Source of the DNA: Firmicutes bacterium HGW-Firmicutes-3
GTDB lineage: Bacteria; Bacillota; Clostridia; Lachnospirales; Vallitaleaceae
DNA length: 39,494 bases
Direction of reading: 5' to 3'
Assembly (NCBI GenBank): GCA_002841435.1
Contig: PGZS01000006.1
Span: forward strand, 1 to 39,494
Both the position numbers and the translations under genes were made by a program. Positions 1 to 39,494 of the stretch are shown in pieces. The notes beneath the pieces were generated by a model that made no database searches, was not told where the DNA came from, and saw nothing but the letters and a program-made list of their open reading frames with translations. Position 1 is the stretch's first letter; every line of letters begins with the position of its first letter.

Positions 1-1
1 A

Positions 2-1138
2 GGTTGCAATCGGGTCGTTTCGGATGGTTATCTAGAAGTAATAGGAAGAATGAATCGAGCTAAAGCCTATGTCATCAGCGTGGATATACCTTCCGGTGTT
101 AATAGTGATAATGGCAAAATCATGGGTTTATGTGTAAAAGCGAATCTAACAGTTACTTTTACCTTACCAAAGCTTGGTAACATCCTATACCCTGGGGCAA
201 AAGCGAGTGAAGTTCTTAAGGTTGTAGATATAGGTATACCACAAAAGGTATTGGAAGATTTTGTTTTTGAATACGAAACCATCGATCAAGACACTTTAAG
301 ACGATTACCCTCAAGAAAAACAGATGGTCACAAATTTACTTATGGAAAAGTATTGATTATAGCAGGATCCAAAGATATGTCGGGTGCTGCTTATTTATCT
401 GCCATGGCCGCATATAGAACAGGTACCGGATTGGTTGAGATTCTAACCCATGAAAGCTGTCGTATCAGCCTTCAATGCGCCTTGCCTGAAGCCATAATAA
501 GGACGTATCTAGATGAATTTGAAAGCTTGGATAAGACGATTACAACCATTAATTTAGAATCATATGAGGCTATCCTTATTGGTCCGGGACTAGGTCAATC
601 CGATGCAGCTAAGCGACTTTTAGACTTTATACTTAAGCAACCCACTGTACCGATTATATTGGATGCAGATGCTTTGAATCTGGTATCTGAAAATATGGAT
701 ATTTTATTAGAATCATCAGCACCCATAATTATGACGCCTCATATTGGTGAAATGTCTAGGCTTACGAAGTTTCCTTCAGAGGCGATTCTTGAAAATACAG
801 TTGAATTTGCACAAGCATTCTCTAAGTCCAACCAAGTGATGACCGTATTAAAGAGCCATCGTACAGTTGTATGTAATCCTGAAGGTTTTACATGCATCAA
901 TCTTTGCGGTAATGACGGGATGGCGACAGCCGGTTCCGGAGATGTTTTGGCAGGTGTTATAACAAGCCTGGTAGGACAGGGGTTAGATCCTTATATGAGC
1001 AGTGTACTTGGTGTAGCCATTCATAGTTTATCCGGTGACGTTGCTTGTGAAAGCAAGGGGCATCACGGCTTGATGGCAAAAGATATAATAGAAGCTATTC
1101 CCAAAATCATGCAAAAAAATGAGCAGTTAAATGGATGA
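2..1138 (+). CDS. nnr: Bifunctional NAD(P)HX epimerase/dehydratase, 5'-truncated by window edge
   Basis: The frame is open from base 2 through the ATG at 50, so the gene begins upstream of the window. The first visible residues, through SVDIPSGVNSDNG, match the end of the N-terminal NnrE epimerase domain (YjeF_N). From about residue 95 after the first visible ATG comes the ribokinase-like NnrD dehydratase domain, with YGKVLIIAGS, GPGLGQ, LDADALN, TPHIGEM and the GMATAGSGDVLAG motif carrying the catalytic Asp. The protein repairs hydrated NADH and NADPH: one domain epimerises the hydrates and the other dehydrates them at the expense of a nucleotide. alr starts 41 bases downstream on the same strand, so the two are probably co-transcribed; this pairing is common in Firmicutes. 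Confident in family; the true start is not visible. Confidence 0.93.
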   Translation, partial: GCNRVVSDGYLEVIGRMNRAKAYVISVDIPSGVNSDNGKIMGLCVKANLTVTFTLPKLGNILYPGAKASEVLKVVDIGIPQKVLEDFVFEYETIDQDTLRRLPSRKTDGHKFTYGKVLIIAGSKDMSGAAYLSAMAAYRTGTGLVEILTHESCRISLQCALPEAIIRTYLDEFESLDKTITTINLESYEAILIGPGLGQSDAAKRLLDFILKQPTVPIILDADALNLVSENMDILLESSAPIIMTPHIGEMSRLTKFPSEAILENTVEFAQAFSKSNQVMTVLKSHRTVVCNPEGFTCINLCGNDGMATAGSGDVLAGVITSLVGQGLDPYMSSVLGVAIHSLSGDVACESKGHHGLMAKDIIEAIPKIMQKNEQLNG

Positions 1139-1179
1139 ATAGTTAAATTATGATAAAAGAGGATGAAGGAGACAAAGAA

Positions 1180-2340
1180 ATGAGACATTATCAACGTGTC
1201 GTAGCAGAAATTGATTTAGATGCTATTATACATAATTATAAAGAAATCAAAGGATATTTATCAGAGGGCACCAAGATTTGTAGCGTGATTAAGGCTGATG
1301 GTTATGGCCATGGTGCTATACCTATTGCTAAGACTTTGAGTGAAGAAGGCGTAGATGCTTTTGCAGTAGCCGCTTCCCATGAAGCTGTCCTTCTTAGAAA
1401 AAATAAAATACTCTGTCCTATACTGGTATTAGGCTATACAAGTGAAGACGATTATCACGATATGGTCAAACATGATATCACCCAAACGGTATTTCGTTTG
1501 GATATGGCAGAAAAGCTTTCAGCGGTTGCTATGCAACTTGGTAAGATGGCTCGTATTCATATCAAAATCGATACGGGTATGGGTCGGATTGGTTTTATGC
1601 CTGACGACCAATCCCTAAAAATCATTGTTAAAATATCAAAATTACCCATGCTGAAAATTGAGGGTATTTTCACTCATTTTTCAAGAGCAGATGAATCGGA
1701 TCATAGTATGAGTCATAATCAGTTAGATCTTTTTAAGGATTTTATTGCCAGACTTAAAGAAGCAGGAATAGAATACTTTGACTTACATATGTCAAATAGT
1801 GCAGGCTTAATTGAAATCCATCAAGCAGAGTTTAACATGGTGCGTGTAGGTATTGCTCTATACGGCTTGTATCCATCATATGAAGTGGATCATAGCTCAG
1901 TTAAGCTAGAACCGGCATTGACTCTAAAGAGCAATATTATTTTGCTTAAAGAAATGGATGAAGGCATGCCTATATCCTATGGCGGTACATATGTGACAGG
2001 TAGAAAAACTAAAGTAGCTACCATTCCTGTAGGTTATGGCGATGGTTATCCAAGAGCGCTCTCATCTAAGGGTAGAGTCCTGATTCATGGTTGTTATGCT
2101 CCTGTTATCGGACGTATTTGTATGGATCAATTTATGGTGGATGTAACAGACATAGAAGGTGTAAAAGAAGGCGATGATGTGGTCCTCATAGGAGATATGA
2201 TGGGGCAACATATATCAGTAGAAGAAATAGCCTCACATATGAACACCATTAACTATGAAGTTGTTTGTCAGCTGGGAAAAAGAATTCCACGGGTGTATTA
2301 TAAGAATCAAAAGCCGGTTCTATCCATTGATTATTTTTAA
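1180..2340 (+). CDS. alr: Alanine racemase
   Basis: PLP-dependent enzyme interconverting L- and D-alanine for peptidoglycan. The start is placed at 1180 (386 aa) because AAGGAGA at 1166-1172 lies 7 bases ahead; the longer ORF from the ATG at 1150 has no ribosome site. The PLP lysine is K38 in SVIKADGYGHG. The C-terminal domain has the catalytic-tyrosine region ISYGGTY, VGYGDGYPRAL and IGRICMDQFMVDVTD, and the RVGIALYG motif provides the arginine facing the PLP ring nitrogen. Length is normal for the family. It follows the NAD(P)HX repair gene closely, and a hairpin plus T-run at 2401-2432 lies about 60 bases after the stop. Confidence 0.95.
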   Translation: MRHYQRVVAEIDLDAIIHNYKEIKGYLSEGTKICSVIKADGYGHGAIPIAKTLSEEGVDAFAVAASHEAVLLRKNKILCPILVLGYTSEDDYHDMVKHDITQTVFRLDMAEKLSAVAMQLGKMARIHIKIDTGMGRIGFMPDDQSLKIIVKISKLPMLKIEGIFTHFSRADESDHSMSHNQLDLFKDFIARLKEAGIEYFDLHMSNSAGLIEIHQAEFNMVRVGIALYGLYPSYEVDHSSVKLEPALTLKSNIILLKEMDEGMPISYGGTYVTGRKTKVATIPVGYGDGYPRALSSKGRVLIHGCYAPVIGRICMDQFMVDVTDIEGVKEGDDVVLIGDMMGQHISVEEIASHMNTINYEVVCQLGKRIPRVYYKNQKPVLSIDYF

Positions 2341-2360
2341 TATGAAATAAAAATAAATGA

Positions 2361-2387
2361 ATGTCAAATATAAAATGTAGGTATAAT
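2361..2387 (+). promoter_or_regulatory. Possible promoter for the MATE leader
   Basis: A perfect TATAAT stands at 2382-2387. The best -35 is a weak ATGTCA at 2361-2366 with a short 15-base spacer. Transcription would begin just before the hairpin at 2401, so this promoter would have to be read through that hairpin to reach the MATE gene. The -10 is clear; the rest is uncertain. Confidence 0.35.
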
Positions 2388-2400
2388 AACGCGGGAGGAA

Positions 2401-2432
2401 ACAGATATAAGTGAAGGCTTATGTCTGTTTTT
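2401..2432 (+). terminator. Rho-independent terminator, or attenuator ahead of the MATE gene
   Basis: An 11-bp stem (2401-2411 with 2418-2428, one G-T pair, 6-base loop) is followed by TTTTT. It can end the nnr-alr transcript. It also lies downstream of a TATAAT at 2382, after GGAGG at 2394-2398, and overlaps a possible short reading frame GTG...TAA (2411-2434, MKAYVCF), so it could act as an attenuator for the downstream exporter. Confidence 0.75.
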
Positions 2433-2474
2433 AATCTACTAAGTCAATAATATGAAGGATATGAGACATAAAAC

Positions 2475-3893
2475 ATGAAAAAACAAAAGAATAAAATTAT
2501 TGAAGAAATAAAAATCATAGAGAATGCCAGTCATGCCAGCGATATCGATGTTAGAAGACATTTTTATGCAAAACTCTTTGCAATTGCTTTGCCTATGGCT
2601 CTTCAAAACCTGGTAACGTCCTCATTAAATCTTATTGATACTTTTATGATTAGTTCACTTAGTACTGCATCCATTGCCGGTGTTACAGCGGCTAACAAAC
2701 TTTTTTTTATACTCTTTCTCTTTTTGTTTGGTATCAGTAGTGGTTCATCTATTTTGACTGCCCAGTATTGGGGTGTCAAGGATATAAAAAACATCAGAAG
2801 GGTGCTTGGAATATGTCTTATGCTTGGCATCAGCGGTGCTTTCTTGTTTACGACAGCCGCCTTATTTATACCTGAAATGGTGATGAGAATCTTTACGAAT
2901 CAACCCGGAGCAATTTCAGAAGGTGCAAGTTACTTGAGGATTATCGGATGGAGCTATATACCGACTTCCATTACATTTGCCTATGTTTTTATACTAAGAA
3001 GTACTGGCAATGTGAAGCTCCCTATGAAAATCAGTATTATTGCAATTATATTAAACACTTTTCTTAACTGGGTATTAATCTATGGTAATCTTGGAGCACC
3101 TGCACTTGGCGTTTCAGGTGCGGCTATAGCGACGGTTATTGCTCGTGGATTAGAGTTTGCTTTACTCATGGGCATCATTTATCGTAACAATGAAGTAGCA
3201 GCAGCACGTCTTTATGAACTATTGGATATTAATAAGGCTTTTTTTGCGAAGTATATGAAAACTGTTTTGCCGGTAATATTTAACGAGTTAATATGGGCAG
3301 TTGGTGTTACCATGTATGACGTGGTTTATGGACGTATGGGTGAATCCGTTATGGCGGCTATGGGCATCACCAAAACCATAGAACAAATGACTTTTTTCTT
3401 TATCTATAGCTTAGGGAATGCTTCCGGCGTAATCTTAGGCAATCAAATGGGGACAGGTGATATGACGCAGGTCTTTAACTATGCTAAGAAACTGGTAAAA
3501 ATAATGATTATTATTGGTTTAACCATGAGCGCTATATTATTTATTGCATCAGGACCACTTTCAAGCTTTTTCCAAGTCGAACCACTTGTAGCCACGTATA
3601 TTACAAACTGTATCCGTGTACTGGCCATTGTTACTGTGGTAAAGGGTCTGAATATGCTAATCATCGTTGGTATCTTAAGAAGCGGTGGCGATACAACGTT
3701 TGCTATGTATTTAGATGGGGGTGCAGTATGGCTGGTAGCAGTACCTTTAGTTTTCCTCGGTGGCTTCGTGTGGAAACTGGAAATTCAATATGTTTATATG
3801 CTAGCACTTACGGAAGAATTTGTTAAAGTATCTATTGGTCTTTACCGAGTATGGTCTAAGAAATGGATCAATAATCTTATTTTTGAGGAATAA
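2475..3893 (+). CDS. MATE family efflux transporter
   Basis: A 472-residue polytopic membrane protein. After a hydrophilic N-terminus of about 35 residues there are roughly twelve hydrophobic segments in two similar halves. MATE features include ALPMALQNLVTSSLNLIDTFMIS in the first helix (position 38 onwards), GISSGSSILTAQYWG, the LRSTGNVKLPM loop and LRSGGDTTFAMYLDG near the C-terminus. MATE proteins export cationic drugs or metabolites using Na+ or H+ gradients; the substrate cannot be read from sequence. The ribosome site is poor: GAAGGAT at 2454-2460 is about 14 bases from the ATG. A strong hairpin/T-run follows at 3944-3977. Confidence 0.9.
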   Translation: MKKQKNKIIEEIKIIENASHASDIDVRRHFYAKLFAIALPMALQNLVTSSLNLIDTFMISSLSTASIAGVTAANKLFFILFLFLFGISSGSSILTAQYWGVKDIKNIRRVLGICLMLGISGAFLFTTAALFIPEMVMRIFTNQPGAISEGASYLRIIGWSYIPTSITFAYVFILRSTGNVKLPMKISIIAIILNTFLNWVLIYGNLGAPALGVSGAAIATVIARGLEFALLMGIIYRNNEVAAARLYELLDINKAFFAKYMKTVLPVIFNELIWAVGVTMYDVVYGRMGESVMAAMGITKTIEQMTFFFIYSLGNASGVILGNQMGTGDMTQVFNYAKKLVKIMIIIGLTMSAILFIASGPLSSFFQVEPLVATYITNCIRVLAIVTVVKGLNMLIIVGILRSGGDTTFAMYLDGGAVWLVAVPLVFLGGFVWKLEIQYVYMLALTEEFVKVSIGLYRVWSKKWINNLIFEE

Positions 3894-3943
3894 TAGGTAT
3901 ACGACTGCTTGGGATTGGTGAGATGATGTTGTGAAAAAGAGAG

Positions 3944-3977
3944 TTAATATACTTTTTTGTATATTGGCTTTTTTTTT
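3944..3977 (+). terminator. Terminator after the MATE gene
   Basis: AATATAC (3946-3952) pairs with GTATATT (3959-3965) around a TTTTTT loop, the stem is extended by two G-T pairs, and a run of nine T follows at 3969-3977. Position and shape fit an intrinsic terminator. Confidence 0.75.
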
Positions 3978-4076
3978 GATATATCATAGCTTATGATTTG
4001 ATATTTTGAGTATTGCCTATTGTTATTCTTGTTAAATAATACTTTAATACAGGTTCTAGTTTCATATCTTAGAATA

Positions 4077-4228
4077 CTTGGTCTAGGTTAAGGATTGGAA
4101 AATACTTTAACCAAGCTAAGAACCAGAAAACACTTGGTACGGGTTAAAACCCGGAAAGTGCTTGGTACGGCTTAAAACCCGGAAAACACTTGGTACGGGT
4201 TAAAACCCGGAAAGTGCTTGGCTTTTTT
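4077..4228 (+). repeat. Five tandem 28-bp dyad repeats ending in a T-run
   Basis: Units are 4077-4104, 4105-4132, 4133-4160, 4161-4188 and 4189-4216, all starting with CTT. A sixth start (CTTGGC) leads into TTTTTT at 4223-4228. The last three are nearly identical and contain the dyad CGGGTTAAAACCCG (CGGCTTAAAACCCG in the fourth), flanked by CACTTGG and AAAGTG, which extend the symmetry. The first two are degenerate. The array occupies the 370 bases between the MATE gene and the SatD-like gene, after the terminator at 3944. It could form serial RNA hairpins with a final terminator, or be a protein-binding array. There is no spacer structure, so it is not CRISPR. Confidence 0.85.
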
Positions 4229-4263
4229 AAGGATATATGGTAATCTTATTAAGAAAGGTTGGG

Positions 4264-5130
4264 ATGACAATGAGTGATATGAGTACCCGTTTACATGTTA
4301 AAGAATTAAAAAGAAGATTTTCAAAAAGGAAGATAATCACAGTAAGCGATTTCAATGAATTTTATGGAGAAGTTTTTGGGTCGATAAAAAAAGGCACAGT
4401 AAGCTGGTATATTTATGAGTTGAAGAATAAAAATGTTATTCGAAATATTTCTAGAGGCCAATATGTGTTAGTGGATTCTAAGGATGTGGATGATCGTGAA
4501 TTCATTGTTATAACAATGGATATAATAAAATCATCAGACATGGATTATATTGAATTTAACAATAGTTTAACTAAGAAAGTTGATGAACTGAATTTGATAA
4601 TTAGTAATGAATATGGATATAATAGAAGTTACTATATTTCACAAGGTGACGAAATACAAATCGTATGTGATTTTGATGAAAATATCGGAAATTTATTTAT
4701 GCTTACATTAAGTTGCTTACATCCGTTTAAAGTAAGATATGGTATGGGTATTGGAGATGTTGGAGAAGAATTAAAGAAGAATTCGTGGGAAATGAATGGT
4801 CCAATATTTTGGAATGCAAGAGACCAACTAATGAAATTAAAGAATGTAAAGGACTATGATGGTCTAATTATAAGTGATAGTAGTGAGATTGATCAAGTGT
4901 GTAACAATATACTTCCAATAATAAATGAAATGATAAAAAAGGTAACAGATAAGCAGTGGGACGTAGTAAAAGCTGAGTTGTCAAAAATTAGTATAAGGGA
5001 AACAATATCGAAAATAGGAATTAGTAAAACTAGTTATTATGATAGACTGAGTGGTTCTAATTTGGAAGAAATTATCAAGGCATTTAAAGCGATAATAAGG
5101 CTACTTAGAATCAGGAGGAGCGTTAACTAA
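4264..5130 (+). CDS. Winged-helix/SatD-like regulator with cyclase-like core
   Basis: About 288 aa from the ATG at 4264 (AAGAAAGG at 4251-4258). ATGs at 4237 and 4270 are alternatives; the one at 4237 has AAGGA only 3 bases away. Residues 9-70 resemble the winged-helix DNA-binding part of AbiEi-type antitoxins (KKGTVSWYIYELKNKNVIRNISRGQYVL). Residues 80-195 resemble the SatD family: MDIIKSS with D86, SQGDEIQ (128-130 are GDE), RYGMGIGD (158-165) and NGPIFWNARDQLMKLK. This pattern recalls the ferredoxin-like palm of GGDEF domains and class III cyclases, but the enzymatic idea is inference. Residues 245-262 look like a second helix-turn-helix (ETISKIGISKTSYYDRL). The stop overlaps the next gene's ATG by one base. 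Base composition is low, 18 G+C in the 60 bases sampled at 4861-4920. Function unknown. Confidence 0.7.
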   Translation: MTMSDMSTRLHVKELKRRFSKRKIITVSDFNEFYGEVFGSIKKGTVSWYIYELKNKNVIRNISRGQYVLVDSKDVDDREFIVITMDIIKSSDMDYIEFNNSLTKKVDELNLIISNEYGYNRSYYISQGDEIQIVCDFDENIGNLFMLTLSCLHPFKVRYGMGIGDVGEELKKNSWEMNGPIFWNARDQLMKLKNVKDYDGLIISDSSEIDQVCNNILPIINEMIKKVTDKQWDVVKAELSKISIRETISKIGISKTSYYDRLSGSNLEEIIKAFKAIIRLLRIRRSVN

Positions 5131-5951
5131 TGATAACAATTAGTTTATTGATTTCACATGTACTATCAGATTTAATTTTACAAACGGACAAGATTGTAGA
5201 AGAGAAATCTACTATGAAAAAAAGTGGATATTTTTGGCATGCTATAGGATTAATTGGAACTTCAGCACCTATTTTATTCTTTTTGAAATTAAGCAGTATG
5301 GGATTGGTATTTATATGCATATGTTTAATAACGTTAACACATTTGATTTTAGATTTTTGTAAAGAAGTATTGCAGAATAAACTAGCTTCAAACAATGATA
5401 GTAGATATTATAATGTAGGCATATTCATAGCTGATCAAATACTACATATATTAACTGTAATTATAATCACAAGCGTTATTATAAATGATGTAACCATCGA
5501 GTTTAATTTTATAAATGATTTTTTTATAAATGTAGTTCTGCAAAATGGTAGTCTAAATTATGCAGATTTTAAAATGATTTTTCTGATTGGATATATAGCA
5601 TTTTCAGGCGCGTACCTGATTCCGTTATTATTTGAAGTTATTTATGCGAAAATACCAAATTATGGAACTATTTTAAACAGTAAACTGAAGGAGGATTTGA
5701 ATCAGGGTGAATACGGATTTATTGATGAAGTAAAGACAGGAAAATGGATAGGAATATTGGAGAGAATACTAATTATCATCTTTATATATACAAATCAATT
5801 GGCAACAATAGGTTTTATAGTTGCGATGAAATCTTTAGCAAGATTTAAAATGATGGATAATAAAATATTTTCTGAGTATTACTTATTAGGAACCTTTATA
5901 AGTATGGTATATACATTTGTTGCATATGCATTATTTAATGCGATTCTTTGA
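5130..5951 (+). CDS. DUF3307 family integral membrane protein
   Basis: A 273-residue membrane protein. Its first helix has the DUF3307 signature LISHVLSDLILQTDKIVEEKS, then a second segment with HAIGLIGT and a third with LTHLILDFCKE; conserved His and Asp residues sit at membrane edges. Further hydrophobic stretches lie near residues 100-125, 148-172, 210-235 and 245-270. The family has no established biochemical role. AGGAGG at 5113-5118 lies inside the upstream gene, and the TAATG overlap implies translational coupling with the SatD-like protein. SatD-like and DUF3307 genes are known to me as frequent neighbours, which suggests a regulator/membrane-partner pair. Sequence is AT-rich (16 G+C in 60 at 5161-5220). 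Confidence 0.75.
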   Translation: MITISLLISHVLSDLILQTDKIVEEKSTMKKSGYFWHAIGLIGTSAPILFFLKLSSMGLVFICICLITLTHLILDFCKEVLQNKLASNNDSRYYNVGIFIADQILHILTVIIITSVIINDVTIEFNFINDFFINVVLQNGSLNYADFKMIFLIGYIAFSGAYLIPLLFEVIYAKIPNYGTILNSKLKEDLNQGEYGFIDEVKTGKWIGILERILIIIFIYTNQLATIGFIVAMKSLARFKMMDNKIFSEYYLLGTFISMVYTFVAYALFNAIL

Positions 5952-5984
5952 ATAATAATTGACCCTTTTACCATAGTTACTATT

Positions 5985-6013
5985 TTTACGATTGAATAGA
6001 ATAATTGTATAAT
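5985..6013 (+). promoter_or_regulatory. Promoter for the MFS gene
   Basis: TTTACG at 5985-5990, a 17-base spacer and a perfect TATAAT at 6008-6013. A second TATAAT with a TGn extension lies at 6073-6078 but lacks a good -35. Either could drive the gene at 6118. Confidence 0.5.
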
Positions 6014-6117
6014 AAGCCAGTATATTGTTAGACATGCATAAGTATGCGTAGTATTCTTATATTTATCATTGTTATAATTTAAGAAGTTAATGAAAAAAGA
6101 CTTAAGGAGAAAACATC

Positions 6118-7281
6118 ATGTCGCTTTTAATCATAATTTATTTAGCATTTATTAGTTTAGGATTGCCAGATGCATTACTTGGTTCATCATGGACTGTCAT
6201 GCATTTGGAATTTGGGGTATCTATTGAGTTTGCCGGAGCAATAGCCATGGTCATCAGCGGAGGTACAATTTTATCTAGTTTATTTTCATCCAGAGTTATT
6301 CGTAGATTTGGAACAGGAAAAGTTGTTGCTGTGAGTGTTACAATGACGGCAATCGCACTCATTGGCTTTTCGGTATCCAGTGCAATATGGATGCTTATAT
6401 TATGTGCCATCCCACTTGGACTTGGTGCAGGTGCAGTTGATGCTGCACTAAATAATTTTGTTGCACTTCATTACAAACCCCGTCATATGAATTGGCTTCA
6501 TTGTTTTTGGGGCGTAGGCGCATCTGGGGGACCTTTAATTCTAGGATTAATAATAGCAAGAAATGGTACTTGGAGAAATGGGTATACGGTCGTTGGTATC
6601 ATTCAGTTTATCTTGGTCGTTGTACTATTTATTACATTACCAATGTGGAAAAGATTTACAAACGAACTGCCAAAAAATGATCATGAAGATACGACATTTA
6701 TATCGAATCGTGAAGCTTTTAAAATTAAAGGTGTAAAATTAGTACTTGTTACATTTCTATTCTATTGTTCATTAGAAGCGGGTACAGGATTATGGGCTGC
6801 CAGTTATTTAACCACACAAAGAGGCGTATCACCTGCTAATGCAGCATTATGGACATCGTTGTACTATGGTGGTATTACTGCAGGCAGATTCTTATCTGGT
6901 ATTATTGCAGATAAGATAAAAGGAGAAACACTTATTAGGGGAGGCTTGGTTATGATCCTTGGTGGTGTTGTCCTACTGATATTGCCTTTGCCGTTAATTT
7001 TAAGTATGTCAGGTTTGCTGTTGATTGGCCTTGGTTGTGCACCAATATATCCGAGTATGATTCATTTAACACCTGATCGTTTCGGTAAGGTTGCATCCCA
7101 ATCCATAATAGGACTTTCCATGGCATTTGCATATATTGGAAGCACATTTATGCCACCACTTCTAGGAGCGGTTGCATCCGTCCTTACTTTAAAGATTTTA
7201 CCCTATGCATTGCTTATATTCGCTGTTGGAATGATTATAAGTAGTGAGCGTTTAAGAAAAACTATAACTTTACCGCAATAA
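6118..7281 (+). CDS. Major facilitator superfamily transporter
   Basis: 387 residues, about twelve hydrophobic segments, with AAGGAG 8 bases ahead of the ATG. The first helix reads FISLGLPDALLGSSW and the loop after helix 2 has the MFS pattern RVIRRFGTGKVV. The second half repeats the fold with GRFLSGIIADKIKGE in its 2-3 loop, and WLHCFWGVGASGGPLI resembles the sugar-type FHS/YfkF-like MFS proteins of Firmicutes. The substrate is unknown. The gene converges on an AraC-type regulator with only 66 bases between them and no convincing terminator. It has its own promoter candidates, so it is probably monocistronic. Confidence 0.85.
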   Translation: MSLLIIIYLAFISLGLPDALLGSSWTVMHLEFGVSIEFAGAIAMVISGGTILSSLFSSRVIRRFGTGKVVAVSVTMTAIALIGFSVSSAIWMLILCAIPLGLGAGAVDAALNNFVALHYKPRHMNWLHCFWGVGASGGPLILGLIIARNGTWRNGYTVVGIIQFILVVVLFITLPMWKRFTNELPKNDHEDTTFISNREAFKIKGVKLVLVTFLFYCSLEAGTGLWAASYLTTQRGVSPANAALWTSLYYGGITAGRFLSGIIADKIKGETLIRGGLVMILGGVVLLILPLPLILSMSGLLLIGLGCAPIYPSMIHLTPDRFGKVASQSIIGLSMAFAYIGSTFMPPLLGAVASVLTLKILPYALLIFAVGMIISSERLRKTITLPQ

Positions 7282-7347
7282 GTCTATGAAGTTGAAGAAA
7301 TCAATTAGAAAAAATAAACAACTAAAAAGTTTTGAATTTAAATATGA

Positions 7348-8247
7348 TTATTTGTTTTGGTGTAAATATCTAAATTCTTTAGGGGTATTGGCGTACTGTT
7401 CCTTGAATTTTTTCGAAAAGTAAGAGGGATTACCAAATCCAAGTTCATAGCTAACGTTTAATATTGAAAGGTTAGTAGCGACGAGTTTATGGGCTGCCAT
7501 CTGCAAGCGATGATTTAAAATATAATCATTTGGTGTTGTTTGAAGTGTTTTTCTAAAGAGTCGGTAGCATTCGCTTTCACTGATATCCGCAACTGAAGCC
7601 AAATCTTTAATGGCAAGTTTCTGATCATAATTGGTATGGATAAATTTTGTGATTTTATCCAGCCTAATTTTACTTTCAGTAACAGGTGGTATGGTATCAA
7701 ATAAGGTTGGTTGGTTGACGCATAGGATATACCATGCATCTAATAGATTTGCTTGTACGGATAACTCATAGCCAAATCTCTGATCTGTATAGATTGTAAA
7801 AGCGCTATTTATCTTTTCAAGAATGAGTCGTTCCCACATAATCATAGGTGAAAGCTTAATAGCTGACAATGATTTATTTGAACAAATTGGTTTGACAAAT
7901 TCATTGTAGATTCTACTATCGAAGCGGCCACCAAGGAATTCAGGTTTAAAAACAAAATTAATGATATGGCAGTCAACTAAACTTGTTTGGGTTAAACGAT
8001 GCATGGTATTACTATTGATAAAAACGCCATCACCTTGTTGTAACTCAAGTGAACCATCAACGTATTCTAGATTTGTTGAGCCTTCTACGACAACAACCAA
8101 TTCAATTTCTTCGTGCCAGTGCCATGGCACTTCCTTTAAGATGAATTGTGAAAAGTACTCATCATATCCTGCTAGTGGAAACAAACTGTCACCATGGCTA
8201 TTTTGTTCTAATCCGTTTTCATCGGTTTCTATAATATGGTTTTGCAT
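7348..8247 (-). CDS. AraC family regulator with N-terminal cupin domain
   Basis: 299 residues. Residues about 20-110 form a cupin-type sensor (PWHWHEEIELVVVVEGS, LQQGDGVFINSNTMHRL) typical of sugar-responsive AraC proteins. Residues about 195-295 carry two helix-turn-helix units: IKDLASVADISESECYRLFRKT and ILNVSYELGFGNPSYFSKKFKEQYANTPKEFR. The ribosome site AGGAGG (8252-8257, reverse strand) is 4 bases before the ATG. The regulated genes are not obvious; the converging MFS gene is a candidate by proximity only. A perfect palindrome just downstream of its -10 box may be an autoregulatory operator. Confidence 0.9.
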   Translation of the reverse strand: MQNHIIETDENGLEQNSHGDSLFPLAGYDEYFSQFILKEVPWHWHEEIELVVVVEGSTNLEYVDGSLELQQGDGVFINSNTMHRLTQTSLVDCHIINFVFKPEFLGGRFDSRIYNEFVKPICSNKSLSAIKLSPMIMWERLILEKINSAFTIYTDQRFGYELSVQANLLDAWYILCVNQPTLFDTIPPVTESKIRLDKITKFIHTNYDQKLAIKDLASVADISESECYRLFRKTLQTTPNDYILNHRLQMAAHKLVATNLSILNVSYELGFGNPSYFSKKFKEQYANTPKEFRYLHQNK

Positions 8248-8305
8248 TTTGCCTCCTATTGGTAGAATTATTGTATTATTTGAGATAATAAAGGTGGAAA
8301 CTACA

Positions 8306-8330
8306 TCTATCGGATAGAATAATTATAACA
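8306..8330 (-). promoter_or_regulatory. Extended -10 promoter with palindromic operator candidate
   Basis: Read on the reverse strand, TGT precedes a perfect TATAAT at 8322-8327. Four bases downstream, around the expected start of transcription, is the perfect palindrome TCTATCGGATAGA (8306-8318). No good -35 is visible. The placement fits repression by a dimeric regulator of the AraC-type gene. Confidence 0.45.
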
Positions 8331-8584
8331 TATCAGTTGGTGCCAGTTTTAAATATTATGAACTGAATTTTCCCAAATAAATTCTAAGCTCTTGAATAGA
8401 AAGCTAGCCTAAGCCACCACAGATGAAATGGTGACTGTTCATCTTTAACTTGTGGATTATCATCACTAAGAAATGCTACTAGTGGGAACGTTGAGTTTTT
8501 GAATAATAGCAGTAATGGAAAAGTATTTTGTAACCATTATAGATATAATGGATATAGATATTTAACCGGACTAGGAGGGCTATT
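8331..8584. other. Spacer with one imperfect hairpin
   Basis: Together with the AraC promoter this makes a 337-base gene-free stretch. AGATGAA (8421-8427) pairs with TTCATCT (8438-8444), with outer CCAC/GTGG complementarity, but no T-run follows. TATAAT at 8544-8549 may be the -10 of the next gene; its -35 is not convincing. No further gene is seen. Confidence 0.5.
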
Positions 8585-11500
8585 ATGAAGTGGTTGGAAA
8601 TTGGTAGGGTACATGTTGATTCTATAAGCAAAGAAATAAGTGTAAATCTACATGATGGATATAATAAAGCATTGAATAAGTTGGAACTGTTTTCACATTG
8701 TATGTTGTTTTTTCTTAAGGAAGATAGAATTGAAGTATATGTAACACAAATTCTTAGAATTAGTGAATCCAAAAGTCAGCTGAACCTTAAAATACCAGCA
8801 AATGATACGGATGAACATGAAAAGCATATGGACATAGAATCGGGACGGCTTGTAGATATTAAACCATATTTTCCGGTAGAAGAGGTGATACCAGAAGCAA
8901 AAGAGTCCAGAAATAGATATTGTCTAAATTATAAAGATCATATTATTGGTACGTATTCGGTGTATGGAAAGCGAACCGTTATTCAGCTCGACAAAGAAAT
9001 AGTTGAGCATATTAAATCAGAATCAAATCAAATTCAAATGATCAAGAAAGGTGACTATATTAGGGTGCTATGGTGGTTTGACCGTTTTGATAAAGATTCT
9101 TTTCGAAAAGTAAGAATGTGTAATCCCCCTTATAATGATGCCCCAAGGATGGGGATATTTGCAACAAGGTCGCCTATTAGACCAAATCCAATGGGGTCAA
9201 CCCTTGTACTTGTAGAACAAGTGGATTATCATAGCGCTACCATTGATGTATTAGGTTTTGACGGTTTCTTAGGAACAAAGATATTTCAACTGATGTTCTA
9301 TCAACCATCAATAGACAAAATAGAAGGCGCTACAGTGCCGCCTTGGGTGTCTCACTGGACAGGGTATAAAAGTTTTGAGCAACCAAAAGAAATCGATCTA
9401 GCTTCTAAAGAAAATCTTCTTAGCACGCTAGATTTTGACAACACAGATTTGTATGATGAACTTGATGAAAATAATCATATTGAAAATGGCTATGATGATA
9501 AAGAGATTCATGTTTATAATGCCCATATACACAATCTAAAAAACATATCCGTATCCATTCCTAAAAACAGCATTAGTCTAATTACAGGTGTGAGCGGAAG
9601 TGGTAAATCCAGTCTGGCTTTTGATACAATATATGCTGAAAGTCAAAAGCAATTTATGGATTTGATCTTATCCAATCAGATGTCAAATGACACATTTTCA
9701 GAAGTTTTTGTAGATAGGATTACGGGGCTACAACCGTCTATCGCCATTAAGCAGCGGATGTTAGGTGCTAATCCAAGATCTACAGTAGGAACAGTTACTA
9801 GGATTGCAGATATTTTAAAGCTTATATTTTCAATAATTGGTGAGCGTATATGTCCAACGTGTCATTGTGTTATTGATGATTCTAATGTTTGTAAGAATTG
9901 TGGTGAGATTTTATTCGACCCTACACCCCAGTTATTTAGCTACAATCATCCTGATTACATGTGTCAAGTGTGTAAAGGTTTGGGCGTAAAAATGCGCATT
10001 GATCATGAAAAGATAGTTGAATATCCAGAAAAATCATTGTTAGACAGTGCATCATCCTTGTATGGTGATTTAAGAAAGCATAGAAAAAAACCAAATGCAA
10101 ATTGGATGCGCGGAGAAATATTAGCCTTGGCAGATGATTTAGAAGTGGATTTGGAAGTATCATTTAGGCAATTGCCAGAAGAATTTAAGCAGCAGTTCTT
10201 CTATGGTTCAAATGGTCGAGAAGTAAGCTTGGAATATGAAAATTCAAAAGGTAGAAGTGGTATTATTACAAGGCCGGTAGAAGGCGCGGTCAATCTCATT
10301 GAGCGACTTATGCATGACACGAACGCTTCTAGAATGACAGAACAAGCACTGAAATATATGTCTAAACAGACATGTAGCAGTTGTCAAGGGGAACGGTTAC
10401 GAGAAGAAGGTAGACTAGTCAATATTCTTGGTTATAGATATGTTGAGATCGTAAATCTGAATATAAAACAACTTCGTATATGGTGCCATAGAATTTTCTT
10501 ACAACTTAATAAGGCGCAGCAAGATAAAACGAAGATGCTTTTTATTAAACTAAATCAAAGACTAAAAAGAATCATAGATGTGGGGTTAAGCTATATAGCC
10601 CTTGATAGAAGTATACCGAGTTTGTCTGGTGGAGAAGCCCAGCGGCTTAAACTGGCAACACAATTTGGTACAGGATTAACGAATATTCTTTATATAATGG
10701 ATGAACCATCAAAAGGCTTACATCCTAAGGATTATAAGTTTTTGATGGGTGCAATTGTGGAATTGAAAAATCAAGGGAACACAATTATCCTTGTAGAACA
10801 TAAAAGAAGCTTTATGACAATTGCTGATATACATCTTCAGATGGGACCCAAGGCGGGGCGCTATGGAGGAGAATTGATTTCTGTCAAAAATCAACAAGAA
10901 ATCAAAAAAGAGCTTGAATGTTATGCGTATAATGATGGGTTTGATGCTATTGAAGTTGTAAGTAATCAATCTCCCAGTGAAGTCAATAGAATTAAAACGG
11001 ATTTTTTTATTCAGATGAAAAAAGTCACTACCAACAACCTGAAAAATGTTGATGTAGATATACCGATTGGTATGATTACGGCAATTATTGGTGTAAGTGG
11101 TTCAGGAAAAAGTAGTCTTATATCAAAAACTTTATACCCATATATGATGAAATCACTTGGAAAAAACATGGAAGTGACGGGGCATTTGGAATCTATAAAC
11201 GGTTTGGAATCCTTTGAGGATGTATGCTATGTCAATCAAAAACCAATAGGTAACAATTCAAGATCTAATCCCGGAACCTATACAGGGGTATTTGACTTAA
11301 TAAGAAAGTGCTATGCAGATACAGAACAAGCAAAAAGCAAGAAGTTATCTAAAGCGTATTTCAGTTTTAATTCTTCTAAGGGTCAGTGTCCGGAGTGTAG
11401 TGGTCTGGGTGAAGTATCTGTGAACATGCATTATATGGATGATTTGTATGTTTCTTGTAGTAAATGTCATGGTAAAAGATATTGTAATGAAGTATTAGAA

Positions 11501-11944
11501 GTCAAAAGGAAGAATTTATCAATAGGTGATATTCTTGACACTGAGGTTCATGATTTACTAGAGGTTTTTGAAGAAGAAAAGGAAATTGCCCAACAACTCT
11601 CTATGCTAGATCAAGTTGGATTAGGGTATCTCAAGCTTGGTCAAAGTGCATCAACGCTTTCAGGTGGTGAAGCACAAAGAATAAAATTGGCAAAAGAACT
11701 ATACAAAAGGGAATGTAAAAAAATCTTATATATATTAGATGAACCAACGACCGGTCTAAATGAAGAAGATGTTGAAAAAGTGATAGCAGTATTAATGGAA
11801 CTGAAAGAAAAAGGTGCAACTATTATTGTTATTGAACATAACATTAAAATGATTAGGGCTTGTGATTACATAATAGAGCTTGGCCCGACAGGAGGAAATC
11901 AAGGAGGGCATATCATTAGAGCAGGTTGTCAGAAGAAATATTGA
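8585..11944 (+). CDS. TrmO-like domain fused to UvrA2-like ABC ATPase
   Basis: 1119 residues, AGGAGGG 5 bases before the ATG. Residues 1-105 look like a partial TrmO/TsaA-type fold ending in GRLVDIKPYFPVEEV. Residues 112-245 are a fuller copy with NYKDHIIGTYSV, WWFDRF and FATRSPIRPNPMG (about 192-205), the SAM-binding motif of TrmO, which N6-methylates t6A37 in some tRNAs. Residues about 305-1119 are UvrA-like: Walker A TGVSGSGKSS near 335, CxxC pair near 422, LSGGEAQRLKLATQ near 679, MDEPSKGLHP, second Walker A near 835, zinc site CPECSG...CSKCHG near 934, LSGGEAQRIKLA near 1024 and LDEPTTGLN. Between CPTC and the FSYNHPDYMCQVCKGLG segment there are only about 30 residues, so the UvrB-binding insert of housekeeping UvrA is missing. 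That is the UvrA2 type, linked in some organisms to drug tolerance. The fusion's joint function is unknown. Confidence 0.88.
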   Translation: MKWLEIGRVHVDSISKEISVNLHDGYNKALNKLELFSHCMLFFLKEDRIEVYVTQILRISESKSQLNLKIPANDTDEHEKHMDIESGRLVDIKPYFPVEEVIPEAKESRNRYCLNYKDHIIGTYSVYGKRTVIQLDKEIVEHIKSESNQIQMIKKGDYIRVLWWFDRFDKDSFRKVRMCNPPYNDAPRMGIFATRSPIRPNPMGSTLVLVEQVDYHSATIDVLGFDGFLGTKIFQLMFYQPSIDKIEGATVPPWVSHWTGYKSFEQPKEIDLASKENLLSTLDFDNTDLYDELDENNHIENGYDDKEIHVYNAHIHNLKNISVSIPKNSISLITGVSGSGKSSLAFDTIYAESQKQFMDLILSNQMSNDTFSEVFVDRITGLQPSIAIKQRMLGANPRSTVGTVTRIADILKLIFSIIGERICPTCHCVIDDSNVCKNCGEILFDPTPQLFSYNHPDYMCQVCKGLGVKMRIDHEKIVEYPEKSLLDSASSLYGDLRKHRKKPNANWMRGEILALADDLEVDLEVSFRQLPEEFKQQFFYGSNGREVSLEYENSKGRSGIITRPVEGAVNLIERLMHDTNASRMTEQALKYMSKQTCSSCQGERLREEGRLVNILGYRYVEIVNLNIKQLRIWCHRIFLQLNKAQQDKTKMLFIKLNQRLKRIIDVGLSYIALDRSIPSLSGGEAQRLKLATQFGTGLTNILYIMDEPSKGLHPKDYKFLMGAIVELKNQGNTIILVEHKRSFMTIADIHLQMGPKAGRYGGELISVKNQQEIKKELECYAYNDGFDAIEVVSNQSPSEVNRIKTDFFIQMKKVTTNNLKNVDVDIPIGMITAIIGVSGSGKSSLISKTLYPYMMKSLGKNMEVTGHLESINGLESFEDVCYVNQKPIGNNSRSNPGTYTGVFDLIRKCYADTEQAKSKKLSKAYFSFNSSKGQCPECSGLGEVSVNMHYMDDLYVSCSKCHGKRYCNEVLEVKRKNLSIGDILDTEVHDLLEVFEEEKEIAQQLSMLDQVGLGYLKLGQSASTLSGGEAQRIKLAKELYKRECKKILYILDEPTTGLNEEDVEKVIAVLMELKEKGATIIVIEHNIKMIRACDYIIELGPTGGNQGGHIIRAGCQKKY

Positions 11945-12044
11945 TGAACATGGATTTATAAAAGTGCTATGATTTGATGAGAGAATATGGATGAAGTCGA
12001 CATCTATATGATATGATGTATAAAAAGAACTTAGGAGACGTCAT

Positions 12045-12920
12045 ATGTATAATAATGATGAGTGTCCATATGTTGAACAAATCAATAGAGTACAAGATTA
12101 TATAGAAATGAATCTAGATAAAACCCTTACAACTAAAAAGCTATCTCAAATAGCCAATTTTAGTGAGTATCATTTTCAAAGGGTATTTGCTTATGTAACT
12201 GGCGAAAGTTTATATGCATTTATTAAACGAATACGATTGGATAAAGCAGCTTATATGCTTTTAGCAGATAAAAAACGTCCAATTATTGAGATTGCTATGA
12301 GTGTGGGTTTTGCTAATCAAGCTTCTTTTGCCAAAGCCTTTAAATTAAGATATGGTATGACTGGTACCGCCTATAGAAAAACAAATGGTATGGTATGTGA
12401 GACGCATGCAGCTTTAGAATACCTTCATAGGGTGGATATGAGTATTGAACCATTATATATCGACATAAGAAAAGAGAGAGCCATAAGAATTATTTATACA
12501 CGATATATAGGACCCTACAAAGGAGACAGTCAACTTTTTTCTCATTTATTTAACAAGCTTTATCAATGGGCCGATCAAAGAAAGCTCATCTCAATAGATT
12601 CAAGATGGTTTGTTGTTTATCATGATTATGGAAATGAAACAGATGAAGAACACTTACGGCTCAGTGTCTGTATGACGGTAGATAAAAATGTTGCAGTTAG
12701 CGGGGACGTTGGCATTTCAGCTCTTTCAGAAGGCCTATACGGCGTGGGTTGTTTTATGGTTGGTCCAAGTGAATACAACAAAGCTTGGTATTATATGTAT
12801 ACAAATTGGCTTCCAAACAGCGGATATAGGTTAGATGATAGATGTTCACTTGAACACTACCCTCATAAGAAAGTCCAAGGGAACAAACGATTTGTTGAGA
12901 TTTATATACCTATTGTTTGA
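12045..12920 (+). CDS. AraC-type regulator with GyrI-like ligand domain
   Basis: 291 residues, AGGAG 8 bases before the ATG. Residues 8-110 hold two AraC helix-turn-helix units (LTTKKLSQIANFSEYHFQRVFAYVTGES; IIEIAMSVGFANQASFAKAFKLRYGMTGTAYR). Residues about 135-290 are a GyrI-like/SbmC-type domain: IDIRKERAIRIIYTRYIGPY, then GDVGISALSEGLYGVGCFMV and CSLEHYP...FVEIYIPI. Rob- and BltR-class sensors use this fold to bind small hydrophobic drugs. It lies 100 bases after the TrmO-UvrA2 fusion on the same strand, so it could sense a compound handled by that protein; that link is inference. Confidence 0.9.
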   Translation: MYNNDECPYVEQINRVQDYIEMNLDKTLTTKKLSQIANFSEYHFQRVFAYVTGESLYAFIKRIRLDKAAYMLLADKKRPIIEIAMSVGFANQASFAKAFKLRYGMTGTAYRKTNGMVCETHAALEYLHRVDMSIEPLYIDIRKERAIRIIYTRYIGPYKGDSQLFSHLFNKLYQWADQRKLISIDSRWFVVYHDYGNETDEEHLRLSVCMTVDKNVAVSGDVGISALSEGLYGVGCFMVGPSEYNKAWYYMYTNWLPNSGYRLDDRCSLEHYPHKKVQGNKRFVEIYIPIV

Positions 12921-12948
12921 GAGTCGGACAACTTTTTAAATCAGCATG

Positions 12949-12995
12949 ATCCTTATGTCTTAAGGATTGTCAAAAATAATAATTAATGATAAAAT
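12949..12995 (+). promoter_or_regulatory. Promoter for yebC with adjoining inverted repeat
   Basis: TTGTCA (12967-12972), a 17-base spacer and TAAAAT (12990-12995) with a TGn extension. Just upstream, ATCCTTA (12949-12955) and TAAGGAT (12961-12967) form a 7-bp inverted repeat touching the -35; no T-run follows, so it is not a terminator in this direction and may bind a regulator. Confidence 0.65.
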
Positions 12996-13055
12996 AACCT
13001 GTGACAAGATGTTTGAATCAGTTATAAAAAATTGGAATGAAGGAGCAATACCCAT

Positions 13056-13781
13056 ATGTCTGGACATTCGAAATTTGCCAATATTAAGCATAGAAAAGAA
13101 AAAAATGACGCTCAAAAAGGCAAGATTTTTACAAAATTAGGTAGAGAAATCATGGTTGCCGTGAAACATGGTGGTGCAGATCCAGAGAACAATACAAGAC
13201 TTAAAGAAATCATCAATAAAGCCAAAGCCAATAATATGCCAAACGATACCATCTCTCGGAGCGTGAAAAAAGCATCCGGAGAAGCCGGGGATGTGAATTA
13301 TGAGAACATAACTTATGAAGGTTATGGGCCGGGTGGTGTTGCGGTTATGGTGGTCTGCCTGACTGACAATAAGAATCGAACAGCTGCCAATGTGCGACAT
13401 GCTTTATCCAAATACGGTGGTAATTTGGGAACAACCGGTTGTGTCTCTTTTATGTTTGAGAAAAAAGGACAGATCATCATAGAAAAATCTGACGACATTG
13501 ATGAAGATGAATTGATGATGGCGGCAATAGAAGCAGGTGCAGAAGATATGAATACAGAAGAGGAAGGCTATGAGATTCTTATAGAGCCGGAAGTATTTAA
13601 TCAAGTACACGATACTTTATCAGACCTCGGGTATAAATTCTTATCAGCAGAAGTCACCATGATGCCATCAACAATGACGGAACTCAGTGGAAACGATGAA
13701 CTAAAAGCCATTGAAAAAATGTTGGACCAATTAGAAGAAGACGATGACGTTCAAGATGTATACACCAATTGGGACCGTTAA
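13056..13781 (+). CDS. yebC: YebC/PmpR family protein
   Basis: 241 residues, the normal length. It opens with the family signature [32 protein letters not shown], continues with [39 protein letters not shown], and ends in the acidic C-terminal domain. YebC proteins bind DNA as regulators in some bacteria, and members have been tied to ribosome function at difficult peptides; which applies here is open. AAGGAG lies about 9 bases before the ATG. It has its own promoter and is probably monocistronic. Confidence 0.95.
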
Positions 13782-13787
13782 TCAGGG

Positions 13788-13897
13788 TAAAGTGTCAAAA
13801 CTATATAGTTGAACTTTTACATAAAATATAGTTATGAGTGTATCAACATAACCTATATGTGATATGTAACTTAGAGAAACTGAGTTATGACACTTTA
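13788..13897. repeat. 110-bp inverted-repeat element, MITE-like
   Basis: The ends are 15-bp inverted repeats with one mismatch: TAAAGTGTCA[A/T]AACT at 13788-13802 and its complement at 13883-13897. Each outer end is TA, which could be a TA target duplication around a 106-bp element, as for IS630/mariner-derived elements. A perfect 12-bp palindrome AACTATATAGTT lies inside at 13799-13810. There is no coding capacity. It begins 6 bases after the yebC stop and could also be a large RNA stem-loop. Confidence 0.5.
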
Positions 13898-13971
13898 ATC
13901 AATAAGTAAGCAATGGGGCTTTCTTGATAAAAACATTACGTTTTTCAGGATTGCCTTATTCTTTGTACTCT

Positions 13972-14072
13972 AGGAAAGTCTATGTTATGTTAATGCATTG
14001 AAGCGTCGCATTAACGATTAAGGAAGTCTTTCCTGCCGTAACAATTTGCTTCGCAAATCGAGGCGTAGCCTC
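13972..14072. repeat. Cluster of hairpins in the yebC-ligA spacer
   Basis: AGGAAAG (13972-13978) pairs with CTTTCCT (14028-14034) around an inner hairpin GTTAATGC (13989-13996)/GCATTAAC (14008-14015). Two tight hairpins follow: ATTTGC-TTC-GCAAAT (14044-14058) and GAGGC-GTA-GCCTC (14060-14072). The whole 390-base spacer contains this cluster, the element before it and a ligA promoter, but no gene. The GC-rich palindromes stand out in AT-rich flanks, as REP-type intergenic repeats do. Confidence 0.5.
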
Positions 14073-14107
14073 TTTGTTCTACAAATATGGTTGGAAGTCA
14101 ACTTTTA

Positions 14108-14116
14108 TGATAAAAT
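14108..14116 (+). promoter_or_regulatory. Extended -10 promoter for ligA
   Basis: TGATAAAAT at 14108-14116, about 55 bases before the chosen start. TTGGAA at 14091-14096 is only 14 bases away, so the extended -10 would have to carry the promoter. Confidence 0.45.
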
Positions 14117-14171
14117 AAATAAGCAAAAGTGAATCAATATCATGTATCACGATACCGGAAAAGAGGTTGTT

Positions 14172-16133
14172 ATGTCAGAGATTAAACGTATGAAGGCATT
14201 GGTGGCATTATTGTCCAAAGCTTCCAAAGCTTATTATCAAGAAAACCGTGAAATCATGTCCAACCTTGAATATGATCAACTTTACGATGAACTCATAGCA
14301 CTTGAAGAAAAAAATGGGCTTGTTTTAACAGGTAGTCCAACTAGGCAGGTAGGTTATGAGATTGTTGGCGCTCTACCTAAAGAAGCTCACAATTCAAAGA
14401 TGCTATCTTTAGATAAGACCAAAAGTCGAGAAGATCTATTGTCTTGGCTAGGTGAGAATAAGGGTCTGTTATCATGGAAACTGGATGGCTTAACCCTTGT
14501 TTTAACCTATGAAGACGGTATTTTGACCAAAGGTGTTACAAGAGGAAACGGCGTTATTGGTGAAGTCATAACCAATAATGTACGTGTTTTTGACAATGTG
14601 CCCCTTAAAATCAACCAAAAAGGTACTTTGGTTGTAAGAGGGGAAGCGGTCATTAAATATTCTGATTTTGAAAATATTAATGCCTTGTTAAACGAAGAAG
14701 AACAATATAAGAATCCCAGAAACTTATGTAGTGGTACTGTAAGACAATTAAACAACGCTATTACCGCTAGTCGACATGTCAACTTTTTTGCTTTTCAACT
14801 GGTAAGTGGTGAGGGCTTAAAGTGGGATGCAAAGTCAGAACAACTTAAATGGCTTGGGGATTTAGGCTTTGATGTCGTCCCATTTAAAGAGGTGGATGGC
14901 TATAATCTACTAGCAGAATTGGATGTTTTTGAAAAAGAAATCATGGATAATGACTTCGCATCAGACGGACTTGTTTTAACCTTTGATTCAAGGGCTTATT
15001 CTGAAAGTCTTGGTGTAACGTCCAAGTTCCCCAGGCATTCTATTGCGTTTAAATGGCAAGACGAGATTAAAGAAACCCATTTAATGGGTGTTGAGTGGCG
15101 CGCTTCAAGAACCGGACTTATTAATCCCATTGCCCTATTTAAGCCCGTAGAGCTAGAAGGCACAACTGTAAGCAGAGCAAGTCTTCATAATGTGAGCATC
15201 CTAAAGCAACTTGAGTTAGGCGTTGGTGACATCATAAAAGTCTATAAAGCCAATATGATCATACCTCAGGTTGCAGGCAATCTAACCAGAAGCAATACAC
15301 TTGAGATTCCCAGGGAATGCCCGATTTGTAAGCATCAAACAGAAATCAAAAAAGTATATGATGTGGAGGTTCTATGCTGTAACAATATGGCATGTGGCGC
15401 TAAGAAAATCAAAGCCTTTGCCCATTTTGTCAGTCGTGACGCCATGAATATCGATGGTATGAGTGAAGCAGGTATTGAAAAACTTGTAGAAATGGGCTTA
15501 ATCAATGAGCTGGCAGATTTATTTGAACTTGAACAGCATAAGGATTTGATCGTAAATAGAGAAGGTTTTGGTGAAAAATCTTATGAAAATCTGATTGCAG
15601 CCGTTCATACTTCTAAAAAAGTTAAGCTTGAAAATCTCATCTATGCCTTAGGCATTCCAAGTGTTGGCTTAAACAACGCCAGATTGCTTTCTAGATATTT
15701 TGATCATAATATTGAAAAAATTAAAGAAGCAGATGTGGAGACTTTAGCAAATATTGAAGGCTTTGGTGAAATCATAGCCAGATCCTTGTATGATTATTTT
15801 CATAATCCAAGCAATATAATTACTATAAGTGCTTTGCTTAATCATATTGAGATAGAAAAAACAGAAGAAAATAATAAAGAACAGATTTTGAAAGATAAAA
15901 TATTTGTCATAACAGGTAACCTAGAAACTTATGTCAATAGAAATGCGCTGAAGGATGAGATAGAAGCCTTAGGTGGCAAGGTGACAGGCAGTGTTACAGG
16001 TAAAACGACTTATTTGATAAATAATGATGTCACTTCAACTTCCGGCAAGAATAAAAAAGCCAAAGAATTAGGTGTTTCTATTATCAACGAGATGGATTAC
16101 AAGAAATTAGTAGAAACGAATATAGAGGGATAA
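14172..16133 (+). CDS. ligA: NAD+-dependent DNA ligase, divergent type
   Basis: 653 aa from the ATG at 14172, 5 bases after AAGAGG; the longer ORF from 14142 lacks a ribosome site. Domain order is that of LigA: Ia (YYQEN...EYDQLYDEL), adenylation domain with K103 in WKLDG, VVRGEAVI, SKFPRHSIAFKW, OB fold (GTTVSRASLHN), zinc finger (CPIC...CCNNMAC), helix-hairpin-helix repeats (about 420-570) and BRCT (575-650). It seals nicks in replication and repair using NAD+. Key positions differ from the family: the residue two before the catalytic lysine is Ser rather than Glu, TRGDG reads TRGNG, and domain Ia has Gln and Asn where E. coli LigA has His23 and Asp32. It may be an alternative ligase; a second ligA elsewhere is possible. 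Confidence 0.88.
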   Translation: MSEIKRMKALVALLSKASKAYYQENREIMSNLEYDQLYDELIALEEKNGLVLTGSPTRQVGYEIVGALPKEAHNSKMLSLDKTKSREDLLSWLGENKGLLSWKLDGLTLVLTYEDGILTKGVTRGNGVIGEVITNNVRVFDNVPLKINQKGTLVVRGEAVIKYSDFENINALLNEEEQYKNPRNLCSGTVRQLNNAITASRHVNFFAFQLVSGEGLKWDAKSEQLKWLGDLGFDVVPFKEVDGYNLLAELDVFEKEIMDNDFASDGLVLTFDSRAYSESLGVTSKFPRHSIAFKWQDEIKETHLMGVEWRASRTGLINPIALFKPVELEGTTVSRASLHNVSILKQLELGVGDIIKVYKANMIIPQVAGNLTRSNTLEIPRECPICKHQTEIKKVYDVEVLCCNNMACGAKKIKAFAHFVSRDAMNIDGMSEAGIEKLVEMGLINELADLFELEQHKDLIVNREGFGEKSYENLIAAVHTSKKVKLENLIYALGIPSVGLNNARLLSRYFDHNIEKIKEADVETLANIEGFGEIIARSLYDYFHNPSNIITISALLNHIEIEKTEENNKEQILKDKIFVITGNLETYVNRNALKDEIEALGGKVTGSVTGKTTYLINNDVTSTSGKNKKAKELGVSIINEMDYKKLVETNIEG

Positions 16134-16163
16134 GTTATGCAATGACGTTTCAAGGCATATTTC

Positions 16164-16192
16164 TTGAAATAAACCGAAGTAAATGGTAGAAT
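16164..16192 (+). promoter_or_regulatory. Promoter for gatCAB
   Basis: TTGAAA (16164-16169), a 17-base spacer and TAGAAT (16187-16192) preceded by TGG, an extended -10. This leaves a leader of about 100 bases before gatC, in which no T-box or other known element is recognisable. Confidence 0.7.
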
Positions 16193-16300
16193 ATACGATA
16201 TCTGTCTCTGCACTAGATTAATGAGTTAAACTGTTCTTGAAAAAATAGAGCGATAGCATTGAATAAAAAATAGAGGGAAATAGGACCTGGAGGTTATGAG

Positions 16301-16588
16301 ATGAAAATTACCAGAGAAGAAGTTGAGCATGTGGCCCACTTGGCAAGACTTAATTTAACAGAAGATGAAAAAATTCAAATGACTCGGGATATGGAAGCTA
16401 TTATTGGTTTTGCAGATCAAATTAATGCTCTAGAAATTGGGGATGTCATACCTACAGCTCACGTCATTCCAATTAATAATGTATTTAGGGATGATGTGTC
16501 CAGACCTTCAATGGACCGGGAAAAATTACTTCGTAACGCACCCAATCAGGAAAACGGATGCTTTAGTGTACCAAAAGTTGTGGAATAG
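16301..16588 (+). CDS. gatC: Asp/Glu-tRNA amidotransferase subunit C
   Basis: 95 residues with the GatC pattern [21 protein letters not shown], then [22 protein letters not shown] and [11 protein letters not shown]. It is the small belt-like subunit that wraps GatA and joins it to GatB in the heterotrimer that amidates Glu-tRNA(Gln), and Asp-tRNA(Asn) in some species. GGAGG lies 7 bases before the ATG. The stop codon shares bases with the ribosome site of gatA, which starts 10 bases later. Confidence 0.96.
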
Positions 16589-16598
16589 GAGGCATATT

Positions 16599-18056
16599 AT
16601 GTTATATCAGAAATCAGTCAGTCAGTTGCAATATATGCTTCAAAATAAAGAAGTCACCAGTGTGGAAGTCACCCAGTCTTATTTAGACAGAATCGATGTG
16701 GTGGATAAGAAGGTGGGTGCCTATATTACGGTCGCTACAGAGTCGGCGTTGTTAACCGCCAAAGTTGTGGATGAAAAAAGAAATAAAGGTGAAGTCGTAT
16801 CACCATTTGCAGGGATACCCATCGGCATCAAAGATAACATGTGTACGGATGGGCTTAGAACCACATGTGCATCAAAAATGTTGGACGATTTTGTGCCACC
16901 TTATGATGCTACTATTGTTAAAAAAATCAAAGAAAACGATATGATCATCTTAGGCAAGCTAAACATGGATGAGTTTGCGATGGGTTCCTCTACAGAAAAT
17001 TCCGCTTACCATGTGACCAGAAACCCTTGGCAATTAGAATGTGTGCCCGGAGGAAGCTCTGGAGGTTCAGCAGCAGCTGTTGCAGCAGAGCTTGCCCCCT
17101 TTACCCTAGGTTCAGATACGGGTGGCTCTATAAGGCAACCGGCCCACTACTGTGGTGTCGTGGGTATGAAACCAACTTATGGAAGAGTATCCAGATACGG
17201 CTTGATTGCATTTGCATCTTCTCTGGATCAGATAGGTCCATTAACAAGAGATGTAAGAGATGCAGCTCTTGCTCTGAACCTAATCTGTGGTCATGACAGA
17301 ATGGATTCCAGTTCGGCTTTTATGGATACACCGGATTTTACCGCATATTTAGATCAGGATATAAAGGGTATGCGCATTGCATTACCTAAAGAATTCATGG
17401 GCGAAGGCATTTCAGAAGATGTCAAAACCAGCATATTTAGTGCCGTTAAAGTACTGGAAAAATTAGGTGCCATTGTGGATGAAGTACATATGGAAATGAC
17501 GGAATATGCATTGCCATCTTATTATCTCATTTCTTCAGCAGAAGCATCCTCCAATCTGGCTAGATTTGATGGTATAAAATATGGTCATCAAGCTGGGGAA
17601 TATGACACCCTCGTTGAGCTATATAAACAAAGTAGAGATGAAGGTTTTGGTGCCGAGGTGAAAAGACGTATCATGCTTGGAACATATGCCCTCAGCTCCG
17701 GTTACTATGATGCTTATTATAAGAAAGCGCAGCAAGTAAGAACTTTGATTAAGAACCAGTTTGATCTTTTGTTTGCAAAATATGACCTTGTACTTACTCC
17801 GACAGGACCAACGACGGCCTTTAAAATAGGTGCTAAGATTAATAATCCAATCGAGATGTATCTTAACGATATTTGCACGGTTCCTATTAATATAGCAGGT
17901 CTTCCTGCAATATCTTTAAACAGTGGCTTCGACCGAACGGGATTACCCATTGGCCTTCAATTGATTGGAAAAGGCTTTGATGAGGGCACAATATTAAAGG
18001 TGGCACACGCTTACGAACAGGCAAGAGTGCTTGATAAAGTAAGACCGGAATTATAG
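16599..18056 (+). CDS. gatA: Glutamyl-tRNA(Gln) amidotransferase subunit A
   Basis: 485 residues from the ATG at 16599, which has AGGAGG at 16587-16592. The frame is open upstream to 16437, but that overlaps gatC and is rejected. This subunit is the glutaminase that releases ammonia for GatB. The amidase signature catalytic triad is intact: K78 in IGIKDN, S153 in [14 protein letters not shown] and S177 in [11 protein letters not shown], with the spacing of the Staphylococcus aureus enzyme. Later motifs include [13 protein letters not shown] and the C-terminal [14 protein letters not shown]. It is the middle gene of gatCAB, with 13 bases to gatB. Confidence 0.97.
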
Positions 18057-18069
18057 GAGGGCAGATAGC

Positions 18070-19509
18070 ATGGGTTATGAAGATTATGAAATAGTCATGG
18101 GTCTGGAAGTTCACTCAGAGCTTAAGACCAATACAAAGATATTTTGCGATTGCAAGAATGAATTCGGTGGTGAACCCAATACCCACTGTTGCCCTATTTG
18201 TACAGGGATGCCGGGAACGTTGCCCGTACTTAACGGGAAAGTTGTCGAATATGCAATCAAGGCAGGTCTTGCAACCAATTGCAAGATCAACCAATTTAGC
18301 AAACAGGATAGAAAAAACTACTTTTATCCGGATCTACCAAAGGCTTATCAAGTATCACAGTTTGATTTACCTTTATGTTATGAGGGAGAAGTTGAGATTG
18401 AAGTCGAAGGTGAGATTAGGAAAATTGGTATCACAAGAATTCACATTGAAGAAGATGCCGGAAAGCTCAATCATGAGATTGGCGGAACCTTGGTTGATTA
18501 TAACCGTTGTGGCATTCCCTTAATTGAGATTGTATCAGAACCGGACTTTAGATCACCGGTTGAAGTGGGCATATATATGGAAAAGCTTAGAACCATCTTA
18601 CTCTATGCGGATGTATCCGATTGTAAGATGAACGAAGGTTCTCTAAGGTGTGACGTGAATCTCTCCGTTCGTAAAAAAGGTGAAAAAATTCTTGGTACAA
18701 GAACAGAGATGAAAAACATCAACTCTTTTAACTTTGCCGTAAAAGCAGCTGAGTACGAAGCCAAACGACAAATAAAAGTTCTGGAATCCGGAGGTACAAT
18801 CATTCAGGAAACCAGACGTTGGGATGAGGCAAAGGGCATAACCATTTCCATGCGTACGAAGGAAGAAGCCCATGATTACAGATATTTCCCTGAACCGGAC
18901 TTGATGCCGATTATTACAACCGACGAACAGATTCTAGAATGGAAAGCATCACTTCCAGTTATGCCGGATGTAAGAAAAGCACATTATATACAAGATTATG
19001 GGTTGGGAAGCAAAGAAGCGGATATTCTAGTGGCCTCCAGAAAAATAGCGGATTTTTTTGAAGCAGGTGCAAATGCTTCGAAAAACCCCAAAGCTGTCGC
19101 CAATTGGATTATATCTGAAGTATACAGTCGCTTGAATGAAGATGAAAAAGAACAAGGTACGATGCCGATTAAGGGAGAAGACCTTGGCAACTTGGTCAAT
19201 CTGATTGAAGAGGGTACGATTAGTGGTAAGATGGCCAAGACTGTTTTTGAGAAAATGTGGCAAACCAGTAAATCTCCGGCTACTATTGTTGAAGAAGAAG
19301 GTTTGAAGCAAAACAGTGATGAAGACGCACTAAGAACCATTGCATCTGATGTACTAAATACTAACGAAAAAATTGTAGCTGATTATCTGGGTGGCAAAGA
19401 AGCTGCCATTCAGTCGCTCATGGGACAAATGATGAAAGCAACAAAAGGTAAGGCCAATCCTAAGATGGTCATTGATTTATTAAAAGAATTATTAGAAGCA
19501 ATGAGGTAA
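18070..19509 (+). CDS. gatB: Asp/Glu-tRNA amidotransferase subunit B
   Basis: 479 residues, AGGAGG just ahead. The start EIVMGLEVHSELKT and the HCCPICTGMPGTLPVLN segment are GatB hallmarks; KQDRKNYFYPDLPKAYQ, RIHIEEDAGKL and NRCGIPLIEIVSEPD follow in the kinase-like cradle that activates the misacylated tRNA. The C-terminal half is the helical and YqeY-like tail (KANPKMVIDLLKELL) that holds tRNA. Length is normal. It ends the gatCAB operon; a strong bidirectional terminator follows at 19523-19563. Confidence 0.97.
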   Translation: MGYEDYEIVMGLEVHSELKTNTKIFCDCKNEFGGEPNTHCCPICTGMPGTLPVLNGKVVEYAIKAGLATNCKINQFSKQDRKNYFYPDLPKAYQVSQFDLPLCYEGEVEIEVEGEIRKIGITRIHIEEDAGKLNHEIGGTLVDYNRCGIPLIEIVSEPDFRSPVEVGIYMEKLRTILLYADVSDCKMNEGSLRCDVNLSVRKKGEKILGTRTEMKNINSFNFAVKAAEYEAKRQIKVLESGGTIIQETRRWDEAKGITISMRTKEEAHDYRYFPEPDLMPIITTDEQILEWKASLPVMPDVRKAHYIQDYGLGSKEADILVASRKIADFFEAGANASKNPKAVANWIISEVYSRLNEDEKEQGTMPIKGEDLGNLVNLIEEGTISGKMAKTVFEKMWQTSKSPATIVEEEGLKQNSDEDALRTIASDVLNTNEKIVADYLGGKEAAIQSLMGQMMKATKGKANPKMVIDLLKELLEAMR

Positions 19510-19522
19510 ATGAAAAATAATA

Positions 19523-19563
19523 AAAGGTGGACATTCGCATGGGTATCGTGAATGTCCACCTTT
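19523..19563. terminator. Bidirectional terminator between gatB and fetB
   Basis: A perfect 14-bp stem (19523-19536 with 19550-19563) around a 13-base loop. The forward side continues into TTTATT; the reverse side into a T-rich stretch over 19510-19525. It suits the convergent gatB and fetB. Confidence 0.92.
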
Positions 19564-19608
19564 ATTCTATATTAAAAAGTTGTTACTTTCCTAATGCAGA
19601 ATATGATT

Positions 19609-20385
19609 TTAAGAATTGCCGATAACATGAGGCTTAAGGCGATCATAATTATCAAAAGCTTTTGATCTTGTTAGATAGATGGCCAGCACTGCTGTTAGAT
19701 ACCGTGTTGTGAAGATGGCAATCATGATGGCAATCTGATATTTTATGGCTGTAATGGGTATGGAACCGCCAAGAATCTGTCCGGTCATCATGCCAGGTAA
19801 TGAAACTAAGCCAATGGTTTCTATTGAAGCAATGGTTGGGGATATTGAGCTTTTTAGTGCGTGAACAAAATATGGTTTTAATGCTTCAGAGCGACTGGCA
19901 GAAAGAGAAAGATTATAGTAATAAGTTTTTTCACCATCTTTAATCTGCTTATAAAAAGTGTTGATGGCAAGAATATTGCCGCTAAGACTGTTGCCAAGAA
20001 GCATACCGCCTATGGGAATCAGGTGTTGAGCATCAAAAATATCTGTTAGGTCCACTATAAAATAATTAAAGAACAACAGTACAAGAAAATGGGGTATAAA
20101 AACAGCCAACCAAATATGAAGCCCAAATGTTTTAATAGAAAGCTTGGTGGTTTTTAACATAGAGTAGCTGGCAATGGTCATCATAAGAATAATATAGATG
20201 ACATTAACAATAGGTGTGTTCATATCAAAAAGCCATTGGAGAACCAAACCAATGAGAGAAAGTTGTATAATCATTCTAAAAATAGCGATGGCAATCTGTA
20301 CATTCATCTTGATGCCATAATGGATATTAAATAGGAAAACTGGTAAAACAAGGAAAAACAGCATATACATATTGGAGGTTTCCAT
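19609..20385 (-). CDS. fetB: FetB-type ABC transporter permease (UPF0014)
   Basis: 258 residues, mostly hydrophobic, with about seven membrane segments. The family motif QLSLIGLVLQWLF lies near residue 40, the conserved cytoplasmic loop LSLSASRSEALKPYFVHALKSSISPTIASIETIGLVSLPGMMTGQILGG at about 160-210 and AIKYQIAIMIAIF after it. E. coli FetAB exports iron and helps in oxidative stress; the cargo here is inferred from homology. Its ATG overlaps the stop of fetA by one base (TAATG), so the two are coupled. Confidence 0.85.
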   Translation of the reverse strand: METSNMYMLFFLVLPVFLFNIHYGIKMNVQIAIAIFRMIIQLSLIGLVLQWLFDMNTPIVNVIYIILMMTIASYSMLKTTKLSIKTFGLHIWLAVFIPHFLVLLFFNYFIVDLTDIFDAQHLIPIGGMLLGNSLSGNILAINTFYKQIKDGEKTYYYNLSLSASRSEALKPYFVHALKSSISPTIASIETIGLVSLPGMMTGQILGGSIPITAIKYQIAIMIAIFTTRYLTAVLAIYLTRSKAFDNYDRLKPHVIGNS

Positions 20386-20999
20386 TATAAATTCACCTCC
20401 CTAAGGCTACTTTCACTTTTCCAAAGGGCATCGTGGGATACAATAATAACAGTTGCATCCAGATCTATGATGTGTTTCATAATCAATGCCTTAAGATCAT
20501 GGTCAAGACCTGATGTGATTTCATCTAATAACAAGTAAGGTCGATTAAGGAGAAGGGCAATAATCAAACCGATACGTTGTCTCTCACCACCGGAAAATTC
20601 CTGTATTTGAGTAGAAAGAACTTGGTCATCTAACTGAAAAGTTTTACTAAGTGCTAGAAATTTTTCACGGTAATCCTTGATATGATGGTTGACTTTGTAC
20701 GAAAAAATCTTTTCCAGCAATGCTTCTGTCGTTAGTGAAGGCAGATCTGTATCTTGGCTGACATAGGCAATTTTTTCACGAATGCCTTTTAGATTGTGAT
20801 GGTTTAGTTTCATATCATCTACGACAATATCGCCACTGTCCGGTTTGTCAAATCCTAAAAGAAAACGGATAAGTGTGGTTTTTCCGCTTCCGGAAGATGC
20901 AGACAGGAGTATTTTTTCTCCGGATTTGATTTCTAGGTTATAGTCTTTAAAAAGTACTTTATCACCATAGCGTTTGTTGATGTCGATGTACTGGATCAT
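20385..20999 (-). CDS. fetA: FetA-type ABC transporter ATP-binding protein
   Basis: 204 residues, a compact ABC ATPase: Walker A SASSGSGKTTLIRF (about 33-46), Q-loop AYVSQDTDLP, signature FSGGERQRIGL, Walker B YLLLDEITSGLD and the switch histidine in VIIVSHD. AGGAG precedes the ATG. It is followed by the one-base-overlapping permease gene, so it powers that UPF0014 transporter. It is divergent from the GGDEF gene with about 110 bases between them; no clear promoter was found on this strand. Confidence 0.88.
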   Translation of the reverse strand: MIQYIDINKRYGDKVLFKDYNLEIKSGEKILLSASSGSGKTTLIRFLLGFDKPDSGDIVVDDMKLNHHNLKGIREKIAYVSQDTDLPSLTTEALLEKIFSYKVNHHIKDYREKFLALSKTFQLDDQVLSTQIQEFSGGERQRIGLIIALLLNRPYLLLDEITSGLDHDLKALIMKHIIDLDATVIIVSHDALWKSESSLREVNL

Positions 21000-21052
21000 A
21001 GGCGCTCCTAAGGGTCAAAAATAAGTTGACATTATCAATTTTTAAGGATGAC

Positions 21053-21081
21053 TTGTTTTATCTCTCGTCAGGTTATATAAT
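21053..21081 (+). promoter_or_regulatory. Promoter for the GGDEF gene
   Basis: TTGTTT (21053-21058), a 17-base spacer and a perfect TATAAT (21076-21081), about 32 bases before the ATG at 21114. Confidence 0.65.
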
Positions 21082-21113
21082 AAACATAAAATAATTGAAG
21101 ACAGGTGGCAGAC

Positions 21114-22871
21114 ATGAATCTATTTAACAAATATAGCTTATCTTTGATGAATAAAATTATTATAGCATTTGTTGCCTATTTTGTAATGGTTTTAATCGCA
21201 TTTTCCTTGATTGTCATTTTGATTGATCGAGGACAGGTCTTATCTATTTCTAATGAATTTTCTCACGCTATCGCCACAGATAAAGCAAAAACGGTTGAGC
21301 TTTGGCTGAATGAAAAAGTTAGTAACGTTACTACATTGTCTTTAACGAGCGAAGTTCAATCTATGAACCAAGAGGCATACCTACCTTTACTTAAGTCAGC
21401 ATTAACTGACAAAGAGGACATCTATGGTCACTATTTTATTATTGATAACCAGGGTGTCATGGTAGATACATTGGGCATTAGAAAAAATTTAGCAGAGGAT
21501 TCTGATTACAAAATGACCATGGCAGGTGAAGAGCCTGTGGTCGTTGCCAAACCTTCTTATGATGATACATTTAAGCAGCCTACTTTTCGTATCATGGTAC
21601 CAATAGAAGTCGACGGAAGGGTACAGGGTGTACTGGGTACGACAGTATTGCTTAAGGACTTAAGTCAGCTCATATCATCTACGGCCATACAAGAAACCGG
21701 TTTTGCATGGGTGGTGGATGAATACGGTCAGGTTATTAGTCACAAGGATGCCAATCAGGTTTTGAATATGGACATCACATCTGATGTCAATACAGGATAT
21801 GAAGGCTTAAATGACTTAAGTGAACAAATGAAAGTCAATCGTCAAGGCGTCGCGACATTTACCAATCCACAAGGCGAAAAAAACTATGTTACCTATAAGA
21901 GTATACCAGGCTCTCCGGGATGGCATGTTATTATAACTTTATATGCATCAAGTGTGTATAAGACTCTTAGAGAACTGTTTGTTTATATGTCAGTACTGGT
22001 GGTTGTCCTTGGACTCATATCCTATTTGGTGACATATCTTTTGGCCAAAGACATAACCGATGCCATTAAAAGGCTTATTGAAGTCATGAACAAATTTACC
22101 AGTGGTGTCAAAGGTATTCGAGCCAAGGTGGAAACAAAAGATGAGATTGGTATGCTTTCACAATCTTTTAATGCCATGGCAGATACGATTGTGGCCCATA
22201 CGGATAATGTTGAACAGTTGATTAAAGAACGCACCCAGATTTTAGCGGATTTGAACTACCAGATTGTTAGTCGAAACAAAGAACTCGGTACAATGAATGA
22301 AGAACTTGAAAAAACCAATGATAAGTTACATGAGTTGGCATCTACAGATATGTTGACAGGACTCTATAATAGGTATCAATTCGTAAGAGAGTTACAAAGA
22401 ACGATTGAATTGGTTAATCTAGAAGATGAACAAAACTTTTCTTTGCTTTTTATTGATCTAGATAACTTCAAGGAATATAACGATACTTTTGGTCATGAAA
22501 TCGGTGATTTTCTACTTATCGAAGTAGCAAAAATCCTTAGGGTAAATGTCAGAGAAAATGATATCATAGGTCGTTATGGTGGCGATGAGTTTGTCATTAT
22601 GCTAAGACAAGGTACCTATGATATTGCAAAAGCCATAGCAGAACGTATCCATGGTGCAATATTAGGCCATGATGGCTTTAAAAAGGAACTTTCCAAGAAG
22701 TTAAATGGAGAAGTGAAAATCATGGGTAAGAACAAATTGTCCAGTTCTATTGGGATTGTCAATTATATGAAGTCTATGAAAATCACTAAAGCAGAAGACT
22801 TATTGGTCATTGCAGATGAAACCATGTATAAGGCAAAAAAAGCTGGTAAATCCAGAGTCGTCGTTAATTAG
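21114..22871 (+). CDS. Membrane diguanylate cyclase: Cache sensor, HAMP, GGDEF
   Basis: 585 residues from the ATG at 21114, which follows AGGTGG (21103-21108); a GTG at 21105 is part of that ribosome site. A membrane helix at about 12-35 leads into an extracytoplasmic dCache domain (about 40-280; GHYFIIDNQGVMVDT, WHVIITLYASS). A second helix (about 285-310), HAMP and a coiled coil follow. The GGDEF domain (about 420-585) has TDMLTGLYNRYQF, FIDLDNFKEYNDTFGHEIGD and an intact GGDEF; RENDIIGRY just before it supplies an RxxD inhibitory site five residues upstream. It should make c-di-GMP from GTP in response to an outside ligand, probably a small organic molecule. It is a lone gene ended by a strong hairpin. 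Confidence 0.93.
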   Translation: MNLFNKYSLSLMNKIIIAFVAYFVMVLIAFSLIVILIDRGQVLSISNEFSHAIATDKAKTVELWLNEKVSNVTTLSLTSEVQSMNQEAYLPLLKSALTDKEDIYGHYFIIDNQGVMVDTLGIRKNLAEDSDYKMTMAGEEPVVVAKPSYDDTFKQPTFRIMVPIEVDGRVQGVLGTTVLLKDLSQLISSTAIQETGFAWVVDEYGQVISHKDANQVLNMDITSDVNTGYEGLNDLSEQMKVNRQGVATFTNPQGEKNYVTYKSIPGSPGWHVIITLYASSVYKTLRELFVYMSVLVVVLGLISYLVTYLLAKDITDAIKRLIEVMNKFTSGVKGIRAKVETKDEIGMLSQSFNAMADTIVAHTDNVEQLIKERTQILADLNYQIVSRNKELGTMNEELEKTNDKLHELASTDMLTGLYNRYQFVRELQRTIELVNLEDEQNFSLLFIDLDNFKEYNDTFGHEIGDFLLIEVAKILRVNVRENDIIGRYGGDEFVIMLRQGTYDIAKAIAERIHGAILGHDGFKKELSKKLNGEVKIMGKNKLSSSIGIVNYMKSMKITKAEDLLVIADETMYKAKKAGKSRVVVN

Positions 22872-22887
22872 AATTTTAAGTCAATAG

Positions 22888-22933
22888 AAGAGCGTCCTAT
22901 TCCATAATATCATGAGAATAGGACGCTCTTTTT
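22888..22933. terminator. Bidirectional terminator between the GGDEF gene and nadE
   Basis: A perfect 15-bp stem (22888-22902 with 22916-22930) around a 13-base loop, with TTTTT across 22929-22933. It serves the convergent genes on both strands; nadE ends at 22942. Confidence 0.93.
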
Positions 22934-22941
22934 AAGAACAA

Positions 22942-24873
22942 CTAAAGAGATTCAATTTCCAAGAGCCAAGATCGTACAACGCCATCGCTTGGCATACGCC
23001 AATCACCTCGAGGAGAGAGGTTAATGGAACCGACTTTGGGACCGTCCGGCATACAAGAACGTTTAAATTGTTGGCTGAAAAATCTTTTGTAAAAAAGCAA
23101 TAACCATTTTTTGATAGTCGCCTCCGTATAGAGCTCATAAAAAGCCATATTGGCCAAGTGATAGATTTTTGAAGGTGAGAAGCCAAAACGAACACAGTAA
23201 TAGAGGAAAAAATCGTGTAGTTCGTAAGGTCCGATCAAATCTTCGGTTTTTTGTAAGATTGAGCCATCAGTATCCGGAGGGAGTAGCTCAGGGCTTACAG
23301 GTGTATCCAGTACATCCAGTAAAACAGTTTTAGCAGATTCAGGGGCTTTGTGGTGGGCAACCCAGTTAACCAAGTATCTGACCAAAGTTTTGGGAATGGA
23401 TGCATTCACCGCGTACATGGACATATGGTCACCATTGTAAGTGGCGAAACCAAGTGCCAGTTCTGATAAATCACCGGTACCAATAACGATACCACCTGCC
23501 TTATTTGCGTAATCCATTAGGATTTGTGTTCGTTCTCTTGCTTGTGTGTTTTCATAGGTCACATCGTGAGTATTTGGGTTATGACCAATATCATGAAAAT
23601 GTCTTAGACAGGCTTCTTTGATGGATATTTCTTTAAAGGTACAGCCTAGTTTTTGAATCAAGTCACAAGCATTTCTGTATGTTCGATCCGTGGTGCCAAA
23701 ACCCGGCATGGTTATTGCGATTATATTTTTGGGATCCATATTTAACAGATTAAAAGTATGTATACATACAAGTAAGGCCAAGGTGGAATCTAAACCACCG
23801 GATACGCCAATAATAACAGTTTTACAACCTATATGTTCCAGTCTTTTAGCAAGGCCAATAGATTGTATGTTGAAGATTTCTTCACATCGAACATGTAATT
23901 TTTCCGGGTCTGTCGGAACAAAAGGATGGGGATCTACATAACGATTCAGCTTAAGGGGCTTAAAAGTATTATGATATGGGCAAACTGTATATTTTAATAG
24001 ATCCTGTTGATAGCTATCTGCATAGATGCCCATCTTTCGTCGATCACTTAAAAGTCGTTCAATGTCGATATCACTAACAATCAATTGATTCTCTAGGACA
24101 AAGCGGACGTTTTTTGATAACAAAGTTCCATTTTCATAGATAAGACAATGCCCGCCAAAGACAAGATCTGTTGTTGACTCACCATAACCGGAGGAAGCGT
24201 AAACATACCCGACGATGGTTTTTGCAGATTGACTGGAAATAAGAGATTGTCTATATTCGCTTTTTCCGACAAGCTCATTGCTTGCTGAAGGATTGAAGAT
24301 TAGGGTAGCACCGGCTATTGCCATAGGTCCGCTTGGTGGACTCGGCACCCATAAGTCTTCGCAGATTTCAATACCAAAAGTAGCCTCAGGGTATTTGTGA
24401 TGCCGATAAAGCATATTCACACCAATAGGCACATGAACAGAATCTATAAGGTACTTGTTGTGACCCAAATTATGGCCTTGTTCAAACCATCTTTTTTCAT
24501 AGAACTCACTGTAATTTGGGATATGACTTTTGACAGTAATCCCGATAATAGCACCTTGGCTTATCACCACCGCACAATTAAATAGGGCATTGCTCACAGC
24601 TAAAGGCGCGCCAACAATAATGGTGATGTCAAGCGTCTCTGTCTCTTTTTTTAACCGAATCAGTTGTTCTACAACTTGGTCCTGCAAATGTTTTTGCATA
24701 AACAAATCTCCACAGGTATAACCTGTAATCGACAGTTCGGGTAACACCAAAATAGCCACATCCTGATTCACCGCTTTTTCGGTCAACTCAATTATTTGGT
24801 TTGTATTATGTACACAGTCAGCTACTTTGGTTAATAATGTAGCTGCACCAACACGTATATATCCTTTAGTCAT
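22942..24873 (-). CDS. nadE: Glutamine-dependent NAD+ synthetase
   Basis: 643 residues. The N-terminal nitrilase-type glutaminase has the Glu-Lys-Cys triad E46 (LPELSITG), K115 and C171 (FGIEICEDLW). The C-terminal synthetase domain begins near residue 335 and has the PP-loop GVSGGLDSTLALL near 355, TMPGFGTTDRTYRNA, GTGDLSELALGFATYNGDHMSMYAVN and PVSPELLPP. It converts deamido-NAD, ATP and glutamine to NAD+, with ammonia channelled between the domains. AAAGGA precedes the ATG. It is monocistronic, divergent from mgsA and terminated at 22888-22933. Confidence 0.96.
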   Translation of the reverse strand: MTKGYIRVGAATLLTKVADCVHNTNQIIELTEKAVNQDVAILVLPELSITGYTCGDLFMQKHLQDQVVEQLIRLKKETETLDITIIVGAPLAVSNALFNCAVVISQGAIIGITVKSHIPNYSEFYEKRWFEQGHNLGHNKYLIDSVHVPIGVNMLYRHHKYPEATFGIEICEDLWVPSPPSGPMAIAGATLIFNPSASNELVGKSEYRQSLISSQSAKTIVGYVYASSGYGESTTDLVFGGHCLIYENGTLLSKNVRFVLENQLIVSDIDIERLLSDRRKMGIYADSYQQDLLKYTVCPYHNTFKPLKLNRYVDPHPFVPTDPEKLHVRCEEIFNIQSIGLAKRLEHIGCKTVIIGVSGGLDSTLALLVCIHTFNLLNMDPKNIIAITMPGFGTTDRTYRNACDLIQKLGCTFKEISIKEACLRHFHDIGHNPNTHDVTYENTQARERTQILMDYANKAGGIVIGTGDLSELALGFATYNGDHMSMYAVNASIPKTLVRYLVNWVAHHKAPESAKTVLLDVLDTPVSPELLPPDTDGSILQKTEDLIGPYELHDFFLYYCVRFGFSPSKIYHLANMAFYELYTEATIKKWLLLFYKRFFSQQFKRSCMPDGPKVGSINLSPRGDWRMPSDGVVRSWLLEIESL

Positions 24874-24906
24874 TTTAGTATCCTTTCATTTTCCGTATAT
24901 AGGCTC

Positions 24907-24937
24907 ATTTTATCACAAATCTGTGTCAAATGGTCAA
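24907..24937 (-). promoter_or_regulatory. Promoter for nadE
   Basis: On the reverse strand, TTGACC (24932-24937) and TAAAAT (24907-24912) are 19 bases apart; the -10 has a TGA extension, which would compensate for the long spacer. Confidence 0.5.
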
Positions 24938-24953
24938 TTTAACAACAATAATC

Positions 24954-24982
24954 TTGTAATTATATTCAATATTATGTAGAAT
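24954..24982 (+). promoter_or_regulatory. Promoter for mgsA
   Basis: TTGTAA (24954-24959), a 17-base spacer and TAGAAT (24977-24982). Transcription would start near 24989, only a few bases before the short ORF at 24997. Confidence 0.6.
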
Positions 24983-24996
24983 AAAGAGGTGTGTAA

Positions 24997-25035
24997 ATGA
25001 AAAGATCAACAGCATACAGATGGAGGCTTACATGA
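24997..25035 (+). CDS. Possible 12-codon leader peptide ahead of mgsA
   Basis: ATG to TGA encodes MKRSTAYRWRLT. Its TGA overlaps the mgsA ATG in the form ATGA, and AGAGG at 24985-24989 lies upstream, although the predicted transcription start falls at about the same place. The arrangement would couple mgsA translation to the peptide, but so short a frame can arise by chance. Confidence 0.3.
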   Translation: MKRSTAYRWRLT

Positions 25036-25490
25036 ACCAAGATTACAAGATGCACATTCAAAAAAAGATTGCTCTGGTAGCCCATGATAATAGAAAAAAA
25101 GATCTTATGAATTGGATTCAAATTAATAGAGAAGCTTTAAGTACCCATTTTTTATATGCCACAGGTACAACCGGTCAAATTATTGCTGAGAAAACCGGCT
25201 TGCCGGTCAGAACATTTAAAAGTGGGCCATTAGGCGGTGATCAGCAAATAGGTGCTAAAATCATTGAAGGTGAAATAGACTTTATGATTTTTTTCTGGGA
25301 TCCCTTGGAAGCTCAACCACATGATCCGGACGTTAAGGCATTGCTTCGAATAGCTGTTTTATACGATGTACCCATTGCCATGAATTATGCAACAGCCGAT
25401 TTTGTTTTTTCATCTGACTTAATGAATAAACCATATGATCGACTGGTTATTGATTATACAAAACGTTTAAAACGACATATAGAATTATAA
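25032..25490 (+). CDS. mgsA: Methylglyoxal synthase
   Basis: 152 residues from the ATG at 25032, which has GGAGG 5 bases ahead; the frame's earlier ATG at 25020 overlaps that ribosome site. Length equals that of E. coli MgsA. Motifs: KKIALVAHDNRKKDL, LYATGTTGQII (phosphate binding), SGPLGGDQQIGA with catalytic D70, and FFWDPLEAQPHDPDVKALLR with H97 and D100. It converts dihydroxyacetone phosphate to methylglyoxal and phosphate, a bypass relieving sugar-phosphate stress. In E. coli phosphate inhibits it. Confidence 0.95.
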   Translation: MNQDYKMHIQKKIALVAHDNRKKDLMNWIQINREALSTHFLYATGTTGQIIAEKTGLPVRTFKSGPLGGDQQIGAKIIEGEIDFMIFFWDPLEAQPHDPDVKALLRIAVLYDVPIAMNYATADFVFSSDLMNKPYDRLVIDYTKRLKRHIEL

Positions 25491-25524
25491 AAAGAGATAT
25501 AGAGAACTTATTGAGGGGCTATTT

Positions 25525-26097
25525 ATGAAAGCTAAGTGGGTATATAGTGGGGTAATTATATTGGTCGTCTTTCTCTCGGGGTTGTTCTATATGGGACAAA
25601 TTAAGAAAGATGATGGCATTCTTATCGAAACTGAAAAAACAAGTCAATCGGTTGATGAAGAAAAAGTTACTTTAGAAGCCGTAAATAAAATATATATTCA
25701 TCTGTGTGGAGCTGTTAAAAATCCGGACGTTTATGCGGTTGATGAGGGCTCACGTCTTTTTGAAATCATAGCAATAGCAGGTGGATTAGATGAAGATGCA
25801 GCCGAAGGGTCCGTTAACCTTGCACGTAGAGTTGTGGATGGTGAGCAAATTTATGTGCCCTATGTAGGCGAAGAACTATTAATGCCTATAAGTGAGGGCT
25901 TACAAGGAAAAGTGAGTTTGAATCAAGGTACAAAAGAACAGTTAATGACCTTAACAGGTATCGGCGAAGTGAGGGCGAGTGCAATTATTAAGCATCGAAC
26001 TCAAAAAGGACCGTTTGTGAAAATCGAGGATATCATGTTGGTTGATGGAATCAAGGAAGCCATGTTTGAAAAGATAAAAGATGACATAGGTTTATAG
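25525..26097 (+). CDS. comEA: ComEA-like DNA-binding membrane protein
   Basis: 190 residues. A short cytoplasmic start and one membrane helix (about 4-24) are followed by an SLBB domain (about 55-115; KIYIHLCGAVKNPDVYAVDEGSRLFEIIAIAGG) and a helix-hairpin-helix domain (about 130-190; SLNQGTKEQLMTLTGIGEVRASAIIKHRTQKGPF). This is the architecture of ComEA, the receptor binding incoming double-stranded DNA outside the membrane. GAGGGG precedes the ATG. The comEC channel gene lies 3.3 kb downstream on the same strand, separated by a two-component system and a lipoprotein gene. Confidence 0.9.
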   Translation: MKAKWVYSGVIILVVFLSGLFYMGQIKKDDGILIETEKTSQSVDEEKVTLEAVNKIYIHLCGAVKNPDVYAVDEGSRLFEIIAIAGGLDEDAAEGSVNLARRVVDGEQIYVPYVGEELLMPISEGLQGKVSLNQGTKEQLMTLTGIGEVRASAIIKHRTQKGPFVKIEDIMLVDGIKEAMFEKIKDDIGL

Positions 26098-26108
26098 TGG
26101 GGTGAAAG

Positions 26109-26801
26109 ATGAGTAAAAGAATATTAGTAGTAGACGACGAAAAATTAATTGTAAAAGGCATTAAATATGGTTTAGATCAAGATGGCTATGAAGTGGATGT
26201 ATCCTATGATGGAGAAGATGCTCTGTCTCACGCAAAAGCCAATGATTATGACTTAATCATATTGGATGTGATGTTGCCTAAAATGGATGGTGTTGCTGTT
26301 TGTCAACAAATTAGAGAGTTTTCCAAAGTCCCGATTATCATGTTAACTGCAAAAGGTGACGATATGGACAAAATTCTGGGACTGGAATATGGTGCAGATG
26401 ACTATATGACTAAGCCATTTAATATATTGGAGTTGAAGGCTAGGATTAAGGCAATCATTAGGCGTTCCGGTTTCAAAGGGGAAACGCAGACCGAAGAGTA
26501 CAAAGTGCTTAAATCAGGTGAAATCAAGTTGGAGGTTGAAAGCAGAAGGGTTTATGTAAAAGAAGGAGAGGTGAACCTGACGGCTAAGGAATTCGACTTA
26601 TTAGAATTATTTATCACCCATCCGAATAAAGTATATAGTAGAGAAAATCTACTCAATGTGGTATGGGGTTACGATTATCCTGGGGATGTCAGAACAGTCG
26701 ATGTTCATGTTAGAAGACTGCGTGAAAAGGTTGAACCTAATCCCAGTGAACCGACTTACATACATACTAAATGGGGAGTGGGCTATTATTATCAACATTA
26801 G
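26109..26801 (+). CDS. OmpR/PhoB family response regulator
   Basis: 230 residues. The receiver domain (1-120) has the acidic pair D9/D10, phospho-acceptor D53 in LIILDVMLPKMDG, the switch Thr in IIMLTAK and Lys in MTKPFN. The winged-helix domain (about 130-228) has VNLTAKEFDLLELFITHPNKVYSRENLLNVVWGYDYPGDVRTVDVHVRRLREKVE, typical of the PhoB subgroup. It starts 11 bases after the comEA stop with GGGGTG ahead, so it probably belongs to the same transcript. The partner kinase follows directly. The signal is unknown. Confidence 0.94.
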   Translation: MSKRILVVDDEKLIVKGIKYGLDQDGYEVDVSYDGEDALSHAKANDYDLIILDVMLPKMDGVAVCQQIREFSKVPIIMLTAKGDDMDKILGLEYGADDYMTKPFNILELKARIKAIIRRSGFKGETQTEEYKVLKSGEIKLEVESRRVYVKEGEVNLTAKEFDLLELFITHPNKVYSRENLLNVVWGYDYPGDVRTVDVHVRRLREKVEPNPSEPTYIHTKWGVGYYYQH

Positions 26802-28212
26802 ATTTAAGATTGTAAAAAGTATAAGAACGAAGTTGTTTGTATCTTTGGTAGCGATTGGGATATTACCATTGTTTATTTTGACCGTTTCTATTCTATCATC
26901 TGTTAGAAACTATAGTCAAAATGAGAAGAAAACAGAGATGTTAAGACATGCAAATACCATTAGTACCAATTTAAGCCGGCGAGATTATTTTGACAATATT
27001 GAAGATGTGAACTATCTAGACAATATTCAATCCATCATTGCGGATCGTTTTTTGATTATGAACAGCGATGGTCAAGTTATTTATGATTCTAATCATTTTG
27101 ATGAAGGTAAGCTTAACAGTTCCCAGCCGGTACTGAAAGTCTTGCAAGGAACTTCTACAAACATTACAGAAGAGGACAAGAAACTTGAAACGGTGAGAAT
27201 ATATACACCTATATACGACAGTGATCATAAAACAGTCATTGGCGTTACGATGTTAAGTGGCCACTATGACCAGATTGAAACCACGATTTCTAGAATGCGC
27301 AACATGGCTTATCTTCTTATCGTTGGGATTTCCTTAATTATCCTGATTCTGAATTTTTATTTTTCAGGTCTACTAACAAAACCTTTTCGAGAATTTGTCA
27401 ATCATCTTAAAAGGGTTTCTGAAGGACATATCGATGAAAGAATTGATATTCGTGGAAATTATGAAATAGAAGAAATTGGCGTTGCTTTTAATGAGATGCT
27501 CACCACGATGGAAGAGATTGATGAATCCAGACAAAGGTTTGTTGCCAATGTATCTCATGAATTAAAAACACCACTCAGTTCAATGAAAGTGTTGGCAGAA
27601 TCACTCTTATGTCAAGATGATGTACCTAATGAGCTCTATAAAGAGTTCATGGAAGACATCAATGCAGAAATCAATCGTGAAACTAAGATTATTAATGATT
27701 TGCTTACATTGGTTACATTGGATAAAAAAGAAAGCTATCTAAATATTGATAACACAAATATTAATAAGCTGGTTGAGCAGGTCATGCGGATGCTTAAGCC
27801 GATTGCAGATAAAAAAGAAGTGATTCTAGAGATCGAGAGCTACCGTGAAGTGTTTGCAGAAGTGGACGAAACCAAAATGTATTTGGTGTTTATGAATCTA
27901 GTCGAAAACAGTATAAAATATAACAATGAATATGGTAAAGTCACTGTGACCATTAATGCAGACCACAGAGATTTGAACATTCAGATTATGGATACTGGTG
28001 TTGGTATCCCACCTGAAAGTGTTGACAAAGTTTTTCAGAGATTTTATAGGGTAGATAAGACAAGATCTAGGGATACGGGTGGCACCGGATTAGGCCTTAG
28101 CATTGTCAATAGGACGATTCTACTTCATGGTGGCAGTATTAAGTGTATCAGTGAAGAAGGGGTCGGAACTACTTTTATATTAAGATTACCATTATCTCAG
28201 ACAATGAAATAA
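26797..28212 (+). CDS. Membrane sensor histidine kinase, unusual start
   Basis: About 471 residues if it starts at 26797. Order: membrane helix (about 12-35), extracytoplasmic sensor (about 36-170, with FLIMNSDGQVIYDSN and a PAS/Cache-like pattern), second helix (about 172-195), HAMP (to about 245), HisKA with the phospho-His in FVANVSHELKTPLSSMKVLAE, and HATPase motifs NLVENSIKYN, DTGVGIPPE and GTGLGLSIV. It phosphorylates the upstream regulator. The start is a problem: no ATG, GTG or TTG lies in frame between the end of the regulator and the first helix. ATT at 26797 (ATTAG, overlapping the regulator stop) or 26785 (after GGGGAG at 26773-26778) would give a normal N-terminus; the long ORF from 26656 would overlap the regulator by 146 bases. 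Confidence 0.9.
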   Translation: MRFKIVKSIRTKLFVSLVAIGILPLFILTVSILSSVRNYSQNEKKTEMLRHANTISTNLSRRDYFDNIEDVNYLDNIQSIIADRFLIMNSDGQVIYDSNHFDEGKLNSSQPVLKVLQGTSTNITEEDKKLETVRIYTPIYDSDHKTVIGVTMLSGHYDQIETTISRMRNMAYLLIVGISLIILILNFYFSGLLTKPFREFVNHLKRVSEGHIDERIDIRGNYEIEEIGVAFNEMLTTMEEIDESRQRFVANVSHELKTPLSSMKVLAESLLCQDDVPNELYKEFMEDINAEINRETKIINDLLTLVTLDKKESYLNIDNTNINKLVEQVMRMLKPIADKKEVILEIESYREVFAEVDETKMYLVFMNLVENSIKYNNEYGKVTVTINADHRDLNIQIMDTGVGIPPESVDKVFQRFYRVDKTRSRDTGGTGLGLSIVNRTILLHGGSIKCISEEGVGTTFILRLPLSQTMK

Positions 28213-28345
28213 GAAATGCTCTAAACCATTATGAAGTGAGAATTCATATAATATTAATAGTTAAGACGCATAACTGAAATATGTATTCGTTATGATGAGT
28301 GGTATCGAGATTGAGGATATAATACAGTGGACGGAAGGTGAACTT

Positions 28346-29293
28346 ATGAGACGTGTATTAGTCGCTGTCATTTTACTTGTATTGATTTTTACGAGTTGTA
28401 AACCGGAAATTGAAGAAGTGACAATAAATAACAAAGACGAAGTTCTATTGGTTTATTTGGTGAATGGTGAAAAGAATGAATTGGTAGCTTACGAGGTAGA
28501 AGCGGATTCAAATGATATAATCAGCCAGATAGAGCAGGTCCTTGATGTTTTAAGCACCGGTGCTACTTCGCTGAAATTATTACCTACAGTACCAAAAGAA
28601 TTGACTATTAATCAGATAGAATTTCGCGAAGGCAATATTATCATTAACATGCCGGCTGACATAAAAAATATGAAACAGATTGATTTTCTTCTATGCAGAA
28701 CATCTTTAATAAGGAGTCTGACATCCATTGAAGCTGTTACATCGATTGAATTCTATGTAGATGGATTACCCCTTAAGGACAGTAGCGGAAAAGTCTATGG
28801 ACCATTCTATAAATCAGATGTAATTGTTGATATGGAATCTGAAAATGAAGTGGTCAAGACCATGGATTTGAACTTGTATTTTCCGGATCAAAAAGGAGAA
28901 TTTTTAATTCCTGTCACACGAGAAGTTGGAATTAAGCCCAAGGAGAGTATTGAAGAACGCATTATTAAAGAGCTTATGTTACCACCCCAGGGTTATAATC
29001 TAATAAGCTTAATACCAGAAAAAACGGTTGTGAAAAGTATTTATGTTGATCAAGGCATTTGCTATATTGACTTTAATGAAGCCTTTAGGACAGATCATCT
29101 TGGGGGATCAACCAGTGAAGTAATGAGCATATATGCCATTGTCAACAGCCTGACGGACTTACCGAACATTAATAAAGTTCAATTTCTTATAGAAGGCAAG
29201 AAATCAGAAAGTTTTACCGGCCATATGCAATTTGATATTTTATTTGAACAAAGCTTAGACTTAGTCAGTAAGGATAATAAGATTAAAGAATAA
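28346..29293 (+). CDS. GerMN-domain lipoprotein
   Basis: 315 residues from the ATG at 28346 (AAGGTG ahead); an earlier ATG at 28292 would put a charged extension before the signal peptide. MRRVLVAVILLVLIFTSCKPE is a lipoprotein signal with cysteine after FTS. Two GerMN-like domains follow (about 40-160 and 170-310); the second is clearest: RIIKELMLPPQGYNLISLIPEKTVVKSIYVDQGICYIDFNEAF, then GGSTSEVMSIYAIVNSLTDLPNINKVQFLIEGKK. GerMN domains occur in the spore germination/engulfment protein GerM and in lipoproteins beside two-component systems. It follows the histidine kinase, so it may assist outside signal sensing or wall remodelling. Whether the organism forms spores cannot be told here. Confidence 0.85.
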   Translation: MRRVLVAVILLVLIFTSCKPEIEEVTINNKDEVLLVYLVNGEKNELVAYEVEADSNDIISQIEQVLDVLSTGATSLKLLPTVPKELTINQIEFREGNIIINMPADIKNMKQIDFLLCRTSLIRSLTSIEAVTSIEFYVDGLPLKDSSGKVYGPFYKSDVIVDMESENEVVKTMDLNLYFPDQKGEFLIPVTREVGIKPKESIEERIIKELMLPPQGYNLISLIPEKTVVKSIYVDQGICYIDFNEAFRTDHLGGSTSEVMSIYAIVNSLTDLPNINKVQFLIEGKKSESFTGHMQFDILFEQSLDLVSKDNKIKE

Positions 29294-29355
29294 GTGATGG
29301 GGTAATGGATAATAAGTACGGTAAAAATAGATGATATAATATATGGGGGGTTCTC

Positions 29356-31632
29356 ATGAAAAGACCCTTAGTGCTGATAACCCTAAGTGGCATAGTCGGT
29401 ATACTTTTAGGTATGGAGCATTATGATTTTGGTGTAGCATTAATGATGATCATAGTATATAAACATAGAAAATCAATAAATCAGATTCAATTTAAGCATG
29501 TGCTCCCATTATTGGGCATATGCTTATTTTCATTTTTGCAGGTAATTTTTTATGATCAGTCATATGAAGCATCCACTAAAAATTTTATAGAAGGCACTAC
29601 CATAGAATTTGAAGGTCGTATCAAAGAAGTTCGAATGGGAGAAAAGTATCATACATATAGGTTAAAGCCTATTAAGGTTAACGGGAAAACACTTCATAAG
29701 GGGGCGCGGTTAGTTACAGAGACGTTGTTGGAAGGCGGAGCTTGGATTGTTACCCAAGGAGAGGTTCTTGAAACAAAAGGAAAGCGAAATGAAGGTGGCT
29801 TTGATGCCATGTCGTATGATAAAAGCAAAGGCATCGTTGGTACTGTTTTTGCAGATGAGATTCATATTAATAAGATTCAAAATGAAAATCATAGATTTAG
29901 TATAGATCAAATAAAGCAGTCCCATGAAAAAAGACTGCACCTGCTTTTACCTCTATCTGAAGCAACATTATTATCGACGCTTATACTTGGAAGCAAAAAT
30001 ATGGAGGATGATGTTATTGATAACTTTAAAAAGGCCGGTTTGATTCATATCTTATCTATCTCAGGACTGCACGTATCCATTATTGGGTATGGCCTTTTCA
30101 AAGCATTAAATATAGGGTTTAAGCGTCAAGCAACATGTGCTGTTATTGCAATTATCTTATTGATATATTACTGTATCTATACCGGTATGCAAGTATCTAC
30201 GGTAAGAGCCACAATCATGATTGGCTTATACTTGGTACAGTTTATGGTACATAGGCGTTATGATAAAACCACTGCGGTTTGTTTTGCAGCCTTCGGTCTT
30301 CTTCTGCTCAATCCCTATCAGTTAACCCACATTGGGTTCCAATTATCATTTGGTGCGGTACTGAGTATATTCTATGTCGACCCTTTGCTTAAGACCATTT
30401 GGCCATCTTCTGAACGGAGACTGATAGCAGCGCTACGTTTGTTAATTGCGGTGCAGATTGGAATATGGCCCATACTTGTATATTACTTTTACAGTCTACC
30501 GGTTTATGGGTTTCTAGGGAATCTTCTGGTAATACCTATTGTTGGTGTATTAATCTTATTTTCAATTTTAGGGTTATTTGTAAGTTATATCAGCATGGGC
30601 TTTGGTACTTTTGTTATTGGTGTTTCATATTGGTTGCTAAATTATATTGAGCAAATAACGTTGTTAATAGGAAAATTACCCTTTAGTACATTGTTTATAA
30701 AAGCACCTCATACACATTTTATAATTGCTTATTATAGTATTATAGCATTATGGATTATGGGTGTATCGTATAAAAAAATTGGAATTTGTTTAGTGTCACT
30801 TATGTCTATGATTGTTTTTCTAAATATTTTAGACATGGAGACGATGACAATGCATTTTTTGGATGTAGGTCAAGGGGATAGTGTGGTTATAACTTATCAA
30901 AATCGTACTTTTATGATTGATGGAGGCGGGGATATTAAGAAAAAAGATGGAAATGTAGGATTAGGTATAGTGTTGCCGTTTCTAAGGCATCAAGGCATTG
31001 ATAGAATAGATACTGTATTTATAACCCATAGTGATTTTGATCATATTTATGGTATAATTGAAATCGCAAGTCATATACCAATTAGTGAAGTCATACTACC
31101 TATTGTTTACAAAGAAATGGATGATCCTTTGATAAATCAATTGTTTTTTGTTTTGGACAGTCAAGATACACGCATCCATTATTTCAAGACGGGGGATCGG
31201 TTGACATATAAAAACATGACCATATCTTGCTTATGGCCTGAAAAAGCATTTATTAGCGATAACAACAGGAATTCACTGATTCTCCATCTGGAGATAAAAG
31301 ATTTTGATGTTCTATTAATGGGAGATGCCGGTGCCTTAGAAGAACGAGCCATTATGAAAGATTCGCCATTTATAAATAGAGATGTAGAAGTAGTAAAGGT
31401 CGGTCACCATGGTTCATCTACCAGTTCATCTGAGATCTTCTTAGAGCAACTGAGTCCGACTCTCAGTGTTATATCCGTAGGTAAAAAAAACCCTTATAGG
31501 CATCCAAATGATGAAGTGGTTGAGAACTTAAAACGATGGTCCGATTATGTCTTAATGACAAAAGACCAAGGCGCTATTCGCATTAAATATAGAAATGGAA
31601 GAGCAACCGTTCAAAGTATGATTAAGGAATAG
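29356..31632 (+). CDS. comEC: DNA uptake channel ComEC
   Basis: 758 residues, normal length, with a G-rich ribosome site before the ATG. The N-terminal DUF4131/OB-like region runs to about 200. The competence-domain membrane core (about 220-480) has STLILGSKNMEDDVIDNFKKAGLIHILSISGLHVSIIG and VRATIMIGLYL. From about 500 there is a metallo-beta-lactamase-like domain: HFLDVGQGDSVVI, MIDGGGD, THSDFDHIYG, MGDAGALEE, KVGHHGSSTSSS and RHPND. ComEC passes single-stranded DNA into the cytoplasm in natural transformation; the C-terminal domain may degrade the other strand. Nine bases separate it from holA. With comEA nearby, DNA uptake is plausible, though the pilus genes are not in view. Confidence 0.95.
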   Translation: MKRPLVLITLSGIVGILLGMEHYDFGVALMMIIVYKHRKSINQIQFKHVLPLLGICLFSFLQVIFYDQSYEASTKNFIEGTTIEFEGRIKEVRMGEKYHTYRLKPIKVNGKTLHKGARLVTETLLEGGAWIVTQGEVLETKGKRNEGGFDAMSYDKSKGIVGTVFADEIHINKIQNENHRFSIDQIKQSHEKRLHLLLPLSEATLLSTLILGSKNMEDDVIDNFKKAGLIHILSISGLHVSIIGYGLFKALNIGFKRQATCAVIAIILLIYYCIYTGMQVSTVRATIMIGLYLVQFMVHRRYDKTTAVCFAAFGLLLLNPYQLTHIGFQLSFGAVLSIFYVDPLLKTIWPSSERRLIAALRLLIAVQIGIWPILVYYFYSLPVYGFLGNLLVIPIVGVLILFSILGLFVSYISMGFGTFVIGVSYWLLNYIEQITLLIGKLPFSTLFIKAPHTHFIIAYYSIIALWIMGVSYKKIGICLVSLMSMIVFLNILDMETMTMHFLDVGQGDSVVITYQNRTFMIDGGGDIKKKDGNVGLGIVLPFLRHQGIDRIDTVFITHSDFDHIYGIIEIASHIPISEVILPIVYKEMDDPLINQLFFVLDSQDTRIHYFKTGDRLTYKNMTISCLWPEKAFISDNNRNSLILHLEIKDFDVLLMGDAGALEERAIMKDSPFINRDVEVVKVGHHGSSTSSSEIFLEQLSPTLSVISVGKKNPYRHPNDEVVENLKRWSDYVLMTKDQGAIRIKYRNGRATVQSMIKE

Positions 31633-31640
31633 AGGAAGAT

Positions 31641-32636
31641 ATGGAAGGCTTGAAACAACAAATTAAAGAGCAAAAATTTAATAATATCATGCTGTTTTTC
31701 GGTGATGAGACCTTCATGTTGGATTATTATGTGAAAAAAATTGTCGAAACAATAATAGGTAGTGGTGAGATGACGATGAACCATGATGTTTTTGATGATC
31801 GTAAAGTGACTTTCTCAAATATCGAAGACAGTATGGATACAATGCCTTTCTTTTCAAAAAATCGAGTCATTATACTTAAGAACCTAGGCTTATTTGAAAA
31901 GACAGGAACTAATCTAGCCGGTTTGCTATCAGAAAAATTGGATACCCTACCGATAACGACTTATGTTGTTTTAATTGAACCGACGGTAGATAAACGCACA
32001 AAGCTTTACAAAACCGTGCAGAAAAATGGGTATATCTGTGAATTCCCTTTACTTGGTGAAAGTGAGCTAATACGGTATATAGCAAAAACACTGAATCCAT
32101 ATGGTAAGAAGATTGAGCAAAAAGAAGCCAGATATTTGATTCATTATGTAGGAGACCAATTAACTGTTTTGCATAACGAGATAAATAAGCTTATCAACTA
32201 TCTTGGTGACAGTGAGGTGGTCACCCATGAAGCCATTGAAACCATTTGTCAAAAAAGTGTAGAAAGTAAAATCTTTGAACTGGTGGATTGTATGGGTACA
32301 AAAAAAAGAGCCCGTGCACTAAAGCTCTATCATGACCTATTATCGTCCAAAGAACCTTCCAACAGGATTCTATTTATGTTGACCAGACAATTTCGAATGG
32401 TATATAAATGTAAATTATTACTGGGTGAAGGACTAGATAGCAACGACATTGGTAAAAAGCTAAAGCTTCAATCCTTCGTTGTAAGAAAATGCTTAGACCA
32501 AGGCAAGACTTTTAGTCTTACCTCTCTAGAAGAAGCACTGAAGAATTGCTTAGAATGCGAAATCGATATAAGGACTGGTGTCTTCATGCCCGATTTAGCA
32601 GTTGAACAGCTCATCATTCGATACAGCGGTATATAA
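31641..32636 (+). CDS. holA: DNA polymerase III subunit delta
   Basis: 331 residues. It starts with NIMLFFGDETFMLDYYVKKIVE, typical of HolA, followed by SMDTMPFFSKNRVIILKNLG, the middle AAA+-related domain and a C-terminal helical collar (EPSNRILFMLTRQFRMVYKCKLLLGEG). It opens the sliding clamp as part of the clamp loader. It is 9 bases from comEC, the usual Firmicutes order. The neighbour expected next, rpsT on the other strand, is displaced by the MATE-tetR cassette. Confidence 0.93.
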   Translation: MEGLKQQIKEQKFNNIMLFFGDETFMLDYYVKKIVETIIGSGEMTMNHDVFDDRKVTFSNIEDSMDTMPFFSKNRVIILKNLGLFEKTGTNLAGLLSEKLDTLPITTYVVLIEPTVDKRTKLYKTVQKNGYICEFPLLGESELIRYIAKTLNPYGKKIEQKEARYLIHYVGDQLTVLHNEINKLINYLGDSEVVTHEAIETICQKSVESKIFELVDCMGTKKRARALKLYHDLLSSKEPSNRILFMLTRQFRMVYKCKLLLGEGLDSNDIGKKLKLQSFVVRKCLDQGKTFSLTSLEEALKNCLECEIDIRTGVFMPDLAVEQLIIRYSGI

Positions 32637-32681
32637 AATCATCGTAACATTACACAAATCTAAATCCTGTAGCGGTCATTC

Positions 32682-32714
32682 AAAAGCACATCAAAAGATG
32701 TGCTTTATATTATT
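32682..32714. terminator. Bidirectional terminator, left copy of a 33-bp direct repeat
   Basis: AAAGCACATC (32683-32692) and GATGTGCTTT (32697-32706) form a 10-bp stem with an AAAA loop. It ends holA and, on the other strand, the MATE gene. The 33 bases 32682-32714 recur at 35025-35057 with one mismatch. Confidence 0.9.
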
Positions 32715-32718
32715 ACAC

Positions 32719-34122
32719 TCATGAGCGAGCTTCATTCCTGTAATCTATACACGTAGTGATATCCTCCTGCTTTATCAAGTACTTAACTTGCCATGAGTTA
32801 ATTAAAACTAAAGTTATAAGGGCGGTTCCCCCTTCGGAAAATAATGGTGTTATCCAGATTCCTGTAATGCCCATAAGTCTTGAAAAAACTATCAGTCCAA
32901 TCACGGTTAGAATAAGTCCTCGGGAAAGAGCAATGAGGATTGAAGGACCTGCTTGTTCTATGGATGTAAAACAAATAGATCCAATAATTCCGACTGGCAT
33001 AAAGATAATCGACCAACGAATCCATACTGTTGCCTCTAATGTAAGTCTAAGGGCTTCAGGATGATCTTTGATAAAGAGACTCATAAGAGGTATTGTAGTA
33101 AATTGAAGAACAATCACGAGTGCTACTGCTATGATTAGGGAAGCGACTATACTTTGAGTAATAATAGACCAAACACGTTTGTTGAGTTTTGCTCCATGGT
33201 TATAACTGATAATTGGTTGAATGCCTGCTCCTATTCCCATAAATATTGCACTTGCTATCATTAGAATAAACTGAACCAGAGCAAAAGCAGCTACACCTAA
33301 GGATCCAGCTAAGAGTAATAACTTGTAGTTGAATAACCAAGTGGTAACACCAACCGCAAGGCTACCAAAAAATTCTGAGGAACCATTTGCACTTATTGAC
33401 TTTAGTGTTTCTCTGACTGCCTTCGGATATGCAAAATAAAGTCCGGACATATTTTTAAGTGATTTTTTTACAAAATAAGCTATAAAAAAACCTGCGCCCA
33501 AACTTTTGGAGATTCCTGTGGCTAAGGCTGCTCCAACAATGCCATAATCAAAAACAAAGAGAAATAAATAATCCAAAATAATATTCAAAAGGGCAGCACA
33601 AGCCATAACAATTGTGGCTAAATTAGGTTTACCATCGTTACGTACCGATTGCTCTAAGATAAACAACAATATCATACTGGTGAAAAAAGGGCTTAATGAA
33701 CGTAAATAATTTCCTGCATCAGTAGCTAGATTTCCGGAAGCTCCTAGAAAGCGAATAATCCAGGGAAAGAATAGGTAAATTCCTAAACCACCAAGTATGC
33801 CCAATATTGTGCCGAGTAGTGCAATCAATCCCAATGTTTGACGTGCTTGATCAATCTTACCGGCACCTAATAGTACTGCCAATCGGGCATTTCCACCAGT
33901 TCCAATCATCACTGCTAAGCCGACGATTAGAGCGATGATGGGGTAGAGTAGATTGATAGAAGCTAATGCTTCCGGTCCAAGTCTACGCCCAACCATTATA
34001 CCATCAACAATTTGGTAGAAGGCCATAAACATCATAGAAGCGATAGCTGGCATAGCATTAGATATAATAAGCTTAGCAGGTGAATCTGTTAGAAAAGTAT
34101 TGTGTGAATTGTTTGATGACAT
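32719..34122 (-). CDS. MATE family efflux transporter, TetR-linked
   Basis: 467 residues, about twelve membrane helices in two halves. Motifs: PAIASMMFMAFYQIVDGIMVGRRLGPEALASINLLYP at the start, LEQSVRNDGKPNLATIVMACAALLNIILDYLFLF around 155-190, and GIGAGIQPIISYNHGAK around 290. It resembles the MepA-like branch of MATE drug exporters. GGAGG lies about 9 bases before the ATG. Its promoter overlaps a long palindrome shared with the upstream tetR gene, so that regulator very probably represses it. It is not closely similar to the MATE protein at 2475. Confidence 0.92.
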   Translation of the reverse strand: MSSNNSHNTFLTDSPAKLIISNAMPAIASMMFMAFYQIVDGIMVGRRLGPEALASINLLYPIIALIVGLAVMIGTGGNARLAVLLGAGKIDQARQTLGLIALLGTILGILGGLGIYLFFPWIIRFLGASGNLATDAGNYLRSLSPFFTSMILLFILEQSVRNDGKPNLATIVMACAALLNIILDYLFLFVFDYGIVGAALATGISKSLGAGFFIAYFVKKSLKNMSGLYFAYPKAVRETLKSISANGSSEFFGSLAVGVTTWLFNYKLLLLAGSLGVAAFALVQFILMIASAIFMGIGAGIQPIISYNHGAKLNKRVWSIITQSIVASLIIAVALVIVLQFTTIPLMSLFIKDHPEALRLTLEATVWIRWSIIFMPVGIIGSICFTSIEQAGPSILIALSRGLILTVIGLIVFSRLMGITGIWITPLFSEGGTALITLVLINSWQVKYLIKQEDITTCIDYRNEARS

Positions 34123-34146
34123 ATTTCATTACCTCCGTTTATAAGT

Positions 34147-34193
34147 TCCGTATATGAATGAATATTTATAAATTCATTCATATACGGATAAAA
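34147..34193 (-). promoter_or_regulatory. TetR operator and promoter of the MATE gene
   Basis: A perfect inverted repeat has 17-bp arms (34147-34163 and 34172-34188) around an 8-base centre. The inner core TGAATGAAT-N8-ATTCATTCA equals that upstream of tetR. Read on the reverse strand, a -10 box TATAAA (34165-34170) lies across the centre and TTTTAT (34188-34193) is 17 bases upstream, so a bound repressor would cover the -10. Confidence 0.85.
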
Positions 34194-34221
34194 AATGAGT
34201 CTACAATAATGTAGACATAGA

Positions 34222-34794
34222 TTACATTAATTGCCTAACAATGGATTCTACAAGTGTATCAATAATATCAGGAAAATACTGATTACCAATATCTTCTTTG
34301 TGTAAATCAACAAAGGATAGGGAGTTAAAGAGTGCCAATATAAAATCTGGGTCAATATCGCTTCGAATCTGTCCTCGTTCTTGCCAAAGCGCGATTAGGT
34401 TAATAAAAAGGGTGTAAGAAAAATCATTATAGGCAGAGCCCGATTTATCCTTGGACAAACGAATACTTAGCTTTGAATTAACATCTGGATTAAACCATTC
34501 TCGTAGAATAGGGTTTTCTTGCATACCTGAGAAGAGCTTATGAACAATGGCTTTAGCCACAAATATTGTCTCCCCATTAAAATCAACCGAATTAACGACT
34601 GTTTCTTTAAGTACTCGATTTTCACTAAGAAACACTTCAAAAAAAAGTTGCTCCTTAGATTCAAAGAAATTATAAAAGGTTCCTACACCCATACCGGCAT
34701 GTTGGGCAATATCCTGGATATTAGTTTGTTTGAACCCTTTTTCAGTAAAGAGTTCTTTACCAATATTAAAAATAAGTTGTCGTTTTTCATGCAT
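34222..34794 (-). CDS. TetR family repressor
   Basis: 190 residues from the ATG at 34794, with GAGG at a normal distance; a GTG six bases upstream abuts that ribosome site and is less likely. The helix-turn-helix is FTEKGFKQTNIQDIAQHAGMGVGTFYNFFESKEQLFFEVF, followed by a helical ligand domain (about 60-190) that matches no particular ligand class I know. It lies upstream of the MATE gene on the same strand. Identical palindrome cores at both promoters indicate that it represses itself and the exporter until the exported compound binds. Confidence 0.92.
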   Translation of the reverse strand: MHEKRQLIFNIGKELFTEKGFKQTNIQDIAQHAGMGVGTFYNFFESKEQLFFEVFLSENRVLKETVVNSVDFNGETIFVAKAIVHKLFSGMQENPILREWFNPDVNSKLSIRLSKDKSGSAYNDFSYTLFINLIALWQERGQIRSDIDPDFILALFNSLSFVDLHKEDIGNQYFPDIIDTLVESIVRQLM

Positions 34795-34808
34795 GGTCAC
34801 ACCTCGCT

Positions 34809-34849
34809 TGAATGAATTTATTTATATTCATTCACATAATAACTTAAAA
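34809..34849 (-). promoter_or_regulatory. TetR operator and promoter of tetR
   Basis: TGAATGAAT (34809-34817) and ATTCATTCA (34826-34834) flank an 8-base centre. On the reverse strand a TATAAA at 34821-34826 overlaps the centre and TTTTAA at 34844-34849 is 17 bases upstream, the same geometry as at the MATE promoter. Confidence 0.8.
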
Positions 34850-35021
34850 GCACAACCATGTCAAGTATTAATTATTTGTTTCGCTTTTATTTAAAAAGTA
34901 ATTGCTACAAGAAAAAAAAGAAGATAAATAATAAGAGACAAATCATACAACAACAGTAAAAAAGGCAAATCGAATAGTTACCTAATGCATACTGTCTAAA
35001 TAAAAGCTTATTAGACCATAT

Positions 35022-35057
35022 AAAAAAAGCACATCAAAAGATGTGCTTAATATTATT
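35022..35057 (-). terminator. rpsT terminator, right copy of the 33-bp direct repeat
   Basis: On the reverse strand a 9-bp stem (35027-35035 with 35040-35048) with a 4-base loop runs into seven T (35022-35028), 17 bases after the rpsT stop. The hairpin has the same sequence as the one at 32683-32706. Confidence 0.92.
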
Positions 35058-35064
35058 CTTCTTA

Positions 35065-35328
35065 TTAAGCCATTTTGTTAAAAGCTCGATCAACGCTGGA
35101 TACTTTTCTTGAAGCAGCATTCTTGTGGAATACGCCTTTTGACTCAGCTTTATCGATATAAGAAATTACAACTTTAACTTGAGCTTCTGCCGCGGATTTA
35201 TCTCCAGCTTCGATTATTGTATCTAATTTCTTCAGTTCTGTTTTAACACGTGATTTGACGGATTTATTTCTCATTGCTTTAGATGCCGCCACTTTAATAC
35301 GTTTTTTTGCTGATTTAATGTTTGCCAT
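35065..35328 (-). CDS. rpsT: 30S ribosomal protein S20
   Basis: 87 residues, normal length. ANIKSAKKRIKVAASKAMRNKSVKSRVKTELKKLD and VSYIDKAESKGVFHKNAASRKVSSVDRAFNKM are the S20 pattern. This basic, all-helical protein binds 16S rRNA early in small-subunit assembly. GGAGGTG precedes the ATG. The leader is about 75 bases. It is monocistronic between its own promoter and terminator. Confidence 0.97.
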   Translation of the reverse strand: MANIKSAKKRIKVAASKAMRNKSVKSRVKTELKKLDTIIEAGDKSAAEAQVKVVISYIDKAESKGVFHKNAASRKVSSVDRAFNKMA

Positions 35329-35341
35329 GTTTTCACCTCCG

Positions 35342-35355
35342 ACAATCTTGATTGT
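35342..35355. other. Perfect palindrome just upstream of the rpsT ribosome site
   Basis: ACAATC and GATTGT flank two bases. The palindrome lies in the rpsT leader about 2 bases from the ribosome site, where a hairpin or bound protein could limit translation. S20 represses its own translation in E. coli; the same here is only a suggestion. Confidence 0.3.
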
Positions 35356-35410
35356 TTACTTATTATGCGGGGAATTTTTTTGAAATACGCACAATTAAAC
35401 ATACCTTAAC

Positions 35411-35439
35411 AGTTTAGTTTATAAAGCGTCGTATGTCAA
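35411..35439 (-). promoter_or_regulatory. Promoter for rpsT
   Basis: On the reverse strand, a perfect TTGACA (35434-35439), a 17-base spacer and TAAACT (35411-35416). Confidence 0.65.
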
Positions 35440-35714
35440 TATGTATTTGAAAATTTATTTTACTATTACTTTTTTTCCTGCACATTAAATATTAAATATT
35501 ATCAGGTAGGAAAGAATCTACATATAAATCTAATCATTCTCGTTTCATAAGAAAGTATTTAAAAAGCAAAAATAATGATATTTTTTTTAAATATTAAAAA
35601 TAAGAAATTTTTTAATTAAACAACCGAAAAAAAATGGTACATTCGTAAAAAGGCAAAATATACTGAAAAACAAGTGAATTATCTGGATTATTATCGCTTT
35701 TTCAAACGATATGC
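35440..35714. other. AT-rich spacer
   Basis: Together with the promoters on each side this separates rpsT and the fapA-like gene by about 530 bases. It has many A and T runs, and I see no ORF with a ribosome site, no RNA element I recognise and no repeat. The A-tracts near 35570-35640 could bend DNA. Confidence 0.5.
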
Positions 35715-35743
35715 TTGTCTTTACAGGCTGGGCTATGTATAAT
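35715..35743 (+). promoter_or_regulatory. Promoter for the fapA-like operon
   Basis: TTGTCT (35715-35720), a 17-base spacer and a perfect TATAAT (35738-35743). The leader to the TTG start is about 110 bases. Confidence 0.7.
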
Positions 35744-35859
35744 GTAAATAATTGCGAAGAAAATTTCTTAATGTTGTATAAGTTGCATAAGTTATATTTA
35801 GTGCATATCTCTACAGAAGTTAATGGCTATATTTCATGTGGAGAAAAGGAGGGTTACGA

Positions 35860-37458
35860 TTGTTTGAGGATATAGTATTTAGCAATGATTTTATTGATAT
35901 CATTGATGATGACAATCAATTCTACATTAAAGTCAAACAACATGGTTATTCAATGAATCAATTGGATGAAGATGTTAAAAAACTGCCGCGGTTGAAAGTG
36001 AATCAATTTGTGGCTATTCAGTCTGCAATAAAAACAGGATCCAGTAAAGTGTTGTTACTTGGAAACAAAAAACCCTTAATTGATTTAGAAATCAGCAAAG
36101 ACCGATTAGAGGCAAGTATAATAATAAATGCAACGAAAGAACAGATAGATACTCTTGGGATTCAAGAATTGATCCAACAGGTACTTGATGTTATGAAACA
36201 CGCTGGCATTGTCTATGGATTTGATATTAAAGATATAATAAGTCACATAAGTCCCATGGAGAAGCTTGTTGTAGCAAAAGGATTATTACCAATAAAAGGA
36301 CAGGATGCAATTGTCACTTATTATAAAATAGAGGAAGCAAAGCCGGAAATTCATCAAAATGGAGATGTTAATCATTATGAGCTAAACTTAATCAATAAGG
36401 TACATCGAGGAGACTGGCTTGGTGAACGTATTGAACCTAAAGATGGGGTGGATGGTAAGACGATATTAGGAGAACCCATACCTGCCCTTAAGGGCAATCA
36501 AGAACCCTTTAAATATGACAAGAAAACCGTAGTCGAGTCTTATGACCCGGAATTGGACAAAACGGTTCTTCTTGCATCCACCACCGGAGCTGTCATAATT
36601 GAAAACGATATCATCAGTGTTTGCAATTATCTTGAAATTGAAGGTAAGGTATCTTTCAAAACGGGCAACGTCGATTTTGATGGGTTTGTGGATATTAGAG
36701 ATGTAGTGGAAGACAATTTTTCTGTTCTGGCAAATCAGGATATTCAGATTATGGGTGACATGGGCATTGGTGGTGTCAACTTGATTGAAAGCAAAGAAGG
36801 TAGCATCTACATTAGAGGTGGCATTGCCGGAAAAGGGAAAGCTAAGATAATCTGTGAAGGCGATTTGTATACCAAATTTGCTACAGATTGTGATATAGAA
36901 TGTGGAGGCACAGTACACATTGGTTTTTATGCAATTAATGCTAATATTAAGGCGAAGGAAGTCATATTCGATTCCTTTAACAGCAAAGTCATTGGCGGTT
37001 CTATCGAAGCACAAGTTAGGGTACAGGTTGGTACGGTAGGCAATAAGATGGATACACCCACCTTTATCCAAGTGCTTGGTTTTGTGCGTGACAAAGTCAA
37101 AGAAGAATATGATTTTATCAACATAACCATTGAGCGGGTAAAAGAAAAAATTAATCTATTGAAACAAAAAAAATCATTGCTTGAGATGGTAGCAGCTTCC
37201 GACTTAGAGAAAAGGAAAGAGTTGGATAAGGTTAATGAGGAATTTGGCTTTTTTAAGAAAAATCTTAAAATGCTTTATGCAAGTCAGAAAAAAACAATTT
37301 CCTATTTGAGGTCTAAAGGCGAAGGAGAAGTGGTTATTACTCACGGCATCTATTCGAAAGTTCAAATCAAAATCAAGGATGATGTTTTGTGGCATATGGA
37401 AGTAGCTTTGAGTCCGGTAACCTATTATACGGATGGCAGAAACATCTTGAAGGCATAA
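35860..37458 (+). CDS. FapA/DUF342 family protein
   Basis: 532 residues from a TTG at 35860, chosen because AAGGAGGG (35846-35853) is 6 bases ahead; an in-frame ATG at 35836 lies before that site with none of its own. Residues about 75-250 contain HRGDWLGERIEPKDGVDGKTILGEPIPALKG, the FapA N-terminal pattern. Residues 250-400 are a beta-helix of short repeats (GKVSFKTGNVDFDGFVDIRDVVEDNFSVLANQDIQIMGDMGIGGVNLIESKEGSIYIRGGIAGKGKAKI). A coiled coil at about 420-485 and a small beta domain follow. In Vibrio, FapA affects polar flagellar assembly; elsewhere the role is unclear. The GAF gene starts 11 bases later, probably the same operon. Confidence 0.88.
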   Translation: MFEDIVFSNDFIDIIDDDNQFYIKVKQHGYSMNQLDEDVKKLPRLKVNQFVAIQSAIKTGSSKVLLLGNKKPLIDLEISKDRLEASIIINATKEQIDTLGIQELIQQVLDVMKHAGIVYGFDIKDIISHISPMEKLVVAKGLLPIKGQDAIVTYYKIEEAKPEIHQNGDVNHYELNLINKVHRGDWLGERIEPKDGVDGKTILGEPIPALKGNQEPFKYDKKTVVESYDPELDKTVLLASTTGAVIIENDIISVCNYLEIEGKVSFKTGNVDFDGFVDIRDVVEDNFSVLANQDIQIMGDMGIGGVNLIESKEGSIYIRGGIAGKGKAKIICEGDLYTKFATDCDIECGGTVHIGFYAINANIKAKEVIFDSFNSKVIGGSIEAQVRVQVGTVGNKMDTPTFIQVLGFVRDKVKEEYDFINITIERVKEKINLLKQKKSLLEMVAASDLEKRKELDKVNEEFGFFKKNLKMLYASQKKTISYLRSKGEGEVVITHGIYSKVQIKIKDDVLWHMEVALSPVTYYTDGRNILKA

Positions 37459-37469
37459 GGGGGATAGAC

Positions 37470-39374
37470 ATGATAGAAAAGAAGAATGATACAATGATAT
37501 ATAGGCTTAAAGGCCTCATCCATGCTATAGAATTTTTCTCGCAAAGATTTGATGCAAAGCAGATCACCCATCATGTGGTGGATTTTATTGATGAACTCAT
37601 TGTTTTAGACCAAGTTGTGGTTTTTGCCAAGGATGACCATGTGTATCGACCGGTCCGACAATCCGGATATCATAATTATGATTACAATTTTGAAGTGAAG
37701 CCGGCTTATGAAGATATTGTTGTATTGCATGCAGGGTTATTCTCAAAAGAAGATATAAAAAGATTTCTGCCAAAAGAAGTCTCAGAGTATTTTCCCTGTG
37801 CTTTCGGAATACCTTTAATCATGGACAAGAAAATGTTTGGATTTGTACTTATAAACAGAAGTGAGGATAAAGAACCTTTTGATTCTGAAGATGAAATCAT
37901 TGCCGTTGCTTTAATGAATCTTTTTTATATTGCTCTAACAAACTTCGAATCCTACGATGCTTTAATAAAAACAAAAAAAAGGCTGGATGAGAAGATCTTT
38001 AATCTATTTGCTATTCATCAATCATCAAAAATACTCATGAGTACACTTGAAATTGAAGCTATGTGTGATCTATCAACCAGTGTATTTAGCGAATTGACAC
38101 AGAGTTCGATTACTTCCATCTTCCTTTTGAAGGAGGACTCTAAGGCTTTTGAAATGATGGCTTATCAAAATGTCTATGAACTAAGAGGTGAGCTCAAAAT
38201 CCTTCTATACACCAATGACAATATAGAAGCCCTAAGTGAAAAGGAATACTTTTGTCTCGAAAATGGTGAAGACCTAGAAAGCATCTGTGCAATTTTTTAT
38301 AATGTTGATGAGATGTTAAAGGCTTTGAAACCAATCTATATTGTACCGATTGTGAAGAATGAGGACGTGCTTGGTTTTATAACTTTGGGACGTCGAGTCA
38401 ATGATATGTCATATAATGACAGTAATATGGAGTTAATCCATAGTCTGGCTTCCTCCTTATACATATCTATTACCAATGCTATGTATGTTAAAACCATTCA
38501 TGAACAAAAAAAAATCATCGATTCTAAGTTGAATCGTCTGATGAATATGAACCTAATGATTAAAAATATTAACTCATCATCAGACTTAAATCACCTTTTT
38601 GAAATAACTAAAGCCACTTTAGAATGGTCTCATAATGTTACCAGTTGTATTCTGGCGGTTTTTGATCAAGAGAAAGATGTTTTTGTCATCAGGGAACGTA
38701 TAGGATGTCAATCTCTAGGAGAAACCCAGACATTTACAGAAGTGGCAACTACATTAAAAAAAGGGCATATGGTTGTAGCAAGTAGTATTCACGAGGTCGA
38801 AGACCTACTCGGTCTTGAAGTGGTCAATCAGATAGAGGGGGAATTTGGCGGCGCCTTATTGGTACCGGTTTACTTAGATAAATTTGAACTGGAGCTTCTG
38901 GGATTCATTGGTATTTTTGACATGAAAGATATGTTACTTACGGATCTTGAAAATCAATTGATCTATGAATCTATTGCCAATGCCATAGCACCTTCATGGT
39001 ATCATTTGAAACAACTGGAGAAAATCAAAAATACTTATGAAGTCAATTCCGAAGCGTTATTTATGGAAAAAATATTAGAAGAAATAGAAGATTGCAGAGA
39101 GTATGATTTGGAGCTTTATTGTTTTCTAGTTGATTTTACAGGTAAGCATTTTATGGAAAAAAGTGATTTGTTTCAAGAATTTACTCAGTATTTTGATAAA
39201 GCTTTTAAAATTGATAATAGGCATTTGGTCATTCTATCTCCAAGAGAAGAAGATGCAGTCTACATTCAGGAGAATTTAGATCAAAGACACAGTATGAAGC
39301 AGTTGAAGTATGGGGTTGATTTTGAAGATTATGAGACTTTTTTGGAAGTGTTGGTCAAATTTAAGATACAATAA
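37470..39374 (+). CDS. Multi-GAF protein with GGDEF-like C-terminus
   Basis: 634 residues from the ATG at 37470, just after AAGGGGGAT; the frame is open upstream into the fapA-like gene, but that has no start site. Three GAF-like sensor units can be traced: about 20-165 (VVDFIDELIVLDQVVVFA...AFGIPLIMDKKMFGFVLINR), 195-350 (PIVKNEDVLGFITLGRR) and 375-520 (GGALLVPVYLDKFELELLGFIGIFD), with helical linkers. Residues about 530-634 look like a GGDEF fold without its motif: LFMEKILEEIEDCREYDLELYCFLVDF, then HLVILSPREED and KYGVDFEDYETFLEVLVKF. There is no membrane segment and no kinase motif. It is probably a cytoplasmic sensor or adaptor tied to the preceding protein; function unknown. Confidence 0.75.
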   Translation: MIEKKNDTMIYRLKGLIHAIEFFSQRFDAKQITHHVVDFIDELIVLDQVVVFAKDDHVYRPVRQSGYHNYDYNFEVKPAYEDIVVLHAGLFSKEDIKRFLPKEVSEYFPCAFGIPLIMDKKMFGFVLINRSEDKEPFDSEDEIIAVALMNLFYIALTNFESYDALIKTKKRLDEKIFNLFAIHQSSKILMSTLEIEAMCDLSTSVFSELTQSSITSIFLLKEDSKAFEMMAYQNVYELRGELKILLYTNDNIEALSEKEYFCLENGEDLESICAIFYNVDEMLKALKPIYIVPIVKNEDVLGFITLGRRVNDMSYNDSNMELIHSLASSLYISITNAMYVKTIHEQKKIIDSKLNRLMNMNLMIKNINSSSDLNHLFEITKATLEWSHNVTSCILAVFDQEKDVFVIRERIGCQSLGETQTFTEVATTLKKGHMVVASSIHEVEDLLGLEVVNQIEGEFGGALLVPVYLDKFELELLGFIGIFDMKDMLLTDLENQLIYESIANAIAPSWYHLKQLEKIKNTYEVNSEALFMEKILEEIEDCREYDLELYCFLVDFTGKHFMEKSDLFQEFTQYFDKAFKIDNRHLVILSPREEDAVYIQENLDQRHSMKQLKYGVDFEDYETFLEVLVKFKIQ

Positions 39375-39392
39375 TGATAGGAGTAGTTAAAG

Positions 39393-39484
39393 GTAGTCCC
39401 ATGAAAACCCTTCCACAGTGTATATGACTACGGCCTCTAATTGGTGCGTCCTGCACCAAAAGTCGGCGGACAGCTCCTGCTGTC
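39393..39484. repeat. Three consecutive hairpins at window end
   Basis: GTAGTC (39393-39398)/GACTAC (39426-39431); TTGGTGC (39441-39447)/GCACCAA (39453-39459) with loop GTCCT; GACAGC (39469-39474)/GCTGTC (39479-39484) with loop TCCT. No T-run follows inside the window. The composition is clearly more GC-rich than nearby genes. It may be an intergenic palindromic repeat, the start of an RNA gene or a decayed element. Confidence 0.55.
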
Positions 39485-39494
39485 TTGCTTAAGT

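Follow-up and report, generated by a model that had tools for sequence, protein, structure and literature searches.

What does a SatD-family protein do beside a DUF3307 membrane protein, and in which direction, if any, does one control the other? The question is raised by two overlapping genes in a 39,494-nt stretch of DNA from Firmicutes bacterium HGW-Firmicutes-3 (GenBank assembly GCA_002841435.1, contig PGZS01000006.1), referred to below at its full length as the window. Almost no literature on SatD or DUF3307 was found, and to our knowledge no activity has been described for DUF3307.

The features of the locus are collected in Table 1. The first product belongs to PF16264 (SatD; residues 80-267 of 288, E=2.7e-14, 53.8 bits against a cut-off of 29) and the second to PF11750 (DUF3307; residues 2-119 of 273, E=6.4e-17, 62.2 bits against a cut-off of 23), and the AbiEi profile of PADLOC covers residues 10-73 of the satD product. 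The single base in which the two reading frames overlap is the common A of TAATG, and an alternative in-frame ATG for satD lies at 4237. The G+C content over the pair is 27-31% (30.9% and 27.1% in two 1-kb intervals), versus ~34-42% over most other parts of the window. The initial annotation had described these reading frames with their one-base overlap, an AbiEi-like winged helix joined to a SatD core and an AT-rich patch; the ORF list, Pfam, PADLOC and the base composition agree with it on every point. Rfam gave no match anywhere in the window and NCBIfam no useful one; neither a terminator nor a promoter above chance was picked out. The window proteins had zero matches among phage records, and among plasmid records matched only two haloarchaeal plasmids and, distantly, a Fusobacterium entry.

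Table 1. Features of the SatD-DUF3307 locus (window coordinates)
Feature	Position	Strand	Basis
SatD-family gene with an added N-terminal AbiEi-like winged helix, 288 aa	4264..5130	+	ORF, Pfam, PADLOC, AlphaFold2
N-terminal AbiEi-like winged helix, residues 3-69	4270..4470	+	PADLOC E=3e-12, alignment, model
Palm-type core, residues 76-206	4489..4881	+	VIA-align and Foldseek on the predicted model
Codon D86, end of first strand, putative metal ligand	4519..4521	+	D in 125/130 distinct SatD sequences
Codons G128-D129-E130, hairpin motif, putative metal site	4645..4653	+	family consensus LGDEFQG
C-terminal HTH region, residues 207-287; canonical SatD has one too	4882..5124	+	predicted model
DUF3307 multi-pass membrane protein gene, 273 aa	5130..5951	+	Pfam E=6.4e-17, all-helical model
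DUF3307 domain proper, residues 1-122	5130..5495	+	nine conserved polar residues
C-terminal module, residues 195-268, GxxIGxLER...AKSIAR...EYYLxGT	5712..5933	+	SatD-partnered DUF3307 only
Direct-repeat array, ~28 bp, core CTTGGTACGG[G/C]TTAAAACCCGGAAA	4089..4221	+	with CGGGTT..AACCCG inverted repeat
Variable insertion slot between MATE and MFS genes	3894..6117	.	comparison with three same-genus genomes

The two families go together far above chance, as had been suggested for this pair. Among 391 genomes of the class, SatD was found in 28 and DUF3307 in 29, with both present in 25 (Fisher p=4e-32). SatD also occurs in 55 of the 66 DUF3307 genomes among 398 of the phylum (p=7e-43), with a divergent SatD adjoining DUF3307 in 2 of the remaining 11, and in all 89 DUF3307 genomes among 196 of Streptococcus. 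In the loci examined, 98 DUF3307 genes lie no more than 300 bp from SatD. The pair is present in Streptococcus, Vagococcus and Chloroflexi, and on plasmids of the haloarchaea Halorientalis and Haloplanus; its spread is patchy, with SatD in 28/391 genomes of the class, 69/398 of the phylum and 97/196 of Streptococcus. The pairing is, with near certainty, real and old.

Several loci depart from the two-gene arrangement. A third gene, convergent and placed behind DUF3307, encodes a short (~130 aa) SatD core that lacks the HTH and keeps the metal-site residues (L037 6405-6806, L042 6979-7359, L043 6640-7038, L044 6865-7245, L045 8104-8508, L120 6991-7392); it is absent from the window. Its product may be a further subunit of the enzyme, an enzyme of opposite action or a decoy. 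SatD is fused to a long TPR array in L051 (4887-7169) and carries a 200-aa N-terminal extension in L134 (4837-6162), both possible sensor fusions. In L133 (2942-6348) SatD, DUF3307 and a 634-aa class III cyclase form one same-strand run, which brings both kinds of DUF3307 partner together.

The AlphaFold2 model of the window SatD (pLDDT 89.8, pTM 0.81) shows, at about residues 80-203, a palm-like core that mixes strands and helices. Using VIA-align, this core was matched to GTP cyclohydrolase III (Z 9.8, 116 aligned residues, 2.9 A), Cas10/Cmr2 (Z 9.4), GGDEF (Z 8.7) and adenylyl cyclase (Z 8.2), and the same group of palm enzymes dominates the Foldseek matches, with modest E-values (best 9e-4). 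On the strength of the predicted model, the core very probably has a palm fold. The initial annotation had named a fold unrelated to cyclases as an outcome that would count against it, and the best matches are cyclases and palm polymerases. The motifs that it had picked out, an Asp after the first strand (D86 in TMDII), GDE (G128-D129-E130) and GMGIGD (residues 160-165), all fall inside the SatD core, and its C-terminal HTH corresponds to a helical HTH region in the predicted structure. HTH segments of other family members match Sigma70_r4, HTH_23, GerE and YlxM-like profiles.

The putative metal site is nearly invariant among distinct SatD sequences (G128 in 132/132, D129 in 131/131, E130 in 128/131), and the family consensus at this hairpin recalls that of GGDEF. 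The window protein itself deviates at N178, where Asp is usual, and at S91, where Arg or Lys is usual. The class III trait, a palm fold with two metal-binding Asp residues in the first strand and the next hairpin, is present in the predicted SatD and is shared by GGDEF and Cas10. Sequence comparisons are more sparing. The mCpol profile matches 4 of 65 SatD members below threshold (best E 0.0022) and not the window protein, the GGDEF_2 profile matches four members weakly, likewise below threshold (best E 0.004), and a PDB sequence search with the SatD profile returned mostly HTH matches. The window SatD has no match to the Pfam profile of class III cyclases (Guanylate_cyc), and hhalign detected no similarity between SatD and 12 neighbouring class III cyclases; membership of SatD in the class III nucleotidyl cyclases is therefore unsupported. 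Because sequence profiles give no tie to class III, the label 'cyclase-like', which had been proposed for the core from the outset, rests on fold, motifs and genomic context, and in these respects it stands. The SatD core is probably a distant relative of nucleotidyl cyclases that works as they do.

The model of the DUF3307 protein is all-helical (pLDDT 91.6). Its nine conserved polar residues (H10, D14, Q18, H37, H71, D75, D102, Q103, H106) lie along predicted long hydrophobic helices or at their ends; conservation of each is ~93-99% among SatD-linked DUF3307 proteins and 15-17 of 17 among SatD-less ones. Since these residues are retained on long helices with or without SatD, they suggest a candidate intramembrane metal site. 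Searches of the model against PDB and viral structures yielded nothing significant (the best viral match, at E 0.65, is a phage DUF3307 model), and a DUF3307 scan of viral contigs gave no confirmed relative. No second Pfam family supports a tie between DUF3307 and a known hydrolase, so that kinship with metal-dependent membrane hydrolases is a guess. Stand-alone DUF3307 domains of ~105-120 aa are encoded in phages and prophages (L251 5364-5681; PHROG 2470), where exclusion, a decoy function or signalling of their own are candidate roles.

The C-terminal module of DUF3307 follows the partner. It is present in 95 of the 98 SatD-adjacent proteins, the other three being frameshifted, versus 0 of 17 SatD-less ones; four seemingly unpaired loci with the module do have SatD, which had been overlooked by the ORF caller. 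As judged from this distribution, the module is a candidate receptor or SatD-binding part, and because it is specific to SatD-partnered DUF3307 we infer that it is the likely receiver of the SatD signal.

Where SatD is missing, DUF3307 tends to have another cyclase beside it. A class III cyclase is a neighbour in 11 of 17 SatD-less loci versus 1 of 102 SatD-partnered ones (the exception being L133), and one further SatD-less locus adjoins a divergent PycC. Two loci, L259 and L262, encode a fusion of DUF3307 with a PycTM effector domain (E=4e-13 and 7e-12) next to PycC, E2, E1 and JAB genes (L259 1-4138; L262 1227-5537). DUF3307 is therefore part of an effector in a Pycsar-like setting. In layout, these two operons are the Pycsar counterpart of type II CBASS. 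In L171 and L172 a CHASE2-adenylate cyclase lies 25-30 bp upstream of DUF3307; clusters of a CHASE2-class III cyclase, DUF3307 and GAF/HD-GYP genes, some with NHL-repeat proteins, recur in these and other loci (L247, L249, L253, L258, L260). They apparently represent a separate signalling system that uses DUF3307, and they do not look like defence.

The direction of control is best approached through gene decay. Both genes are intact in 79 of the 97 Streptococcus genomes with SatD; of the others, 6 combine an intact SatD with a broken DUF3307, 7 have an intact SatD and no DUF3307, and all 5 with a broken SatD have a broken or absent DUF3307 as well (Fisher p=1.3e-4). DUF3307 was thus broken or lost beside an intact SatD 13 times and the reverse was seen 0 times, an asymmetry with p=2.4e-4, or ~0.016 by our estimate if seven of the events are independent, as they are partly linked by phylogeny. 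Two loci elsewhere run the other way: in L121, a MAG, satD is split by an insertion of ~110 bp beside an apparently intact DUF3307 gene, and in L195 satD carries a T5/T6 frameshift that is possibly a sequencing error. The L121 insertion (~6110-6220) is hairpin-rich, like a small palindromic mobile element. A neutral alternative that fits the asymmetry alone is that decay is generally commoner in the downstream gene of an operon.

An essential gene that is absent from many strains is typical of antitoxins. In a meta-analysis of transposon data from S. pyogenes, no accessory gene other than satD (carried by ~71% of genomes) ranked in the top quarter for essentiality (PMC11323703). One-sided decay and this essentiality, the adjacency of DUF3307 in S. 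pyogenes being presumed, together suggest that SatD restrains a toxic DUF3307, which we consider more likely than not. The initial annotation had suggested that SatD might control the membrane protein; the two are strongly coupled, and the likely direction, restraint rather than activation, had not been foreseen.

The window member has two peculiarities of its own. The cores of the upstream array (4133-4157, 4161-4185 and 4189-4213) are confined to this spot in the 2.99-Mb genome. In L045 satD is preceded by a homologous but degenerate array (local score 51; the next best SatD upstream region scores 23 and shuffled sequences at most 30), and among aligned SatD proteins L045 is the only other one with the winged helix; its SatD is 54% identical, comes from another family and has its own DUF3307. 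The winged helix may use the array as its operator; alternatively the array may be a structured leader RNA, its RNA fold having a z of -3.5.

The pair also occupies a variable slot. The flanking MATE and MFS genes are 92-96% identical in three genomes of the same genus, and the slot contents differ: G007 has SIR2 with AbiLi/AbiLii, G006 a large insertion that carries conjugation-type genes, and G008 a hydrolase and a nuclease. The very end of the DUF3307 gene survives in both G006 and G007, so the pair was once present there and then lost. The sibling slot loci comprise L303 5708-12096 (SIR2, AbiLi/AbiLii) and L301 4492-18001 (a mobile element whose genes include ParA/ParB-like and conjugation-type ones). 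Housekeeping neighbourhoods alone would have told against the defence idea as it was first put forward; defence-type settings are seen both in the PycTM-DUF3307 fusions of Pycsar-like operons and in this slot shared with SIR2/AbiL.

The explanation that we prefer, at a probability of roughly 0.4, is that a nucleotide made or handled by SatD keeps a harmful membrane effector, DUF3307, in check, and that the pair probably guards against phages. It draws on the pairing, the predicted fold, the conservation of the metal site, the exchange of SatD for class III cyclases, the PycTM-DUF3307 fusions and the one-sided decay. Points that weigh against it are the missing profile similarity to class III cyclases, the modest Foldseek E-values, N178 and S91 in the window protein, the lack of a fold match or described activity for DUF3307, the occurrence of DUF3307 alone in phages and in CHASE2-cyclase/HD-GYP operons, and the satD lesions of L121 and L195. 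In the scheme that follows we infer catalysis, the ligand, the toxicity of DUF3307, the trigger and the operator. In an uninfected cell the palm-fold SatD would make a nucleotide through the putative metal site of D86 and G128-D129-E130, and this would be read by the SatD-specific C-terminal module of DUF3307, keeping the effector off. SatD or its product would be lost, for example, when a phage uses up or captures nucleotide signals or shuts down host expression; the freed DUF3307 would then damage the membrane, leading to cell death or growth arrest, by the logic of Panoptes (mCpol-2TMbeta). In the window member the AbiEi-like domain would probably also repress its own operon at the 28-bp repeat array. 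Taken separately, the chances that restraint runs via a nucleotide are about even, and those that the pair serves defence slightly better than even.

Decay asymmetry and essentiality would fit equally well if SatD were a protein-only antitoxin or regulator, binding DUF3307 and/or repressing the operon through its HTHs, with the palm core as a nucleotide sensor and no messenger involved. Such a role would suit the HTH of canonical SatD, the winged helix that the window member shares with AbiEi-like antitoxins and the unique repeat array upstream of its gene. However, near-invariant metal-site residues are unexpected in a purely structural antitoxin, as are genuine class III cyclases in the place of SatD next to DUF3307, and we regard this reading as unlikely. 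These neighbouring cyclases, together with the DUF3307-PycTM fusions beside PycC, would accord with activating, Pycsar-like signalling, in which SatD stays silent until infection and its nucleotide then switches DUF3307 on; the published logic of Pycsar is activating too. Under this scheme cells should be able to do without the activator, whereas satD scores among the essential genes (PMC11323703), and decay of satD should need no earlier decay of DUF3307; we hold activation to be improbable.

A housekeeping role, in which the pair tunes membrane physiology or acid-stress signalling and has no part in defence, has history on its side: PMC11323703 cites an early link of the S. mutans sat genes to acid tolerance, and in S. 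suis a small RNA related to stress targets satD. The operons of DUF3307 with CHASE2 cyclases and HD-GYP genes would agree with it as well. Evidence against it comes from the patchy distribution given above, from a variable slot that also houses defence and mobile genes, and from fusion to a Pycsar effector; we think it quite doubtful.

If nucleotide-mediated restraint by SatD is correct, two families without a function gain a joint and testable role. It would explain why satD acts as an essential gene though many strains lack it, and satD should be dispensable once the DUF3307 gene is gone. Pycsar-like systems would gain a new effector domain, Panoptes and Clover would be joined by one more system that signals by inhibition, and the pair, so far associated with "acid tolerance" alone, may turn out to be an anti-phage alarm that has gone unrecognised. 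More tentatively still, SatD-DUF3307 may stand for a large class of immunity by inhibitory nucleotide signals that has so far escaped recognition, spread over Firmicutes, Chloroflexi and haloarchaea. It would combine a palm synthase that has its own DNA-binding domain with a new membrane effector domain, one with an intramembrane metal site and common to Pycsar.

Among the known systems closest to the pair is the SatD of the streptococcal sat locus, which also belongs to PF16264 and whose canonical members are followed by DUF3307; the window protein differs in its added AbiEi-like winged helix and in N178 and S91. That winged helix is related to the antitoxin of the AbiE type IV toxin-antitoxin systems, but there is no AbiEii nucleotidyltransferase toxin here, the partner being DUF3307 and the remainder of the protein SatD. 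Pycsar (PycC and PycTM) likewise sets a cyclase-type gene beside a transmembrane effector, and PycTM-DUF3307 fusions occur in Pycsar-like loci. In contrast, the window SatD has no PycC match and the window DUF3307 no match to PycTM/PycTIR or any other PADLOC model, and the logic proposed here is inhibitory, that of Pycsar being activating. Clover (CloA/CloB), where the nucleotide signal of a partner enzyme restrains a toxic effector (PMC12265719), resembles the pair in this supposed restraint and differs in its dNTPase effector, its different nucleotidyltransferase and its lack of a membrane effector.

A parallel in design is Panoptes (mCpol/OptS and 2TMbeta/OptE), in which mCpol constitutively makes a product that holds back the 2TMbeta effector, and cells that lose mCpol die (PMC12657230, PMC12657218). 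Neither of these papers mentions SatD or DUF3307. SatD differs from mCpol in its C-terminal HTH, here with a winged helix in addition, and in matching the mCpol profile only below threshold; DUF3307 differs from 2TMbeta in being all-helical with conserved His and Asp residues, the C-terminal beta-barrel of 2TMbeta being missing from the predicted model. In both systems two genes combine a Cas10-like palm-fold enzyme, a putative one in the case of SatD, with a membrane effector, likewise putative for DUF3307, and the restraint of effector by enzyme that was shown for Panoptes (PMC12657230, PMC12657218) is what we propose for SatD.
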